A stretch of 64,000 bases of DNA from Kitasatospora sp. NBC_01246. Its GTDB lineage: Bacteria > Actinomycetota > Actinomycetes > Streptomycetales > Streptomycetaceae. Of this stretch, positions 1-64,000 are shown piece by piece (within the stretch, counting starts at the first letter, position 1; each line of letters starts with the position of its first letter). The translations under genes were made by a program, and so were the position numbers. The notes beneath the pieces were generated by a model, which saw only the letters and a program-made list of their open reading frames with translations, did no database searches and was not told where the DNA came from. The DNA is taken from contig NZ_CP108484.1 of NCBI RefSeq assembly GCF_036226505.1, positions 3,348,001 through 3,412,000 of the forward strand, given 5' to 3'.

Positions 1-915
1 ATGGCTCTTCCCGAGGCTTCGACGATCTGGATGGACGGCGCGCTGGTGCCCTGGCAGCAGGCGCGGACGCATGTGCTGACGCACGGCCTGCACTACGGCA
101 CGGGGGTGTTGGAGGGCACCCGGGTGTTCGAGACGGCGGACGGTCCGGCGGTGTTCCGGCTGCCCGAGCACCTGCGCCGGCTGGACCGCAGTGCGCGGAT
201 GCTGCGAATGGAACTCCCCTACAGTGTGGAGGATTTGACCAAGGCGACGGTGGAGATGGTCCGGGCGAACGGCCACCGGTCGTGCTATCTGCGGCACTTC
301 GCGTTCCTGGGGTACGGCTCGATGGGCCTGGACATGCGCTTCTCGCCCACCACCACGGCGATCGCGAGTTGGCAGTGGCAGTCCCAACTGCCGGACGGCG
401 GTGGTGGGATCAGGGTGAAGACGAGCAGTTGGCGGCGGAACGACCCGAACGCGGTGCCGCCTGCGGCGAAGGCGACCGGGCCGTACCTGAACTCGGTGCT
501 GGCCCGCCGGGAGGCGAGCGACGCGGGGTACGACGAGGCGCTGCTGCTGGGGTCGGACGGTTCGGTGAGCGAGTGCACCGGCGAGAACGTGTTCCTGGTG
601 CGTGACGGGGTGCTGCGGACGCCGCCGTCGAGCGCGGGCGCGTTGGAGGGGATCACCCAGGACACGGTGCTGGAGCTGGCCGCCGGTCTGGGGGTGCCGG
701 TGCGGGTGGAGGGTCTGCTGCGCTCGGACCTTTACGCGGCGGACGAGGTGTTCCTGTGCGGGACGGCGGCCGGGGTGGTGCCGGTGCGGTCACTGGACGA
801 CCGCGAGCTGCCGTCCTCCCCCGGCCCGGTCACGGAGCGGCTGCGCGAGGCGTACGAGGCGGCGGTCTCCGGCGAGGACCCGCGCTACCGGCGCTGGCTG
901 ACGCCGGTGGGGTGA
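1..915 (+). CDS. ilvE: Branched-chain amino acid aminotransferase (class IV)
   Basis: This 304-residue protein has the fold-type IV PLP aminotransferase pattern of IlvE, which transfers amino groups between leucine, isoleucine or valine and their keto acids in the cytosol. The internal-aldimine lysine is K157, in AKATGPYLNS. It is followed by the usual block with the GYDEALLL and SECTGENVFLVRDG motifs, and a late FLCGTAAGV phosphate-cup motif. Length is normal for the short IlvE form (about 300-310). The window starts exactly at its ATG, so its ribosome-binding site and upstream neighbours are not visible. It converges with the next gene, with only 4 nt between the stops. A D-amino-acid aminotransferase or aminodeoxychorismate lyase (both also class IV) is the main alternative, but the residues around the lysine and the WMDG start fit IlvE best. 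Confidence 0.88.
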   Translation: MALPEASTIWMDGALVPWQQARTHVLTHGLHYGTGVLEGTRVFETADGPAVFRLPEHLRRLDRSARMLRMELPYSVEDLTKATVEMVRANGHRSCYLRHFAFLGYGSMGLDMRFSPTTTAIASWQWQSQLPDGGGGIRVKTSSWRRNDPNAVPPAAKATGPYLNSVLARREASDAGYDEALLLGSDGSVSECTGENVFLVRDGVLRTPPSSAGALEGITQDTVLELAAGLGVPVRVEGLLRSDLYAADEVFLCGTAAGVVPVRSLDDRELPSSPGPVTERLREAYEAAVSGEDPRYRRWLTPVG

Positions 916-919
916 GCGT

Positions 920-1666
920 TCAGAGGTCGTAGACGGCGCCGGCTCTCGCGACGTCGACCGGTCCGGCGAAGGCGGCGGCGGCGTCCCGGCGGTTGTGTTC
1001 GGCGTCGGTCCACGGCGGGATGTGGGTGAGGACGAGCCGGCGGGCGCGGGCGGCGGTGGCGTGTTCGCCGGCCTCGCGGCCGTTGAGGTGGACGGCCCGG
1101 TAGGTGTCGCGGCCGTCGATGTAGGCGGCTTCGCAGAGGAAGAGGTCGCTGTCGCGGGCGAGTTCGACGAGGGCGGCGCTCTCGCCGGTGTCGCCGGAGT
1201 AGACGAGGGTGCGGCCGGCGTGTTCGAGTCGGAAGGCGAACGCGTCGACGGGGTGGTTGACCTGGGCGACCTCGATCCGGAACGGGCCGAGGTCGAAGGC
1301 GCCGGGGGTGAGGGTCCGGAAGTCGAAGACCCCCTTCATGCCGGGGTTCTCGGGCATGTCGTAGGCGCGGGCCATCCGCTCGGCGGTGCCGGCGGGGCCG
1401 TAGACGGGCAGCGGGTCGGGGCAGCCCTCGGCCCGGTAGTTGCGGGCGACCCAGTAGGCGCAGAGGTCGACGCAGTGGTCGGCGTGCAGGTGGCTGAGCA
1501 GGACGGCGTCGACCTCGTAGAGGCTGACGTACTTCTGCAGGGCGCCGAGCGCGCCGTTGCCGAGGTCGAGTACGACGCGGTAGCCGTCGGCCTCCACGAG
1601 GTAGCTGGAGCACGGCGAGTCGGCGGACGGGAAGCTCCCCGAGCACCCCACCACGGTCAGTTTCAT
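920..1666 (-). CDS. MBL-fold hydrolase, Rv1339-like (possible cAMP phosphodiesterase)
   Basis: A 248-residue metallo-beta-lactamase fold protein. It shows the metal-binding motif SHLHADH at residues 58-64, a later SGDTGES motif (third metal-ligand Asp) and a final LTHIPPW motif (last histidine). It begins MKLTVVGCSGSFPS, like the single-domain actinobacterial MBL protein encoded beside cysM/cysO in many genomes. The mycobacterial member, Rv1339, is reported to be an atypical class II cAMP phosphodiesterase, and the neighbourhood here (pncB-clpS-DUF2017-mec-cysO-cysM-MBL) matches that locus. cAMP hydrolysis is therefore the best guess. RNase Z-like nuclease or arylsulfatase-like activity is possible. 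It lacks the flexible exosite arm expected of a true tRNase Z. Confidence 0.78.
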   Translation of the reverse strand: MKLTVVGCSGSFPSADSPCSSYLVEADGYRVVLDLGNGALGALQKYVSLYEVDAVLLSHLHADHCVDLCAYWVARNYRAEGCPDPLPVYGPAGTAERMARAYDMPENPGMKGVFDFRTLTPGAFDLGPFRIEVAQVNHPVDAFAFRLEHAGRTLVYSGDTGESAALVELARDSDLFLCEAAYIDGRDTYRAVHLNGREAGEHATAARARRLVLTHIPPWTDAEHNRRDAAAAFAGPVDVARAGAVYDL

Positions 1667-1849
1667 CCGAGCCCCTCCGCCCCGACACGTTTCGGCTGCT
1701 GCTGGTCAATGGCAGTACCGGCCGGTGAACCGGCGGGTAGCACTGCGTTCGCGTGTCGAGAGTAAGGGCGGAGGGGCACTTTGCCCCCGTCTCCGTGCCG
1801 GGCTGTGGCTGGAATCACCAGAACGCCGGGGGCGGCTCGGTGCGGTGGT

Positions 1850-2041
1850 TCAGCGGTGGCCGGGGCGCCGGCGGGCCCAGGCCTTGATCGTGTCGGGGTG
1901 CCAGCGGGGGTGTCCGTTGCCGTCGACGGCATCGGGGTCGGGGAGCAGGCCGTGCCGGCGGTAGTTGCGGACGGTCTCCGGCTGGACGTTGATGTGGCGG
2001 GCGATCTCGGCGTACGACCACAGGTCGGTGCTGCGGCTCAC
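1850..2041 (-). CDS. Small helix-turn-helix DNA-binding protein (excisionase/MerR-like)
   Basis: A 63-residue protein that is almost entirely one winged helix-turn-helix of the MerR/AlpA/excisionase class. It reads SYAEIARHINVQPETVRNYR at residues 9-28, then a short wing (HGLLPDPD) and a WHPDTIKAWARRR tail that is typical of helix-turn-helix_17/excisionase-like domains. The start is GTG at 2041 with GAGG six nt upstream. No effector domain is present, so it probably acts as a simple DNA binder. Its target is unknown. No phage integrase or plasmid gene is nearby, so an excisionase role is not supported by context. Confidence 0.7.
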   Translation of the reverse strand: MSRSTDLWSYAEIARHINVQPETVRNYRRHGLLPDPDAVDGNGHPRWHPDTIKAWARRRPGHR

Positions 2042-2225
2042 GGGTCACCTCGGGGTGCAGGGGGGACGTGCGTGATCAGCTTTCCGGGCCCCGGGAGCGG
2101 CATCCTGCGCACAACGGACTCCGTGGTCATTCCGTGACGAACCGGGAGCAGGGAACGGATAAATGCCCGACTGTCACAGCCGTCGTGGTGGTGGGGCCGG
2201 CCGGGTGCCGGGTACGGTCTGGCGC

Positions 2226-2678
2226 ATGACTGGCTTCTGGGTGCTGCTGGCCGTGGCGGGTGCCGCGCTGCTGGCCGTTGTCGTGTCGGTGCTGGTCCGG
2301 CGGGCCCGCGGCGGGCCCGCGCCGACCCGGCCGGCGCCGCGGCCGCGCCCGGCGAAGGGGCGCCCGGGCCCGGCGCCGCAGGAGATCTGGTGGGCGGAGG
2401 TGCCGTTCGAGGACGGCCCGGGGGCGAAGGACCGCCCCTGCCTGGTGCTGCGGGTCGGGGGCCGGACCGCGACCGTCGCGAAGATCACCAGCAAGCACCA
2501 CGCGGAGCGGCCGGGCGTGCTGGCGCTGCCGCCCGGCTCGGTGGGCGACCGCCAGGGGCGGACCAGCTGGCTGGAGACCGACGAGCTGCGCGAGGTGCCG
2601 CTCTCGGCCTTCCGCCGCCGGGCCGGTGTGGTCGACGGGCGGATCTGGGCCCGGGCCCGGCAGGCGGTCTCGGGCTAG
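2226..2678 (+). CDS. Membrane-anchored PemK/MazF-like protein, no antitoxin partner
   Basis: From the ATG at 2226 the protein is 150 residues. It has one strong transmembrane helix (residues about 4-24) followed by a basic RRARGG stop-transfer and a Pro/Arg linker. The globular part then begins EIWWAEVPFEDGPGAKDRPCLVL, which matches the first strand and K-x-RP motif of the PemK/MazF fold. The later ITSKHH, TSWLETDEL and VPLSAFRRRAG segments also fit. MazF toxins are soluble mRNA interferases of about 110 residues with a small antitoxin gene just upstream. Here there is no antitoxin ORF and the domain is tethered to the membrane. It is probably a domesticated MazF-fold protein rather than a working toxin; nuclease activity is not proven. 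An upstream in-frame ATG at 2163 would add a poor 21-residue leader. Confidence 0.68.
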   Translation: MTGFWVLLAVAGAALLAVVVSVLVRRARGGPAPTRPAPRPRPAKGRPGPAPQEIWWAEVPFEDGPGAKDRPCLVLRVGGRTATVAKITSKHHAERPGVLALPPGSVGDRQGRTSWLETDELREVPLSAFRRRAGVVDGRIWARARQAVSG

Positions 2679-2724
2679 GGGCGTCCGGCCGGGCCGGGCC
2701 GCAGGGACGGGCCCGGAGCCTCCG

Positions 2725-3774
<1,050 letters not shown>

Positions 3775-4053
3775 TCAGCGGGCGCCGCCGGCCACGGCGG
3801 GCAGGATGGTGACGCTGTCGCCGTCGGCGAGGGCGGTGGAGATGCCCTCCAGGAAGCGGACGTCCTCGTCGTTGAGGTAGACGTTGACGAAGCGGCGCAG
3901 CTCGCCGCCGTCCAGCAGGCGGGCGGCGATGCCCGGGTGGCGGGCGTCGAGGTCCTGGAAGAGTTCCCCGAGGTTGCTGCCGGTGCCCTCGACGGCCTTG
4001 GCGCCGTCGGTGTAGGTGCGGAGGATGGTCGGGATGCGGACCTCGATGGCCAT
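3775..4053 (-). CDS. cysO: Sulfur carrier protein CysO (ThiS/MoaD-like)
   Basis: A 92-residue ubiquitin-fold carrier starting MAIEVRIPTILRTYT. It is thiocarboxylated at a C-terminal Gly-Gly and donates sulfur to O-phosphoserine on CysM. The ATG at 4053 has AGGAG upstream. The body matches actinobacterial CysO/MoaD-like proteins (RRFVNVYLNDEDVRFL; DGDSVTILPAVAGG). Unlike the mature carrier, the encoded chain ends PAVAGGAR, two residues beyond the diglycine. It must presumably be trimmed, and the JAMM metallopeptidase Mec next door is the obvious candidate. The gene lies between a cysteine leader peptide (4158-4277) and cysM, so it is probably under cysteine attenuation. Confidence 0.9.
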   Translation of the reverse strand: MAIEVRIPTILRTYTDGAKAVEGTGSNLGELFQDLDARHPGIAARLLDGGELRRFVNVYLNDEDVRFLEGISTALADGDSVTILPAVAGGAR

Positions 4054-4157
4054 GGGTGCGCTCCTGTGCGAGTCGTGAGGTGGGTGGGCCGCAGCGGGCG
4101 CGGCAGGTCGGGTCCGGCCCGGTGCGCAGGGCGTGCGGCGGGCCTGGGGCGGGCGGC

Positions 4158-4277
4158 TCAGCGCGAGCGCGCCGGCGTGCCGGGACAGATCGCGCTGGCG
4201 AGCCGGCACAGGTCGACGTGCAGGCGCGCCACGAGGCGGGTGCCCGGGGCCTGAGTGCTCACATCGACGGAACGCAT
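4158..4277 (-). CDS. Cysteine-sensing leader peptide upstream of cysO
   Basis: A 39-residue ORF beginning MRSVDVSTQAPGT that carries the block RLVARLHVDLCRLASAIC (residues 14-31), with Cys codons at positions 24 and 31. I recognise this as the short peptide annotated in streptomycete genomes as a putative leader peptide, found repeatedly in front of sulfur and cysteine genes. Such peptides are thought to sense charged tRNA-Cys through ribosome pausing at the Cys codons and so control the downstream operon; related Cys leaders are known in mycobacteria. It ends 104 nt before the cysO start on the same strand. The intervening 104 nt is GC-rich, but I could not draw one convincing attenuator hairpin by eye. 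Confidence 0.85.
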   Translation of the reverse strand: MRSVDVSTQAPGTRLVARLHVDLCRLASAICPGTPARSR

Positions 4278-4415
4278 GGGCTCATCGTATAGATTCCCGG
4301 GCTCGCTCCGACATGCCCGTCTCGGAATCCGGATGTTTCCGTTTCTGTGGCTGAGACGGCAGGGCCCGCCGCCGTCGCTCGGACGGTCGGCGGGCCGCGC
4401 CCAGGGGGGTGCCGG

Positions 4416-4847
4416 TCAGGGCTGGTAGGCCTCGACGACCTGGACGTCTTCCTCCGTGATCGCGCCGTCCACGATGCGGAACGATCGGAACTGGTACGGG
4501 TCGTCCGGGCCGTTGCCGTCGGCGGTGGAGACCAGGACGTAGTGGGCGAACGGCTCGGAGGCGTAGCTCACGTCGGTACGCGAGGGGTAGGCCTCGGTGG
4601 CGGTGTGCGAGTGGTAGACGATCACGGGCTCCTCGTCCCGGTCGTCCATCTCGCGGTAGAGCTTCAGCAGGTCGCCCGAGTCGAACTCGTAGAAGGTGGG
4701 CGACCGGGCGGCGTTGAGCATCGGGACGAACCGCTCGGGCCGTCCGCTGCCGGCCGGTCCGGCGACCACGCCACAGGCCTCGTCCGGGTGGTCGGCGCGG
4801 GCGTGGGCGACGATGGCGTCGCGCAGTTCTCGGGTGATGGTCAGCAT
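4416..4847 (-). CDS. mec: JAMM metallopeptidase Mec (CysO-cysteine hydrolase)
   Basis: A 143-residue MPN+/JAMM zinc peptidase. The catalytic glutamate is in HPDEACG (about residue 23). The zinc ligands are in the motif HSHTATEAYPSRTDVSYA (about residues 79-96), which fits HxH(x)7S(x)2D. In the cysteine pathway this enzyme releases cysteine from the CysO-cysteine adduct and regenerates CysO. Because the CysO encoded here has two residues after its diglycine, the same peptidase may also do the first maturation cut. It sits upstream of the leader peptide and cysO on the same strand. The 138-nt gap to the leader suggests that cysO-cysM can be regulated apart from mec. Confidence 0.9.
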   Translation of the reverse strand: MLTITRELRDAIVAHARADHPDEACGVVAGPAGSGRPERFVPMLNAARSPTFYEFDSGDLLKLYREMDDRDEEPVIVYHSHTATEAYPSRTDVSYASEPFAHYVLVSTADGNGPDDPYQFRSFRIVDGAITEEDVQVVEAYQP

Positions 4848-4935
4848 GCGGTCAGGATAGCCACGCCCCGGCGGGTGTCCGCCGGAGCGTCCGGGGCGTG
4901 GTCGGCGCCGGTCCAGGAGGCGGACGGCGGGCGGC

Positions 4936-6390
4936 TCAGTGGCCGCCGCCGTTGCCGTTGCGGGCGTGCAGGTGGTCGTGGGCGACGGCGTGGACGGCCT
5001 GCGGGCGGCGGCGCTTGAGCACCTGGTAGCCGACCACGAGCAGGACGGCCCAGCCGGGGAAGACGTACAGCGAGATGCGGTTGTCCTTGTCGAGGGCGAT
5101 CAGGACGATCACCAGGGCGAGGAAGCCGAGGGCGGCCCAGCTGCTCCAGAGGCCGCCGGGCGCCTTGAAGCCGGGGGGCGGCAGGTGGCCGCCCTTCCAG
5201 GCCTTCCGGTAGCGGATCTGGGAGACCAGGATGACCGCCCAGGTCCAGAGGCCGCAGACGGTGGCCACCGAGGTGATGTACTCGAACGCCTTGGCCGGGA
5301 CGAGGTAGTTGAGCACCACGCCGGCGCCCATCAGCAGCGAGGAGAGGGTGATCGCGACGGCGGGGCTGCGGTGGGAGTTGAGCTTGGTGAGCCGGCCGGG
5401 GGCCTGGCCGCGCAGGGCGAGGTCGCGCAGCATCCGGCCGGTGGAGTACATGCCGGAGTTGCAGGAGGAGAGCGCCGCGGTGAGCACCACGAAGTTGATG
5501 ATGCCGGCCGCGGCGGGGATGCCGATCTTGCCGAAGGCGGCGACGAACGGGCTGACGCCGGGCTGGAATTCGGTCCACGGCACCAGCGACAGGATGATCA
5601 CCAGGGCGCCGATGTAGAAGAGCGCGATCCGCCAGGGCAGCGTGTTGATGGCGCGCGGCAGGGTCTTCTGCGGGTTCTCGCTCTCACCGGCGGTGACGCC
5701 GACCAGCTCGACGCCGAGGTAGGCGAACATGACGATCTGCAGGGTCATCACGGTGGCGCCGATCCCCTTGGGGAAGAAGCCGCCGTTGTCCCAGAGGTGG
5801 GTGATCGACGCGGTGTCACCGGCGTCGCTGAAGCCGAGGGTCAGCACGCCGATGCCGATCAGGATCATGCCGATGATGGCGGTGACCTTGACCATCGAGA
5901 ACCAGAACTCGATCTCGCCGAACAGCTTCACCGAGATCAGGTTGGCCCCGTAGAGGATGACCAGGAAGGTGAGCGCGCTGAGCCACTGCGGGATGCCGGG
6001 CGCCCAGAACTTCACGTAGACGGCGGCGGCGGTGGTCTCGGCCATGCCGGTGACCACCCAGAACAGCCAGTACGTCCAGCCGGTCACGAAGCCCGCGAAG
6101 GGGCCGAGGAACTCCCGGGCGTACTCGGCGAAGCTGCCGGCGACCGGGCGGTAGGTGAGCAGCTCGCCGAGGGCCCGCATGATCACGAAGATCACCACGC
6201 CGGCCACGGCGTAGGAGAGGATCAGGCTCGGTCCGGACTTGGAGATCGCGGTGCCGGCGCCGAGGAAGAGCCCGGTGCCGATGGCGCCGCCGATGGCGAT
6301 CATCTGGATCTGGCGACTGCCCAGACCCCGCTCGTAGCCCTCCTCGTCCGGTTTGGAGTCGACGACCTCGTCGTAGATCTGTTCGGCCAT
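4936..6390 (-). CDS. Amino acid permease (APC superfamily, AAT family)
   Basis: A 484-residue membrane protein with about 12 hydrophobic helices and the APC signature near its N-terminus: RQIQMIAIGGAIGTGLFLGA. The AGSFAEYAR and TGWTYWLFWVVTGMAE segments are typical of the AAT family, which includes AroP, LysP, GabP and the D-serine/D-alanine/glycine carrier CycA. It imports amino acids with protons. The substrate cannot be read from sequence, though the overall pattern is closest to CycA/AnsP. The ATG at 6390 has AGGACGG upstream; an earlier ATG at 6489 would add 33 residues without a membrane signal and is not preferred. The C-terminal tail is His/Asn/Gly-rich. Confidence 0.85.
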   Translation of the reverse strand: MAEQIYDEVVDSKPDEEGYERGLGSRQIQMIAIGGAIGTGLFLGAGTAISKSGPSLILSYAVAGVVIFVIMRALGELLTYRPVAGSFAEYAREFLGPFAGFVTGWTYWLFWVVTGMAETTAAAVYVKFWAPGIPQWLSALTFLVILYGANLISVKLFGEIEFWFSMVKVTAIIGMILIGIGVLTLGFSDAGDTASITHLWDNGGFFPKGIGATVMTLQIVMFAYLGVELVGVTAGESENPQKTLPRAINTLPWRIALFYIGALVIILSLVPWTEFQPGVSPFVAAFGKIGIPAAAGIINFVVLTAALSSCNSGMYSTGRMLRDLALRGQAPGRLTKLNSHRSPAVAITLSSLLMGAGVVLNYLVPAKAFEYITSVATVCGLWTWAVILVSQIRYRKAWKGGHLPPPGFKAPGGLWSSWAALGFLALVIVLIALDKDNRISLYVFPGWAVLLVVGYQVLKRRRPQAVHAVAHDHLHARNGNGGGH

Positions 6391-6577
6391 GGTGCACCGT
6401 CCTGGGTGGGTCTCGTGGGGTGGAGCAGTCGTACCACGCAGGTTCCGGATAGCGGTGTTCATCTGAGCGATATTTGAGCATGTCGTCATATGATTCCGCC
6501 CGTTTTGAGCGGAAAAGCCGTGACCCCCCGTCCAGCATGCGGACGGGGGGTCACGGCGGCCCGGCAGCGGGGCGGGA

Positions 6578-7153
6578 TCAGTCCGCGATCGCCTCCAGCA
6601 GCGACTCCTGCAGCGCCCCCAGCCACAGGTAGGCCATCACCAGCGGCTTGCGCTCGTCGCTGTCCGGCAGGTCGTACAGACCCTGCTCGTCCTCCTCCTC
6701 GACCTCCAGCCGCACCCCCAGGGTGAGCCGCAGGTCGTTGAGCGCGCCCAGCCAGCGCAGGCAGTCGGCGGCGGCCAGCTTGAGCACGCCGCCCTCGCCC
6801 CCGAGACCGTCCAGCGCGCGGACCACCTGCAGCGCGTCCTCGCGCTTGCGGGCCCGCAGGTCCAGCTCGGTGTAGCGGCGGAACTCCCGGGCGGCTTCCC
6901 TGGCCTCGGCGTCGTCCGGCTTCTCCGGGTCGCCGTAGGCGTCGGGGAAGAGCCGGGCCAGCGCCGGGTCGGCGGGGGCCTCGGTCGGCCCGTCCGCGAA
7001 CAGCGCGGCGAGCGGGTCGTCGGAGTCCCCGCCCGGGCCCGGTCCGATCAGCTCCAGCATCTGCACCTCCAGCGAGCGCAGGATGGAGGCCTCCAGCTCG
7101 TCCAGCGCGATCGCCGCGCTCCCGCCGCCGGCACTCTCGAACAACCCAGCCAT
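6578..7153 (-). CDS. DUF2017 family protein
   Basis: A 191-residue acidic, mostly helical protein of the DUF2017 family, which in actinobacteria is nearly always encoded immediately after clpS. Conserved features seen here are the start with LDELEASILRSL, the PDAYGDPEKPDDAEAREAAR linker and the C-terminal LYLW-type segment KPLVMAYLWLGALQESLLEAI. No enzymatic motif is visible. Its conserved place beside clpS suggests a role connected to ClpS/ClpAP protein turnover, but this is inference from synteny only. Confidence 0.85.
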   Translation of the reverse strand: MAGLFESAGGGSAAIALDELEASILRSLEVQMLELIGPGPGGDSDDPLAALFADGPTEAPADPALARLFPDAYGDPEKPDDAEAREAAREFRRYTELDLRARKREDALQVVRALDGLGGEGGVLKLAAADCLRWLGALNDLRLTLGVRLEVEEEDEQGLYDLPDSDERKPLVMAYLWLGALQESLLEAIAD

Positions 7154-7212
7154 CTGTATCGGTCAGCCCGTCTTCGTCGTCTTCGGTGGGGTGCGGGGAC
7201 GCGGTCCGCGGG

Positions 7213-7506
7213 TCAGTCGTGCTGCAGCGTGGCCCACAGCCCGTAGCCGTGCATCGCCTGCACGTCGCGCTCCATCTCCTCGCGGGATCCGCTGGAGACC
7301 ACCGCCCGGCCCTTGCTGTGCACCTCCATCATCAGCTTCCGGGCCTTGTCCTTCGGGTAGCCGAAGTAGGCCTGGAACACGTACTGGACGTAGCTCATCA
7401 GGTTGACCGGGTCGTTGTGCACGATGGTCACCCAGGGCGTGTCCGGCTCCGCCACCGGCAGGCCTTCGACCTCCGGGCGCTCGATCTCCACGGGCGCGAC
7501 ACTCAC
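7213..7506 (-). CDS. clpS: ATP-dependent Clp protease adaptor ClpS
   Basis: A ClpS adaptor, 97 residues from the preferred GTG at 7506. The core has the N-degron pocket signature [18 protein letters not shown] and the [19 protein letters not shown] helix, which together bind N-terminal bulky residues and deliver substrates to the ClpC/ClpA ATPase. I prefer GTG 7506 because GGAGGA lies seven to eight nt upstream. The ATG at 7539 has only an AAGGGG one nt away. It is followed by DUF2017 on the same strand and is divergent from pncB, as in other actinobacteria. Confidence 0.9.
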
Positions 7507-7621
7507 CGCTGGGTCCTCCTCGCCGTTCTTCCCGCACATACCCCTTCAGCCCCCATGCTGCCATCCGGGGAACCTCCGGGCGATTCCGACCCGGGGTCCG
7601 CGAACACCCCCGATGAGAAAT

Positions 7622-7634
7622 CGTCAATCTGACG
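7622..7634. promoter_or_regulatory. Candidate operator in the pncB/clpS divergent region
   Basis: The perfect inverted repeat CGTCA-ATC-TGACG lies 24 nt upstream of the pncB ATG, where a repressor would block transcription. NAD-salvage genes are often under NrtR-type or other NAD-responsive repressors, but I cannot match this site to a known consensus. Confidence 0.35.
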
Positions 7635-7658
7635 CTAAGTGGTAGTAGCATCATCCCC

Positions 7659-8975
7659 ATGGACGCCACTTCAGTGCGCGCGGCCGGTTCGACCGCGCTC
7701 CTCACCGACCGCTACGAGCTCACCATGTTGCAGGCCGCCCTGCGCAGCGGAGCCGCGCACCGCCGCTCCGTCTTCGAGGTGTTCACCCGCCGCCTGCCGG
7801 CCGGCCGCCGCTACGGCGTGATGGCCGGCACCGGGCGGGTGCTCGACGCCGTCGAGAACTTCCGCTTCACCAGCGCGCAGCTCGACTGGCTGGCCGGCCA
7901 GGGCGTGGTCGAGGAGGACACCCTGCGCTTCCTGGCCGACTACCGGTTCACCGGCGACATCCACGGCTACCCGGAGGGCGAGGTCTACTTCCCCGGTTCG
8001 CCGCTGCTCACCGTCGAGGGCAGCTTCGCCGAGGCGGTGATCCTGGAGACGGTGATCCTCTCGATCCTCAACCACGACTCGGCGATCGCGGCCGCCGCCG
8101 CCCGGATGACCGCCGCCGCCGGCGGCCGCCCGTGCATCGAGATGGGCGCCCGGCGCGCCCACGAGCAGGCCGCCGTGGCCGCCGCCCGCGCCGCGTACGT
8201 GGCCGGCTTCGCGGCCACCTCCGACCTGGAGGCCGGCTTCACCTACGACATCCCGACCACCGGCACCGCCGCGCACGCCTTCACCCTGGTGCACGACGAC
8301 GAGCGGGGCGCGTTCCGGGCGCAGATCGCCTCGATGGGCCGGGGCACCACCCTGCTGGTCGACACCTTCGACCTGCGCGAGGCCGTGCGCACCGCCGTCG
8401 AGGTGGCCGGCCCCGAGCTCGGCGCGGTGCGGATCGACTCCGGCGACCTCACCCTGCTGGCCCACCGGGTCCGCCGTCAGCTGGACGAGCTCGGCGCCGA
8501 GAAGACCCGGATCATCGTCACCTCCGACCTGGACGAGTACGCGATCGCCGCGCTGGCCGCCGCCCCGGTCGACGGCTACGGCGTCGGCACCAGCCTGGTC
8601 ACCGGCAGCGGCCACCCGACCTGCGCGATGGTCTACAAGCTGGTCGCCCGCGCCCAGGTGCCGGACGGACCGCTGCTGCCGGTCGCCAAGCGCTCGGCGG
8701 GCGCCAAGAGCAGTGTCGGCGGCCGCAAGTGGGCGGCCCGCCGCCCCGACCAGGACGGCGTCGCCGAGGCCGAGGTGGTCGGCACCGGGCCGATCCCGGC
8801 CGAGCTGGAGCCGCACCTCCTTCAGGTACCGCTGGTGCGGGCCGGCGAGGTGGTCGGCCGGGAGCCGCTCGGCGCGGCGCGCGAGCGGCTCGTCCGGACC
8901 CTGGCCGGGCTGCCGCTGTCGGCGACCCAGTTGTCCAAGGGCGACCCGGTGCTGCCGACCGAACTGATCGTCTGA
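7659..8975 (+). CDS. pncB: Nicotinate phosphoribosyltransferase
   Basis: A 438-residue NAPRTase that makes nicotinate mononucleotide from nicotinate and PRPP in the Preiss-Handler salvage route. Signature segments include LLTDRYELTMLQAAL at the start, IEMGARRAHEQAA mid-protein, the phosphoribosyl/active-site region GTAAHAFTLVHDDE, and VRIDSGDLTLLAHRVR. Length is standard for the actinobacterial enzyme. pncA, which supplies nicotinate by deamidating nicotinamide, follows 159 nt downstream. A stem-loop terminator at 9006-9040 separates the two, so they may be transcribed independently. The divergent neighbour is clpS. Confidence 0.93.
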   Translation: MDATSVRAAGSTALLTDRYELTMLQAALRSGAAHRRSVFEVFTRRLPAGRRYGVMAGTGRVLDAVENFRFTSAQLDWLAGQGVVEEDTLRFLADYRFTGDIHGYPEGEVYFPGSPLLTVEGSFAEAVILETVILSILNHDSAIAAAAARMTAAAGGRPCIEMGARRAHEQAAVAAARAAYVAGFAATSDLEAGFTYDIPTTGTAAHAFTLVHDDERGAFRAQIASMGRGTTLLVDTFDLREAVRTAVEVAGPELGAVRIDSGDLTLLAHRVRRQLDELGAEKTRIIVTSDLDEYAIAALAAAPVDGYGVGTSLVTGSGHPTCAMVYKLVARAQVPDGPLLPVAKRSAGAKSSVGGRKWAARRPDQDGVAEAEVVGTGPIPAELEPHLLQVPLVRAGEVVGREPLGAARERLVRTLAGLPLSATQLSKGDPVLPTELIV

Positions 8976-9005
8976 CCGCCGGTCGGCGCGGGCCGCACGG
9001 CCGGC

Positions 9006-9040
9006 GGCGGAGGGCCCGGGCGCTCCCCGGGCCTTCCGCC
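9006..9040 (+). terminator. Terminator after pncB
   Basis: A 15-bp stem (arms 9006-9020 and 9026-9040, one G-T wobble) with a 5-nt loop, 30 nt after the pncB stop. Confidence 0.6.
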
Positions 9041-9134
9041 ACCGGGTGCCACTGCCTACAGTCGACCGTAGAGTTCAACCGGAAGCGCGGAGAACCAGCG
9101 CACCGCCCCCACCACACCACCGAGGATGCAAGCC

Positions 9135-9725
9135 ATGCACCGGGCACTGATCGTCGTCGACGTGCAGAACGACTTCTGCGAGGGCGGCAGCCTGGCCGTC
9201 GCCGGCGGGGCCGAGGTGGCCGCCGCGATCACCGACCTGATCGCCGAGTCCCCCGCCGGCTACCAGCACGTCCTCGCGACCCGCGACAACCACATCGATC
9301 CGGGCGACCACTTCTCCGACCACCCGGACTACGTCAACAGCTGGCCGGTGCACTGCGTGGCGGGCACCGAGGGCGTCGGCTTCCACCCCAACTTCGCGCC
9401 CTCCGTCACCTCCGGCGCGATCGAGGCGGTCTTCGACAAGGGCGCCTACGCGGCGGCGTACAGCGGATTCGAGGGCGTCGACGAGAACAACCGCGGCCCG
9501 ATCGAGTGGCTGCGCGAGCGTCAGGTCAGCGAGGTCGACGTGGTCGGGCTCGCCACCGACCACTGCGTCAAGGCCACCGCGCTGGACGCCGTCCGGGCGG
9601 GCTTCGCGACCCGGATCCTGCTCGACCTCACGGCCGGCGTGTCGCCGCGGACCACCGCCGCCGCGCTGGAGGAGCTGCGGGCGGCCGGCGTCGAACTGGT
9701 CGGGACGCCGACGGTTCGGGGCTGA
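9135..9725 (+). CDS. pncA: Nicotinamidase
   Basis: An isochorismatase-fold amidase of 196 residues that converts nicotinamide to nicotinate. The catalytic triad reads D9 (IVVDVQNDF), K102 (FDKGAYAAAYSGFEG) and C144 (GLATDHCVKAT). Metal-site residues lie in the TRDNHIDPGDHF segment (D51, H53 and a following His). It complements pncB just upstream for NAD salvage. ATG 9135 is preferred because GAGG stands eight to nine nt upstream; ATG 9126 directly abuts that GAGG. Confidence 0.92.
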   Translation: MHRALIVVDVQNDFCEGGSLAVAGGAEVAAAITDLIAESPAGYQHVLATRDNHIDPGDHFSDHPDYVNSWPVHCVAGTEGVGFHPNFAPSVTSGAIEAVFDKGAYAAAYSGFEGVDENNRGPIEWLRERQVSEVDVVGLATDHCVKATALDAVRAGFATRILLDLTAGVSPRTTAAALEELRAAGVELVGTPTVRG

Positions 9726-9744
9726 GCCCCGGAGCGGCGCCGGC

Positions 9745-10776
9745 TCACCGCTCGGTGACCAGCAGCTCCACCACGTCGGTGCCGCCCTGCCGGAAGGCCT
9801 CGCGCAGCTCGGCGCCGACGGCCTCCGGCTCGTCGGCCAGCCGCGCACCGGAGAGGTAGACCACCCGGACCCCGAGGTACTCCATCCGGTGCTGGCCGGC
9901 GCGCACCCAGGCGGCCTCCCCCTCGCTGACGCAGCGCAGCTCGGAGTCGACCTCCACCGCCACCCCCGACCGCGGCCAGTAGAGGTCCGGGACGGCGATG
10001 TAGGTGCCGCCGCGCATCCGCAGCTCGGGACCGGTCAGCGGGGCGGGCAGCAGCCACTCGTCCAGCAGGGCGCCGACCCGCTCCAGCACCGCCTCCCGCT
10101 CGGCGGCCAGCAGTTCGTCCAGCGCGGCCCGCACCCGCAGGTCGGCGGCCAGCCCGGACTCGGTCAGCTCGGCGACCAACTCCCGGACGGTGCACCGGAT
10201 GCCGGGGCGCGCCACGGCCTCCCGCAGCACCGCGCGGACCGGCAGCGCGACGCCCTCGCCGAACTCCGGCGCGGCGCCGTCCGCCGTCCACTCGCGCAGC
10301 GCGTCGGCGACCGCCCGGGCGACCGGCGCGCAGGCCAGGCCGTGCACCGAGCTGGCGACCAACTCCCGCTCGGTGCGCCGGATCCGCACCCCGCCGGCGT
10401 CCTTCAGGCGGCGCTGGCGGGGCACCAGGACGTCCACCCCGGTGACGGCGGGCAGCCGGGGCACGGCGGCGAAGCCGTAGAGCGCCAGCGCGGCCGTCCC
10501 GGTGATCACGGCGCCCTCCCGGCGGCCCTCCTCGCGCCCGTTCTGCGCGGCGTAGAGCAGGGCCGCCCACATCCGCTGCTCCGGGGTCGGCTCGGCGGAC
10601 TGCAGGAGGTAGACCCTGGGCAGCAGCCGCTGCCAGGGGCCGCCGCGGCGGCAGTGCTCGGTGACCACCCGGGCCGGCACGCCCCGGGCGCGCAGCTGGC
10701 TGGCGGTGATGACGTTCTGCTGACGCTTCGCCAGTTCCTCCAGGGAGGGCGGCGGCGAGGGGATCCGGTAGCTCAT
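9745..10776 (-). CDS. AbiEi-type winged-helix protein with C-terminal nuclease-like domain
   Basis: A 343-residue two-part protein. The N-terminal portion (LEELAKRQQNVITASQLRARGVP) is a winged helix like the AbiEi antitoxin N-terminal domain (DUF4095). It is followed by segments resembling the AbiEi/type IV antitoxin body (GPWQRLLPRVYLL, TGTAALALYGF). The C-terminal part contains PDLYWPRSGVAVEVDSE, which matches the D...ExD core of a DUF559/Vsr-like PD-(D/E)XK nuclease fold. A partner AbiEii nucleotidyltransferase toxin is absent on either side. The start is ATG 10776. The arrangement is common in actinomycetes, where its function is not known. DNA repair or a stand-alone defence function are both possible. 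Confidence 0.6.
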   Translation of the reverse strand: MSYRIPSPPPSLEELAKRQQNVITASQLRARGVPARVVTEHCRRGGPWQRLLPRVYLLQSAEPTPEQRMWAALLYAAQNGREEGRREGAVITGTAALALYGFAAVPRLPAVTGVDVLVPRQRRLKDAGGVRIRRTERELVASSVHGLACAPVARAVADALREWTADGAAPEFGEGVALPVRAVLREAVARPGIRCTVRELVAELTESGLAADLRVRAALDELLAAEREAVLERVGALLDEWLLPAPLTGPELRMRGGTYIAVPDLYWPRSGVAVEVDSELRCVSEGEAAWVRAGQHRMEYLGVRVVYLSGARLADEPEAVGAELREAFRQGGTDVVELLVTER

Positions 10777-11031
10777 GCCGACACCATCCCCAACCGCCCG
10801 CACCGACCATCGGCCACCTGACGCACTGTTACCCAACCGTCGCGAAACCGGGACCAGCCCGCACTAAAGTCCTCATACCCTCACTCATTCGGCGTAATGG
10901 GCGTTCATATACTTGTCATCATTGATCGATGCCGATCGACCACCAGGGTGTCTGACCGTGCGTGACCAAGGGCATACGATGAAGCGCGTCCGGACGTCAC
11001 TCCCACTCCCCGGATTGCCTACTCTTGGTGC

Positions 11032-11538
11032 ATGTCACGTGACGAGACCGCCGGCCTCCGCGCGGCCCAGCTCCGCCTTGGCCGCCTGCCCGGATACGTC
11101 CGCCGGCCGGACCCGGCCCGCCGCAGCGGCGAACAGGGCCATACGTACAAAAAGGGCTGGGAGGTTCGCTTCACCGCCCGCAGCGAGGCGGAGATAGCCG
11201 AGATCCGCGACCTGGTGGTCGCCGCCGGATTCGCCCCGGCCAGGCCCTTCTTCAAGGGCCACCAGCTGATCCAGCCCGTCTACGGGATGGCCGCCGTCCA
11301 GGCCTACCTGGCCGCGAGACAGGCGGCCGAGGACCAGGCCGCCCGCACCGCGGTCGGCCGCGAACGACGGACCGACGACCCCACCGGGCCGGACCCGGCC
11401 GCGAGCGCCGCCGGAGCCGCTGCGGCGGCGGCCGAACTGGCCCGGCGGCGGGCCGTCGAGGCGTTTCCCGCCCAGCTCGGAAGGGCCGCCGCGGCGGACG
11501 GCCGGATCACCACTTCGGAGGCCGGGCGCACCGGCTGA
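11032..11538 (+). CDS. Conserved actinomycete protein of unknown function
   Basis: A 168-residue protein of unknown family. A central, well-structured segment (YKKGWEVRFTARSEAEIAEI through PVYGMAAVQAYLAAR, about residues 39-96) has mixed beta/alpha character. The C-terminal 70 residues are Ala/Arg-rich and low complexity. Codon third positions are strongly G/C, which supports coding. It has no membrane segment. The preceding 195 bp includes a relatively AT-rich stretch that may hold its promoter. Confidence 0.55.
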   Translation: MSRDETAGLRAAQLRLGRLPGYVRRPDPARRSGEQGHTYKKGWEVRFTARSEAEIAEIRDLVVAAGFAPARPFFKGHQLIQPVYGMAAVQAYLAARQAAEDQAARTAVGRERRTDDPTGPDPAASAAGAAAAAAELARRRAVEAFPAQLGRAAAADGRITTSEAGRTG

Positions 11539-12329
11539 CGTTCGCTCGGACGAGCGACCCGCGTCACGCGCCCGCGCGCCGGGCGCCGGAGCGCCACCGA
11601 CACGGACAGGGCGGCCGGAGGGGGCCGGACCGCCCGCCCCGCCGCCTCGACCGCACCGACCGGGCGGCACCGCCCGACGGACCGCTCGAAGGGCCGCTCT
11701 GGACGCCGCAGCACCGACCGCACCGCTTCGACCCGCTCCCGGCCCCGGTCCACCCGTCCCCACCGTCTCCGCACAGCACCGCCCAGCACCGCACGGCCCC
11801 GCCGAGCACGCACGGCCCCACAGGGCTGCACCGGGGACTCCGTCAGGCCCCATCCGGCCCCACGTGACCCCTCCCCGGCCGGCCGGCTCCCACCCGGCAC
11901 CGCCCCCCGGCGGCGCGAGCGCACCACCCCTTCGCCGACCCGCCCCGGGGACCGTCCGAACACCTGCCCAGGCCCGCCACGCGCGCGACCGGTTGCGCGC
12001 GTGCGGCTTCACGCCGATGGCGTGGACGTGAGCCGCCGAACCGCCTACGGTGGCTCATCAACCGCCCCGCGACTCCGTCGCCCCACCCCGCTGACCGGCC
12101 ACGACGCACTCAGATCCGCGCCTGCCGCACCACTGCGCCCCACTCCACCACCGGCCCCGCGCCACCCTGCCGTCCGCTCGCCCGCATCCGGCCACCGCCG
12201 GAACCGGCCGAGCGGCGGTGCGTTCCGGGCATTCAATCCGATTGGTCACCCAGCGCACCGAGCGCCTACCGTAGAGTGAGCACAGATGATCGACCGTCAG
12301 AAGCCCATCTCACTTGCCGAGAAGCCGAG
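11539..12329. other. Non-coding or unassigned 790-bp stretch
   Basis: No convincing gene. Open frames on the minus strand are Arg/Gly/Pro-rich low complexity without a recognisable domain or ribosome-binding site. The sequence is extremely C-rich on the plus strand with many CCGCC/GCCCC runs. It could be a decayed gene or simply a long intergenic region before the sigma-like gene. Confidence 0.4.
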
Positions 12330-12764
12330 ATGACCAACCGTCATGACAGCACCGCCGAGCCTCCCCCGGGGCTCGACGAACCGCCTGCCGTACCGCTGGA
12401 GTTCGCGGCCTTCTGCGAGCTGCACCGACCGCGGTACCTCAGCTACGCCCGGGTATGGCTGCCGGACCAGACCGAGGCGGACGGCGCGGTCCAACAGGCC
12501 TTCGCTGAAATCGCCGTCCACTGGCGGGAGTTGCTGGGCAGCTCCAACCCCACGGCGCACGCCTGGCAGATCCTGCGCGGCACGGTCGGCGACCACACCC
12601 GCCGGCCCGGACCCGACCACCCGGCCGCCGACGACGACCTGGCGATCCTGCACTACGTGGTCGGCCTCGCCGCACCCGAGATCGCCGATGTCATCGGCAC
12701 CGACACCGCCAGCGTGGCCGGCCGACTCCGCCGCACCATGCTGCGTGAGGCCTCCGGCTGGTGA
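12330..12764 (+). CDS. Short ECF sigma factor-like protein
   Basis: A 144-residue protein with a sigma-70 region 2-like segment (FCELHRPRYLSYARVWLPDQ then AVQQAFAEIAVHW) and a C-terminal region 4-like helix-turn-helix (ILHYVVGLAAPEIADVIGTD and SVAGRLRRTMLRE). It is shorter than a full ECF sigma factor (about 170-200) because the linker is reduced. An anti-sigma gene is not adjacent. The ATG at 12330 is my choice; an in-frame GTG at 12276 would extend it by 18 residues. It could be a sigma factor or a sigma-like regulator without promoter-melting ability. Confidence 0.6.
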   Translation: MTNRHDSTAEPPPGLDEPPAVPLEFAAFCELHRPRYLSYARVWLPDQTEADGAVQQAFAEIAVHWRELLGSSNPTAHAWQILRGTVGDHTRRPGPDHPAADDDLAILHYVVGLAAPEIADVIGTDTASVAGRLRRTMLREASGW

Positions 12765-12830
12765 CCCCGGCCGAGCCCTCGCGCCGGGCCGCCGCGCCGC
12801 GTACCGGCGCCCGGACCCGCGACCGGTGGA

Positions 12831-13433
12831 TCAGACCCGCTCGCCCGTCACGTCGTAGAGGTGGTGGACCGGGTCGTGGACCAGGTAGCGGGCGAACGAC
12901 TCCACCGTGAAGCGCGCGCCGTCGCTGCGGTTGCCGGTGCGCCGCCACTGCTCGTCCGTGACCCGCTCGAAGGCGTCCGCCAGGATCCGCGCCGCCGCGG
13001 CCAGATCCGCCGCGACGGCGTCCGGCCGCTGCTCCCCGTAGCGTTCGGCGACGGCCGTCTCGTCCTGGTCCCAGTTCGGGAAGTCCGGGCCCTCCCGGTC
13101 GAGCATGAGGTTCAGCCGGACGTGGAACAGCCGGAAGACGTCGCGCACGTGGCAGGCGTACTCCAGGTCCGACCAGGTCTCCGGGCGGGGCCGCCGGCGC
13201 AGCGCCTCCCCGTCGCCGGCCAGGACCGCCACCCAGGCGTCCGCGTTGGCCCGGATCAGCCCGGGGACGGCCTCGCGGGCCACGGCCCCGGAGTCCAGGC
13301 CGCAGTCCGGGCAGGCCCGCTCCAGCACCCAGGTCCAGTCCTTGGTGTCCGGGACGACGGCGTCGGGGGTGTCGACGGTTCCGGGGGCGGCGGCCGGAGC
13401 CTTCGGGGCGGGGGCGTTCTCGGGGCTGGTCAT
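12831..13433 (-). CDS. DinB-like / maleylpyruvate isomerase-type protein
   Basis: A 200-residue four-helix-bundle protein of the DinB/MDMPI superfamily. It shows WTWVLERACPDCGLDS near the start, then RRPRPETWSDLEYACHVRDV and the final ARYLVHDPVHHLYDV, which supply the three histidines that usually bind a metal. Family members include mycothiol- or bacillithiol-dependent transferases. Substrate unknown. The ATG at 13433 is assigned by comparison of domain boundaries. It is divergent from the GNAT gene. Confidence 0.75.
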   Translation of the reverse strand: MTSPENAPAPKAPAAAPGTVDTPDAVVPDTKDWTWVLERACPDCGLDSGAVAREAVPGLIRANADAWVAVLAGDGEALRRRPRPETWSDLEYACHVRDVFRLFHVRLNLMLDREGPDFPNWDQDETAVAERYGEQRPDAVAADLAAAARILADAFERVTDEQWRRTGNRSDGARFTVESFARYLVHDPVHHLYDVTGERV

Positions 13434-13629
13434 GCGTCCAGGATGGCCGCGGGGAACGGCCCGCCACCAGCGGCCCGACCGCCACCGACCGCCGACATCC
13501 TGCCAGCGCCGCACGGCCGCGCCGCCCCGCTCGGCCGTCCCGCCCGGCTCAGCCGTTCCGCCCGGCCTCGTCCCGCTCGTACGCCTCCCCCCTGGTCGGG
13601 CGGGGGTGCCCGGGTCCATGCTGGGCACC

Positions 13630-14118
13630 ATGCTCATCCGCGAAGCCACCCCCGCCGACTGGCCGGCCATCTGGGCCTTCCTCCGCGAGATCGTCGCCGC
13701 CGGCGAGACCTACAGCTGGGACCGCGACACCACCGAGGACCGGGCCCGCGCGCTCTGGTGCAAACCCGCCCCCGGCCGCACCTTCGTCGCCGTCGACGAG
13801 GACGGCACCGTCCTGGGCACCGCCGAGAGCCACCCCAACCAGGCCGGCGGCGGCGCCCACGTCGCCAACGCGGGCTTCATGGTCGACCCCCGCCACTCCG
13901 GCCGGGGCGTCGCCCGCGCCCTCGGCGCCCACGTCCTCGACCAGGCCCGCGCCGACGGCTACCGGGCGATGCAGTTCAACGCCGTCGTGGAGACCAACAC
14001 CCGTGCGGTGGCCCTCTGGGAGTCCCTGGGCTTCGAGATCCTCACCACCGTCCCCGAAGCCTTCCACCACCCCCGGAAGGGCTACGTCGGCCTGCACATC
14101 ATGCACCGCCGGCTCTGA
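13630..14118 (+). CDS. GNAT family N-acetyltransferase
   Basis: A 162-residue GNAT acetyltransferase starting MLIREATPADWPAIWAFLRE. The acetyl-CoA pyrophosphate loop is HSGRGVARALG within motif A (VDPRHSGRGVARALGAHVLD), followed by motif B (MQFNAVVETNTRAVALWESLGF). It resembles phosphinothricin/L-amino-acid N-acetyltransferases. The substrate cannot be assigned. An in-frame ATG at 13618 is an alternative start. It is divergently arranged with the DinB-like gene across 196 bp. Confidence 0.82.
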   Translation: MLIREATPADWPAIWAFLREIVAAGETYSWDRDTTEDRARALWCKPAPGRTFVAVDEDGTVLGTAESHPNQAGGGAHVANAGFMVDPRHSGRGVARALGAHVLDQARADGYRAMQFNAVVETNTRAVALWESLGFEILTTVPEAFHHPRKGYVGLHIMHRRL

Positions 14119-14142
14119 GGACGGCGCCCGCGCACACCCGGC

Positions 14143-15402
14143 TCACCACTGCGGCGGCTGCTGCGGCGGGTACGGATAGGGGCTCGCCGCGACGGCCCGC
14201 CGCCGCTTCCGCGCCCGCGCCGCCAACCCCGCCGCCACCCCGGCGACCACCAGCACCAGCAGCCCCCCGGCCCCGAGCAGCGTGTACGTGACCCCCGCGT
14301 TCCCGCCCGCCCCCGCCACCGGCGCCGCCACCGGCGGCCCGGAGGCACCGTCGCCGGGCACCGCCCCGGAATCCGGCGGAGCCCCCTGCGACTCCGCCCG
14401 CCCGAGCAACGGATTGGCCCTGGGGCCGCCGTCCACCGCGGGATTCGCCTCCAGCGCCTTGGCCGGATCGACGATCCCGTACCCGTAATGCGCGTTCGGC
14501 ACCGCCGACCCGTCCCCCGGCGCCGTCGCACTCTTGATCATCCGATTGATGACCTGCCCCGCCGAGAGCCCGGGATACTTCGACCTGATCAGCGCGGCGG
14601 TGGCCGAGACGTAGGCGGTGGCGTCGGAGGTGCCGTTGCCGATGCCATAGCTCGACGCGGACTTGGCCGTGGCCTGATAGACCTCGACCCCCGGTGCGGC
14701 CAGGGTGACCTCGGGCCCCGAGGTGGATCTCTCCCAGACCCGTCCTCCGTCGTCGACGGCTCCGACCGCGACGACTCCGGGAAACGCGGCCGGGTACGAG
14801 ACTGCCTTCAGATCCCCTCCGGTATTCCCGGCGGCGGCTACCAGCAGGACGTCCTTGGAAGCGGCATAGCCGATGGCCTCGCGCACCTCGGAGTCGAATC
14901 GGGACGCTCCGCCGATGGACATATTGACCACCTTCGCGCCGTGGTCCACCGCGAACCGAACGGCCGACGCAAGGCTGTTCTGTTGAAGCCCTGTCGCTTC
15001 GCCGTTCGCCGTCAGTCTGACGGGGAGGACTTTCGCCTTGGGCGCCAGCCCCATGATTCCGTCCTGGGCGCCGTGCCCGTGCCCCACGATCAGACTCGCC
15101 ATCGACGTTCCATGGCCGTCGCTGTCGACACGCCCGTCCGAGTTCGCCCCGGAGAAGTCGGCGCCGGGGAGGACCTGCCCTGCCAAGTCCTGGTGTTCCT
15201 GGCTGACTCCACTGTCCAGCAGCCCGACAATCACGCCTTCGCCCTGGCTGACGGGCCAGACCTTCTTCTCGGCTTCGAAGGTCTTCAGAGCCCACTGCTT
15301 GTCGCGGATCTGATCTGCCGCTGCCGGCGTGGCGCAGGTGGCCCAGAGCAGGCCCCCAGCGGCGATAGCCGCTGTACTGCGCGCCAGTCGGTTGCTCGTC
15401 AA
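14143..15402 (-). CDS. mycP: Type VII secretion-associated serine protease (mycosin)
   Basis: A 419-residue subtilase. A Sec signal peptide (residues 1-29, AAIAAGGLLWATCATPAAAD) is followed by the S8 domain with D63 (GLLDSGVS), H97 (GHGTSMAS), N192 (AAGNTGG) and S259 (GTSDATAYVS). After a Pro/Gly linker, a C-terminal transmembrane helix (about 374-394) and a basic RARKRRR stop anchor it in the membrane facing out. This is the MycP layout of ESX/type VII systems, where MycP stabilises the secretion channel and processes substrates. The start appears to be TTG at 15402 with GGAG nine nt upstream. The gene follows a WXG100-type substrate gene, with a terminator-like hairpin between. Confidence 0.88.
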   Translation of the reverse strand: MTSNRLARSTAAIAAGGLLWATCATPAAADQIRDKQWALKTFEAEKKVWPVSQGEGVIVGLLDSGVSQEHQDLAGQVLPGADFSGANSDGRVDSDGHGTSMASLIVGHGHGAQDGIMGLAPKAKVLPVRLTANGEATGLQQNSLASAVRFAVDHGAKVVNMSIGGASRFDSEVREAIGYAASKDVLLVAAAGNTGGDLKAVSYPAAFPGVVAVGAVDDGGRVWERSTSGPEVTLAAPGVEVYQATAKSASSYGIGNGTSDATAYVSATAALIRSKYPGLSAGQVINRMIKSATAPGDGSAVPNAHYGYGIVDPAKALEANPAVDGGPRANPLLGRAESQGAPPDSGAVPGDGASGPPVAAPVAGAGGNAGVTYTLLGAGGLLVLVVAGVAAGLAARARKRRRAVAASPYPYPPQQPPQW

Positions 15403-15425
15403 ATCTGGTCACTCCACTCAGCGAT

Positions 15426-15456
15426 GTGCCCCGCAGATCACCGATCTGCGGGGCAC
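15426..15456 (-). terminator. Perfect 14-bp hairpin between WXG gene and mycosin gene
   Basis: The arms 15426-15439 and 15443-15456 are exact inverted repeats with a 3-nt loop, located after the stop of the WXG100-like gene and just upstream of the mycosin start. It is probably an intra-cluster terminator or mRNA 3'-end stabiliser. Confidence 0.65.
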
Positions 15457-15491
15457 CGGATCAGATCAACCCGTCCTCCCCGAGGACAGGC

Positions 15492-16961
15492 TCATTCCAC
15501 CACGTTCGGATTGGTCGGTTTGTCCGACGCCCAGGTCTCCTCGTCCTCCACCAGATAGTCCGGGCGCTTGGAGCTCTTCTCCTCGTTCTTCTTGCGCTGC
15601 CTGGCTTCGCCGACCGGCACTCCCGGTGCCACGCCGCTCGTACCTCCGACCCCCAGGTCGGCCTTCGCCCGGGCTCGGGCGCCCAGGCCCGAGCCTCCCT
15701 CGGTGAATGCGTACCTACCGCCCCCGCCGGTGCTGGAACGGCCGCCCTCACCGATGACACCGCCGGTGCGCCCCGGTGTCCTGCTGCCACCCGTGGTCGC
15801 ACCTGCGCCACGGCCACCGGCTCCGCTCCCGCTCCCGCTCCCGGTCCCGCTCCCGAACACCTCGCCGGCGCCGACGGCTCGACCGCTACGGTTCACAGAC
15901 TTCTCAGCGACGCTCGGCCGGCCCATCGGGTCCTTACCCAAGGCGGCGCCCTTGCCCTGGACGCTTCCGGAGGCACTCTTCGCACCCGCGGTCGTCCCGC
16001 CCGGGTCGACGGACGGCCCGCCTCCGGGGACGGCCCCGGTGGGCCTCGGAAGCCCTCCGGGCCCGCTACCCGGATTGCCACCGGACGACTGTGTTCCGGC
16101 TGTCACGACGTTGTTGCTGGTGGCGTTGTTGGGAGCGTTCACCACCGCGGCATCGATACCCACTCCCGGGCCGTAGTTCGTCGTTCCGGGCGGTTTGGGA
16201 AGCGTCTGCGCGGTGCCGCCCTTGATCCCCGCATCGGTGGGCGCGGGAGGAGCGGCCGAGACGGGGCGCTTGACCAGGGGCGGCTCGGACGTCCTCCGAG
16301 GCTGCGCCTGCTGCTCCCCGACCTGGGTCGGAGTCATTGTGGGACCGCCGAGGCCGGTACCCGCCATCATCGCGCTGGCGACCGCTGCCGAGCCGCTCGA
16401 ATCGTCCTGAGGACCGATGTCGCGATTGTCGCCCAGCTTTCCGAGCGGCTGGTAAGGCGGTGGTGGCTTCAGCATCGGGGTGGCGACGCGGTAGTGCATG
16501 GCGAGGGTCTGCATCACTGCGGCGGCTTCGAGTTTGCGCTGTTCGGCGACGGCCGTTCTGCTGTCCTCGTCGTCGTCGCCGAAGAGGGACGAGACGGTGT
16601 CGCCGATGCCGTCCTTGACCTGGTCCCAGCCGCTGGGTTCCTCGGGCATGTCGTGCTTGGCCTTGGCGATGGCCTCGGACATCGCCTTGAGGGTGTTGGC
16701 GGCGTCGTTGGCGTAGGAGGCCGCGTTGTTGATGGTGGCGGCGAGGTTGAGCATGCGGGTGTGGAAGGCGTCGCTGGTGGTGCCCTCCCAGCTGATGGCG
16801 GCCTCGGTGCTGGCCCGGGTGAGGGTCGCGCGGATGGCTTTGAGGGTGTCGGCGGCGCGGCGCCAGGGGTCGCCGGCGGCCATCACCTCTCCGGGGTTGA
16901 GGGCCTGGGCCATCTTCCGGAGTTCGGCGTGGCTGTAGTCGTTGAAGTTGGTGTACGTCAT
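15492..16961 (-). CDS. WXG100/PPE-like type VII secretion substrate
   Basis: A 489-residue protein. The N-terminal helical hairpin (residues about 10-105) holds the W58-E-G60 motif expected in the turn. A very long Gly/Pro/Ser-rich, apparently disordered middle follows (about 180-450). Near the C-terminus RPDYLVEDEETW contains the YxxxD/E export signal (Y-L-V-E-D). This end motif is common to actinobacterial ESX cargo proteins. GGAGG lies nine nt before the ATG. The gene is preceded by a smaller helical gene (17005-17451, 43-nt gap), with which it may form a heterodimer, and followed by mycosin. Confidence 0.8.
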   Translation of the reverse strand: MTYTNFNDYSHAELRKMAQALNPGEVMAAGDPWRRAADTLKAIRATLTRASTEAAISWEGTTSDAFHTRMLNLAATINNAASYANDAANTLKAMSEAIAKAKHDMPEEPSGWDQVKDGIGDTVSSLFGDDDEDSRTAVAEQRKLEAAAVMQTLAMHYRVATPMLKPPPPYQPLGKLGDNRDIGPQDDSSGSAAVASAMMAGTGLGGPTMTPTQVGEQQAQPRRTSEPPLVKRPVSAAPPAPTDAGIKGGTAQTLPKPPGTTNYGPGVGIDAAVVNAPNNATSNNVVTAGTQSSGGNPGSGPGGLPRPTGAVPGGGPSVDPGGTTAGAKSASGSVQGKGAALGKDPMGRPSVAEKSVNRSGRAVGAGEVFGSGTGSGSGSGAGGRGAGATTGGSRTPGRTGGVIGEGGRSSTGGGGRYAFTEGGSGLGARARAKADLGVGGTSGVAPGVPVGEARQRKKNEEKSSKRPDYLVEDEETWASDKPTNPNVVE

Positions 16962-17004
16962 CGGTGGCCGCCTCCGTTCCCGCGGGGCTGTGCCCGGTCG
17001 GCGC

Positions 17005-17451
17005 TCATCGTTCGGACTTCCCGCCGTCGTGCCGGGGCGGCGCCACCGTGCGGGTGTAGGCGGCGGTGCTGGTGGCGGACGGTGCCGCCACCGACCAGCC
17101 GTCGTCGCCGAGTTTCAGCTTGCCGGCGGTGCGGTGTTCCTGCTCCTGGTAGTTGGTGGCGGTGAGTTCGGCCTTCTTCTGGGCCTCGTCGACGGCCTCC
17201 TGGAGCTGGTTGAGCACGTCGCGCAGGCCGTCGCGCATCGTCTGGTACCGGCCGTGCAGTTCGGTGGCCTCGGCGAAGGTGCCGAAGGAGGTCTTGCCGA
17301 CGGCGCTCTGTCCGTGGGTGCGGGTGCCGTCGGCATGGCGTTCGAACTCGGCCAGCAGGAGCCGCACCTGGGCGGCGAAGGCACGTAGTTGCTCGACTTC
17401 GACGCGGTAGCCGCCGCCGGCCCCGCCCGTCGATCCGGTCCCCGTTGACAC
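17005..17451 (-). CDS. Helical partner protein of the type VII cassette
   Basis: A 148-residue protein, mostly two long helices (YRVEVEQLRAFAAQVRLLL through MRDGLRDVLNQLQEAVDEAQ) with a turn around GKTSFGTF, where a W-x-G-like FG stands. The shape and operon position (first gene, 43 nt before the WXG100/PPE-like gene) suggest an Esx-type partner or chaperone. I do not recognise a named family. The GTG at 17451 has GGGGAGG eight nt upstream and is preferred to an ATG at 17520. Confidence 0.62.
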   Translation of the reverse strand: MSTGTGSTGGAGGGYRVEVEQLRAFAAQVRLLLAEFERHADGTRTHGQSAVGKTSFGTFAEATELHGRYQTMRDGLRDVLNQLQEAVDEAQKKAELTATNYQEQEHRTAGKLKLGDDGWSVAAPSATSTAAYTRTVAPPRHDGGKSER

Positions 17452-17578
17452 GTCCGGCGCCTCCCCCGTGCGTCCGCCCCGCGCTGTCGTGCACAGCTCC
17501 GGGAGACACATGTCTAACACATGGGCGGGGCAAGCTGAACGGTGCTCGCGGCGAAGCGGTCGACGTCCTGGCGGACCG

Positions 17579-18292
17579 TCAATTCACGGATGTTCCACGC
17601 TGTCGGGCCGTGAGGGCGCGGCGGCAGAGCGAGTCGGCGCGGCGGGTGGTCTCGGGCAGCCGGTATTGCGGGGCGAGGGCCAGGGTGGTGGCGACCGCCT
17701 CGGACAGGCCGATCCGGTGGCCGACGGAGACGAACACCGGTTTGACGCCGGCTCTGGTCCGGACGGCGCGGCCGACCTCCTCCCCGGTGGCCGGGTCGGT
17801 GAGCGGGGTCCAGGCGCCGCGGGCGGCCCCGGGCTCGTGGTGGTCGAAGACGAACGGGGTCTTGGCGACGCCGAGTGTGCGCAGGCCGGTGAGCACGCCG
17901 AGGTGGCTGGCCAGGCCGAGGCGGCGCGGGTGGGCGAGGCCGTAGCCGTCGCAGACCACGGTGCCGGGGGTGCGGCGGAGGGCGGCCAGGGCGTCCAGCA
18001 CGGCCGGGAGTTCACGGAAGGCGAGCAGGCCGGGCACGTAGGGGAAGGCGATCCGGCCGACGGCGGTCGACTCGTCGACGACGGCCAGGGTCTCGCGGTC
18101 CAGGACCACGGCGGCGGCGACCACGAGGTCCCGTTCGTCGTCGTAGGCGACGTCCACACCGGCGATCAGCGCGTCGTCGGCCTCGGTGCCGGCCCCCGGG
18201 CCGGGGCCGTACGGCTGGACGAGCGGTCGCAGCCGTTCCTGTTCGGTGAGCGCCTCGGCCTCGGTGGCGGGCCAGTCGGCGGGGATGGGCAC
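17579..18292 (-). CDS. nfi: Endonuclease V (deoxyinosine-specific)
   Basis: A 237-residue Nfi enzyme that cuts the second phosphodiester 3' of deoxyinosine during repair of deaminated adenine. Metal ligands are D47 (AGVDVAYDD) and D115 (VVCDGYGLAHPRRLG), with H121 nearby. The base-wedging FPYVPGLLAFRE motif and the lysine of GVAKTPF are present. The start is GTG at 18292, with GGGGAG about seven nt upstream. It is longer at the C-terminus than most relatives by about 10 residues. Confidence 0.9.
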   Translation of the reverse strand: MPIPADWPATEAEALTEQERLRPLVQPYGPGPGAGTEADDALIAGVDVAYDDERDLVVAAAVVLDRETLAVVDESTAVGRIAFPYVPGLLAFRELPAVLDALAALRRTPGTVVCDGYGLAHPRRLGLASHLGVLTGLRTLGVAKTPFVFDHHEPGAARGAWTPLTDPATGEEVGRAVRTRAGVKPVFVSVGHRIGLSEAVATTLALAPQYRLPETTRRADSLCRRALTARQRGTSVN

Positions 18293-18525
18293 GGAGGGTC
18301 TCCCCCTGGGGCGTCGGGTGTCAAGGAATGTGTCCCTGTCACCGTACCGAGTGGGGCGGACGACCCCGCAGTGAGCCTGTGCGCCCCCCGTGCCCCGGAT
18401 CCGGCGGCTTAGGCTGCACTTACCGAACTGCCGTACTGGGTAGGAGTTGTGGAGAGGTTTCCAGCACCGGCACCGCTCCACCCCGCTTCCCGCCCGTTCC
18501 CCCGACGTGCGAAGGACCGATCGCC

Positions 18526-18807
18526 ATGCCGCGCCCGACCACCGCTCAGTTCTGCCTCGGCACCTGCACCGTCGTCGCCGCCGCCGTGGCGCTGCTGGCC
18601 GTTTCGGGCGCCACGGGCGTCCTGGAGATCGCCGTGCTGGTGGGCTTCGCGCTCGCGCTCGGGACGCTGGTGACGCTGCTGTCGCTGTCCACCGCCGCGC
18701 AGCGCCGCACCACCGCCACGGCCGGCACCACCGCCACGCCCGGCGCGGCACACCTCCAAGCCGACGCCCCGGCCCCGGCCGGGCACGCGTACGCCCGGCA
18801 GCGCTGA
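18526..18807 (+). CDS. Small two-helix membrane protein
   Basis: A 93-residue protein with two adjacent hydrophobic helices (about residues 12-30 and 33-56) and a Thr/Ala/Pro-rich C-terminal tail. The ATG at 18526 has GAAGGA upstream. It converges with an RDD gene on the other strand. No family recognised. Confidence 0.6.
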   Translation: MPRPTTAQFCLGTCTVVAAAVALLAVSGATGVLEIAVLVGFALALGTLVTLLSLSTAAQRRTTATAGTTATPGAAHLQADAPAPAGHAYARQR

Positions 18808-18844
18808 GGCGGCACCACCGGGCGGTCCGGACACGCGGACGGGA

Positions 18845-19600
18845 TCAGACTGTGGAGACCACCACGGTCTTCGCGGCCTTGTCGTGGAGGCACTGGCGGT
18901 ACGGCTTGTCGAAGACGCCGAACAGCCCGTCGATCAGCCACCAGAGCGCCGCGCAACAGATGACCGCAGGGAGGATGAAGACGGCGGCCCTGGTCCAGGC
19001 GGCGGCCGGTGGCGGCGTGCTGCCGTCGATCAGCATCGCGACCCTGATCTTCATGGCTTTCTTGCCGAGGGTCTGGCCGTCCCGGCTGAGCATCACGCCG
19101 TCGTAGATCAGGTAGAGGCCGCAGGCCAGCCAGAACGCGCCGGCCTCGCCCGAGCGGTCGCTGAGCGTGGCGAAGGGCAGCACCAGGACGATCGCCACGA
19201 TCTGCACCAGGACGTAGTCGATCACCTGCGCGAGGATCCGGTTCGGCCAGGTGCCGAGCGGCGGCATCCCGGGGACGGGCCCGGCGCCGGGCGTGCCGTG
19301 CCCCGCAGACCCGTATCCGGGCGGCGGCTGGTCGGACGGCGGCCCGCCGTACGGGTCCTGCCCGTACGGCGGTTGCCCGTACGGCGAACCGCCGGGAGTG
19401 CCCCCGTAGTCGCCCCCGTACGCGCCGGGCCGATCGCCGTAGGGACTGCCGGGCGGCGGGGTCGAGGACGGCGGCGGGTTTCCGGACGGGTCCGACGGCG
19501 CACCTTCCGGCGTGCCGCCACCCGGGGACGGGGGCTGCTTGTCGAAGGAGGGCTGACCGCCCCCCTCCGGCTCGGAGCCTGAGGGGTTCTGGGTGCTCAT
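18845..19600 (-). CDS. RDD family membrane protein with Pro/Gly/Tyr-rich tail
   Basis: A 251-residue protein. The N-terminal 110 residues are repetitive Pro/Gly/Tyr with PYG-type repeats (PYGQPPYGQDPYG). The C-terminal RDD domain follows, with characteristic residues R-x(2)-A-x-(V/I)-I-D (NRILAQVIDYVL), three hydrophobic helices and the second-helix GQTLGKKAMKIRV motif. RDD proteins are small integral membrane proteins; some act as Na+(Li+)/H+ antiporters. Function unknown in actinomycetes. A second RDD protein is encoded immediately upstream on the same strand. Confidence 0.8.
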   Translation of the reverse strand: MSTQNPSGSEPEGGGQPSFDKQPPSPGGGTPEGAPSDPSGNPPPSSTPPPGSPYGDRPGAYGGDYGGTPGGSPYGQPPYGQDPYGGPPSDQPPPGYGSAGHGTPGAGPVPGMPPLGTWPNRILAQVIDYVLVQIVAIVLVLPFATLSDRSGEAGAFWLACGLYLIYDGVMLSRDGQTLGKKAMKIRVAMLIDGSTPPPAAAWTRAAVFILPAVICCAALWWLIDGLFGVFDKPYRQCLHDKAAKTVVVSTV

Positions 19601-19679
19601 TCAACGAGTAGAACATTGCAGATTGGCTAAGTTTCGGATATTTAGTCCGTTTCGCCCGGCAACCTCCGGCGTACCGCGG

Positions 19680-21254
19680 TCAGCCCCGGACCACCCGGGT
19701 GCCCGCCATCCGGTCGTGCCACCCGCGCCGGGCGGGGCGGTCGAACAGCGGCCAGACCAGGCCGAGCAGCAGCACCGCCGAGGCGTTCCGGGCCAGCCAG
19801 CGGGCCAGCGACCGGGCGAGGCTCAGCCGGTCCCGGGCGGCCGACGGGGCCGCGTGGACCACCCGGATCCGGACCAGGCGCTTGCCGAAGGTCTGCCCGG
19901 TGCGGGCGGTCGGCAGGACTTCGTAGAGCACCCCGACGAAGGCGAGGACGGCGAACAGGACGGCCACCTTGCCCAGCACCACCCCGTCCACCAGCCAGAC
20001 GTCCACCTGGCGGCGGGTCAGCGCGCTGGCCATCCTGGCCTGGTCGAGCTTCTGCTGGACGTGGGACACCACGGAGTTGCCGAGCGGGATGGCGGTCGCG
20101 GTGGCGACCACGGCGAGGACGGCGGTGTCCACCAGTCGGGCGGCCAGCCGGCGTCCGAGCCCGGCGGGCAGCGGGGCGGGGGGACGACGGCGAGCCGGCC
20201 GGGGCGCGGCGGCCCCGGCCTTCGCCGGGTCGGCGAGCGCGCCCGGAGCGGGGGCTCCGACCGGCCCCGCGACCGGGGCGGCTGACGAGGTGGTGGCGGC
20301 GGACGAGGTGGTGAGGGTGCGGGGGACCGTGACGGCGGGCACCACCGCGACGGCCGACTCGGCCGAAGCGTCCGGCTGCGACCCCGAGGCCTGCTCCGAC
20401 ACCGGCTGCGACTCCGGCTCCGGCTGCGACTCCGGCTCCGAGGCAGGCGCAGGCACCGACGCGGGCACCGGCACCGCCTCGGGAGCACGCCCGGCCACCG
20501 GCGCGGCGACGGGCTCCGCCCGCTCGCCGGATGCCTCGCCGGACAGCCGCGCCGCACCCACCGCCCGATCCTCCGCTGGCCCGTCCGCGCCGGAGTCCGG
20601 CTCCGCCCCCGGCAGCACGCCCCAGGAGACCCAGCGCGGCGCACCGCCGGTCTCCATCAGGCCACGCTGCGCCCGCGGGTCGACCTGCCAGCCGACGGCC
20701 CCCGGCTCGCCCGCACGCTGCTCCTCGACCTCCTCCGCCTCCTCACCGGCGGCCGGTTGCGCCACCGCCGGACGCACCGCCGCACGGGCCGCCAGATGCG
20801 GCCCGACGCTGAACGACGCCCCACCCGCCGTCTGGTCCAGGTACACCGGCCCGGTCTCCCCGGACATCCCGGCGATCGCCGGCACCGCGGGCGAGGGCAC
20901 CGCACGCGCAGGCGCGACGGACGAAGGCGCGACGGACGGAGGTACAGCGGAAGACGGCACCGCGGACGACGGCGGACGGGCCTCCGGCGACGCCGGCGGC
21001 GGCACGAAGCGCGCCCCCGCCCCGGGCCCGGCCCCCGCGCCGGCCCCCGCGCCACCCGCCACGCCGCCGCGGCGGGCCGCGAACCGGGGCGGCTGCAGCA
21101 CCTCGCCCGCGGCCGGGGCCGGGCGGCTGGTGCCCGGCACCCACGCGGTACCGCCCCAGTAGCGGACGAAGCCGGGCACCGAGGGGTCGGGGTAGTACCC
21201 CGGTGTGGGGCCGACGGCCGTCTCCGCGCCGCCGGCGAAGGGCCGGTCCGTCAT
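19680..21254 (-). CDS. RDD family membrane protein with DUF2510 N-terminus
   Basis: A 524-residue protein. It starts with a DUF2510 domain (PGYYPDPSVPGFVRYWGGTAW, about residues 16-36) and continues with a roughly 310-residue Ala/Pro/Glu-rich disordered region. The C-terminal RDD domain has GRRLAARLVDTAVLAVVATA, the TGQTFGKRLVRIRVV motif and three or four transmembrane helices. The combination DUF2510 + linker + RDD is typical of actinobacterial proteins encoded in pairs. The ATG at 21254 is chosen because the DUF2510 domain begins shortly after. Confidence 0.78.
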   Translation of the reverse strand: MTDRPFAGGAETAVGPTPGYYPDPSVPGFVRYWGGTAWVPGTSRPAPAAGEVLQPPRFAARRGGVAGGAGAGAGAGPGAGARFVPPPASPEARPPSSAVPSSAVPPSVAPSSVAPARAVPSPAVPAIAGMSGETGPVYLDQTAGGASFSVGPHLAARAAVRPAVAQPAAGEEAEEVEEQRAGEPGAVGWQVDPRAQRGLMETGGAPRWVSWGVLPGAEPDSGADGPAEDRAVGAARLSGEASGERAEPVAAPVAGRAPEAVPVPASVPAPASEPESQPEPESQPVSEQASGSQPDASAESAVAVVPAVTVPRTLTTSSAATTSSAAPVAGPVGAPAPGALADPAKAGAAAPRPARRRPPAPLPAGLGRRLAARLVDTAVLAVVATATAIPLGNSVVSHVQQKLDQARMASALTRRQVDVWLVDGVVLGKVAVLFAVLAFVGVLYEVLPTARTGQTFGKRLVRIRVVHAAPSAARDRLSLARSLARWLARNASAVLLLGLVWPLFDRPARRGWHDRMAGTRVVRG

Positions 21255-21650
21255 GGGGTCTTCTTTCTGGCAGGGCCGTTGCGGCGCACCCGGCGGGCGG
21301 ACCACGCGACGGCGACTCGGGCGGCGGAGGTCGCTTCGCCCGTCGGCGCGCGCGAGGACACCGCCTCATTGGCGGACAGTCGCGGGGCAGTCACAAAGGG
21401 TAGTACCTCGGCGGCGCGAAGGTGGCAAGTTGCGCGATCGCCGGACAGGCCGGGTCCGCCCGGGATAAGGAGGACGGCGCGCGTCAGCGGACCCCCGCCC
21501 CCTCCCCCACGGTCTCCACGGCCCGCCCACGCCCGCGGGAACTCCGCCAAGAAATCTCGGAAACATGTGTAAGAGCGCCCTCGACCCGCGCTCTCCAAGG
21601 TCACAGGGCCCGGAACCGGGCACGAACCGGAGTCAGAGAGGAACCCGATC
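21255..21650. other. 396-bp divergent intergenic region
   Basis: Nothing gene-like. It separates the RDD gene (minus) from the SsgA-like gene (plus) and should hold both promoters, but I cannot point to a convincing -35/-10 pair. Confidence 0.4.
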
Positions 21651-22067
21651 ATGGAGCGCGCGACGAGCGTGGTCGAGCACGAGCTGGAACTCAACCTGGT
21701 GCTCTCCCCCGAGCACAGCGTCCCCGTCCCGGCCCGACTGTCCTACGGCAGCCACGACCCCTACGCGGTGCACATCACCTTCCACCTGGACACCGGCTCG
21801 CCGGTCACCTGGGTGTTCGCCCGCGAGCTGCTGGTGGAGGGCACCTTCCGGCCGTGCGGCCAGGGGGACGTGCGGATCTGGCCGACCCGCTCGGGCCGGC
21901 GCAGCGTGCTCTGCTTGGCCTTGAGTTCGCCCGCCGGGGACGCCCTGCTGGAGGCCCCGCTGCCGGTGGTGGCCGCCTGGCTGGAGCGGGCGCACCGGCT
22001 GGTGCCGCCGGGCAGCGAACTGGCCGCGCTGGACATGGACGGGTCGCTCGCCGAGCTGCTCGCGTGA
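21651..22067 (+). CDS. SsgA-like sporulation/cell-division protein
   Basis: A 138-residue SALP. It has the canonical start VVEHELELNLVLSPEHSVPV, the SYGSHDPYAVHITFHLD strand block, VTWVFARELLVEG and WPTRSGRRSVLCLALSSPAG. SALPs control septum placement and cell-wall remodelling during sporulation; SsgB recruits FtsZ. The length and the DPYAV/VFARELL motifs fit the SsgB class, but paralogues are hard to tell apart by eye. GAGAGGAA stands upstream of the ATG. Confidence 0.88.
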   Translation: MERATSVVEHELELNLVLSPEHSVPVPARLSYGSHDPYAVHITFHLDTGSPVTWVFARELLVEGTFRPCGQGDVRIWPTRSGRRSVLCLALSSPAGDALLEAPLPVVAAWLERAHRLVPPGSELAALDMDGSLAELLA

Positions 22068-22228
22068 GCGACCGCGCCGCACGGCGCCGCCCCACCCCGG
22101 CCGTCCCGGCACCGGGCACCCCCGGGCGGGACAGCCCCGGCCGCGGAACCCCCGGAAGCGGGACCCCCGCCCACGGCGGCCCCGGGCGGAGCACCCCCGG
22201 GCCCGTGGGCCCGGGAGTCCCCGGCGAC

Positions 22229-23632
22229 TCAGCGGGCCGCGGGGGCCTGCTGACGGTCGTGCGCGGGGCCCGGACGGCCGCCGCCGCTGCGCTGCCCGGG
22301 CAGCGGGACGAGCGGGGCGCCGGCGGCCCGCCGCCGCGCCCTTATCCGTAGCGCCGAGGCCAGCAGGAAGCAGATCCCGACGAGCGGGTAGACCGAGGCC
22401 GGGATCTGGCTGACCGCCGACAGGTGCAGGTCGAGGTCGCCGTGGTGCGGCACGACCCACATCCCGAACGAGAAGAAGGCGATCAGCGTCGCCCCGAAGG
22501 CCGCGCGCCAGCGCAGCCGGCGGACGGCGGCCGGGCGGGCCTGCTCGACCGCGGCCTCGCAGGCGAGCAGCGCGAGCACGGGCACGCACCAGATCCAGTG
22601 GTGGGTCCAGCTGATCGGCGAGATCAGGACCGCGGTGACGGCGGCGCAGCAGACGCCCCACGCCTCGGCGCGGGGCAGCCAGCGGGAGCTGGAGGCCGCC
22701 CAGGCGGCGATGGCGAGGCCGAGCACCGCGATCACGGCGCCGGCCAGCGTCGCGACGGTCCCGGGCTCGGCGGTGTGCAGCAGCCGGGCCACGGCGCCGC
22801 GTACCGACTGGTTGTCGACGATCTCGGTCTTGCCGACCCGCGAGGAGTCGTACAGGTACTTGGTCCAGAAGCCCCAGGTGGCGTCGGGCAGGACGAGCGC
22901 GCCGAGCAGGAAGGTCCCGAGGAAGGTGAAGCCGGCCACGAAGGCGGCCCGGATCCGGCCGGTGAGCAGCAGGTAGACGGCGAAGAGGCCGGGGGTGAGC
23001 TTGATGCCCGCGGCGATGCCGATCGCGACGCCCTTGCTGCGGCGGCCGTCGGGGCGGGTGAGGTCCCAGAGGATCAGGCAGGCCAGCGCGAGGTTGATCT
23101 GGCCGTAGCGCAGCGTGGTGAAGACCGGTTCGAGCCAGACGCCGCCGCCGGTGACCAGGATCACGCCGAGCGGGCGCAGTTCGCGGCGCGGCCAGCCGAC
23201 CAGCTTGAACGACAGGTGGGTGAGCAGCGCGAGCAGCCCGAGGTTGCCGAGCGTGATCGCCACCCGCAGGAACGGCACCGGGAACCAGGTCGTCGGCACG
23301 AACAGCGTCGCGGCGAACGGCGGGTAGGTGGCGGGCAGGTTCCATTCGGTGACCCGCAGCGCGTAGAGGTCGGTCCCGTCGGCGACGGCGCCGCCCTCCG
23401 CCCGGTAGACGATCATGTCGACCATCGAGGTGTGGACGAAGTGCCGCACCACGGCGTAGACCACCAGGGACAGCAGCGCCACGGCGGAGACGGCCAGCAG
23501 CGGGCGGCGCGGTGCCTCCCGCAGGGCCCGCACGGGCGCGCCGAGGGCGTCCTTGAGGCGGTCCGACAGAGGTCCGGGCGCCGGGTCCGGTGCCGTCGGC
23601 ACCACGCTGCGCTCGTCTTGCACCGCTGTCAC
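22229..23632 (-). CDS. GT87 family polyprenol-phosphate mannosyltransferase
   Basis: A 467-residue integral membrane glycosyltransferase with roughly ten hydrophobic helices. The GT87 pattern is clear: DMIVYRAEGGAVADGTDLYAL near the start (the Asp of GT-C enzymes), LPATYPPFAATLFVPTTW, and LRYGQINLALACLILWDL. GT87 enzymes such as PimE and mycobacterial homologues add alpha-1,2-mannose from polyprenyl-phosphomannose on the outside of the membrane to phosphatidylinositol mannosides or lipoglycans. The start is GTG at 23632 with ACGGAG six nt upstream. It converges with the SsgA-like gene. Confidence 0.82.
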   Translation of the reverse strand: MTAVQDERSVVPTAPDPAPGPLSDRLKDALGAPVRALREAPRRPLLAVSAVALLSLVVYAVVRHFVHTSMVDMIVYRAEGGAVADGTDLYALRVTEWNLPATYPPFAATLFVPTTWFPVPFLRVAITLGNLGLLALLTHLSFKLVGWPRRELRPLGVILVTGGGVWLEPVFTTLRYGQINLALACLILWDLTRPDGRRSKGVAIGIAAGIKLTPGLFAVYLLLTGRIRAAFVAGFTFLGTFLLGALVLPDATWGFWTKYLYDSSRVGKTEIVDNQSVRGAVARLLHTAEPGTVATLAGAVIAVLGLAIAAWAASSSRWLPRAEAWGVCCAAVTAVLISPISWTHHWIWCVPVLALLACEAAVEQARPAAVRRLRWRAAFGATLIAFFSFGMWVVPHHGDLDLHLSAVSQIPASVYPLVGICFLLASALRIRARRRAAGAPLVPLPGQRSGGGRPGPAHDRQQAPAAR

Positions 23633-23805
23633 TGTTCGCTCCGTCCACCGTTCGGCCAACCAGCGACGATACCGGATGCCCGGCGACCGGGTCCGGTCGA
23701 GCCGACTACCGAGCGTGATCGCCCGGGTGGAAGTGCACCCCGGCCGGCCGTACTCCGTTGCGGGCGGAGCACGGACGGCCGGGGTCCGGGGAGGGATCGC
23801 GGGGC

Positions 23806-25404
23806 TCAGCCGGCGTAGGCGCCGAGGGCCCGGGTGAAGTCCAGCGGCTGCTGGACGATGCTGCTGCAGCTCGCGTCGGCGTACGCCTTGGCACCGCCGG
23901 CGCACGCCTTGTCGCGGGTGCCGGACCACATCGCCAGCCAGGCCAGGTGCTTGGTCCCGGCGAACTCGGCGAGCTGCTTGGCGTCGGCGACGGTGAAGAC
24001 CTCGCTGGCCACGTCGTTGACCCCGATCATCGGGGTGACCGCGACCTTGCGCCAGGCGGCCGCGTCGTCCAGCCCGAGCACGCTCTTGACCTGGGCCTGG
24101 GTGGCGGTGGCCGCGGCAATGGCGTACTTGCCCATCTGACCCTGCGGGTTCGGGGCGACGCCGTCCCCGAAGTCCATCGCCATGATGTTGACCGCGCCGA
24201 TCGCGACGCCGTTGCGCTTGGCGTCGGCCACCAGGTCGACGCCTTCCTGGGTGAGGCCGGAGGGCAGCGCGGGGAGGGTGAAGGAGACGTCCAGGGCCTT
24301 GCCCTTGGCGGCCGCGTTCTTCTGCAGCTGGGCGACGGCCTGGGCGCGGCGGGTGTTGGCGGCGGTGTTGGCGATCGCGCCGCCCTCGACGTCGAAGTCG
24401 ACCTTGGTCAGCCCGAAGGCGTCGACGGTCTTCTGGTACACGGCGGTCAGGTCGGCCGTGGTGGCGCAGGCGAGGGCCAGCTCGCTGCCGTTGGCGCCGC
24501 CGAAGGAGACCCGGACGTCGCCGCCGATCGCCCGCAGCGCGCCGATCTGGGCGGCCACCGCGTCGGCGGACAGCTCGCTGACGCCGCCCCACTTCGGGGT
24601 GCAGCCGCCGCCGGAGACCACGAAGGCGAGGGTGAAGTTCTTCACGCCGGTGGCCTTCGCGGTGGCGACCAGGTCGTACGGCGGGTACAGCGAGGTGTCC
24701 ACGTACGGCGCGAAGCCGGCGCCGGTGGCCGGGGCGGGCGTGCCGGTCGCGGTGGCGGTGGGCGCGGGGGTGGCGCTGGTGGTCGGCGCCGGGGTGGTCG
24801 GCCTGGTCGTGGCGGTGGGGCTCGGGGACGCGGTGGTCGGCCGGGCGGTGGCGGTGGCCGTCGCGGTCGGCGTCACGACGGGCGTGCCGGTCGGGGTCGG
24901 CGAGGTGCCGGGGGTGCCCGTCGGGCGGCCCGAGGGGGTCGGCACGGTGTCGCCGGCCTTGCAGGAGGCGTTGTTGATCAGGCAGTTGCCGGGCTCCGCC
25001 TGCGCGGCGCCGGCGCCCTGGGCGACGAAGCCGACCACCAGGCTCCGGCCGGGCTCCAGTCGCTTGCTCCAGGCCTCGGGCTTGACGGTGACGTGCTGCC
25101 CGTCGGCGCTGAAGGTGGCGTTCCAGAGCGAGTCGATCTTCGCTCCGGCCGGCAGGTCGAAGGACAGCGTCCAGTCCTCGATCGCGCTGCCGGCCGGGTT
25201 GGTGACCAGGTACTGGCCGGTGTAGCCGGCGTCCCAGGCGCTGGTGCGGGTGTAGACGGCGCCGAGCGAGGCGGCGCTGGCCGAGGAGGCGAGGGCCACG
25301 GCCGCGCCCGCGACCAGCGCGGCGGCGACGGCCGAGGAGGCGAGGACGACTCCCTTGCGGCTGCGTCGGCGGCGGCCCCGGCGGCGTTCGGGCTGGGTCG
25401 TCAT
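23806..25404 (-). CDS. Secreted chitinase (CBM2 + GH18)
   Basis: A 532-residue secreted protein. The N-terminus carries an Arg-rich (RRRGRRRRSRK) signal with a hydrophobic core and an Ala-x-Ala cleavage region ending near residue 45. Residues about 46-146 form a CBM2-type cellulose/chitin-binding domain (WDAGYTGQYLVTNPAG). A Thr/Pro linker spans about 152-226. The GH18 barrel (about 230-532) contains KVDFDVEGG, where D336, D338 and catalytic E340 occupy the DxDxE core; the leading Asp of DxxDxDxE is Thr333 here. It hydrolyses chitin outside the cell and fits with the hexosaminidase at 49.1-50.7 kb. Confidence 0.87.
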   Translation of the reverse strand: MTTQPERRRGRRRRSRKGVVLASSAVAAALVAGAAVALASSASAASLGAVYTRTSAWDAGYTGQYLVTNPAGSAIEDWTLSFDLPAGAKIDSLWNATFSADGQHVTVKPEAWSKRLEPGRSLVVGFVAQGAGAAQAEPGNCLINNASCKAGDTVPTPSGRPTGTPGTSPTPTGTPVVTPTATATATARPTTASPSPTATTRPTTPAPTTSATPAPTATATGTPAPATGAGFAPYVDTSLYPPYDLVATAKATGVKNFTLAFVVSGGGCTPKWGGVSELSADAVAAQIGALRAIGGDVRVSFGGANGSELALACATTADLTAVYQKTVDAFGLTKVDFDVEGGAIANTAANTRRAQAVAQLQKNAAAKGKALDVSFTLPALPSGLTQEGVDLVADAKRNGVAIGAVNIMAMDFGDGVAPNPQGQMGKYAIAAATATQAQVKSVLGLDDAAAWRKVAVTPMIGVNDVASEVFTVADAKQLAEFAGTKHLAWLAMWSGTRDKACAGGAKAYADASCSSIVQQPLDFTRALGAYAG

Positions 25405-25679
25405 GGGCGTACCTCCGTAGGGGGCGCCTCCCGCCCGGAGGGCGCGGGGGACGGCTGGGCCGGACGGGGTCGCGGCGGCCGGGCGCGGGTGGATGGACCC
25501 GTCGCGGGCGGCGTGACCCGGCTCGGTCGGGTGACCGGCGCGGATGACGCTAGTGGGGCGGGAGGGCCGGAACGGGCCTGCTGAGCGAGGGGTACAGCTC
25601 TCTTAGGGCCCGCTTAAGGAAGAGGGGCGACACCGGTGCGCGGCACCGGCGCGCGGGGCCGCCCGGCCCCGGGGACCGC

Positions 25680-27242
25680 TCAGCGCTGGAACAGCGTGCC
25701 GCGGCTTCGCCGGCGGCTGGCGCGGGCGGGGGCGCCGTCGGGGCGGGCCTGCAGCCGCAGCCGGATCTCGGCGCCGCCGAGCCCGGCGGAGCGACCGAGC
25801 GCGAGGTCGCCGCCGGTGACCTCGGCGAGCTTGCGGGCGATGTCCAGGCCGAGGCCGGTGGAGCCCTCGCCGCCGTCGCCCTGCCCGCGCTCCAGGGCGG
25901 CCTCGGGATCGGTGAAGCCCGGTCCGGCATCGCCGACCAGCACGATCACCGAGCTGTCGGTGGCGAGCACGTCGACCGAGAACGCGGTGCCGACGGGGGT
26001 GTGGCGGAAGACGTTGCCGAGCAGGGCGTCGACGGCGGCGGCGAGGTCGCCGCGTTGGACGGACACGCCGGCGGGTTGGTCGGCGCCGGCCAACTGCCAG
26101 CGGCGCCCCTCGTCCTCGGCGAGCGCGGACCAGAAGCCGACCCGCTCCCGGATCACCTCGGCGGCGTCGCAGCCGACGGTGACGGCGGGCGCGTCCTCGG
26201 GCGCCCGCCGGGCCGAACGGATGATCTGGTCGACCTCGCGCTCCAGTTGGGAGACGGCGTGCCGGGTGGCGTCGGCCGCGTCGCCCTCGCCCAGCGAGGC
26301 GGCGTTGAGCCGCAGCACGGTGAGCGGGGTGCGCAGCCGGTGCGACAGGTCGGCGGCCAACTCCCGTTCGGCGGCGAGCAACTGGACGACCCGGTCGGCC
26401 ATCGTGTTGAACGCGTGGGCGGCTTCGCGCAGTTCCTCCGGGCTCCCGGCGGTCTGCCGGTCGTCGACGGGCACCCGGACGGCGAGGTTGCCGCCGCCGA
26501 GCGAGCGGGCCGCGGCGGCCAGCCGGCGGGCCGAGCCGACGATCCGGGTGCCCATCCGGTCGGCCACCAGCACCGAGATGGCGACCAGGGCGAGCGCGAC
26601 CGCGGACAGCACCAGCCAGGCGGTGGAGACCCCGCGGGTGAGGTCGCCGTCGGCCACGAACACCTCGACCACGGCCGTCCGGCCGGTGTCGACGGCCACC
26701 GGCTGCAGGAGGGCGAAGCCGCCGGGCACCTCGACGGTGAACGAGCGGCCCTGGCCGCCGGCGGTGCCCACGTCGGCGGCCAGCGCACGGGCCTCGCCGA
26801 TGGTCGCCCCGCCGTCCGGCCCGATCATCGGCGCCCCGGCGGAGGACGGTTCGGAGGGCAGCGAGGAGGGCAACGAGGAGGGCAGCGATGACGGCAGCGA
26901 TGACGGCAGCGGGTTCGACGGCGGGTTCGGCGGCGCCGAGGGCGGCGAGGGCGAGTCCGCGGCCGGCACCGGGCCCGGGGCCGGCAGATGGACCGCCATC
27001 CGCCCCTGCGCACCGGCGTCGGTACTGGCCACCGCACGGGCGATGGCGCCCTGGTCGGTGGTGATGGCGAGGGCCGGGCCGAGCGCCGCCGCCTGCCGTT
27101 CGGCCGCGGTGAACGCCCGGTCCCGCGCGGTCTGTTGGACCATCAGCCCGAGCGGGATGAGGAAGGCCAGCGCGACCATGGTGGTCCCGGCCACCGCGGC
27201 CTTGATCAGGGCCCAGCGCAACGAGTGCCCGAACCGCCTCAC
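25680..27242 (-). CDS. HAMP sensor histidine kinase with Ser-Pro repeat in sensor domain
   Basis: A 520-residue kinase. It has TM1 (about 12-35), an extracytoplasmic region (about 36-205), TM2 (about 207-228), HAMP, then a HisKA domain with the phosphoacceptor H301 in DLSHRLRTPLTVL. The ATPase boxes follow, with GNVFRHTP (N box), GDAGPGFTD (G1) and GSTGLGLDIAR (G2). The sensor region contains the repeat PSSL in tandem (about residues 112-130). The GTG start overlaps the response-regulator stop as GTGA, so translation is coupled. No cue is evident. Confidence 0.9.
   Translation of the reverse strand: MRRFGHSLRWALIKAAVAGTTMVALAFLIPLGLMVQQTARDRAFTAAERQAAALGPALAITTDQGAIARAVASTDAGAQGRMAVHLPAPGPVPAADSPSPPSAPPNPPSNPLPSSLPSSLPSSLPSSLPSEPSSAGAPMIGPDGGATIGEARALAADVGTAGGQGRSFTVEVPGGFALLQPVAVDTGRTAVVEVFVADGDLTRGVSTAWLVLSAVALALVAISVLVADRMGTRIVGSARRLAAAARSLGGGNLAVRVPVDDRQTAGSPEELREAAHAFNTMADRVVQLLAAERELAADLSHRLRTPLTVLRLNAASLGEGDAADATRHAVSQLEREVDQIIRSARRAPEDAPAVTVGCDAAEVIRERVGFWSALAEDEGRRWQLAGADQPAGVSVQRGDLAAAVDALLGNVFRHTPVGTAFSVDVLATDSSVIVLVGDAGPGFTDPEAALERGQGDGGEGSTGLGLDIARKLAEVTGGDLALGRSAGLGGAEIRLRLQARPDGAPARASRRRSRGTLFQR
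26857..26913. repeat. 12-bp tandem repeat (about 4.5 copies) inside the histidine kinase gene
   Basis: Units of GGCAGCGA(G/T)GA(G/C) type run from 26857, with copies at 26857, 26869, 26881 and 26893 and a partial fifth. The repeat stays in frame and encodes the LPSS/PSSL repeats in the kinase's extracytoplasmic linker, so copy-number changes would lengthen or shorten the linker without a frameshift. Confidence 0.75.
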
Positions 27243-27964
27243 GCCCGGCCCTCCGTGGGGGCGGGGCCGGGCCCCGCCGGGTGCCCGGTCGCCTCCAGCC
27301 GGACGCCGACGCCGCGCACGGTGTGCAGGTAGCGGGGGTTGGAGGCGGTCTCGCCGAGCTTGCGGCGCAGCCAGGAGAGGTGGACGTCGATGGTCTGGTC
27401 GCCGCCGTAGGTCTGGCGCCACACCTCGGCCAGGATCTCCTTGCGCGGCACGACCACGCCGGGGCGGGCGGCGAGGAAGGCCAGCAGGTCGAACTCGCGG
27501 CGGGTCAGGTCGAGCGCCCGGCCGTCCAGGGTGGCCTCGCGGCGCTGGAGGTCGATGGCGAGCCCGCCGACCCGGAGCACCTGGGTGACCGGGGCCGTCC
27601 CGCCGCCGAGGCGGCGCAGTACAGCGGCCATCCGGGCGCTGAGGTGTTCCCCGGAGAAAGGTTTCACCAGGTAGTCGTCGGCACCGTCGTTGAGCAGCCG
27701 GACGATCTCGGCCTCGTCGTCCCGGGCGGTGGAGATGATCACCGGCACGTTGGTCAGGCCACGGATCATCTTGAGCGCCTCGCTGCCGTCCAGATCGGGC
27801 AGGCCGAGATCGAGGATCACCAGGTCGCAGCCGACCTGGGCCACCTCGCGCAACGCCTCAAGTGCCGTGCCCACACTGCGGACCGCGTGACCGGTGTCGG
27901 CCAGATGCCGGATGAGGGCGGAGCGTACGAAGGGGTCGTCCTCGACCACGAGCACTGTTGCCAT
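27239..27964 (-). CDS. OmpR/PhoB-family response regulator
   Basis: A 241-residue regulator. The receiver domain has D9/D10, phosphoacceptor D52 (LVILDLGLPD), T79 and K101 (LVKPF). The C-terminal winged helix (about 125-228) ends in TVRGVGVRLEATG, typical of OmpR/PhoB family trans_reg_C domains. It is the first gene of the two-component operon; its stop overlaps the kinase start by 4 nt. The divergent gene at 28143 (an unknown envelope protein) may be a target. Confidence 0.92.
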   Translation of the reverse strand: MATVLVVEDDPFVRSALIRHLADTGHAVRSVGTALEALREVAQVGCDLVILDLGLPDLDGSEALKMIRGLTNVPVIISTARDDEAEIVRLLNDGADDYLVKPFSGEHLSARMAAVLRRLGGGTAPVTQVLRVGGLAIDLQRREATLDGRALDLTRREFDLLAFLAARPGVVVPRKEILAEVWRQTYGGDQTIDVHLSWLRRKLGETASNPRYLHTVRGVGVRLEATGHPAGPGPAPTEGRA

Positions 27965-28142
27965 GGGGCTGCACGGTACGCCATCGGCGTGCGGTGGTCT
28001 GTACCTCGGGGTGGGTCCGGGAAGGGCCGCCGGACGGCTCCGGACCGATTCGCTCCGTCCCCTGGTGTTTTGTGCAAGTTGCCTGCTGAATAGCAGGGCT
28101 GCCCACCTGCGGCGGCCCCGAATACGGCAGGATGTGCGCACG

Positions 28143-28718
28143 ATGCGGAACGGACTGGTACAGCTCGGCGCCTGGGCGGCGGCCACCGGGGCGGCGGTGG
28201 CGCTGTCCTGGTTCGGCGTGCACGCGGTGCTGACCGGCGCCGCGTTCGAGCAGCCGACGGCGCTGCCGCTGCCGTCCCCGGCCGCCGGCGGAGCACGCTC
28301 CCCGGTCGCGTCGGCGCCGGTTCCGACGCCGCCCCAGGAGCCGTCCACGCCCCGGCCGGAGAGCTCCGGCCCGACGCCCGCGCCGGCCTCGTCGACCACC
28401 CAGCGCAGTGCGGCGGCGCCCGGTACCCCGCCCGCGTCACGCCGTCCCGCGCCCACCACCGCCACGACGACCGCGGCCGCCGCCCCGACCGCCACGTCCA
28501 CCGTGCGCAGTTACCCCGTCCCCGGCGGCAAGGTGGCCCTGGACATCCGGCCGGACAACGCCTCGCTGGTCTCCGCCACCCCGGACCCGGGCTGGCAGAT
28601 GCAGGTCTGGAACGGCCCGCAGTGGATGCGGGTGGACTTCACCAAGGGCGACCAGGCCAACTCGGTCTTCGTCGCCTGGAACGGCCACCCGCCGACGGTG
28701 GAGACGGTCGTCCGCTGA
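28143..28718 (+). CDS. Predicted envelope/secreted protein of unknown function
   Basis: A 191-residue protein. An N-terminal hydrophobic helix (about 7-32) may be a signal anchor. A Pro/Thr/Ala-rich linker (about 40-120) leads to a C-terminal folded segment of about 65 residues (KVALDIRPDNASLVSATPDP through NSVFVAWNGHPPTVETVVR). The position is divergent from the two-component operon. No named family recognised. The ATG at 28143 places the hydrophobic helix at the start. Confidence 0.65.
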   Translation: MRNGLVQLGAWAAATGAAVALSWFGVHAVLTGAAFEQPTALPLPSPAAGGARSPVASAPVPTPPQEPSTPRPESSGPTPAPASSTTQRSAAAPGTPPASRRPAPTTATTTAAAAPTATSTVRSYPVPGGKVALDIRPDNASLVSATPDPGWQMQVWNGPQWMRVDFTKGDQANSVFVAWNGHPPTVETVVR

Positions 28719-28725
28719 CCGCCGT

Positions 28726-28748
28726 CCGCCCGGCGGTCCCCCGGGCGG
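28726..28748. terminator. Shared terminator between envelope gene and truncated hppD
   Basis: An 8-bp GC-only stem (28726-28733 and 28741-28748) with a 7-nt loop sits between the two convergent stops. Confidence 0.45.
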
Positions 28749-29279
28749 TCACCACCGGTCGAAGGGGACGTACCCGGGCAGGTACGGGCCCCGGTAGCGG
28801 GAGCGGTCGACCAGGGTGTGCCGGGTGCCGCCGGGCACCCCGATCGCGGCCAGCACCACCACCCCGTACCGGTCGTGAGCCTCGTAGGGCTCGGCGAGCG
28901 AGCTGGCGCCCCGGTCCACCGCGTAGTCGTAGGCGTAGTGGACGTCCGGAACGCCGACGGCGAGGTCGAGCACCCCGTCGCCGTGCCGGGCCAGGTGGCC
29001 GGCCAGCTCCCGGCCGCGCGGCCCGATCACCTGGACCAGCGAGGTCAGCACGAACCTGGTCCCGGGTGCGCGCAGCACGTAGGAGACGGTCTCCGGCTCG
29101 CCGGTGTCGGGCCCGGCGTAGGCGGTACAGCGCAGGCCGAGCGCCGTGGCGTAGCGGCGTGCCGCACGCTCCGCGTCGGCGACGGCGAAGACCACCGCGT
29201 CGGCGTGCCCCATCGGGACGAGGTCGGGCTCCTCCAGGCCCGCGGTGAACAGCAGGGGTTCGGCGGCGGTGTCGGTCAT
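28749..29279 (-). CDS. hppD: Truncated 4-hydroxyphenylpyruvate dioxygenase (N-terminal domain only)
   Basis: A 176-residue VOC-fold protein that matches the N-terminal half of streptomycete HPPD: ADAVVFAVADAERAARRYAT, ETVSYVLRAPGTRFVLTS, HGDGVLDLAVGVPDVHYAYD, LAEPYEAHDRYGVVVLAAIG and the domain-end motif SRYRGPYLPGYVPFDRW. Full-length HPPD is about 380 residues. The missing second half contains all three iron ligands (two His and one Glu), so this product cannot oxidise 4-hydroxyphenylpyruvate as it stands. It still has a good ribosome-binding site (GGGAGG, six nt) and an intact reading frame, and it is divergent from an Lrp regulator as full hppD genes often are. It is either a decaying remnant or a repurposed VOC domain. 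Confidence 0.8.
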   Translation of the reverse strand: MTDTAAEPLLFTAGLEEPDLVPMGHADAVVFAVADAERAARRYATALGLRCTAYAGPDTGEPETVSYVLRAPGTRFVLTSLVQVIGPRGRELAGHLARHGDGVLDLAVGVPDVHYAYDYAVDRGASSLAEPYEAHDRYGVVVLAAIGVPGGTRHTLVDRSRYRGPYLPGYVPFDRW

Positions 29280-29482
29280 GACGGCCCTCCCGGTGGGCGT
29301 GCGCAACCACGGTCTGCCCCGCGGGCCGGTGTGGGGACCGGCTCACGGGGTTGTGGCTGGAGGGTGGCGCCGGGCCGACCGGCGCGCAACTGTTCCGTTT
29401 CCTCCTGGTCAAGGTGTGCGCCGGGGCGGGAGAATCGGCCGCACCGCTGTACAGAATGCCCACCGGAGGACGGAGCCCCGCG

Positions 29483-30049
29483 ATGCCCCCCGCCCACTCC
29501 CCGAGTTCCCCGAACTCCACCGAATCGCCCAACTCCACTCCTGGGCAAGCGTCTTCGGCCGCCGCGCCGGGTACCGCCAACGACGCGATCGACGTCCTGG
29601 ACGGTCGGCTGATCCGGCTGCTGGCGGAGGAGCCGCGGATCGGCGTGCTGGAGTGCTCGCGCCGCCTCCAGGTGGCCCGGGGCACCGTCCAGGCGCGGCT
29701 GGACCGGCTCCAGGCCAAGGGGGTGATCGGCGGCTTCGGGCCCGAGGTCGACCCGGCCGCGCTCGGCTACCCGGTGACGGCCTTCGCCACGCTGGAGATC
29801 TCCCAGGGCCAGGGCGCCGACGTGCGGGCCCACCTGGCGGCGGTGCCGGAGGTCCTGGAGCTGCACACGATCACCGGGCACGGGGACATGATGGTGCGGA
29901 TCGTGGCCCGGTCCAACGCCGATCTGCAGCGCGTGATCGACCGGGTGGTGGGGTTCGACGGGATCGTCCGCTCCTCGACGGCCATCGCGCTGGAGAACCC
30001 GGTGCCGTACCGGATCCTGCCGCTGGTGGACCAGGCCGCGGCCGAGTAG
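29483..30049 (+). CDS. Lrp/AsnC family transcriptional regulator
   Basis: A 188-residue regulator. After a Ser/Pro-rich leader of about 40 residues comes the helix-turn-helix (IDVLDGRLIRLLAEEPRIGV then LQVARGTVQARLDRLQAKGV), then the RAM/AsnC ligand-binding domain with HTITGHGDMMVRIVA. GGAG is seven nt upstream of the ATG. It is divergent from the truncated hppD. In streptomycetes an Lrp-type gene next to hppD is thought to respond to aromatic amino acids or their catabolites, which suggests the regulator persisted while its target decayed. Confidence 0.85.
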   Translation: MPPAHSPSSPNSTESPNSTPGQASSAAAPGTANDAIDVLDGRLIRLLAEEPRIGVLECSRRLQVARGTVQARLDRLQAKGVIGGFGPEVDPAALGYPVTAFATLEISQGQGADVRAHLAAVPEVLELHTITGHGDMMVRIVARSNADLQRVIDRVVGFDGIVRSSTAIALENPVPYRILPLVDQAAAE

Positions 30050-30086
30050 CCCGTCCGGTCCGGCTCCGGCGGTGCCCGCCGGGAAC

Positions 30087-30893
30087 TCAGCAGGTGGGGA
30101 CGGTCCCGCCGCCGCGCAGCGCGTCCAGCGCGGAGATCGACTCGCTCAGCGTGCCCACCGGCACCAGCCGCAGACCGCCGGGCAGGTTGACCTTGGCGTC
30201 CGCGCACTCGTCCTTGGGCAGCAGGAACACCGTCGCGCCGTCCCGGGCCGCCGCCTGGGTCTTCAGCGGCACGCCGCCGACCGGGCCGATGACGCCCTGG
30301 TCGTCGATGGTGCCGGTCCCCGCGACCGTCAGCCCGCCGGTGAGGTCGCCGCCCTTGCCGTCGCCGGCCAGCTTGTCGACGATGCCCAGCGCCAGCATCT
30401 GGCCCGCGCTCGGGCCGCCGATGTCACCGAGGTCGACCTTCACCTTCACCTGGGCGGGCGAGAGGTGGAGGTAGGAGAGCGCGGCCGTGGTGGCGCTGTC
30501 CTGCGACTCGGTCATCTGCTGGGCCGTCACCTCCTGCGCCTTGGCCGGATCGCCCTGCGGGTAGACCGTCTCGGTCGGACGCACCGCCTCGTCCTGGTCG
30601 AACCAGGCCCGCAGCGACCGCCAGAAGGTGGTGCGGTCCCCCGGATTGGTCGCCGAGATGGTCACCATCCGCAGCTCCCCGTCGGTGGTGCGCACCGGCG
30701 CTCCGGTGACGGTCAGCACCGGCTTGTCCTGGTAGCTGCCGAGGGTGTCCGCGGTGACCCCCGGCCAGGTGAGCGTGTACGGCAGCGGGACGAAGGCCGC
30801 CACGCCGAACAGCGCGGCGACCAGCACCCCGCACAGCGCCAGCGCGCGGGTGCGGGGGGCGGTCAGGGCCTTGGGCAGCTTGGTGTCGGACAC
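30087..30893 (-). CDS. Membrane-anchored Lon-like (S16) serine protease
   Basis: A 268-residue protein. An N-terminal transmembrane helix (about 20-38, ALALCGVLVAALFGVAAFVP) anchors an extracytoplasmic body. The C-terminal Lon catalytic domain contains the nucleophile in GDIGGPSAGQMLALGIVD and the dyad lysine in GVPLKTQAAARDGATVFLLP. It has no AAA+ ATPase and no PDZ domain, unlike the YlbL type that includes PDZ. The start is uncertain: GTG 30893 (GGAT upstream) or GTG 30911. Confidence 0.8.
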   Translation of the reverse strand: MSDTKLPKALTAPRTRALALCGVLVAALFGVAAFVPLPYTLTWPGVTADTLGSYQDKPVLTVTGAPVRTTDGELRMVTISATNPGDRTTFWRSLRAWFDQDEAVRPTETVYPQGDPAKAQEVTAQQMTESQDSATTAALSYLHLSPAQVKVKVDLGDIGGPSAGQMLALGIVDKLAGDGKGGDLTGGLTVAGTGTIDDQGVIGPVGGVPLKTQAAARDGATVFLLPKDECADAKVNLPGGLRLVPVGTLSESISALDALRGGGTVPTC

Positions 30894-30917
30894 AGAGGCA
30901 TCCAAACACACCCGGCG

Positions 30918-31577
30918 CTATCGCAGGGCGTCGGCGACCTCGGTCGCCGCCTCCACCACCCGGGGGCCGACCCGCTCGGGGACGAGCCCGTTCAGCATCA
31001 CCACGCCGACGCTGCCCTCGATCCCGCTCAGCCCGACCAGTGCGGCGGCCGCGCCGCTCGCACCCGACTGCTCCTCCGCACGGGTGATGACGAAACCGGA
31101 CTCCGGACGGCGCTGGCTGGGGAAGCCGCGCGCCTCCAGGATCGCCCGCCCGGCGGCGCTCTCCCCCAGCGGGTGGCGCAGCCCGGTCCGGTAGGCGACG
31201 TGGAAGTCCGTCCAGCTGGGCTCGACCACGGCGACGGCCAGCGCCTCGTTGCCGTCGACCAGGGTGAGGTGGGCGGTGGCGCCGAGGTCCTCGGCCAGGC
31301 TGCGCAGGGCCGGCAGCGCCGCCTCGCGCAGCAGCGGGTGCACCCGGTGGGCCAGCCGCAGCACGCCCAGGCCCACCCGGGCCCGGCCGCCGATGTCGCG
31401 GCGGACCAGCCCGTGCTGCTCCAGCGTGGCCAGCAGCCGGTAGACGACGGTCCGGTTGACCGCGAGGCGGGCGGCGAGCTCGGTGACGGTGAGCCCGCGT
31501 TCCGAGTCGGCGAGGAGTTTGAGGACCCGGACGCCCCGGTCCAGGGTCTGGGAGGTCTCTGCAGTCACGACGCGCAT
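30918..31577 (-). CDS. IclR family transcriptional regulator
   Basis: A 219-residue regulator with the N-terminal winged helix (LTVTELAARLAVNRTVVYRLLATLEQHGLV, about 28-57) and a shortened C-terminal IclR effector domain (LAEDLGATAHLTLVDG and HPLGESAAGRAILEA). The family normally has about 240-260 residues, so the effector domain is reduced. It is 25 nt downstream-adjacent to the S16 protease gene on the same strand, suggesting a common transcript. Two palindromes in the 430-bp upstream gap are candidate operators. Confidence 0.88.
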   Translation of the reverse strand: MRVVTAETSQTLDRGVRVLKLLADSERGLTVTELAARLAVNRTVVYRLLATLEQHGLVRRDIGGRARVGLGVLRLAHRVHPLLREAALPALRSLAEDLGATAHLTLVDGNEALAVAVVEPSWTDFHVAYRTGLRHPLGESAAGRAILEARGFPSQRRPESGFVITRAEEQSGASGAAAALVGLSGIEGSVGVVMLNGLVPERVGPRVVEAATEVADALR

Positions 31578-31799
31578 GTCCTTTCCGCGGCGGCCGCCGG
31601 AGCGGCGGCGCCGGTCCGGGACTCAGGTGTCGCGCGCAGGTGGGTGGCCGCGCTCGGGCCGCGGTGTGTCGTCCTTGACGTCCTGGCGGTCCTGCAGCGC
31701 CCGTCCCGACGGGGGTTACCCGACGGGGGAGCGTGTGGGAAAGGTAGTGAAGGAATTGTCGCGGCGGAAGTGGTTGTCCAAAATTCGGGCATGATCGAT

Positions 31800-31817
31800 T
31801 TCGTCACGCATGACGAA
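31800..31817. promoter_or_regulatory. Candidate operator palindrome upstream of the IclR gene
   Basis: TTCGTCA-CGCA-TGACGAA is a perfect 7-bp inverted repeat with a 4-nt spacer, 223 nt upstream of the IclR start. Confidence 0.4.
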
Positions 31818-31871
31818 CCCGGACAAACGCCCACATTTCACAGCCCTGGACTGGGCGCAAGTTCGACCACA

Positions 31872-31886
31872 GTCCGAAGTTCGGAC
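31872..31886. promoter_or_regulatory. Second candidate operator palindrome upstream of the IclR gene
   Basis: GTCCGAA-G-TTCGGAC is a perfect 7-bp inverted repeat with a 1-nt centre, 295 nt upstream of the IclR start. The TTCGG/CCGAA arms are of the general kind bound by IclR proteins. Confidence 0.4.
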
Positions 31887-31922
31887 AGCCCCGCCGCGGC
31901 GGGGGCCGCTCGCCGGGCGCGG

Positions 31923-32024
31923 CTCGGAGCAGGTCGCGCCTCGGAGCAGGTGGCGGCTCGGAGCAGGTCGCGCCTCGGAGCAGGTGGCGGCTCGGAGCAG
32001 ATCGCGGCTCAGAGCAGGTTGCGC
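31923..32024. repeat. Six-copy 17-bp tandem repeat reaching into the DUF2752 stop codon
   Basis: Six consecutive 17-bp units (31923, 31940, 31957, 31974, 31991, 32008) share the core CTCGGAGCAGGTCGCGC with few changes; alternate units differ by GTGGCGG. The sixth unit covers the last codons of the DUF2752 gene. Its CTCAGAG supplies the TGA stop on the minus strand, while the other five units read CTCGGAG. Stop gain or loss depends on that single base. Confidence 0.85.
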
Positions 32025-32500
32025 AGCACCGTCCAGGCCACCGCGGTGCCCAGCACCACCGCCGTGCCGCCCCGGCCGAGCGTCGGCCGCCAGCTCCGGC
32101 CGGCCAGGCCGTGCCGCAGCCAGGTGAGGTAGAGCAGCGCGACCAGCGGCAGCGAGAGCAGCAGCGCCGCGTTGTCATGCCAGGCCGCCGCGAGGTCGCC
32201 GTGCAGCAGGTCGTACGTCATCCGGGTGCCGCCGCAGCCGGGGCAGTCCAGCCCGGTGACCTTGTGCCAGGGGCAGAACGGCAGCAGTTGCCCGGGCAGG
32301 TGCGGGTCGCGCGACCACAGGTAGGCGCAGCCGGCCAGGCCGCCGCCGAGCACCGCCAGCGGCGGTCCCGCGGTGCGCAGCCGGGCCGGGAGGGGCAGCC
32401 GGGCGAGGAGTGGCAGCCGGGGGGCGGGGCCGTCGGCCCCGGGCACGGGGAAGCCGCCCCGGCCGGAGCCGGGGCGGCGCGCCGCGAATGGCCTGGGCAA
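32009..32500 (-). CDS. DUF2752 family membrane protein
   Basis: A 163-residue protein with the DUF2752 core: FCPWHKVTGLDCPGCGGTRM, a Cys-rich motif, then YDLLHGDLAAAWHDNAALLL and a transmembrane helix. In actinomycetes it is nearly always encoded next to a TM2-domain gene, as here. A TTG at 32500, two nt after the TM2 stop, is used as start; shorter starts are possible because the first 45 residues are low complexity. The stop lies inside a tandem repeat. Function unknown. Confidence 0.75.
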   Translation of the reverse strand: MPRPFAARRPGSGRGGFPVPGADGPAPRLPLLARLPLPARLRTAGPPLAVLGGGLAGCAYLWSRDPHLPGQLLPFCPWHKVTGLDCPGCGGTRMTYDLLHGDLAAAWHDNAALLLSLPLVALLYLTWLRHGLAGRSWRPTLGRGGTAVVLGTAVAWTVLRNLL

Positions 32501-32502
32501 GA

Positions 32503-32742
32503 TCAGCTGCGCAGCAGACGGCCCTGGGCGTCCGTGCGGTCGTTGCTGGTGAGGAACAGGATGCCGTCGATCAGCGACCAGACACCGAGACCACCGCAGG
32601 TCAGCAGCTGGGCGATGCCCATGCCGATGTGGCCGGTGTAGAAGCGGCCGACGCCCAGGCTGCCGAGCAGGATCGTCAGGATGCCGGCGACGACCTTGGA
32701 CTTGTCGGAGAGCTCGGGCTGGGCGTGGGGCGGGTACGACAC
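32503..32742 (-). CDS. TM2 domain protein
   Basis: A 79-residue protein with the TM2 layout: a helix (VVAGILTILLGSLGVGRFYTGH) with the Gly-x-Gly-Arg-Phe-Tyr signature, a short turn (IGMGIAQLLTC), and a second helix (GLGVWSLIDGILFLTS). GTG 32742 has AGGAG ten nt upstream. It is the first gene of a pair with DUF2752. Biological role unknown. Confidence 0.82.
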   Translation of the reverse strand: MSYPPHAQPELSDKSKVVAGILTILLGSLGVGRFYTGHIGMGIAQLLTCGGLGVWSLIDGILFLTSNDRTDAQGRLLRS

Positions 32743-33001
32743 GTTCGGTGTGCTCCTTGTGACGGCATGTTCGAGCTCGCGACGGGACGGTCGCTGCCTC
32801 GACTGGTGAGGTTGCCGGCCCGGCTCACCGGGGGCTGCGGCCACCGTCCGGACGGGGCGGGGCGCAGCCACGACAGACCCGGAGGCGGCGCGGCACGCGG
32901 AACACTAGCCGATCATCACACCGGCTGTCTCCACAGATTCTTCGCGTTCGCCTGACCGTCACATGACCTTCGGGCGTTGCCGGACAATTCGCCGACGTCC
33001 G

Positions 33002-34858
33002 TTACTTCGCCCACTCCCGGATCCGCTCGATCCGGGCCTTCAGCTGATTGACCGTCGCCTGCGCGGTGAGCGGACCGCCGCACTGGCGCCGCAGCTCGTT
33101 GTGGATGGTGCCGTGCGGCTGGCTCGTCCGGTGGTGCCAGGCCGCCACCAGCGCGTTCAACTCCTTGCGCAGCTCGCGCAGTTCCTGGTGGGTGACCACC
33201 GGCCGCTGCTCGGCCGGCAGCTCCAGCAGGTCGGCCTCCTCGGCGGGCTTGGCCTTGCTGCGCTGGATCTGGCGGTGCTGGCGCTTCTGCAGCAGCATCT
33301 GCACCTGGTCCGGCTCCAGCAGGCCCGGGATGCCGAGGTACTCCTCCTCCTCCTCGCTGCCCGGGTGCGCCTGCATGCCGAATTCCATGGCGTTGTACAG
33401 CACCCGGTCGAAGACCGCGTCGGAGCCGATCGCCTCGTAGGAGAACTCCTCGCCGCCCGCGCCGTCCGGCCCGTCGTTGGCCCGCTCGGCCTCGGCGAGC
33501 AGCCGGTCCTCCTCGTCGAAGAGGCCCTCGCCCTCCTTCTTCGGCCGGTCCAGCACGTGGTCGCGCTGGAGCTCCATCTCGTTGGCGAAGCCCAGCAGCG
33601 TCGGGATGGTCGGCAGGAAGACGGACGCGGTCTCGCCGCGCTTGCGGGCCCGCACGAAACGGCCGACGGCCTGCGCGAAGAACAGCGGGGTGGAGATCGA
33701 GGTGGCGTACACCCCCACGGCCAGCCGCGGCACGTCGACGCCCTCGGACACCATCCGGACCGCGACCATCCAGCGCGCGTCGCCCGCCGAGAAGTCGGAG
33801 ATCCGCTGGGACGCCTCCGCCTCGTCGGAGAGCACCACGGTGGCCTTCTCGCCGCTGATCTCCCGGAGGATCTTGGCGTAGGCGCGGGCGGTGTTCTGGT
33901 CGGTGGCGATCACCAGGCCGCCGGCGTCCGGGATCGCCTTGCGGACCTCGCTCAGCCGCCGGTCGGCGGCCTGGAGCACGCTGGGGATCCACTCGCCCTG
34001 CGGCGCCAGCGCGGTGCGCCAGGCCTGGGCGATCAGGTCCTTGGTCATCGGCTCGCCGAGCCGCGCCTCCAGCTCGTCGCCGGACTTGGTGCGCCAGCGC
34101 ATGTTGCCGCTGTAGCTCAGGAAGATCACCGGACGCACGACGTGGTCGGCGAGCGCGTGCCCGTAGCCGTAGGTGTAGTCGGCGACCGACTTGCGGATGC
34201 CGTCGCCGCCCGCCTCGTACTGGACGAACGGGATCGGGTTGGTGTCCGAACGGAACGGCGTACCGGTCAGCGCCAGTCGGCGGGAGGCCGGCTCGAAGGC
34301 CTCGAAGCAGGCCTCGCCCCAGGACTTCGAGTCACCGGCGTGGTGGATCTCGTCCATGATGACCAGCGTCTTGCGGGCCTCGGTCCGGTTGCGGTGCAGC
34401 ATCGGGTTGACCCCGACGCCCGCGTAGGTGACCACGATGCCGTGGTACTCGCGGGAGAGCGGGCCCGAGGAGTAGGCCGGATCGAGCTTGATGCCTATCC
34501 GGGCGGCGGCCTCGGCCCACTGCTTCTTCAGGTGCTCGGTCGGCGCGACGACGGTGATCTGCTGCACCAGATGGTTGTGCAGCAGGTAGGAGGCCAGCGT
34601 CAGGGCGAAGGTGGTCTTACCGGCGCCCGGGGTCGCGACCGCGAGGAAGTCGCGCGGCTGGTTCTCGATGTACCTGTCCAGCGCACCCTGCTGCCAGGCC
34701 CGGAGCTTGCCGGCGGTGCCCCAGGGGGCCCGGCCGGGGAAGGCCGGCGACAGGTGGTGCGAAGCGGCCGACGCGCCTTGGCCGGCGGCCCGGGCGGGCG
34801 CGTGCGGCTCCTGCGCGTCGGAGAAGAGGGGCATCGAGGAGGCGGCGGCAGTACTCAC
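33002..34858 (-). CDS. SF2 DEAD/DEAH-type helicase (XPB/RadD-like)
   Basis: A 618-residue superfamily 2 helicase. It has Walker A (ATPGAGKTT, residues 75-83), motif II (DEIHH, 169-173), motif III (LTGTPFRSD), and a C-terminal helicase domain with VRMVSEGVDVPRLAVGVYAT and the arginine finger AQAVGRFVRARKRGE. It resembles DEAD/DEAH proteins of the XPB/RadD group and probably unwinds or translocates on DNA in repair. A Glu-rich stretch (EEEEEYLGIPG) and a long helical C-terminus suggest partner binding. Not part of an obvious operon. Confidence 0.85.
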   Translation of the reverse strand: MSTAAASSMPLFSDAQEPHAPARAAGQGASAASHHLSPAFPGRAPWGTAGKLRAWQQGALDRYIENQPRDFLAVATPGAGKTTFALTLASYLLHNHLVQQITVVAPTEHLKKQWAEAAARIGIKLDPAYSSGPLSREYHGIVVTYAGVGVNPMLHRNRTEARKTLVIMDEIHHAGDSKSWGEACFEAFEPASRRLALTGTPFRSDTNPIPFVQYEAGGDGIRKSVADYTYGYGHALADHVVRPVIFLSYSGNMRWRTKSGDELEARLGEPMTKDLIAQAWRTALAPQGEWIPSVLQAADRRLSEVRKAIPDAGGLVIATDQNTARAYAKILREISGEKATVVLSDEAEASQRISDFSAGDARWMVAVRMVSEGVDVPRLAVGVYATSISTPLFFAQAVGRFVRARKRGETASVFLPTIPTLLGFANEMELQRDHVLDRPKKEGEGLFDEEDRLLAEAERANDGPDGAGGEEFSYEAIGSDAVFDRVLYNAMEFGMQAHPGSEEEEEYLGIPGLLEPDQVQMLLQKRQHRQIQRSKAKPAEEADLLELPAEQRPVVTHQELRELRKELNALVAAWHHRTSQPHGTIHNELRRQCGGPLTAQATVNQLKARIERIREWAK

Positions 34859-35160
34859 GGTCTCCGAGGGGGATCATCGCAGGTCAGAGGCCGTTTAGCG
34901 GCCCCCGGCCGCGGTCGGGCGGCAATCGGACAACCGGTCCAGCGTACCGGTCCGGCGCCGTTCGAGCGGCCAGGCTCGACCTCCGGTACGCCCGGACGGC
35001 CGGAAACCGATGTGACCCGGATCACGGAAATCACCCACCGGAACCGCGTAAGCGCTACCGCCCCGCCCGACTCTCTCCAGTGAGGCCGCCCCACCCTCCA
35101 CAGCCGCCACCCCGGCCTCATGCCCCCGCGAAGACCTCACTCCCCCAGAAAGGGCGCGCC

Positions 35161-35610
35161 GTGCACGCCACCGTCGAAGAGACCGTCCAGGCCCGTCTGA
35201 TCCTGTCCGCCCACCGGTCGGTCCGGCTGCGGGTCGCCCTCGGCTACCGCCGGGAGGACCCGCTCGCCGTCCGGATGGGCTTCCCCGCCGAGTTCTCGCT
35301 GGACGAACCGGGCGACGGCGCCGGGCCGGGCTCCGGCCGGGACGCCGGCCCGGACATCGAGTGGGTCTTCGCCCGGCAGCTGCTGTCGGCCGGCCTGGAG
35401 CTGGCCGCCGGCGACGGCGACGTCCACGTCCGGCCCGCCCCCGGCCGGCGCACCATGGTCGAGCTGCGCGCGGCCGAGGGCACCGCGCTGGTCCGGTTCG
35501 ACACCGCCGACCTGCGGCGCTTCCTCTGGCACAGCCGGCTGGTCGTTCCCGAGGGCGAGGAGCACCGCCACCTGGACGCCGACCGCGCCCTCGCCGAGCT
35601 CCTGGGCTGA
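35161..35610 (+). CDS. Second SsgA-like protein with inserted loop
   Basis: A 149-residue SALP paralogue. Core strands ARLILSAHRSVRLRVALGY and the EWVFARQLLSAGLELAAGDG and VHVRPAPGRRTMVELRA blocks match the family. Between strands 3 and 4 (about 47-62) an extra Gly/Asp-rich loop of about 15 residues replaces the shorter turn of the SsgB type. GTG 35161 is the assigned start with AGAAAGGGC upstream. SALPs with inserts are typical of the SsgC-G groups that tune septation and wall remodelling during sporulation. Confidence 0.78.
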   Translation: MHATVEETVQARLILSAHRSVRLRVALGYRREDPLAVRMGFPAEFSLDEPGDGAGPGSGRDAGPDIEWVFARQLLSAGLELAAGDGDVHVRPAPGRRTMVELRAAEGTALVRFDTADLRRFLWHSRLVVPEGEEHRHLDADRALAELLG

Positions 35611-35645
35611 CCGGCGAGGGCGGTGGCGGTGGCGCGCCTGCCGGC

Positions 35646-35674
35646 GCCCGCCCGGGGCCGAGGCCCGGGCGGGC
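35646..35674. terminator. Bidirectional terminator
   Basis: An 11-bp perfect GC stem (35646-35656, 35664-35674) with a 7-nt loop between two convergent genes. Confidence 0.55.
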
Positions 35675-35701
35675 GTCCCGGCGGGCCGGGAGCGGAGCGG
35701 C

Positions 35702-38278
35702 TCAGGAGGAGAGCCGGCGCATCAGCCGGACGCCCTGCGCCGCCGTCAGGTGCGGCAGGTAGGCCTTCCCTATCGCCCGGGTGATGCTGGGCAGCGCCGC
35801 CGGGTCGGGGTACGCCATGTACAGCGGCCGGTACTCCGGCTGGAACTTCGCCTTGAAGGCCAGCAGCGAGCGGAACCCGTAGACCGGCTCCAGGACCCGG
35901 CCCATCCAGTCCAGCGTGCGCTGCAGCCCGGTGGGCGGCGCGTCCTGCCCGGAGCGGGCCAGCGGCGCGCCGGAGAGCGAGACGAAGCGCGCGCCCTCCT
36001 CCTTGAAGCCGAGCGCGGCCGAGGCGATCAGGAACTCCGTCACCCCCCGGAAGCCGTCCGAGCGGCGGCGCATGAAGTCCAGCGTCCAGCCGACCGGCAC
36101 CCCGTCCTCGTAGACCGGCATCCAGCTGGTCAGCCCGTGCACGACGCGGTCGCCGTCGACGGCGACCAGCAGCCGGACCGCCGGGTCGTCCAGCTCCTCC
36201 AGGCCGCCGAGGGTGAAGCCCATCTCGGGCAGGCCCTTCTCGGAGACCCACTCCTCCGAGATCGAGCGGATCTGGTCGCGCAGGGCGAGCGGCGCGTCGT
36301 GGTAGGCCCACCACTCGGCGGTGATGCCCTGCTTGCCCGCCTTGTTGAGGGCGGTCCGGATGTCCTGCCACTTGCGGCCGGTGAAGGCCAGTCCGGGCAG
36401 GGCGACCACGGTGTCCTCCGCCACCTGGAGCGAGCGCCAGCCGAGCTGCCCGGCGGCGTCGCTGGTCTCCGGGGTGACGCTGTAGAAGCAGGGCGTCCAG
36501 CCGCGGGTGTCGCAGTACCGGGCGAAGCCGGCCACCGCCCGGCGTCGGGCCTCCGGCTCGCCGAACGGGTCGCCGGTGGTCAGCGCCACGGTGGAGAGCA
36601 CCCGGTAGGCGACGGCGGCCCGGCCCTCCTCGTCGAACCAGTAGTGGTTGCCGTCCCAGGTGGTGATGAAGGACAGCGTGCCGCCGCCGTGCGCGGTGAG
36701 CAGCGCGCGGGCGCGGGCGGCGTCCTCGGCGTCGGCGTGCACCACCGGGCGGCGGAAGGCGACCAGCAGGGCGGTCAGCGCGACCACCCAGAACGCCAGG
36801 CCGCAGTACGTCTCCAGGAGGCGGGCCGGCGGGCCGACCGCTATCGGGTAGTCGGGCAGCAGGTCGTTGTAGGCGGGCGGCAGGAACTGCGCCGGCAGTC
36901 CGGCGACCAGGCCGCCCACCCCGGCGCGGGGGTCGAACTCGCCGGCCACCAGCCGGCCGAACCCCACGTACGCGGCCGCCGCGGCCAGCGCCGCCCCGCC
37001 GGTGACGAGGGCGAGCCGCCGCAGCACCGCGGCCGGCAGCCGCAGGCCGAACCGGTGCCGGGTGGCCAGCAGCAGGCCGGTGGTGAGCAGCGGCAGCAGC
37101 AGCGCCTCGACGAAGTACTGCACCACGTCGCCGGCGCCGGTGCCGGTGCCGGCGAACAGCCAGAGCAGCAGCGCCGCCCAGAGCAGTTCGGTGGCGACGG
37201 TGATCCGCCAGGCCAGCCGCAGGCCGCGGCGCAGGCCCTCGGCGAGGACCAGCAGCAGGGCCGGGAAGAGCGCGGCCATCAGCCGCGCCGGGGTGTCGAA
37301 TATCCGCTCGACGGCGTGCGCGCGGGCGCAGTCGTGGGCGGACATCGCGCAGAAGTCGGCGACCTCGTCCGGGGAGAGCCGGTGCGAGAAGTACAGCTCG
37401 GAGAAGGTGTTGAAGGGCCCCGCCGCGTTGTCGTACAGCGAGGCGACCAGCGGCCCGAGGGCGGCGGCCACCAGGCAGAGCGCGACCAGCACCCGGGTCT
37501 CGGTGTGCGAGGAGCGGTGCGGGCGCAGCTGCCATCGGCGCCGGGCGAGCAGCGCGCCGATACCGAGGCCGAGCAGCGCGCCGGCGCTGCGCTGGACGCT
37601 CTGCAGGTGGCCGACGTACAGCGTCATCACCAGCGGGACGAGCACCACCAGCAGGTGCAGCCGGCGGCGCCAGAGCACGGTGAGCCGGTAGCCGAGCACG
37701 CCGGCCAGCGCGAACAGGCCGACGACCGGGCCGGTCGCGGTCTGGTCGGCGACGGCGAGGGTCCACTGCTCGCCGGCCCGTGAGCCGAAGGCGACCAGTC
37801 CGGTGCCGAGCAGGGTGCCCAGCACCTGCCCGCCGACCAGCACCAGGAGGGTCCGGCGCCGGCCGAGCCGGCTCTCGGCGGCCGGGCCGACCAGGAGCAG
37901 CAGCAGGCTGGTGAAGACGTACGAGCCCGCGCTGGAGCACCAGAGCAGCGAGGTGAACGGCGTCCACCAGCGGCCCTCGCCGAGGGTGGGCAGGCCGACG
38001 CCGATGTGGGCCAGCAGGCCCCGGGAGGGGCCGCCGGCCAGGCTGCCGGTGGCGGCGCCGACCGTCCAGAGCAGGCCGAGCAGCGCCAGGGTCAGCGGCG
38101 CGGCGCGCAGCCGGTCGGCGATCCCGGTGACGGCCTGCCGCCCGGACTGGGGGGCCGGCTCGGGGACGGTCGCCACCGGTACCGGCCCGGGGCCGTGGTC
38201 GTGCGCGCGTTCACGCTCGCGCTCGCGTTCCCGTTCGCGGGCGGCGACGACCGCCGGAGCCGCGCTGAGCCGGATCAC
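35702..38278 (-). CDS. Phosphatidylglycerol lysyltransferase with rhomboid-like N-terminus
   Basis: An 858-residue membrane protein. The N-terminal half holds about six helices of rhomboid character; the helix TATGPVVGLFALAGVLGY aligns with the catalytic GxSG helix but has no serine. The C-terminal DUF2156 domain (about 530-858) has the lysyl-PG synthase hallmarks SFITTWDGNHYWFDEEGRAA, GRKWQDIRTALNKAGKQGI and VSLSGAPLARSGQ. Such enzymes add lysine from Lys-tRNA to phosphatidylglycerol, reducing surface charge. The preferred start is GTG at 38278, overlapping the esterase stop as GTGA; an ATG at 38308 is 30 nt earlier. Residues 14-24 encode a short (RE)n repeat. Confidence 0.82.
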   Translation of the reverse strand: MIRLSAAPAVVAARERERERERERAHDHGPGPVPVATVPEPAPQSGRQAVTGIADRLRAAPLTLALLGLLWTVGAATGSLAGGPSRGLLAHIGVGLPTLGEGRWWTPFTSLLWCSSAGSYVFTSLLLLLVGPAAESRLGRRRTLLVLVGGQVLGTLLGTGLVAFGSRAGEQWTLAVADQTATGPVVGLFALAGVLGYRLTVLWRRRLHLLVVLVPLVMTLYVGHLQSVQRSAGALLGLGIGALLARRRWQLRPHRSSHTETRVLVALCLVAAALGPLVASLYDNAAGPFNTFSELYFSHRLSPDEVADFCAMSAHDCARAHAVERIFDTPARLMAALFPALLLVLAEGLRRGLRLAWRITVATELLWAALLLWLFAGTGTGAGDVVQYFVEALLLPLLTTGLLLATRHRFGLRLPAAVLRRLALVTGGAALAAAAAYVGFGRLVAGEFDPRAGVGGLVAGLPAQFLPPAYNDLLPDYPIAVGPPARLLETYCGLAFWVVALTALLVAFRRPVVHADAEDAARARALLTAHGGGTLSFITTWDGNHYWFDEEGRAAVAYRVLSTVALTTGDPFGEPEARRRAVAGFARYCDTRGWTPCFYSVTPETSDAAGQLGWRSLQVAEDTVVALPGLAFTGRKWQDIRTALNKAGKQGITAEWWAYHDAPLALRDQIRSISEEWVSEKGLPEMGFTLGGLEELDDPAVRLLVAVDGDRVVHGLTSWMPVYEDGVPVGWTLDFMRRRSDGFRGVTEFLIASAALGFKEEGARFVSLSGAPLARSGQDAPPTGLQRTLDWMGRVLEPVYGFRSLLAFKAKFQPEYRPLYMAYPDPAALPSITRAIGKAYLPHLTAAQGVRLMRRLSS
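38208..38237. repeat. 6-bp microsatellite encoding an Arg-Glu run
   Basis: About five 6-bp units of the CGCTCG/CGTTC(A/C/G) type run here. In frame they encode alternating Arg-Glu near the N-terminus of the lysyltransferase, upstream of its first helix. Confidence 0.6.
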
Positions 38279-39600
38279 CGGATCAATCCCGTCTGTTGGG
38301 CCAGCCACGGCAGTTGGTCGACGATTCCGGGCCGGAACACCACCCAGCCGTGCCCACCCGGCATCAGATCGAACCTCGCCTTCATCCCGGCGTCGAGCGC
38401 CGCCTGGTAGACCTTCTCCTGCTGCGGGCGGAACTCGCCGTCGGTGCGGCCGACGACGATCGCCGCCGCCGTGTCCGGGAACCGCTTGCGCCGCATCACC
38501 TGCAGCGGGTCGATCGCGTCGAACTTGGCGTGGTCACCGCCGAAGGCGGCGGCGACGGTCTGCTCCCGGGTACCCAGGGTGGGTTCCTCCTGCCCGGACA
38601 TGTCGAGGAACGAGCCGTAGACGTCGGGGGCGTTGACGGCCATCTGGAGCGCGCAGGTGCCGCCCATCGAGGCGCCGCCGATGGACCAGGAGCCCCGGCC
38701 CTTGGCGGCCTGGAGGTGCTGGTGCACCCAGTTCGGCACGTCCTCGGCCAGGTAGGTCTGCACGTTGCCGAGCTTGGAGTCCATGCAGAGCGTGTTGTTC
38801 CAGATCGACCCGAGCTGGTCGGGCATCACCACGATCGGGGCCAGGCCGTCGTGCTCGGCGGCGAAGGCGTCCAGCGCCTCGTTCACCTGGCCGCCGAGCA
38901 CCCAGTCGCCCGGGTTGCCGGGCTGGCCGGTGACCAGGACCACCACCGGGAGCAGCGGGCGCGGGCTGGCCTGGTAGGCGGGCGGCAGGTAGATGTACGC
39001 GTCGCGGGCCTTGAAGCCGGACTTTCCGCCCGGTATCGGCTCGATCGAGACGGTGCCCTTGGCGGGCAGCCCGGGCGGCGCCTGCCAGACGTCGGCGAGC
39101 ACCTTGCCGGGGGGCGGGCTCACCGTCCGGGCGTCGAAGCCGGTGGTGAGGCCCTGGGTCTTGGAGAGCCAGGGCGCGAGCATGACCCGGCCGCTGGGGT
39201 ACTGGCCGAACCCGCGGTTGACCTGGGAGGAGGCCATCAGCAGCACCAGCGCTCCGGCGGCGACCGCCAGCAGCTTGCCGCGCCGGCCGAGCCGGGGCAT
39301 CCGGAAGCCGGCCAGGCAGAGTCCGAGGAGCGCGACGGCGATCCACCAGGTGACGTAGCGGGGCAGGCCCTCCGGGAAGGGGTGCCACCAGTCGTCCACG
39401 ACGACGTCCAGCACCAGGCTGAGCGCGGCGGCGCTGAACAGCGCGGCGGGCAGCCGGCGGTTCCACCAGCTCCGGCCGCGGGCGAGCGCGAGCAGGAGCA
39501 GCGAGCCCCAGCCGGCGGCGAGCACGGCGAGCGGGATCGGGCCGTGCGTCAGCGGCCAGTCGATCGGGTTCCATTGGACGGCGAGCGTGGCGGTGGTCAT
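38275..39600 (-). CDS. Membrane esterase (Ag85/esterase D-like)
   Basis: A 441-residue protein. Four hydrophobic helices in the first 135 residues anchor it. The extracytoplasmic alpha/beta-hydrolase domain has the nucleophile motif GGASMGGT, a Trp-rich region and the catalytic histidine in GGHGWVVFRPG. It resembles the putative esterase (esterase D / antigen 85 mycolyltransferase-like) family. Its start (ATG 39600) overlaps the sortase stop as ATGA, and its stop overlaps the lysyltransferase start, so the three are probably translated together. Role in acylating or processing envelope components is inferred. Confidence 0.8.
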   Translation of the reverse strand: MTTATLAVQWNPIDWPLTHGPIPLAVLAAGWGSLLLLALARGRSWWNRRLPAALFSAAALSLVLDVVVDDWWHPFPEGLPRYVTWWIAVALLGLCLAGFRMPRLGRRGKLLAVAAGALVLLMASSQVNRGFGQYPSGRVMLAPWLSKTQGLTTGFDARTVSPPPGKVLADVWQAPPGLPAKGTVSIEPIPGGKSGFKARDAYIYLPPAYQASPRPLLPVVVLVTGQPGNPGDWVLGGQVNEALDAFAAEHDGLAPIVVMPDQLGSIWNNTLCMDSKLGNVQTYLAEDVPNWVHQHLQAAKGRGSWSIGGASMGGTCALQMAVNAPDVYGSFLDMSGQEEPTLGTREQTVAAAFGGDHAKFDAIDPLQVMRRKRFPDTAAAIVVGRTDGEFRPQQEKVYQAALDAGMKARFDLMPGGHGWVVFRPGIVDQLPWLAQQTGLIR

Positions 39601-40241
39601 GTACGTGTCCCCGGCCGGGTGGTGTCGGCCAGGAATCCGTAGGCGACCACGTTTCCCTGGTAGCCGTGTTCCTCGCTGTACCCGCCGCCGCACGTGATCA
39701 CCCGGAGCTGGGCGTCGGCGGCCTGGCGGTACACCCGGTCGTCCGGGAAGTCCTTTCGGTCGTGCACTTCGATGGCGTAGAGCTGGTAGACGGCGGTCGC
39801 GCCGTCCTCGCGGGCGATCTCGATCCGGTCGCCGCGGTGCAGCGCGCCCAGATGATAGAAGACGGCGGGCCCGCTCTGGTTGTCGACGTGCCCCGCGAGG
39901 ATCGCGGTGCCGCGCTGACCGGGGGTGGCGCCGCCGCGGTACCAGCCGGCGAGGTTGCGGTCGGCCGCCGGGGGCGTCTGGAGGCGGCCGTCGCCGTCCA
40001 GTCCGAGTCCGGTGACGGGGGCGTCGAGCTTGACGGCGGGGATCCTGATCCGGGTCGGGGCGGAGGGGCCGAGCGGGGGGACGACGGAGACCGGGGCGAA
40101 GCCGGAGAGGGACTGTCCCGCACCGGGGGCCGGAGGCAGTGCGGCGTGGCCCCCGTCGTTCAGCAGCCAGGCCCCGAGGACGATCGCGGCGCCGACCGCC
40201 AGGGTACCCGGCCACGGGCTCCTGCTCTGCTGGGCGCCCAC
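39597..40241 (-). CDS. Class F sortase
   Basis: A 214-residue transpeptidase with an N-terminal signal anchor (about 12-30) and the sortase fold. The catalytic histidine is in ILAGHVDNQSG and the catalytic cysteine in LRVITCGGGY. Class F sortases occur mainly in actinobacteria and anchor LPxTG-type proteins in the cell wall; their substrates are mostly unknown. GTG at 40241 has GGGGAG six nt upstream. It heads an operon with the membrane esterase and lysyltransferase. No LPxTG protein is visible in this window. Confidence 0.87.
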   Translation of the reverse strand: MGAQQSRSPWPGTLAVGAAIVLGAWLLNDGGHAALPPAPGAGQSLSGFAPVSVVPPLGPSAPTRIRIPAVKLDAPVTGLGLDGDGRLQTPPAADRNLAGWYRGGATPGQRGTAILAGHVDNQSGPAVFYHLGALHRGDRIEIAREDGATAVYQLYAIEVHDRKDFPDDRVYRQAADAQLRVITCGGGYSEEHGYQGNVVAYGFLADTTRPGTRT

Positions 40242-40635
40242 CCGGCGCTCCCCTCTGCTGACAGCTCGATCGTTCCTGAGAGTTTCCTGGGAACAATTCA
40301 ACCGGATTGGACCTTAAGGCACGTCCATACGATGGTCCTATCGACACCCCCCGATCGGCAGGGCTACCGGCCCGATCCGTGCTCCGGGTAGGGGGGCGAA
40401 CACGGGGAGAGACCGGATCCCGCCGGACGGACCGCCCCCGAGTCCACCTGCATGACCATCGACAATCTCGGACACCTGTCCGGTTGCACCAATCGGGCGA
40501 TCAGTTGCGACCGTTCGTGGTGGATCACCGACCGATCGTGTCCGCATGCCATGCTGACCCCGTTCACAGGCCTATCACCGCACTTGTCCGACCGGGCGCC
40601 TCCGGTCCGCCGCACGCCCCACGAACGGAGTGACC
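40242..40635. other. Divergent intergenic region with short palindromes
   Basis: This 394-bp region lies between the sortase operon and the deacetylase-like lipoprotein gene. It contains CGGACA-CC-TGTCCG (40469-40482) and repeated CGACCG(T/A)TCG words at about 40508-40540, which may be regulator sites. The region is less GC-rich than its surroundings. No gene seen. Confidence 0.4.
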
Positions 40636-41916
40636 ATGGACGCTCTCTCCCGCCGCACCCTACTGGCCGCCGGAGCCGCGACCGCAGCCGCCCTCACGGC
40701 CGGCTGCGGCACCAAGGGCGGGGCCGGCGGAGCGCAGGCGGCGACCCCGGAACCGGCCCCGGCCAGCCCCGCGGCGGACCACGCCGGCCCGGGCTCCGCG
40801 CCCCCGAAGGCCCCCGTCACGCTGATCGGCGACGGCTCCACCTCGGACACCGGTGCGCAGCCGAACCAGCCCGCCGTCGAGCCGCTGAAGCTCGGCGAGC
40901 GCCCGCCGCAGTTCGTGGTCTTCTCCTGGGACGGCGCCGGCGAACTGGACAACGGCCTGTTCCGCCGGTTCCGCCGGCTGGCGCAGGAGCACAACGCGTC
41001 GATGACCTTCTTCCTGAGCGGCCTCTACCTGCTGCCCGAGGCCAAGAAGGACCTCTACCGTCCGCCGCAGCACAAGGTCGGCGCCTCCGACATCGGCTAC
41101 CTGTCGGACCAGCACATCCACGACACCCTGGAGAACCTGCACGCGGCCTGGCTGGAGGGGCACGAGATCGGCACCCACTTCAACGGGCACTTCTGCGGCG
41201 CCACCGGCGTCGGGCAGTGGTCGCCGCAGGAGTGGGACAGCGAGATCCAGCAGGCGATGGACTTCGTCACCAACTGGAAGACCACCACCGGCTTCACCGA
41301 CCTGCCGGCGCTGCCCTTCGACTACCGCAAGGAGCTGATCGGCAGCCGCACCCCGTGCCTGGAGGGCCAGCGCAACCTGCTGCCGACCGCCGTCAAGCGC
41401 GGCTGGCGCTACGACAGCAGCGGCAACGGGACGCAGGTCTGGCCGCAGAAGATCCAGGGCGGGGCGCTCTGGGACCTCCCGCTGCAGTCCATCCCCTTCC
41501 CCGGGCACACCTTCCAGGTGCTGTCGATGGACTACAACATCATGTTCAACCAGTCCGGCAGCAACACCAAGGCCGACCCCTCGCTGCACGCCGCGTACCA
41601 GACCCAGGCCAGGGACTCCTACCTGATGGGCTTCGAGCGCGCCTACAACGGCAACCGGGCGCCGTTCGTCATCGGCAACCACTTCGAGCAGTGGAACGGC
41701 GGCATCTACATGAACGCCGTCGAGGACGCGCTCAAGGAGATCGCCGGAAAGCCCGGGGTGCGGCTGGTCTCGTTCCGCCAGCTGGTCGACTGGCTGGACG
41801 CCCAGGACCCGGCGGTGCTCCGCAAGCTGCAGGGCCTCGCCGTCGGCCAGGCGCCGACCGGCGGCTGGGAGACCTTCCTCGGCTCCCCCGCGCCGGCCGG
41901 TGCCGCCGCCGGCTGA
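40636..41916 (+). CDS. Polysaccharide deacetylase-like lipoprotein
   Basis: A 426-residue exported protein. The N-terminus shows a Tat-like SRRTLL followed by a lipobox (LTAGC, Cys about residue 26), so it should be lipid-anchored outside the cell. The body has a polysaccharide-deacetylase-like barrel: QFVVFSWDGAGELD, SMTFFLSGLYLLPEA and EIGTHFNGHFCG (His-x-x-x-His), with a distal PFVIGNHFEQWNGG. It may remove acetyl groups from an envelope glycan or have lost catalysis. ATG 40636 (GGAG, five nt) is preferred over GTG 40630. Its stop is 2 nt from that of the convergent MFS gene. Confidence 0.72.
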   Translation: MDALSRRTLLAAGAATAAALTAGCGTKGGAGGAQAATPEPAPASPAADHAGPGSAPPKAPVTLIGDGSTSDTGAQPNQPAVEPLKLGERPPQFVVFSWDGAGELDNGLFRRFRRLAQEHNASMTFFLSGLYLLPEAKKDLYRPPQHKVGASDIGYLSDQHIHDTLENLHAAWLEGHEIGTHFNGHFCGATGVGQWSPQEWDSEIQQAMDFVTNWKTTTGFTDLPALPFDYRKELIGSRTPCLEGQRNLLPTAVKRGWRYDSSGNGTQVWPQKIQGGALWDLPLQSIPFPGHTFQVLSMDYNIMFNQSGSNTKADPSLHAAYQTQARDSYLMGFERAYNGNRAPFVIGNHFEQWNGGIYMNAVEDALKEIAGKPGVRLVSFRQLVDWLDAQDPAVLRKLQGLAVGQAPTGGWETFLGSPAPAGAAAG

Positions 41917-41918
41917 CG

Positions 41919-43361
41919 CTACGCCGTCCTCCGGACCCGGCCGCCGAGCAGCGCGCCCACCAGCGCCACGCCCGTCATGGTCAGGAAGATCACGGTGAAC
42001 GCGCCGACCGAACCGGAGCCCTCGGCGCCCCCGTGGGCGGCGGCCACCGAGCCGCCGCCCAGCGCCGAGAAGAGCACCCCGGACAGCCCCACCAGCAGGA
42101 CGTTGCCGAGCGCGTCGCTCATCTGCAGCGAGGCGGAGTTGGCCCCGGCGTCCTCGGGCGTCGACAGCTTCATCATCAGCACGCTGACGCTCGCCACCGT
42201 CAGCCCCATCCCGATCCCGCCGACACCCCAGGCCGCCGCCGCCACCCAGGCCGGCACCGCCGGGACCAGCACCAGCGCCGCCCCCGCGATCGCCACCGCC
42301 GTCAGCAGGAAGCCCCAGCGGATCATCGCCTCCCGGTACGGCTCCGCGCCCGGCCGGCCCTGCAGCCAGGAGCCGAGCGCCCAGGACAGACCGCCGCTGG
42401 TCAGGGTCAGACCGGCCAGCGTCGGCGACAGGCCGCGCTGGGTCACCATCATCAGCGGGATGAACGCCTCCGCCGCGAAGAACGCCCCGGCGGCCACGCC
42501 GCGCAGCAGGATCACCGTCGGCAGCCCGCGCGCGGCCCGCAGCGTCCCGGCCGGCAGCAGCCCCAGGACGGCGGGCACCAGCAGCGCCACCCCCGCGAAC
42601 GCCGGGAGCAGCCCGATCAGGTCCAACCGCTGGCCGGCGTACTGCAGCAGACCGGCGCCCAGCGCCGCCATCGCGGCCAACCTGCTCCGGCGGCGGTCGA
42701 ACTCCGCGCCCTTCAGTACCGGCTGCTCGCGCTCGGAGCGGCGCAGCGCCGGCCCCATCACCGCGAGCGGCAGCAGGATCAGCACCGGGACGGCGAGGAA
42801 CACCCAGCGCCAGCCCAGGTGGTCGGTGACGGCGCCGGAGACCACCGGGCCGACGATCGAGGGCAGCACCCAGGCCGAGGAGAAGGCCGCGAACACCGAC
42901 GGCCGCAGCCGCTCCGGGTAGGCCCGGCCGACCACCACGTACAGCGCGACGATCACCAGCCCGCCGCCCAGGCCCTGGATCGCCCGGCCGGCCACGAAGA
43001 CCCACATGCCGGGCGCCGCCCCGGCCACCACCAGACCGGCCCCGAACACCGCGATGCCGGTGAACAGGGGTCGCAGCGGACCCCGCCGGTCGCACCACTG
43101 GCCGGAGACCACCAGGGCGAACAGCGTGGTGGTGAAGTACCCGGAGAAGGCGAAGGCGTACAGCGGGAGCCCGTCCAGCTGGCGGGCAGCCACCGGCATC
43201 GCGGTGTTGACGGCGGTCGCCTCGAAGGCGAGCAGCAGGACCACCGAGACGATCCCCAGGGTCAGCGCCCGGTAGCGGCCGGTGAGCACGCCGCCACCGG
43301 GGTCGGTCTCGTCGGGGGGTGTCGGGCCGGAGTCGACCGAGGTGGCGGAGGCTGTGGTCAT
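41919..43361 (-). CDS. MFS transporter (multidrug efflux type)
   Basis: A 480-residue major facilitator with about 12-14 helices and motif A between helices 2 and 3 (SGQWCDRRGPLRPL). The conserved AGRAIQGLGGGLVIVALY (motif C-like) and VGPVVSGAVTDHLGWRWVFL segments are typical of DHA drug-proton antiporters. Substrate unknown. The convergent neighbour shares a 2-bp intergenic. Confidence 0.82.
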   Translation of the reverse strand: MTTASATSVDSGPTPPDETDPGGGVLTGRYRALTLGIVSVVLLLAFEATAVNTAMPVAARQLDGLPLYAFAFSGYFTTTLFALVVSGQWCDRRGPLRPLFTGIAVFGAGLVVAGAAPGMWVFVAGRAIQGLGGGLVIVALYVVVGRAYPERLRPSVFAAFSSAWVLPSIVGPVVSGAVTDHLGWRWVFLAVPVLILLPLAVMGPALRRSEREQPVLKGAEFDRRRSRLAAMAALGAGLLQYAGQRLDLIGLLPAFAGVALLVPAVLGLLPAGTLRAARGLPTVILLRGVAAGAFFAAEAFIPLMMVTQRGLSPTLAGLTLTSGGLSWALGSWLQGRPGAEPYREAMIRWGFLLTAVAIAGAALVLVPAVPAWVAAAAWGVGGIGMGLTVASVSVLMMKLSTPEDAGANSASLQMSDALGNVLLVGLSGVLFSALGGGSVAAAHGGAEGSGSVGAFTVIFLTMTGVALVGALLGGRVRRTA

Positions 43362-43468
43362 GGGTCATATCGTAAGGCCCGTAGGGCACCATGACCCCTG
43401 ACCGGTGGACCGGTTCCGCGTGGTCCGCAGGGCCTAGGACCGGGACCCCGGCCCGTGGGGCGACCCGC

Positions 43469-43783
43469 TCAGTGCAGCACCTTGAGGCCCACCACGCCGG
43501 AGACGATCAGCAGCAGGCAGCCGATCCGCGCCGCGGTGACCGCGTCCCCCAGGACGGCCATGCCGTAGAGCGCCGTACCGACCGCGCCGATGCCGACCCA
43601 GACCGCGTAGCCGGTGCCGATCGGGATGGAGCGCATCGCGTACGCCAGACCGCCCATGCTGAGCGCCAGCGCGACGGCGAAGACCACGGTGGGGACGAGC
43701 CGGGAGAAGCCCTTGGACGAGTCCAGGGCCACCGCCCAGACGGTCTCCAGGACACCGGAGACGATGAGAACGAGCCATGCCAT
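43469..43783 (-). CDS. gdx: SMR guanidinium exporter (SugE/Gdx type)
   Basis: A 104-residue four-helix small multidrug resistance protein. The essential Glu14 is in SGVLETVWAVALDSSKGFSRL, which matches the SugE/Gdx subgroup rather than EmrE (GFSRL and WVGIGAVGTALYGMAVLGD). Gdx exports guanidinium in exchange for protons. The guanidine-III riboswitch directly upstream strongly supports this function. GGAGG stands nine nt before the ATG. Confidence 0.9.
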   Translation of the reverse strand: MAWLVLIVSGVLETVWAVALDSSKGFSRLVPTVVFAVALALSMGGLAYAMRSIPIGTGYAVWVGIGAVGTALYGMAVLGDAVTAARIGCLLLIVSGVVGLKVLH

Positions 43784-43829
43784 GACGAGGGACCTCCGCA
43801 GTCAGCAGCGGCCGGGTTGCCGCCGTGCT

Positions 43830-43869
43830 GCGCCGTCTTGTCGTCACCGGGTACGACGCGCTCGTCCGG
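43830..43869 (-). promoter_or_regulatory. Guanidine-III (ykkC-III) riboswitch for gdx
   Basis: Read on the minus strand, this segment begins CCGGACGAGCGCG, has GTACCCGG in the middle and ends ACAAGACGGCGC. These are the near-invariant words of the guanidine-III (ykkC-III, mini-type) riboswitch, which turns on guanidinium exporters when guanidine binds. It lies 46 nt upstream of the SMR start. The next nucleotides (about 43803-43829) can fold into a stem that may sequester or release the ribosome-binding site at 43792-43797. I know this class from memory; covariation was not computed. Confidence 0.85.
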
Positions 43870-43938
43870 AGTGGCCGGAGTCCGGCCACCTGCTTTCGAC
43901 GGTAGCACGACCCGCCACACAGAATTTACACAAGGACA

Positions 43939-43968
43939 TTGACGGGCCGCCCGCCATTCCGCGAAGAT
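43939..43968 (+). promoter_or_regulatory. Promoter-like element before the Cys-rich micro-ORF
   Basis: TTGACG (43939-43944) and GAAGAT (43963-43968) are separated by 18 nt. They fit a sigma-70/HrdB-like promoter whose transcript would begin around 43975 and carry the micro-ORF and tRNA-Cys. Confidence 0.5.
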
Positions 43969-44006
43969 GAATTCACCAACACGGCGAACGACGACAGGAG
44001 TCGGCA

Positions 44007-44099
44007 ATGGACAGGAAGACGGTGGCCCTTCTCGCGCCCCGCGCCTGTGCCGCGGCTCCCCGGTGTTGTCGCGCCTGTCGCTGTTGCCGCCACGCCTGA
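44007..44099 (+). CDS. Cysteine-rich micro-ORF in front of tRNA-Cys
   Basis: A 30-residue ORF starting MDRKTVALLAPRAC and ending CCRACRCCRHA, with six Cys at positions 14, 20, 21, 24, 26 and 27. AGGAG lies six nt before the ATG. Five of the six Cys codons are TGT, which is unusual in a genome where TGC should dominate. It ends at 44099, 27 nt before the tRNA-Cys gene on the same strand. A hairpin can form between 44081-44090 and 44108-44116; it includes the last two Cys codons (tgt tgc, 44082-44087) and puts the stop codon in its loop. This resembles an attenuator leader. Whether the peptide itself does anything is unknown. Confidence 0.6.
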   Translation: MDRKTVALLAPRACAAAPRCCRACRCCRHA

Positions 44100-44126
44100 G
44101 CGCATCTGCGGAACAGCTCCTCCCAC

Positions 44127-44201
44127 GGCCGTGTGCCCGAGTGGTTTAGGGAACCGCCTGCAAAGCGGTTTACACGGGTTCGATTCCCGTCATGGCCTCC
44201 A
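44127..44201 (+). tRNA. tRNA-Cys (GCA)
   Basis: A full cloverleaf. The acceptor stem is GGCCGTG/CATGGCC (one G-T wobble), the D arm contains GAGTGGTTTAG, the anticodon stem is ACCGC/GCGGT with loop CTGCAAA, giving anticodon GCA at 44160-44162, and the T arm is ACGGG-TTCGATT-CCCGT. The CCA end is encoded (44199-44201). It lies just after the Cys-rich micro-ORF and before a terminator. Confidence 0.95.
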
Positions 44202-44214
44202 CCGAAATGAATGC

Positions 44215-44243
44215 GCCGGTCCGCGAAGAATTCGCGGACCGGC
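44215..44243 (+). terminator. Terminator after tRNA-Cys
   Basis: A 12-bp perfect stem (44215-44226 and 44232-44243) with a 5-nt loop, followed by TGTTCGGCGTT. It lies 13 nt beyond the CCA. Confidence 0.7.
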
Positions 44244-44307
44244 TGTTCGGCGTTCTCCCGGCCGGATATTCCGGGCCCCGGAATACCGTCGGGAATTCAC
44301 CCCGGGG

Positions 44308-44330
44308 GCGGGGCGGGTGCCCCGCCCCGC
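44308..44330 (-). terminator. Terminator of the molybdenum hydroxylase operon
   Basis: A 10-bp GC-only stem (44308-44317, 44321-44330) with a 3-nt loop just after the operon's last stop codon. Confidence 0.6.
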
Positions 44331-44332
44331 GG

Positions 44333-46660
44333 TCAGCCGGCGACGGCGTCCTCGGGCCGGATCGGCAGCCGCCCGACGGGCAGGCCGGTCGCGGCCCGGA
44401 CGGCGGCGGCCACGGCGGCCGGGGCGACCACCGCGGGGGCCGCGCTGACCGCCTTGGCACCGAAGGTGGCGACCACGTCGCGCTCCTCGACCAGGGCGGC
44501 GATGCGGACCTCCGGGGTGTCCAGGGCGGTCGGCAGCCGGTAGCCGGTGAGCGAGGGGTTCAGCAGCAGGCCGCCCTCGGTGCGCAGGTCCTCCAGCAGC
44601 GCCAGCCCAACGCCCTGGGCCACGCCCGCCTCGATCCGGTCCTCGATCTGACGCGGGTTGAGCGCCCGGCCCACGTCCTGGGCCACCGTCACGTCCACCA
44701 CCCGGACCGCGCCCAGCTCGATGTCCACGTCCACCACCGCGCGCATCGCGCAGAACGCGATGGAGACGAAGGCGTCACCGTGCCCGGCCTCGTCCAGCGG
44801 CTCGGTCGGGTGCGGGCGGCACTGCGCGGTCGCCCAGAGCTCCTTGCCCTCCAGCGCCTCGGCGACCGGCATACCGAGCACGCCGTCGTAGGAGGTGATC
44901 TTTCCGTCGGAGATCTGCAGCAGCTCGACCGACATCCCGAAGTCGGCGGCGATCGGCTGGAGCAACTGGTGGCGGACCATCAGCGCGGCCCGCTCGACCG
45001 CGCCGCCGGAGACCCAGGTGTGCCGGCCCCGGGCGGCGGGCCCGGCGATCGACTGGTCGCTGTCGGCCGGTGCGATGTAGACCTCGTTGATCCCCAGCAC
45101 CGACTGCACGATCTGCCGCGCCAGGGTGGCGAAGCCCTGCCCGGAGTCGACGGCGGCGCAGATCACCGTGGCGTGGTCGCCGCTGACCCGCACCGTCGCG
45201 GTGGAGACCTCGTCCTCGCCCTCGGCGCCCAGCATGTGCACCATGCCGACCGCGTAGCCGATGCCGCGGCGCACCGCCGCCGGGTCGCCGGCCCCGCCGG
45301 GCCCGCCCGGCAGCAGCCACTCGGCGTCCGGGTCGTCCACCGGCAGCGGGGGCAGCGGCTCCTCGGCGACCGCGTCCAGCAGCGCGGCCACCGGCGCGGG
45401 GCAGGTGACGGCCTGTCCGGTGGGCATCGGGTCTCCGGTCGCCATCGCGTTGCGCCGACGGATCTCCACCGGGTCCACGCCGACCCGGGCCGCCAGCTGG
45501 TCCAGCTGCGACTCGTAGGCGAAGCAGGCCTGCAGGGCGCCCTCGCCGCGCATCCGGCCGGCCGGCGGGTTGTTGGTGCGCACCGCCCAGGCGTCCACGA
45601 AGACGTTCGGGCAGACGTAGGGCCCGACCGAGAAGGCGGTGGCGGCGGCCAGCGCCTCGGCCGAGACATCCGCGTAGGCGCCGCCGTCCAGCAGGATCTG
45701 CGCCTCCACCTTGACCAGCTTGCCCTCGGCGTCGGCGTGGTGGCGGTAGCGCAGCAGCGCCGGGTGGCGGGAGGTGTGGGTGTGGAACGACTCCTCGCGG
45801 GTGAGGGTCATCTTCACCGGGCGGCCGGTGCGCAGCGCCAGCAGCGCCAGGGTCACCTGGAAGGAGAGGTCCTCGCGGTCCGAGGTGGCGCCGGGCACGC
45901 CGGTGACCACCAGTCGGACCCGGTCCGGCTCCAGGCCGAGGCAGGCGGCGGTGCGGTCGCGGTCGCCGTGCGGGTCGGTGGACGACAGGTGCAGTTCGAC
46001 GCCGCCGTCCGGGCGCGGCACGGCCAGACCGGCCTCCGCGCCGAGCGGCGCCGGGTCCTGGCGGCCGACCTGGTAGAGGCCCTCGACGATGACCTCGCCG
46101 GCCGCGTCCGGGTCCCCGGTGCGCAGCGGCAGGTGCCGGAAGAGGTTGCCGTCCGGGTGCAGCGGGCCGGCGGTGAAGGCCTGCTCGGGATCGGTCACCG
46201 CCTCCAGCGGCTCGTACTCGACGGTGATCAGACCGACCGCCAGCCGGGCGGTGTCCGGGTGGTCGGCGGCGACCGCGGCGACCGGCTCGCCGTGGTGGCG
46301 CACCACACCGGCGGCCAGCACCGGCCGGTCCGCGACGATCGGCCCGGCCGGGGCGCCGTCGGGGGTGCCGTCCGGCCCGGGCGGCAGGTCGGCGGAGGTG
46401 ACCACCGCGTGCACGCCCGGCAGCGCGAGCGCGGCCGAGGTGTCGATGCCCCTGATCCGGGCGTGCGGGTGCGGGGAGCGCAGCACCGCGCCCCAGAGCA
46501 GGCCCTCGGCCCAGAGGTCGGCGGCGTACGGGTAGATGCCGAGCGCCTTCGGCAGGGCGTCGCTGCGCAGCGGGGAGCTGCCCAGCCCGAACGGCTCCCG
46601 TGCGCCGCCCTCGTCGCCGTCCTGCTGGGGTGCTGCGCCGATGTCGGTAGGCGACGTCAT
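44333..46660 (-). CDS. Xanthine dehydrogenase family molybdopterin-binding subunit
   Basis: A 775-residue large subunit of the xanthine dehydrogenase/aldehyde oxidase family. Recognisable blocks include YAADLWAEGLLWGAVLRSPHPHARI, VTSADLPPG, HHGEPVAAVAADHPDTARLAV, RMRGEGALQACFAYESQLD and QDVGRALNPRQIEDRIEAGVAQG. The C-terminal segment where the family usually has a GxGE(P/S) catalytic glutamate reads FGAKAVSAAPAVVAP. If that alignment is right the base needed for hydroxylation is absent. The ATG overlaps the stop of the 2Fe-2S subunit gene (ATGA). Substrate not inferable. Confidence 0.8.
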   Translation of the reverse strand: MTSPTDIGAAPQQDGDEGGAREPFGLGSSPLRSDALPKALGIYPYAADLWAEGLLWGAVLRSPHPHARIRGIDTSAALALPGVHAVVTSADLPPGPDGTPDGAPAGPIVADRPVLAAGVVRHHGEPVAAVAADHPDTARLAVGLITVEYEPLEAVTDPEQAFTAGPLHPDGNLFRHLPLRTGDPDAAGEVIVEGLYQVGRQDPAPLGAEAGLAVPRPDGGVELHLSSTDPHGDRDRTAACLGLEPDRVRLVVTGVPGATSDREDLSFQVTLALLALRTGRPVKMTLTREESFHTHTSRHPALLRYRHHADAEGKLVKVEAQILLDGGAYADVSAEALAAATAFSVGPYVCPNVFVDAWAVRTNNPPAGRMRGEGALQACFAYESQLDQLAARVGVDPVEIRRRNAMATGDPMPTGQAVTCPAPVAALLDAVAEEPLPPLPVDDPDAEWLLPGGPGGAGDPAAVRRGIGYAVGMVHMLGAEGEDEVSTATVRVSGDHATVICAAVDSGQGFATLARQIVQSVLGINEVYIAPADSDQSIAGPAARGRHTWVSGGAVERAALMVRHQLLQPIAADFGMSVELLQISDGKITSYDGVLGMPVAEALEGKELWATAQCRPHPTEPLDEAGHGDAFVSIAFCAMRAVVDVDIELGAVRVVDVTVAQDVGRALNPRQIEDRIEAGVAQGVGLALLEDLRTEGGLLLNPSLTGYRLPTALDTPEVRIAALVEERDVVATFGAKAVSAAPAVVAPAAVAAAVRAATGLPVGRLPIRPEDAVAG

Positions 46661-47916
46661 GATGCGTGGTCGTCCTCGGGGAGCCGGATGCCGTGGGCGG
46701 GGGTGGCACCGTACGGGACGCCGGCGGGGGCGACGCCCTCGACCGGGACCCCGTGCGGGGGCGTGTGCGCGTACGGCGTGCCGTGGGCGGGCGTGCCGTC
46801 GTACCCGGCCCCGTTCGGGGCCGTGCCGTCGAACCCGCCGCCGGGGGCCGGGATGCCGTGCGCCGGGGTCTGCTCGTAGACCGGGCCGTCGTACGGGGAG
46901 GCGTCGTAGCCGGACTGCTGCGGGTAGCCCCCGTCCGGGTAGCCGCCGGGCAGGTAGCCGCCGGGTGCGGGGGCGCCCTGGTAGGGCTGTTGCTCGGGGT
47001 AGCCCTGCGGCGGGTAGTAGCCCTGCCCCTCGCCGGCCGCCTGGGCGGGGATGCCGGTGACGGGGGTGAGCACCGCGGTGTCGTACACGCCGGTGTCGTA
47101 GCCGCCGTGGCCGTCGGGGCTGCCGTAGGGCACGCCCGGGCCCGCCCCGCCGGTGGCCGGGGCCTCCTCGACGGGCGGCTGCGGGGCGTGCGGCTGCGAG
47201 CCGTGCGACTGCGGGACGTGCTCGATCCAGGCGTCGGCGTCGGTGTAGACCGGCAGGTCGGCGGCCCGGGCGGCCGGCTCGGGCGCCGGTGCCCCGCCCG
47301 CGGGGGCGTCGCCGGCGGGCGCGGCCGCTCCGGCGGCCGCCGCGTGGGCCTCCTCCGCCTCCTCGGCCTCCAGGGCGCGGGCGTCGGCGACGGACTGCAC
47401 CGCGGCCAGCACGCCCCGGTAGCCGGTGCAGCGGCAGAGGTTGCCGCAGAGCGCCTGGCGGGCCTCGACCTCGGTGGGCCGGTGGTTGCGCTGGAGCAGG
47501 TCGTGCACGGCCATCGCCATGCCGGGCGTGCAGTAGCCGCACTGCACCGCGCCGGACTCGGCCAGCGCCTGCTGGACCTCGCTGGCGCCGCCGCCGGCCG
47601 AGAGGCCCTCGACGGTGTTGATCTCGCTGTCCGCGGCCAGCGCGGCGGGCACCAGGCAGCCGGCCACCAGCTGGCCGTCCACCTGGACCGAGCAGGCGCC
47701 GCACTCGCCCTGCTCGCAGCCGTCCTTGGCGCCGGCCAGCCCGAGCCGCTCGCGCAGCACGTACAGCAGGCTCTCGCCGATCCAGGCGTCGGTGACGGGC
47801 CGTTCGAATCCGTTGACCCGCAGGGTGTACGAGGCGCAGGGGCGCAGCTCGCGGCTGACCTGCGGCGCGTGGTCGAACGGGCCGGCGTCGAGGGTTCCGA
47901 TGGGGTCAGTGGTCAC
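46657..47916 (-). CDS. 2Fe-2S subunit of molybdenum hydroxylase with long repetitive tail
   Basis: A 419-residue protein. The first 180 residues are a normal CoxS/XdhC-type small subunit, with a plant-type ferredoxin cluster (CEQGECGACSVQVDGQLVAGC) and the second all-helical cluster (CGYCTPGM and CGNLCRCTGYR). The remaining 240 residues are a Pro/Gly/Tyr/Ala-rich repetitive tail (GGYLPGGYPDGGYPQQSGYD, TPAHGIPAPGGG). Such a tail is far beyond the family's usual 160-180 residues. The GTG start overlaps the upstream FAD-subunit stop as GTGA. Confidence 0.83.
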   Translation of the reverse strand: MTTDPIGTLDAGPFDHAPQVSRELRPCASYTLRVNGFERPVTDAWIGESLLYVLRERLGLAGAKDGCEQGECGACSVQVDGQLVAGCLVPAALAADSEINTVEGLSAGGGASEVQQALAESGAVQCGYCTPGMAMAVHDLLQRNHRPTEVEARQALCGNLCRCTGYRGVLAAVQSVADARALEAEEAEEAHAAAAGAAAPAGDAPAGGAPAPEPAARAADLPVYTDADAWIEHVPQSHGSQPHAPQPPVEEAPATGGAGPGVPYGSPDGHGGYDTGVYDTAVLTPVTGIPAQAAGEGQGYYPPQGYPEQQPYQGAPAPGGYLPGGYPDGGYPQQSGYDASPYDGPVYEQTPAHGIPAPGGGFDGTAPNGAGYDGTPAHGTPYAHTPPHGVPVEGVAPAGVPYGATPAHGIRLPEDDHAS

Positions 47917-48794
47917 TTCAGCGCCCTTCCCAGTGCCCGGCGGGCCAGCACCGATACGGTACGCCGCAGCCGAACGGCGGCCGCGCTCGGCCCCTCGGTC
48001 ACGGCCTCCCAGGCGCCCTCGGCGCCGTAGCTGTCGGGTACGCACGCGGCGGCCACGTACTCGCCGAAGGCGGCCGTCGCGGTGGGGTCGATCTCGCGGC
48101 TGCCGTCCCAGTCGATGCAGCCGGCCACCCAGGCCTCGGCCTCCAGCGGGCGCAGCGGCACCGGGGCGACGGCTCCGACGGCGCAGCGCACGGCGCGCCG
48201 GGCGGGGTCGAGGACGAGCGCGACGGAGGCGGTGGCGCGGGCCGGGCCGCTGCGGCCGGTGGCCTTGAGGAAGACCTGCGGGGCGTGCAGCAGCGGGACG
48301 CGCACCCAGGTGAGCAGCTCACCGGGGCGCAGCGGGTCGAGGCCGGTGAGCAGGTGGCTGACCGGGACCTCGCGGGTGGCGCCGGCCCGGGCGAGGGTCG
48401 CGGTGGCCTCCAGCGCGGCCAGCACCGGGAGGGTGTCGCCGGCCGGCGCGGCGGTGACGATGTTGCCGCCGAGGGTGCCGACGTTGCGCACCTGCGGGGG
48501 CCCCGCGGTCCGGGCCGCGTCGGCCAGGGCGGGGATGAGGGCCGCGAAGTCGGGGCGGTCCATCCGGGCGTGGGTGAGCCCGGCGCCGAGCACGGCGGTG
48601 CCGCCGTCCTCGTAGCGCCAGCCGCGCAGCTCGGTGATCCGGCCGAGGCCGATCAGGGCCGCGGGGCGCAACCGCCCGGCGTTGACGGCCTCCATCAGGT
48701 CGGTGGCGCCGGCCACCGGCACCGCGGCCGGGGTGGCGGCCAGCGCGTCGACGGCCTCGTCGAGGGAGGCCGGCAGCATGATCGTCCGGTTCAC
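47913..48794 (-). CDS. FAD-binding subunit of molybdenum hydroxylase
   Basis: A 293-residue medium subunit. FAD-binding motifs are VPVAGATDLMEAVNAG (about 26-41) and RNVGTLGGNIVTAAPAGDTLP. The middle and C-terminal domains (VRVPLLHAPQVFLKATGRSG) match CoxM/XdhB-type. It passes electrons from the iron-sulfur subunit to an acceptor. It is first in the three-gene operon. GTG 48794 is preferred; an upstream GTG at 48815 is possible. Confidence 0.85.
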   Translation of the reverse strand: MNRTIMLPASLDEAVDALAATPAAVPVAGATDLMEAVNAGRLRPAALIGLGRITELRGWRYEDGGTAVLGAGLTHARMDRPDFAALIPALADAARTAGPPQVRNVGTLGGNIVTAAPAGDTLPVLAALEATATLARAGATREVPVSHLLTGLDPLRPGELLTWVRVPLLHAPQVFLKATGRSGPARATASVALVLDPARRAVRCAVGAVAPVPLRPLEAEAWVAGCIDWDGSREIDPTATAAFGEYVAAACVPDSYGAEGAWEAVTEGPSAAAVRLRRTVSVLARRALGRALK

Positions 48795-48993
48795 CTGGGT
48801 CCCACCGTGCTCCACTTGCTCATCGATCGCCTGCCGCCCGCGGCCCTCGGCCGGGGTGTCCGCGTCGGCAGCCCGGCCTGGCCCGTAGGGTACGGGCGAT
48901 CGGGCCGGGTTGGGCAACTCTGGCACACAATGCTCGATGATCATTTCGGGACGGGCGAACGGAACTGCCCGATTGGGACGCATACCGGGCGGT

Positions 48994-49027
48994 ATCTGCT
49001 CCGGCCCGAAACCGGACCGGAGCAGAT
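48994..49027. promoter_or_regulatory. Perfect 11-bp inverted repeat between hexosaminidase and hydroxylase operons
   Basis: ATCTGCTCCGG (48994-49004) repeats inverted at 49017-49027 with a 12-nt spacer. The gap of about 300 bp (48795-49100) has no gene. The element may terminate the hexosaminidase transcript or be an operator for the hydroxylase operon. Confidence 0.5.
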
Positions 49028-49100
49028 GTTCATCTGTTCTTGACGTCGGATGACCACTCAGAAGTTCCCGGTCGCCATGGAGCCCGGTGGCCGATCGTGG

Positions 49101-50711
49101 TCAGACCGCCGGCGGCGCACCCTCGATCGGACGGCCGGCCACCCCGGGCCGGCGCTGCCAGGGGTGCGGCCCGTCGACCGGGCGGTACTCGACGCCGAGC
49201 GCGTCCAGCACGGCCCGGTGCGACTCCATCCGCCGTTCGAAGCCCGCGTAGTCGCGCTCGGCCGGGTCGGCGGGCAGCGCGGACCAGGCCACCTCCGAGA
49301 AGGCCGCGAGCCGGGGGAAGGCCCGGTAGTCGACGTCCCGGGCGCTGTCCATGAACTCGCTCCACAGGTTGGCCTGGGTGCCGATCACCCGGCGGGCCGC
49401 GGCTTCGTCGAGCTGCGCCGGCACCGGCTCGAAGCGGTACACGTCCTCCAGGGTGCGGACGAAGCCGACCGGGACCGGCTCGTCCTCGCCCGGGGCCTGC
49501 CGGTGGTCCAGGTACACGTGCTGCTCGGGGCACATCACCACGTCGTGCCCGGCCTGCGCGGCGGCGATCCCGCCCCCGTAGCCGCGCCAGGAGGAGACCG
49601 CCGCACCGGGTGCCAGCCCGCCCTCCAGGATCTCGTCCCAGCCGATCAGCCGGCGCCCGCGCTCGGCCAGCCAGCGGTCGAAGTGCCGGATCACCCAGCT
49701 CTGCAGCTCGTCCTCGTTGCTCAGCCCGAGCTCCTGGATCCGCTCCTGGGCCGCGGCACTGTCCTTCCACTGCTCCTTCGGGCACTCGTCGCCGCCCAGG
49801 TGGACGAACTCCGACGGGAAGAGCTCCAGGACCTCCTCCAGCACCCCCTCGAAGAAGCGGACGGTGGCCTCGGAGGGGTTGAGCACGTTGTGACTCACGC
49901 CCCAGTCCGTCCACACCCCGAGGGCGGCGGTGTCCACCACGTCGGTGTTGCCCAGTTCGGGGTAGGCGGAGATCGCGGCCTGGGAGTGACCCGGAAGGTC
50001 GATCTCCGGGACGACGGTGATCGCCCGTTCGGCGGCGTACGCGACGATCTCGCGCAGGTCGTCCTGGGTGTAGAAGCCGCCGTGCGGGCGGTCGTCGCGG
50101 CGCTGGGCGGAGCGGTAGCCGACCATCGAGCGCTCCCGCCAGGAGGCCAGCTCGGTGAGCTTCGGGTAGCGCTTGATCTCCACCCGCCAGCCCTGGTCGT
50201 CGGTCAGGTGCAGGTGGAGCACGTTGAGCTTGTGCGCGGAGAGCTGGTCGATGAAGCGCAGCACGTCGGACTTGGGCAGGAAGTGTCGGGCGACGTCCAG
50301 CAGCGCGCCGCGCCAGCCGAAGCGGGGGGCGTCCTCGATGTCGACGCCGGGCAGCACCCAGCCGGTGTCGCGCAGCGGCGCCCGGCGGTAGGCGTCCGGG
50401 CCGAGCAGGCGGCGCAGGGTCTGCGCGCCCCAGAGCGCGCCGGCCGGGCCGCCGGCGGTGACCACGGCGCGGCCGGGGCGCACCGAGAGCCGGTACGCCT
50501 CACCGGCCAGCGCCGCGTCGTGGACCAGTTCGATGCCCTCGCCGGGCCGCCCGGGACCGAGCGGCAGTCCGGTGGCGGCGGTCAGCGCGGTGCGCAGCCA
50601 CCGCTCGGCCCCGGACAGCTCCGGCGGCGCGGTCAGGGTGGTGGAGCGGTCGAGGGGGAAGTCCTGGTCCTGGAGGCGGACGGAACTCAAGGGGGCGGGA
50701 ATGAGGTCCAT
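49101..50711 (-). CDS. Beta-N-acetylhexosaminidase (GH20)
   Basis: A 536-residue glycosidase with an N-terminal GH20b domain and the GH20 barrel. The catalytic Asp-Glu pair is in FVHLGGDECPKEQW. Other signature blocks are RGALLDVARHFLPKSDV, HLHLTDDQGWRVEIKRYP and GTQANLWSEFMDSARDVDYR. It releases GlcNAc/GalNAc from chitooligosaccharides or glycans by substrate-assisted catalysis. It has no signal peptide and so probably acts in the cytoplasm, downstream of chitin uptake. AGGA precedes the ATG. Confidence 0.92.
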   Translation of the reverse strand: MDLIPAPLSSVRLQDQDFPLDRSTTLTAPPELSGAERWLRTALTAATGLPLGPGRPGEGIELVHDAALAGEAYRLSVRPGRAVVTAGGPAGALWGAQTLRRLLGPDAYRRAPLRDTGWVLPGVDIEDAPRFGWRGALLDVARHFLPKSDVLRFIDQLSAHKLNVLHLHLTDDQGWRVEIKRYPKLTELASWRERSMVGYRSAQRRDDRPHGGFYTQDDLREIVAYAAERAITVVPEIDLPGHSQAAISAYPELGNTDVVDTAALGVWTDWGVSHNVLNPSEATVRFFEGVLEEVLELFPSEFVHLGGDECPKEQWKDSAAAQERIQELGLSNEDELQSWVIRHFDRWLAERGRRLIGWDEILEGGLAPGAAVSSWRGYGGGIAAAQAGHDVVMCPEQHVYLDHRQAPGEDEPVPVGFVRTLEDVYRFEPVPAQLDEAAARRVIGTQANLWSEFMDSARDVDYRAFPRLAAFSEVAWSALPADPAERDYAGFERRMESHRAVLDALGVEYRPVDGPHPWQRRPGVAGRPIEGAPPAV

Positions 50712-50769
50712 TCCGCCATCCTGCCCCCGGCCCGGTCAATTGGCATAGACCACTTTGCACAATGCCGCA

Positions 50770-50859
50770 CAGTGCAAAACGGCACCGTGCAAAACGGCGC
50801 AGTGCGGAACAGCGCTGTGCGAAACGGTGCCGTGCGGAACCGCGCCGTGCGGACGGGTC
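50770..50859. repeat. 15-bp tandem repeat (six units)
   Basis: Units at 50770, 50785, 50800, 50815, 50830 and 50845 follow the pattern NNGTGCRRAACRGYN. The last is degenerate, and a weaker possible unit precedes at 50755. The array lies in the intergenic gap between the hexosaminidase start and the DUF3039 stop and preserves a 5-residue period, though no gene is supported. Confidence 0.75.
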
Positions 50860-50904
50860 GGCGCCGTCCCGGGCCGGGCGACCCGGCCGGGCCAGGCGGC
50901 CGGG

Positions 50905-51186
50905 CTACTTGTCGTCGCCGCCCTTGCCGTCCTGGGGCTTGCCGATGCCGTCGTAGATCTCCTTGCACATCGGGCAGACCGGGTACTTCTTCGGGTCGCG
51001 CCCGGGCACCCAGACCTTGCCGCAGAGCGCCACCACGGGAGACCCGGAGAGCGCGCTCTCCATGATCTTGTCCTTCTGGACGTAGTGCGCGAAGCGCTCG
51101 TGGTCGCCGTCCCCGTGGGACACCTGGGGGACGGGCTCGACCAGGGTGCCGGTGCCGAGGCCGCGCTCGGGCTCAAGAGTGCTCAT
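50905..51186 (-). CDS. DUF3039 family protein
   Basis: A 93-residue protein. The DUF3039 core DGDHERFAHYVQKDKIMESA, SPVVALCGKVWVPGRDPKKY and the zinc-ribbon-like CPMCKEIYDGI are clear. Two Cys pairs (CGK and CPMC) suggest a metal site. It is widespread in actinobacteria and of unknown role. ATG 51186. Confidence 0.85.
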   Translation of the reverse strand: MSTLEPERGLGTGTLVEPVPQVSHGDGDHERFAHYVQKDKIMESALSGSPVVALCGKVWVPGRDPKKYPVCPMCKEIYDGIGKPQDGKGGDDK

Positions 51187-51296
51187 AGGTGCCAAGTCTA
51201 TGGGCGCCCCGGGAAACCGGGCCAGTGTCGTGCCGGCGGCCGCGCCCGCGGGGCCGCCGCGGGCGGCGCGGACCGGCCCGCCGGCCGGCCCTCGGG

Positions 51297-51881
51297 TCAG
51301 TTCAGCGTGGGGTCGTCCGGGTACGTCGCGAGCAGCGCCAACGGGCCGCGCTGGCGGCGCAGCACGGCGCGCCACAGCCGCTCCGGCTCCGGGCTGGAGA
51401 TGTCCCCCGGCTCGCAGTCGACCAGGTACCAGGCCCCGGTGCCCAGCTCCGCCTCCAGCTGCCCCGGCGACCAGCCCGCGTACCCGGCGAAGATCCGCAG
51501 GCCGCCGAGCTCACCGGCCAGCACCTCGGGCGGCGCCTCCAGGTCCACCAGGCCGATCGCCCCGTGCACCCGGCGCCAGCCGAGCGGCTCCACGGTCTCC
51601 GGCTCCCCCGGTGCCACCGCCAGGCCGAGCGCGGAGTCCAGCGCCACCGGGCCGCCCTGGAACACCACGGCGGGGTGCCCGACGAGACCGCCCCAGCCGT
51701 CCAGCACGCTGCCCACCTCGACCGGCGTCGGCCGGTTGAGGACCACACCGAGCGCCCCCTCGGCGTCGTGGTCGAGGAGGAGCACCACCGCCCGGGCGAA
51801 GTTCGGATCGGTGAGCACGGGCGTAGCGACGAGCAATCGGCCGGTGTGCGACCGGCCTCCGTGCGTATGGGCCGCCGTCAT
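51297..51881 (-). CDS. YqgE/AlgH family protein
   Basis: A 194-residue protein with the whole UPF0301 pattern: TGRLLVATPVLTDPNFARAV, GALGVVLNRPTPVEVG, VFQGGPVALDS and RIFAGYAGWSPGQLEAEL. AlgH in pseudomonads influences alginate, but in actinobacteria its job is unknown. It is divergent from murA. Confidence 0.9.
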   Translation of the reverse strand: MTAAHTHGGRSHTGRLLVATPVLTDPNFARAVVLLLDHDAEGALGVVLNRPTPVEVGSVLDGWGGLVGHPAVVFQGGPVALDSALGLAVAPGEPETVEPLGWRRVHGAIGLVDLEAPPEVLAGELGGLRIFAGYAGWSPGQLEAELGTGAWYLVDCEPGDISSPEPERLWRAVLRRQRGPLALLATYPDDPTLN

Positions 51882-52064
51882 GTCTCACATGATCCCGCAG
51901 AACCACCGGGGCCGGACACCTCGACGCGAAGCCGGCCGGCGAGGGCCCGCCACCCGCCGCGGACGGCGGCGCGAACACCCGTACGGACGCACCGGCGGGC
52001 GCGACACCCCCGGACGGGAGCACCATCACGGGAGAGGCAGACGGGAACCACCGATACGCCTACT

Positions 52065-52080
52065 ACCATCTACTGATGGT
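52065..52080. promoter_or_regulatory. Inverted repeat upstream of murA
   Basis: ACCATC-TACT-GATGGT, a perfect 6-bp inverted repeat, lies 126 nt upstream of the murA start. It may be an operator or a short stem in the murA leader. Confidence 0.35.
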
Positions 52081-52205
52081 GGACGCCCTTATGCGGTGCC
52101 GACTCGGTCACGCCGGGGGCCCGAGCGCGCCCGTACGACCGGTCCACCGCCCGGCTCCCACCCGGAGCCGCACCCACTCCTCTGGCACCCCGGATTGCGA
52201 GAACG

Positions 52206-53546
52206 ATGACCGACGACGTCCTGCTGGTCCACGGCGGAAACCCGCTCGAAGGCGAGATCCGCGTCCGCGGTGCGAAGAACCTGGTCCCCAAGGCCATGGT
52301 CGCCGCCCTCCTCGGGCAGGGCCCCAGCAGACTGCGCAACGTCCCGGACATCCGCGACGTCAAGGTGGTCCGCGGCCTGCTCCAGCTGCACGGAGTCACC
52401 GTGCGCACCGGTGACGAGGACGGCGAGCTGATCCTCGACCCCTCCCACGTGGAGAGTGCCAACGTCGCCGACATCGACGCGCACGCCGGCTCCTCGCGCA
52501 TCCCGATCCTCTTCTGCGGCCCGCTGCTGCACCGCCTCGGCCACGCCTTCATCCCCGGCCTCGGCGGCTGCGACATCGGCGGCCGCCCGGTCGACTTCCA
52601 CTTCGAGGTGCTGCGCCAGTTCGGCGCCAGCATCGAGAAGCACCCGCAGGGCACCTACCTGGTGGCCCCGCAGCGCCTGCGCGGCACCCGGATCGAGCTG
52701 CCCTACCCCTCGGTCGGCGCGACCGAGCAGGTGCTGCTCACCGCCGTCCTCTGCGAGGGCGTCACCGAGCTGCGCAACGCGGCCGTGGAGCCCGAGATCG
52801 TCGACCTCATCTGCGTGCTGCAGAAGATGGGCGCGATCATCACCATGGGCACCGACCGGACGATCCTGATCACCGGCGTGGACGAGCTCTCCGGCTACAA
52901 CCACCGCGCCCTGCCGGACCGCCTGGAGTCCGCCTCCTGGGCCTGCGCGGCGCTGGCCACCAAGGGCGACATCTACGTCCGCGGCGCCCGCCAGCTGGAG
53001 ATGATGACCTTCCTCAACACCTTCCGTAAGGTCGGTGGCGCCTTCGAGGTGGACGACGAGGGCATCCGGTTCTGGCACCCGGGCGGCGAGCTCAAGGCGA
53101 TCGCCCTGGAGACCGACGTGCACCCCGGCTTCCAGACCGACTGGCAGCAGCCGCTGGTCGTCGCGCTGACCCAGGCGACCGGCCTGTCCATCGTGCACGA
53201 GACGGTGTACGAGTCGCGGCTGGGCTTCACCGGGGCGCTGAACCAGATGGGCGCGCACATCCAGCTCTACCGCGAGTGCCTGGGCGCCACCCCGTGCCGC
53301 TTCGGCGCCCGCAACTTCCTGCACTCCGCGGTCGTCTCCGGCCCGTCCAAGCTGATGGGCTCCGAGCTGGTCATCCCGGACCTGCGCGGCGGCTTCTCGT
53401 ACCTGATCGCGGCGCTGGCGGCCGAGGGCACCTCGACCGTCCACGGCATCGACCTGATCAACCGCGGCTACGAGAACTTCATGGAGAAGCTGCGCGACCT
53501 GGGCGCCCACGTCGAGCTGCCCAACGAGCGGCTGGTCACCGCCTGA
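52206..53546 (+). CDS. murA: UDP-GlcNAc 1-carboxyvinyltransferase
   Basis: A 446-residue EPSP-type inside-out barrel that starts peptidoglycan synthesis by adding enolpyruvate to UDP-GlcNAc. K24-N25 (RGAKNLVPK) and the active-site loop GGCDIGGRPVD with Cys122 are present. The Cys is the residue that fosfomycin alkylates, so it should be sensitive at that site; mycobacteria have Asp there. Length is normal (about 420-450). Confidence 0.93.
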   Translation: MTDDVLLVHGGNPLEGEIRVRGAKNLVPKAMVAALLGQGPSRLRNVPDIRDVKVVRGLLQLHGVTVRTGDEDGELILDPSHVESANVADIDAHAGSSRIPILFCGPLLHRLGHAFIPGLGGCDIGGRPVDFHFEVLRQFGASIEKHPQGTYLVAPQRLRGTRIELPYPSVGATEQVLLTAVLCEGVTELRNAAVEPEIVDLICVLQKMGAIITMGTDRTILITGVDELSGYNHRALPDRLESASWACAALATKGDIYVRGARQLEMMTFLNTFRKVGGAFEVDDEGIRFWHPGGELKAIALETDVHPGFQTDWQQPLVVALTQATGLSIVHETVYESRLGFTGALNQMGAHIQLYRECLGATPCRFGARNFLHSAVVSGPSKLMGSELVIPDLRGGFSYLIAALAAEGTSTVHGIDLINRGYENFMEKLRDLGAHVELPNERLVTA

Positions 53547-53551
53547 CCCTG

Positions 53552-53618
53552 GGCCGGGTTCCCTTCGGGGAGCCCGGCCGCACGGCGAGAGGCCGGGCTC
53601 CCCGAAGGGAACCCGGCC
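53552..53618. terminator. Bidirectional terminator between murA and hup (perfect 28-bp inverted repeat)
   Basis: The arms 53552-53579 and 53591-53618 are exact reverse complements with an 11-nt loop. Each arm is also partly self-complementary, so alternative stem-loops exist; the right arm alone forms a long stem with a CGAA loop. It lies 6 nt after the murA stop and 22 nt after the hup stop. Confidence 0.9.
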
Positions 53619-53639
53619 TCTCGGCGTTCAAGGGATTGC

Positions 53640-53921
53640 TCAGGCGCCCTTGGCGGCTTCCTTGAGCTTGGAGCCCGCGCTCACCTTGGCGCTGTAGCCG
53701 GCCGCGATCTGGATCGGCTCACCGGTCTGCGGGTTGCGGGCGGTGCGGGCAGCGCGGTGGGTGCGCTCGAAGGTCAGGAAACCGGGGATGGTGACCTTCT
53801 CGTCGCCCTTGGCGACGACCTCGCCGACGATCTCGGCGAAGGCGGCCAGAACGGCGTCGGCGTCCTTGCGGGTCACCTCGGCGCGCTCGGACAGCGCGGC
53901 CACCAGCTCACTGCGGTTCAT
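53640..53921 (-). CDS. hup: HU family nucleoid protein
   Basis: A 93-residue HU/IHF-type protein that bends and packages DNA. The family's helical dimerisation region (NRSELVAALSERAEVTRKDA) is followed by the beta-arm with VTIPGFLTFERTHRAARTARNPQTGEPIQI. The C-terminus lacks the long Lys/Ala-rich tail of HupS-type proteins, so this is the short HupA type. ATG 53921 with AGGAG upstream. Confidence 0.92.
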   Translation of the reverse strand: MNRSELVAALSERAEVTRKDADAVLAAFAEIVGEVVAKGDEKVTIPGFLTFERTHRAARTARNPQTGEPIQIAAGYSAKVSAGSKLKEAAKGA

Positions 53922-54428
53922 GTGTACTCCTGTGGTCTGTTCGCTTGCGGTGTGCGGGGGCCCATCGGTGCTCCCCTCCGGGGGCACCCGGACAGGCCGC
54001 AGGTCCGCACACAGTGCTCATTCAGGCAATGCGTGGTCGCAGGCCGGGTTCGCGCCCTGTGCCGCGGTCGGTGCCGTCGACGGCCCGTCTGCCTGCCTGG
54101 ATACGAATCCTGCCCCGACCGGCCCCGAGAAAGCCAATCGGGCCCCGGCCGTGCCACCCGAACAAAGCCCGCCCGCCGGAGGTGTGACGCTCCGTCGGCT
54201 CCGGCGGACCGGGCGCGGGCGGCGGTCGGGACGACGCGCCGGAAGACCAGGGGGACGTTCCGTACTTGTCGGACACGCCTGCCCCGTGCAGGGCTACCGT
54301 ACGCCCTAGGCCCGACAAGCCCAAACACGCCCCTCGCCCTTGTGTCGCAAGGGTTCGGGGCGGACTTGGGCGGGTAAGGACGCTAATCGGTCATTTGACC
54401 GATCCGCGACACCTGTCGCGTACCGCCA
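53922..54428. other. 507-bp region upstream of hup
   Basis: No gene. It holds a hairpin CCCTTG-TGTCG-CAAGGG (54337-54353) and the perfect palindrome ATCGGTCA-TT-TGACCGAT (54386-54403) close to the malic-enzyme stop. The stretch must contain the hup promoter. The palindrome could be a regulator site or part of the malic-enzyme 3' end. Confidence 0.45.
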
Positions 54429-55901
54429 TCAGAGCTTGAAGACGGGGAAGGACGAGGTGTCGAGCGTGCCGACGATGCCCGGGGTCGGCCGGGACGGCGC
54501 CTGCTCCTCCTGGGGGCCGGCCAGGGCGGCGTCCCGGACGGCGGCGGCCACGGTCTTGGCGACGTCCTTGTGGAAGACGCTCGGGATGATGTAGTTGGCG
54601 TTCAGCTCGTCGTCCGCGACGGTGGTGGCCAGCGCGCGGGCGGCGGCGATCATCATCTCGGTGTTGACGGTCCGGCTCTGCGCGTCCAGCAGGCCGCGGA
54701 AGACACCCGGGAAGACCAGCACGTTGTTGATCTGGTTCGGGAAGTCGCTGCGGCCGGTGGCGACCACCGCGGCGGTCTGGCGGGCGATCGCCGGGTCGAC
54801 CTCCGGGTCCGGGTTGGCCAGCGCGAAGACGATCGCGTCCTCGGCCATGGTGGCCAGGTCGTCGCCGTCCAGCACGTTCGGGGCCGAGACGCCGATGAAG
54901 ACGTCGGCGCCCGCCACGGCCTCCTTGAGGCTGCCGGTGCGCCCCGAGCGGTTGGTGTGCTCGGCGATCCAGCGCAGCGAGTCGTTGAGGTCCTCACGGC
55001 CCTGGTGGACCACGCCCAGCACGTCCGCGACGGTGGCGTGCTCGACGCCGGCCGCCAGCAGCAGCTTGAGGATCGCGGTGCCGGCGGCGCCGGCGCCCGA
55101 CATCACCACCCGGATGTCGCCGATCTCCTTGCCGACCACCTTGAGCGCGTTGGTCAGCGCCGCCAGCACCACGATCGCGGTGCCGTGCTGGTCGTCGTGG
55201 AAGACCGGGATGTCCAGGGCCTCGCGCAGCCGGGCCTCGATCTCGAAGCAGCGCGGCGCGGAGATGTCCTCCAGGTTGATGCCGGCGAAGCCGGGGGCGA
55301 TCGCCTTGACGATGGCCACGATCTCGTCGGTGTCCTGGGTGTCCAGGCAGATCGGCCAGGCGTCGATGCCGGCGAAGCGCTTGAACAGGGCCGCCTTGCC
55401 CTCCATCACCGGCAGCGCGGCCGCCGGGCCGATGTTGCCCAGGCCCAGCACCGCGGAGCCGTCGGTGACCACGGCGACGCTGTTGCGCTTGATGGTCAGG
55501 CGGCGGGCGTCCTCGGGGTTCTCGGCGATCGCCATGCAGACCCGGGCGACGCCCGGGGTGTAGATCATGCTCAGGTCGTCACGGTTGCGGATCGGGAGCT
55601 TCGAGGACATCTCGATCTTGCCGCCGAGGTGCATCAGGAAGGTGCGGTCCGAGACCTTGCCGATCGACACGCCGTCGATGGTGCGGAGCTTCTCGACGAT
55701 CTCCTCGCCGTGCGCGACCGAGGACGCGGCCACCGTCACGTCGATCCGCAGGGCCTCCAGGCCGGAGGCGGTCACGTCGAGGCCGGTGACCGAGCCGCCG
55801 GAGGACTCGACCGCCGTGGTGATCGCACTGACGGCGTTGCCCCTGGCCGGGACCTCCAGCCGCACCGTGATCGAGTTGGAGACACTGGGCACCGTCGCCA
55901 T
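54429..55901 (-). CDS. ACT-domain malic enzyme
   Basis: A 490-residue oxidative decarboxylase. An N-terminal ACT domain (about 10-85, [20 protein letters not shown]) is followed by the malic-enzyme fold: [20 protein letters not shown], the metal/active-site [40 protein letters not shown] and a Rossmann motif [20 protein letters not shown]. It converts malate to pyruvate with NAD(P). The ACT domain implies allosteric control by a small molecule. AGGAA precedes the ATG. Confidence 0.9.
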
Positions 55902-56041
55902 CGACGTTTCCTTCTTCCGTCCGTCAGCTGCTTCAACAGAATGTTGAAGCCCTTCGCCTGCGCATGCTAGACCTCGATCGTCGCACCTACCAGGGCGAAG
56001 CCAGAAATAACGTTCATTGAGTGTGCGGACTCGACAACTTC

Positions 56042-56069
56042 TTGCCTCCCCGGGCAGATGCGTTACATT
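56042..56069 (+). promoter_or_regulatory. Promoter-like element for a small RNA
   Basis: TTGCCT (56042-56047), a 16-nt spacer, and TACATT (56064-56069) face right into the gap before helD. Confidence 0.45.
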
Positions 56070-56075
56070 GGACGG

Positions 56076-56206
56076 GACACCGGCTCGATCCAAGCCCCCG
56101 GGCCCAACCTTCGTCCCTTCGAGGGACCACTTGCCGCGAGGCGAGCATGGCGGGTCGGTGTCATCAACGTCTGAAGGCCCCTCACCACCGGTGAGGGGCC
56201 TTCTTC
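56076..56206 (+). ncRNA. Probable small non-coding RNA between malic enzyme and helD
   Basis: The plus-strand gap between the two minus-strand genes has a promoter-like element, then GTCCCT-TCG-AGGGAC (56113-56127), a CTTGCCGCGAGGCGAG segment and a 13-bp perfect terminator stem (56174-56186, 56190-56202) with a T-rich tail. No ORF fits. Together this looks like an independent RNA of about 130 nt read antisense to neither gene. The terminator could alternatively serve helD from the minus side. Confidence 0.5.
56174..56202. terminator. Strong terminator (13-bp stem)
   Basis: Arms 56174-56186 and 56190-56202 are perfect repeats with a 3-nt loop, flanked by TTCTTCG on the plus side. It can end the small RNA on the plus strand and helD transcription on the minus strand. 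Confidence 0.75.
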
Positions 56207-56230
56207 GTGCCCGCGGCACGCGACGGTCGG

Positions 56231-58582
56231 TCAGCCGTGCAGCAGCGCCGGCACCCCGGCCGCGTCCGGCAGGTCGTCCGGACCGGAGAGCACCGTCAGC
56301 CGCTGGGTCGCCCGGGTGAGGGCCACGTAGAGCACCCGCAGACCGGCCTCCGACTCGCCGGCGATCCCGGTCGGGTCGGCCACCACGGTCGCGTCGTACT
56401 CCAGGCCCTTGGCCTCCAGGCTGCCCAGGGCCACCGCCCGGGCGCCCAGACCCTCGATCCAGCCCGCCGCCTCGGCCCGCCGGTCCATCGGCACGACGAC
56501 CGCCACGGTGCCGTCCACCTCCGCCAGCAGCCGCTCCAGCTCCGCCCGGGCCGCCGCGCCGAAGGCCCGGGGCGACGGATCGGTGACGGCCGCGAAGCGC
56601 GGCTCCACGCCGACGTGGCGCACCGCGCTCGGCGAGGGCGTGCCCGGGGCCGCCAGCGCCAGCACCTTGGCCGCGACCTCGGCGATCTCGGCGGGGTTGC
56701 GGTAGTTCACGGTCAGCGTGAACCGCCGGCGCGGCTTGCCGGCCAGCACCTCGTCCAGCGCGGCCTGCGCCTCCTGCGGGAACGGCCAGGAGGACTGCGC
56801 CGGGTCGCCGACGATCGTCCAGGTGGCCATCCGGGCGCGGCGCCCGATCATCCGCCACTGCATCGGGGTGAGGTCCTGCGCCTCGTCCACGATGATGTGC
56901 GCGTACTCGGTGCGCTCCACCGGCACCTTCTCCCGCTGTCTGGAGCTGCGGTCGGCGAAGGTGGTGACCTCGTCCAGCCCGCTCAGCAGGTCCACCGCGT
57001 CCACCTCGCGGACCTTCGGGCGGGCCGCCTCGCCGAGCAGCACCTGGAGCTCGTCCACCAGCGCGACGTCGTGCGCCGACAGCGCGCCCTCGCCGCGCTC
57101 GGACAGGTGCCGCCAGGAGCCGGCCAGCACCCTGGCCTCCTCCGGGGTGACGGCGCGACGGGCGATCCGGTTGGTGTGCCGGCTCTGCTTCAGCGTGGCG
57201 AGCACCCGACGCGGGGTCAGCGCGGGCCACCAGGCGTCCAGGAAGTCCAGGAACGGCGCCTCGTCCGAGACGTAGTCGTCGAAGGACTCCTTCTCCTCCT
57301 GGCGCTGCTCGCGGGCGTAGTGGTCGGCGGGCCTGGGCAGGTGCCGGGTGAGCTCCTGCCAGAGGGCGTCCAGCAGCAGCCGGCGGGCGCGCGGGCGCAG
57401 CAGGTTCAGCGGGGTGCCGCCGGAGCCGATCACGTGGCCGCGGACGGCCTTCAGCCGGCCGGCGTCCAGCCGCAGCACCTCGCCGCGGGCGACCACCTTG
57501 AGCTCCTGCGGCGCGCCCAGCTCCAGGGCGCCCCTGGCGGCCCGGCGCAGCAGCTGCGTCATCCGGGCCGAGCCCTTGATCCGGGCCGCCTCCGGGGTGT
57601 CGTAGGTGCCCGCCTCGATGCCGTCCACCAGCGAGCCGACCGCGCGGACGGCGACCTGCCCCTCCTCGCCGAGCGAGGGCAGCACGCCCTCGGTGTAGGA
57701 GACCAGCAGCGGGGTCGGGGAGACCACCAGGATGCCCCCGGCGTAGCGGCGGCGGTCCTGGTAGAGCAGGAAGGCGGCGCGGTGCAGGGCGACGGCGGTC
57801 TTGCCGGTGCCGGGGCCGCCGGTGACCAGGGTGGCCCCGGCCGCGGCGGCGCGGATCACCTCGTCCTGCTCCTTCTGGATGGACGAGACGATGTCGCGCA
57901 TCGAGTGGCTGCGGGCCCGGCCGAGCGAGGCCATCAGCGCGCCGTCGCCGACCACGGCCAGCTCGCGGCCGTCCAGGGTGGGGGTCAGGTCGGGGCGGAG
58001 CAGGTCGTCCTCGACCCCGATCACCCGGCGGCCCTTGGACCGGATCACCCGGCGGCGGACCACCCGGCCCGGCTCCAGCGGCGTGGCGCGGTAGAAGGGC
58101 GCCGCCGCGGGCGCCCGCCAGTCGATCACCAGCGGGCCGTACTCGGCGTCCAGCACCCCGAGCCGGCCGATGTGCAGGGTCTCGGCGACGGCCGGGTCGG
58201 CCGGGTCGAGCGGGGTGTCCGAGGGGATGCCGTGCTCCTCCGGCGCATCGGCCTGCTGGAGGTCGATCCGGCCGAAGAGGAAGTCCTCGAATTCGTTGTT
58301 GAGCCGCTGGAGGTGCGCGCCGGCTCGGTACACCTGGGCGTCGCGCTCGGCGAGCGCGCCGGGGGTGCCGACCTGCACGCGCTTGGCGGCGTCCTCCAGG
58401 ATGTACTCGGCCTCGGCGAGCTTCTCCTCCAGGCGGTGGTAGACCGTGTCGAGGTGACGCTGTTCCCCGGCGATCTCGCGCTCGCGGACGGTCTCGGAAT
58501 CGGTGACGGCGGTGGTGTCCGTGTTGCTCTGCATGGCCTCGGTGGTTGCGGCGGAGTACTGGGTGGAGCCGGTCTCGCCCAA
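56231..58582 (-). CDS. helD: HelD-type RNA polymerase recycling ATPase (UvrD/Rep-like)
   Basis: A 783-residue SF1-type protein. The long N-terminal coiled coil (about 30-85, EIAGEQRHLDTVYHRLEEKL) precedes the helicase core: Walker A (VTGGPGTGKTAVAL), motif II (IIVDEAQDLTPMQWRM), motif III (VGDPAQSSWPF) and late motifs VNYRNPAEIAEVA and LYVALTRATQRLTVLSG. HelD proteins pull stalled RNA polymerase off DNA and, in the HelR type, protect it from rifamycins. I cannot say which type this is. The 19-bp rifamycin-associated element typical of helR was not seen near the gene. Confidence 0.85.
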   Translation of the reverse strand: MGETGSTQYSAATTEAMQSNTDTTAVTDSETVREREIAGEQRHLDTVYHRLEEKLAEAEYILEDAAKRVQVGTPGALAERDAQVYRAGAHLQRLNNEFEDFLFGRIDLQQADAPEEHGIPSDTPLDPADPAVAETLHIGRLGVLDAEYGPLVIDWRAPAAAPFYRATPLEPGRVVRRRVIRSKGRRVIGVEDDLLRPDLTPTLDGRELAVVGDGALMASLGRARSHSMRDIVSSIQKEQDEVIRAAAAGATLVTGGPGTGKTAVALHRAAFLLYQDRRRYAGGILVVSPTPLLVSYTEGVLPSLGEEGQVAVRAVGSLVDGIEAGTYDTPEAARIKGSARMTQLLRRAARGALELGAPQELKVVARGEVLRLDAGRLKAVRGHVIGSGGTPLNLLRPRARRLLLDALWQELTRHLPRPADHYAREQRQEEKESFDDYVSDEAPFLDFLDAWWPALTPRRVLATLKQSRHTNRIARRAVTPEEARVLAGSWRHLSERGEGALSAHDVALVDELQVLLGEAARPKVREVDAVDLLSGLDEVTTFADRSSRQREKVPVERTEYAHIIVDEAQDLTPMQWRMIGRRARMATWTIVGDPAQSSWPFPQEAQAALDEVLAGKPRRRFTLTVNYRNPAEIAEVAAKVLALAAPGTPSPSAVRHVGVEPRFAAVTDPSPRAFGAAARAELERLLAEVDGTVAVVVPMDRRAEAAGWIEGLGARAVALGSLEAKGLEYDATVVADPTGIAGESEAGLRVLYVALTRATQRLTVLSGPDDLPDAAGVPALLHG

Positions 58583-58727
58583 GAAGCCCCCTGACGTACG
58601 TCCTGCGATGGATGGGGTCCGGCCCGGCGAAACGAGCGGACGGAAAATCCTACGCCCCCACCCCTCCCCCGCGCCGCACCAGGGCCGGAATGTGGCGCGG
58701 GAGGCTCCGGACGGGACCCGGGACGCA

Positions 58728-58764
58728 CGAAGGCCGCCCCCCGCTGAGCGGTGGGCGGCCTTCG
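58728..58764 (-). terminator. tmRNA terminator
   Basis: A 12-bp perfect stem (58728-58739, 58753-58764) begins 16 nt beyond the mature 3' end of tmRNA on the minus strand. Confidence 0.8.
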
Positions 58765-58780
58765 ATCTTCAAACATGGGG

Positions 58781-59162
58781 TGGTGGAGATGCCGGGAATC
58801 GAACCCGGGTCCAGTGGAGTGGATTCAGGACTTCTCCGAGCGCAGTCCGCTGTGATTTTCTCGGCCCTGGCGGTCACGCGGACAAGCCGCCAACAGGCCC
58901 AGCTGCTGTTTGATTTCCCCTCCACCCCCGCAGCCCGGGTGGACGGTTGAGTTCCCTAGATTATGCCAGGGTCCGGGTCGGGAACTCCCCGGTCTGACAC
59001 CCAAGCGCTATCGGTGCTTATTAGGCAGCGAGAGCGAACTGCTGGGAATCGCGCTTAGAGTTGGCGATTATTTGTTTGCGACAGATGGTTAACGAGATCA
59101 TTGCCGCGTTCCTCGGCTCGCTTCTCCTGTTTCGACTTCCCCTGTCGAAACCGATCATCCCC
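58781..59162 (-). ncRNA. ssrA: Transfer-messenger RNA (tmRNA)
   Basis: Read on the minus strand the RNA begins GGGGATGATCGGTTTCGAC and ends in a T-arm (GGTTCGATTCCCGGC) and CATCTCCACCA, with a GGGGATG/CATCTCC acceptor stem. The resume frame encodes ANSKRDSQQFALAA followed by TAA-TAA (coding 59024-59065). The ALAA end is the ClpP degradation signal. smpB lies 110 nt upstream on the same strand, as usual in actinobacteria. Confidence 0.95.
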
Positions 59163-59214
59163 ATGTTTTGTTGAGAAACAACTCGGACGGCGAACCGTCC
59201 GTGGTGCTGGCGCC

Positions 59215-59244
59215 ATACTACGCGAGGCGGCCTGCGAGGGTCCA
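59215..59244 (-). promoter_or_regulatory. Promoter of tmRNA
   Basis: On the minus strand TGGACC (59239-59244) and TAGTAT (59215-59220) are spaced by 18 nt. Transcription would begin around 59208, and the 46-nt 5' leader contains GGACGG-TTCG-CCGTCC (59185-59200), to be trimmed by RNase P. Confidence 0.6.
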
Positions 59245-59272
59245 GCGGATTAACTCCGACGTGGCCGCCGGG

Positions 59273-59749
59273 TCACTGCTGGCGCCGCCGGGCGGCGGCG
59301 ACGGCGCGGGCCGTCTCGCGGGTGTCCTGCTTCTCCCGCAGCGTCTGGCGCTTGTCGTACAGCTTCTTGCCGACGGCGAGTGCCAGTTCGAGCTTCACCC
59401 GGCCGTCCTTGAAGTACAGCGAGAGCGGGATCAGGGTGTGACCCGCGTCCCGGACCTTCGCCTCGATCTTGTGGATCTCCAGCCGATGCAGCAGCAGCTT
59501 GCGCTTGCGCCGCGCGGCGTGGTTGGTCCACGTCCCCTGGGTGTACTCGGGGATGAAGACGTTGTCGATCCAGGCCTCGTGGTTCTGGATGTAGGCATAG
59601 CCGTCGACCAGGTTGGCCCGCCCCTCGCGCAGTGACTTGACCTCGGTGCCGGTGAGCACGAGACCGCACTCGTAGGTGTCGAGGATGGTGTACTCGTGTC
59701 GCGCCTTCTTGTTCTGCGCGATCAGCTTGTGTCCGGTTTCCTTTGCCAT
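59273..59749 (-). CDS. smpB: SsrA-binding protein SmpB
   Basis: A 158-residue beta-barrel partner of tmRNA. It has the full SmpB pattern: [55 protein letters not shown] and the basic C-terminal tail beginning [13 protein letters not shown]. It escorts tmRNA into stalled ribosomes. Confidence 0.95.
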
Positions 59750-59807
59750 AGCGCCGCCATTCTCGCACCTCGACGCGGTGGCGGGCAGCTCCTTTACCCG
59801 CGGTGCC

Positions 59808-60950
59808 TCAGGTCCGGGTGCCGAGGCCGGCGAGCACCCGCAGGGCCAGCGCGCCGGCGTCCTCGGCGCCGGACGCGGGCACGTCGGGCACCAGGCCGAC
59901 GCCCTCCGGGGAGCGGCCGGCGGGGGTGTAGTAGCGCCCGACGGTCAGCTCCAGCACCGCGCCGTCGGCCAGCCGGCTGGGCTGCTGGACGGTGCCCTTG
60001 CCGAAGGTCCGGCCGCCCACCACGACGGCCCGGCTGCGGTCCTGGAGGGCGCCGGTGAGCAGCTCGGCGGCGCTCATGGTGCCGCCGTCCACCAGCACCA
60101 CCAGCGGGGTGCGCTGGTCGCCGCCGGGCGGGGCGGTCAGCTCGCGCGTCCCGCCGCGCTCCTGGTAGGAGCCGACCGGGCCGCCGTCCAGGAAGACCGC
60201 GGCGGTGCCGGCGGCCTCCTCGACCAGCCCGCCGGAGTTCCCCCGCAGGTCGAGCACCACCCCGTGGGCGCCGTGCACGGCGGCGCGCACCTGCTCGGCG
60301 ACGCCGCTGGTGAAGGCCCGCACGGTGATCCGCACGACCCCCTTGTCCAGCCGCTCCACCGCGACCTGCTGACTGTCCAGCAGGGCCCGCCGCAGCCGGA
60401 CCTCGCGGACCTCGCCATCGCCGCGCCGGACGGTCAGGGTCACCTCGGAGCCGGCCTGGCGCTCGCCCTCGCGGCCGCGCAGCCGGGCGACCACTTCGGT
60501 GACCGGCAGCCGGTCGGCCTGGTCCGCGTCGATCGTCAGCAGCCGGTCGCCCACCGCGATCCCGGCGGCGGCGGCCGGACCGGCCGGCAGCACCTGGGAG
60601 ACGGTGGTGACGCCGTCCTGGCCCCGGCCGACCGAGAGGCCCACGCCGAGGTAGCGGCCGTCCAGGCCCTGGCTGAACTCGGCGTACTCCCGCGCGCTGT
60701 AGTAGGCGCCCCAGCGGTCGCCGGTGGCGCCGATCAGGTGCTCGGCCTGCTGCTCGGAGAGGGCCGCGCCGGCCGGGTCCTGGCCGGCCCCGACCGTGGC
60801 GACGGCGGCCGGGGCCGCGTCGCCGGAGGGGCGCGGGTGCGGCGCGGCCGGGTCGCCCCAGGCACCGGTCGCGGCCCCGGCCAGCAGCACGGCGCCGAAC
60901 ACCAGGCTGAGGGTGACCACCTGACGTGCTCTGCGCGGAGTTTCTGGCAT
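59808..60950 (-). CDS. S41 family C-terminal processing protease (CtpA-like)
   Basis: A 380-residue exported protease. The N-terminal signal/anchor (about 11-30) is followed by a PDZ domain ([38 protein letters not shown]) and the S41 domain with the catalytic Ser in [16 protein letters not shown] and Lys in [14 protein letters not shown]. It trims or degrades envelope proteins. It lies between smpB and ftsX on the same strand, as in streptomycetes. ATG 60950 has a weak ribosome-binding site. Confidence 0.88.
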
Positions 60951-61063
60951 GGCATCGGAGTGTAGGCGCAGCGTGCGGGGCGGTGGGCCGGATCGGCCGA
61001 CGGCGAAACCCCGACGGCCCCGGACGGCGCAGTGCCGTCCGGGGCCGTCAGGGCCGTGCGGGG

Positions 61064-61975
61064 TCAGACCTTGAGGTACTTGCGCAGGGTGAAGAACGCC
61101 GCGATGCCGGCCATGCCCATACCGACCACCACCAGCAGCGGTATCACCGCCAGCACCGAACCGAGCCCGATGAAGTGGATGAACTGCACCCGCTCGGCCA
61201 GCCAGCTGTGGACGAAGAAGTGCCCGCCGAGCAGCAGTCCGGAGGCCATCACCGCGCCGAGCAGCGCGGCGAACGCCGCCTCGGCGATGAAGGGCATCTG
61301 GACGTAGAAGTTCGAGGCACCGACCAGGCGCATGATGCCGGTCTCGCGCCGCCTGCTGAACGCCGACACCCGGACGGTGTTCACGATCAGCAGCAACGCG
61401 ACGAAGAGCATCAGCACCATGATCACGAAGGCCGCGGTCTGGAGGCCGTTCAGCAGGCCGAACAGGTTCTCCAGGATCTTGCGCTGGTCCTCGACCGACT
61501 TCACCCCGGGCTTGCCCGCGAAGGCGCTCTGGATGACGTCGTACTTGGTCGGGTCGTTCAGCTTCACCCGCCAGGACTGCGGGATGGCCTCCGGCCCGAG
61601 GACGGAGATGAGCGGGTTGTCCGGGTTCATCTCCTTCCAGTGCTTGTAGGCCTCGGCGGAGTCCTCGAACACGGAGGACTGGACGACCGAGTCCATCTTG
61701 TCGAGCTGGGTCTTGATGTCGGCGATCTGCTGGTCGGTGGCCGCACCCGCCTGGCACTGCGGCGAGTTGCGGGCATCCGCCTTGGTGCAGAAGTAGATGC
61801 TCACCTCGACCTTGTCGTACCAGTACCCCTTCATGGAGTTCACCTGGTCACGAACCAGCAGGGAGGCACCGGCGAGGGCGAGGGAGAGCGCGACACTGAC
61901 GACCACCGCGATGGTCATCGTCAGGTTGCGGCGGAGACCCACACCGATCTCCGACAGGACGAACTGGGCGCGCAT
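61064..61975 (-). CDS. ftsX: Cell division permease FtsX
   Basis: A 303-residue FtsX with a first helix (TMTIAVVVSVALSLALAGASLLV), an extracytoplasmic domain containing two Cys (IYFCTKADARNSPQC) that may pair, and three C-terminal helices (ALLGAVMASGLLLGGHFF and others). It couples FtsE ATP hydrolysis to peptidoglycan hydrolase activation (RipC-type in mycobacteria). Confidence 0.95.
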   Translation of the reverse strand: MRAQFVLSEIGVGLRRNLTMTIAVVVSVALSLALAGASLLVRDQVNSMKGYWYDKVEVSIYFCTKADARNSPQCQAGAATDQQIADIKTQLDKMDSVVQSSVFEDSAEAYKHWKEMNPDNPLISVLGPEAIPQSWRVKLNDPTKYDVIQSAFAGKPGVKSVEDQRKILENLFGLLNGLQTAAFVIMVLMLFVALLLIVNTVRVSAFSRRRETGIMRLVGASNFYVQMPFIAEAAFAALLGAVMASGLLLGGHFFVHSWLAERVQFIHFIGLGSVLAVIPLLVVVGMGMAGIAAFFTLRKYLKV

Positions 61976-62035
61976 GCGGGTAACAACTCCAGGGTCGGTT
62001 GCTGGTCGGGCGAGACGGGCCGGCGGCCTACGGGA

Positions 62036-62725
62036 TCAGTGCTGGTACCCGTAGACGCCGCGGGCCTGGTCGCGGACCAGCAGCCCCTTGTCGAGTTCGA
62101 TGACGCGCTTGCGCATCTGGTCGACGATGGCCTGGTCGTGCGTGGCCATCAGCACCGTGGTGCCGGTGCGGTTGATCCGGTCCAGCAGCTTCATGATGCC
62201 GACCGAGTTCTGCGGGTCGAGGTTGCCGGTGGGCTCGTCCGCGATCAGCAGCATCGGGCGGTTCACGAACGCCCGGGCGATCGCGACGCGCTGCTGCTCA
62301 CCACCGGAGAGCTCGCCCGGCATGCGGTCCTCCTTGCCGCCGAGGCCGACCAGGTCCAGCACCTCGGGCACCACCTTGTTGATGGCGCTCTTGGGCTTGC
62401 CGATCACTTCGAGGGCGAAGGCCACGTTCTGCGCGACCGTCTTGTTGGGCAGCAGGCGGAAGTCCTGGAAGACGGTGCCCAGCTGGCGGCGCATGTGCGG
62501 CACCTTCCAGTTGGACAGCTTGCCCAGGTCCTTGCCCATCACGTGCACCTCGCCGGTGCTGGGGCGCTCCTCGCGCAGGCACAGGCGCAGGAAGGTGGAC
62601 TTGCCCGAGCCGGACGAACCGACCAGGAAGACGAACTCACCCTTCTCGATCTCCAGCGAGACGTTGTCCAGGGCGGGACGGTTCTGCTTGGGATAGGTCT
62701 TGGAGACGTTGTCGAATCTGATCAC
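62036..62725 (-). CDS. ftsE: Cell division ATPase FtsE
   Basis: A 229-residue ABC ATPase with Walker A ([10 protein letters not shown], about 36-45), signature ([14 protein letters not shown]), Walker B ([12 protein letters not shown]) and the H-loop in ATHDQ. It starts [20 protein letters not shown], typical of FtsE. It precedes ftsX with a 60-nt gap. Confidence 0.95.
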
Positions 62726-62805
62726 GGCTGCATCACGGAGGCCATCCTAGGCGGCGCCAGTCCTCGGTCGGTCCACCCCGGGCGCCCGGCCCGGGGGCGG
62801 GCGGC

Positions 62806-62827
62806 GGGAGCGGAAAGGGCCGCTCCC
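62806..62827. promoter_or_regulatory. Stem-loop in the ftsE upstream region
   Basis: GGGAGCGG-AAAGGG-CCGCTCCC lies 80 nt upstream of ftsE in a 349-bp gap that shows no gene. It may terminate or attenuate. Confidence 0.4.
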
Positions 62828-63074
62828 GGCTTGGGACCATACGCGAACCGGCGTCCGGCTCGCAGGGCCGGTCCGGGACGGAAACCTCATCTTGGGAGAC
62901 AATGTCCGGTTATGCCCGGAAAATTTGGAGGCATCTCACAGCCCGGGGGCCGGAACGGTCGGAACCTGGCAGAGTGGAGGTGGTGGCCGGGGCCGGCCAC
63001 TCCCCCGCACAGGGCAAGAACAGGAACCAAAGCCCCGTCCGGTGCGTTGGCAGTAGCAGCGAGGAGGAGATCGC

Positions 63075-63269
63075 ATGACCTGCGACCATCTGGTGTGCGC
63101 CAACTGCAACGGCCGCGTGAGCGATGGCCGCTGCCCCGTGTGCCGCGCCAACCGGGCCCGGCTGCAGGAGCAGCAGGGTCCGTTCGCCGCGCTCTCCCCC
63201 GTGATGCTGCTGGCCCTGCTGGCCGGGCTGATCGCGGTGGCACTGATCGCCCGGCAGGCGCTGGCCTGA
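63075..63269 (+). CDS. Small zinc-ribbon membrane protein
   Basis: A 64-residue protein. Residues 1-25 carry CxxCN and CPVC (CANCNGRVSDGRCPVC), a four-Cys zinc ribbon, and residues about 41-62 a single transmembrane helix. GAGGAGGA stands upstream of the ATG. It is conserved beside prfB in streptomycetes to my recollection. Function unknown. Confidence 0.78.
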   Translation: MTCDHLVCANCNGRVSDGRCPVCRANRARLQEQQGPFAALSPVMLLALLAGLIAVALIARQALA

Positions 63270-63285
63270 GCCACGACGGACAGCC

Positions 63286-63321
63286 GGAAGGCCCCCGACG
63301 GATCCCCGTCGGGGGCCTTCC
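63286..63321. terminator. Bidirectional terminator between the zinc-ribbon gene and prfB
   Basis: A perfect 16-bp stem (63286-63301, 63306-63321) with a 4-nt loop. It lies between the two convergent stops. Confidence 0.85.
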
Positions 63322-63332
63322 GTCGTTCACGC

Positions 63333-64000
<668 letters not shown>

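Follow-up and report, generated by a model that had tools for sequence, protein, structure and literature searches.

A Cys-rich leader ORF before a second tRNA-Cys gene in Kitasatospora: likely leader-peptide control of a tRNA

Leader-peptide attenuation is an old principle, and actinobacterial cysteine leaders are known from positions before protein genes. The leader ORFs of cys operons in mycobacteria and other actinobacteria are short, carry runs of Cys codons near the stop codon and have no obvious terminator, and an action of Rho has been proposed for them (PMC1262725, in the part of the text available). The ORF described here resembles them in all of these respects, Rho again being suggested, but it precedes a tRNA gene whereas theirs precede protein-coding cysteine genes (same source, same part). 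Furthermore, it is led by a Shine-Dalgarno (SD) sequence, whereas the mycobacterial ORFs are "leaderless" by the title of Canestrari et al. (2020), a paper cited in the available part of PMC13236596.

Attenuators are also known at aminoacyl-tRNA synthetase genes, namely pheST in gamma-proteobacteria and trpS and leuS in Streptomyces (PMC1262725, same part). As far as they are described there, they share with the present leader the proposed stalling on cognate codons that controls the charging machinery; their output, however, is a synthetase and not the tRNA itself, and the classical terminator and antiterminator were not found at the leader in the window, which is the whole stretch of 64,000 nucleotides of Kitasatospora DNA analysed in this study. 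T-box riboswitches likewise couple tRNA charging to expression, but Rfam matched none in the window leader at the gathering threshold, and the regulated RNA would here be a tRNA.

Leaders of the tnaC type are Rho-dependent. They are mentioned in the available part of PMC1262725 and resemble the scheme proposed here, in which a ribosome at the end of the ORF would likewise keep a Rho-loading site covered. The difference lies in the signal, as tnaC senses free tryptophan through its nascent peptide (PMC8429421, in the part available), whereas the window leader is proposed to sense codon hunger.

A full-text literature search, judged by titles and the first lines of abstracts and with subscription literature lying mostly outside it, gave no report of a leader peptide before a tRNA gene among the matches listed. 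In bacteria, the output of tRNA genes is for the most part attributed to promoter strength, growth rate and stringent control. If the reading put forward here is true, a leader whose codons tRNA-Cys reads would feed back on a stable RNA directly, at the level of codons.

The leader ORF, its promoter and tRNA-Cys2

An earlier reading of the window, made from its sequence alone, had pointed to a 30-codon ORF with six Cys codons and an AGGAG SD, ending 27 nt before a tRNA-Cys gene, and every one of these traits was confirmed. The ORF encodes the peptide MDRKTVALLAPRACAAAPRCCRACRCCRHA, and four of its six Cys lie within the last 11 residues. ORF and tRNA are on one strand, in the attenuator-like order of a short SD-led ORF upstream of its presumed target. 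The features of the locus are as follows.

43939-43968, plus strand: promoter core TTGACG-N18-GAAGAT, followed by the conserved GAATTCACC; backed by conservation
43996-44000, plus strand: SD sequence AGGAG, with the start codon ATG six nt further on
44007-44099, plus strand: leader ORF of 30 codons with six Cys; stop codon TGA at 44097-44099
44046-44084, plus strand: stretch holding the Cys codons (codons 14, 19, 20, 23, 25 and 26), five TGT and then one TGC
44080-44117, plus strand: predicted hairpin with arms 44080-44090 and 44108-44117, its 5' arm taking up the final two Cys codons and its loop the stop codon
44100-44126, plus strand: C-rich, G-poor stretch (12 C, 6 G), a candidate Rho-loading or shielding segment
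44127-44201, plus strand: second tRNA-Cys gene (GCA), tRNA-Cys2, with CCA encoded; presumed target
44215-44243, plus strand: GC-rich hairpin after the tRNA, a possible transcript end

The element at 43939-43968 had been noted as promoter-like in the same reading, and it is the conservation of its columns that supports it, not the generic sigma-70 scan, which gave zero promoters over 43500-44700, this element included. The core was found before 57 of the 60 leaders kept for analysis (see below), the exceptions being L045, L129 and L085, in the last of which it is visible by eye though missed by the rule. In 17 of the 70 genomes of the genus the core directly abuts the tRNA, its -35 starting 38-39 nt before the gene in 16 of these 17 and the final bases before the tRNA being GAATTCACT in 15 of those 16. 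Since the same promoter is fused to the tRNA in relatives without a leader, the upstream promoter appears to be the tRNA's own, and the ORF would thus sit on the tRNA transcript in leader-bearing genomes. Passage of the transcript of the 43939-43968 promoter through the leader ORF is supported by this comparison, and that transcript would then carry tRNA-Cys as well. In eight relatives with a TTGAC motif at a distance of 22-43 nt upstream of the tRNA, a second promoter may lie close to the gene; none of these motifs has a -10 meeting the promoter rule, and the motif is absent from the window.

The hairpin behind the tRNA had been called a terminator. The hairpin itself is present, though in the scan its T-run was scored for the minus strand. 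By eye, comparable inverted repeats stand behind the tRNA at many of the listed loci.

In a genome of 8.93 Mb with 71 tRNA matches, the other tRNA-Cys differs in sequence from tRNA-Cys2, lies in a Gly-Cys-Val cluster and has no Cys ORF before it. All 60 same-genus genomes searched matched tRNA-Cys2 strongly (best E 2.9e-18 or lower), the copy in one of them (G011) being decayed. The tRNA-Cys2 pattern hit 58 stretches in the collection of named genomes but only three of 394 genomes sampled across the class, the window genome among them, so that it is best regarded as a local second tRNA-Cys. A weak match on contig C3 was dropped as GC-rich sequence containing no tRNA. Tandem tRNA-Cys genes were observed behind one leader at two loci, with three genes so called at L049 and two at L086. 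In the genus genome G053 the leader precedes three tandem genes called tRNA-Cys, and a fourth copy elsewhere has no leader.

As for the surroundings, the minus strand upstream of the leader carries a Guanidine-III riboswitch (43827-43892; Rfam, gathering threshold). It precedes a minus-strand ORF of 104 codons (43469-43783), divergent from the leader, which we take to be an SMR exporter, and by a string motif the riboswitch is kept in 16 of the 17 genus loci where the promoter abuts the tRNA. Downstream of tRNA-Cys a long minus-strand ORF occupies 44333-47704, and no plus-strand protein gene was seen close behind the tRNA in the window. The Rfam scan of the window at the gathering threshold gave only tmRNA, Guanidine-III and tRNA, with none in the leader; the tmRNA gene is on the minus strand at 58781-59162 and has the tag ANSKRDSQQFALAA.

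Occurrence among relatives

Leaders were recognized as SD-led ORFs starting with ATG or GTG and ending before the tRNA, within 250 nt of it, that contain two or more Cys and have a Cys share above 10%. Sixty-three loci satisfied this rule, and three were dropped to leave 60 distinct leaders: L043, where the ORF had been mis-chosen and the real one holds a single Cys by eye, and two second tRNA copies behind a leader already counted. A Streptacidiphilus leader (L108/L154) with an apparent one-base frameshift was left out; its genome is 76% complete, and a sequencing error is possible.

The genus is represented by 70 genomes, and in 50 of them an SD-led ORF containing two to nine Cys stands between promoter and tRNA-Cys2. 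A further 17 have the TTGAC promoter directly on the tRNA and no leader, and the other three have, respectively, a one-Cys ORF read by eye (G050), a short leader without an ORF (G022), and a tRNA not called by ARAGORN with no ORF seen (G011). The last of these, at about 511-585 of L060, looks like a decayed tRNA-Cys2 behind a short leader. A pattern made from the start of the leader gave 40 matches in 37 of the 70 genomes, 26 at the tRNA-Cys2 locus and 14 elsewhere.

Ten more leaders were found in other genera. The tRNA is present in 13 of 14 genomes of Streptacidiphilus, six with a leader, one with the frameshifted leader and six without, and leader and tRNA occur together in two of three genomes of Peterkaempfera, one of them with two tandem tRNA copies. 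Among eight named loci that we take to be of the family Streptosporangiaceae there are two leaders, one of them with a visibly similar promoter. They lie 235 and 215 nt from the tRNA, and these long distances, like the mere 11 and 12 nt of two other leaders, count against the control scheme proposed below. Five Streptomyces-named loci do not duplicate genus loci (L075, L079, L087, L103 and L117), and none of them has a leader by the rule, L075 having an SD-led ORF with three Cys in 42 residues, below the 10% limit. The range over which the leader had been expected thus held for Kitasatospora and Streptacidiphilus, with Peterkaempfera and two Streptosporangiaceae-type loci added, and did not hold for these five Streptomyces-named loci.

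A leader without conserved ORF or Cys codons in relatives would have spoken against the original proposal; conservation was found instead. The leader is nevertheless dispensable, because 17 of the 70 genus genomes and six of the 14 Streptacidiphilus genomes have the tRNA without it, and natural relatives with and without a leader offer ready-made comparisons. An origin from phage or other mobile elements was rejected, with no match in 50,697 phage records and none in viral contigs.

Proposed ribosome stalling and the sequence after the stop codon

The conservation of the leader, its enrichment in Cys and TGT, its specificity within the genome and the loci of a second family (the last three treated below) together make it likely that tRNA-Cys2 is under leader-peptide control, with the ORF very probably acting as the sensor. 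Transcription would start behind the promoter at 43939-43968, pass the 30-codon ORF and enter tRNA-Cys, while ribosomes would load at AGGAG and translate the leader. When Cys-tRNA is plentiful, they would reach the stop codon and leave, exposing the C-rich, G-poor stretch, and transcription would be cut short before the tRNA, most likely by Rho. When Cys-tRNA is scarce, ribosomes would stall on the rare TGT codons by the stop and shield the stretch, the polymerase would continue into the tRNA, and more tRNA-Cys would be made. That the leader is translated and co-transcribed with the tRNA, that the response runs in this direction and that Rho is the effector, we infer. It may be objected to leader control that extra tRNA is no help when cysteine itself is short; if the scheme is true, the need for more tRNA-Cys at low Cys-tRNA might come from a shortage of the tRNA, from tRNA damage or from a special role of tRNA-Cys2.

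The excess of C over G after the stop averages 0.27 in the 60 leaders compared with 0.008 upstream of 70 other tRNA genes, the kinship of the leaders being uncorrected in this comparison. A C-rich stretch behind Cys codons that crowd at the stop fits a Rho-loading site shielded by the ribosome, and it suggests attenuation of the Rho type. That stalling shields the stretch after the stop, with Rho as the likeliest but not a required agent, is in our view fairly probable; the stricter version in which Rho is required is a tentative one that we would sooner doubt than accept.

Two other routes from leader to tRNA were tried and rejected. No U-tract intrinsic terminator, and so no terminator of the trp type, was found on the plus strand between 43500 and 44700, and a classical antiterminator formed by the Cys-codon region and the post-stop hairpin paired no better in native than in swapped combinations, in sets of nine and 23 leaders (p 0.46 and 0.97, respectively, for the 5' arm and 0.78 and 0.86 for the 3' arm). 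Mispairing between leader and tRNA was the other. For many leaders a disrupted acceptor stem is predicted, but shuffled leaders disrupt it equally (mean retention 0.17 in native against 0.13, p 0.46), and in the window the stem mostly survives (0.70, or 0.97 with a longer leader).

The same sensor could instead act by changing a GC-rich hairpin that surrounds or follows the stop codon. The hairpin would serve as a terminator without a U-tract or control RNase cleavage of the pre-tRNA, and elongation or processing, not Rho, would set the output; we consider this alternative unlikely. Nine short leaders (L018, L020, L023, L028, L039, L040, L050, L056 and L096) have a covarying GC-rich hairpin that begins 2-3 nt after the stop and ends 1-5 nt before the tRNA. 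Native halves outperform swapped ones in all nine of them (0 of 5000 permutations were as good), and post-stop regions, averaged over n=58, fold better than their shuffles (mean z -1.22), which speaks for a hairpin effector. Nonetheless, a strong post-stop hairpin is absent from the window and from several of its nearest relatives (L004, L005, L006 and L009), and the only T-run among the post-stop segments listed, six T in L024, stands apart from its hairpin. The lack of conserved pairing between Cys codons and hairpin and the failure of leaders to disturb the tRNA fold beyond shuffled ones likewise count against such an effector.

A hairpin around the stop codon is the other form that this alternative could take. 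The sequence-only reading had drawn one with arms at 44081-44090 and 44108-44116 and had made its refolding the switch of the system. A hairpin is predicted almost exactly there, but the 67-nt stretch folds no better than its shuffles in the window (z -0.80). Across relatives, native arms beat swapped arms in 20 of 37 leaders (permutation p 0.0024, kinship uncorrected) and, with a wider window, in 32 of 58 (p 0.0002, kinship uncorrected). With such proportions the stop-codon hairpin was rejected as a general element and retained as a rival. For the feedback loop proposed in that reading, the leader anatomy and the retention of Cys codons stand, and the 20 of 37 leaders point only faintly to its refolding switch.

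Selection on the Cys codons and further leaders

Cys accounts for 318 of 1596 codons (19.9%) in the 60 leaders, compared with 112 of 15,176 (0.74%) in the 46 high-GC3 ORFs of the window. TGT makes up 224 of the 318 leader Cys codons (70%) and 9 of the 112 in the window ORFs (8%), which agrees with the earlier description of TGT as the rare Cys codon; it outnumbers TGC in 53 of the 60 leaders, the reverse being true in five. Elsewhere in the leaders, codons with T or C in third place have T in just 64 of 874 cases, so that the preference for T is peculiar to the Cys codons. The C-terminal half holds 280 of the 318 leader Cys.

It might be supposed that the leader is a transcribed spacer that sets processing or the basal level of the tRNA, its translation being incidental, and the relatives without a leader do indicate that the tRNA needs none. 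We regard this as quite improbable, as none of the 60 leaders has its last Cys more than five codons from the stop, and the Cys codons and the block of SD and start codon are better kept than the rest. In 30 aligned leaders the mean majority share peaks at the SD and start block (0.89) and reaches its minimum, 0.59, behind the stop. Among 18 close pairs picked by eye, 91 of 99 Cys were kept (eight were lost) compared with 293 of 361 other residues (Fisher p 0.009), and Cys is also better kept when only the residues from 12 on are counted (p 0.002). Most loci are related and the counts are not independent, and the p-values on leaders are therefore descriptive. With this kinship among loci uncorrected, the leaders show the selected run of cognate codons that is typical of an attenuator. 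The leader's placement, the retention of its Cys codons and its use of the rare codon, all claimed originally from the window, are thus supported by comparison across relatives.

A functional Cys-rich peptide that binds metals or thiols and merely shares the tRNA transcript would account for the high density of Cys and for the conservation of the first codons. It is, if anything, even less probable than a spacer. In the close pairs pN (0.088) is not below pS (0.065), suggesting that codons rather than the peptide are held; non-Cys residues, length and Cys spacing all vary, and the preference for TGT over TGC has no meaning for a peptide. Eight of the peptides gave no NCBIfam or Pfam match at cut-off (one weak NCBIfam hit, E 0.37).

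Specificity was surveyed by scanning the 250 nt upstream of each of the 71 tRNA genes for ORFs rich in the cognate residue. With an SD required, tRNA-Cys2 has six cognate residues and is the only gene with more than three; an Arg ORF with three comes next, and the rest have none or one. A functionless chance ORF can practically be dismissed: GC-rich DNA does give many ORFs, and once the SD rule is lifted, ORFs rich in a common cognate residue stand before several other tRNA genes (Gly 17, Ala 9, Leu 7). However, when the 250 nt upstream were dinucleotide-shuffled 5000 times, an SD-led ORF with six Cys arose only once, and the conservation of the leader in 50 of the 70 genus genomes makes a chance origin untenable.

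A second, apparently independent case of a leader before tRNA-Cys comes from f3, a different family of this order, of which 14 genomes were searched. Three extra tRNA-Cys genes lie there behind leader ORFs, two in genome G071 and one in G069 (L066/L208, L223/L232 and L209/L231). These ORFs start a few nt after a TTGAC promoter, as judged by eye, and each carries the motif HVDLRRQASALC, one of the three peptides having a single Cys. Against NF042934, an NCBIfam family of putative leader peptides (cis_reg_atten; cut-off 27), the three peptides score 32.3, 30.2 and 21.1, two of them thus passing, whereas the window peptide and seven other leaders scanned matched neither this family nor NF042936, the Ms4527A Cys-rich leader peptide. 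No peptide scanned reached the cut-off of NF042936, the G069 peptide (E 0.063) and a related f3 leader before a TauD gene (E 2.9e-4) both falling far below it. Leaders of the f3 type (HVDLRRQASA) also precede a TauD-type dioxygenase gene in G062, G063, G066 and G069 (L227, L228, L229 and L233; assigned by Pfam for L227 only), which fits control by sulfur. We lean, by a little, towards a closed loop in which waiting ribosomes would release transcription of tRNA-Cys2 and charging would set supply, and which would have arisen at least twice with unrelated leaders.

Other Cys leaders in the window genome were sought with two patterns, whose gap limit excludes the tRNA-Cys2 leader itself and which gave 8 and 26 matches. 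By eye, an in-frame Cys pair was present in two of them, L206 and L207, and L207 was rejected as a Cys leader, lying inside other open frames. L206 (499-555; G000:C1:6921289 region) encodes a 21-residue peptide with an in-frame Cys-Cys and is a possible further Cys leader; about 270 nt after it comes a gene that presumably encodes a luciferase-type flavin oxidoreductase.
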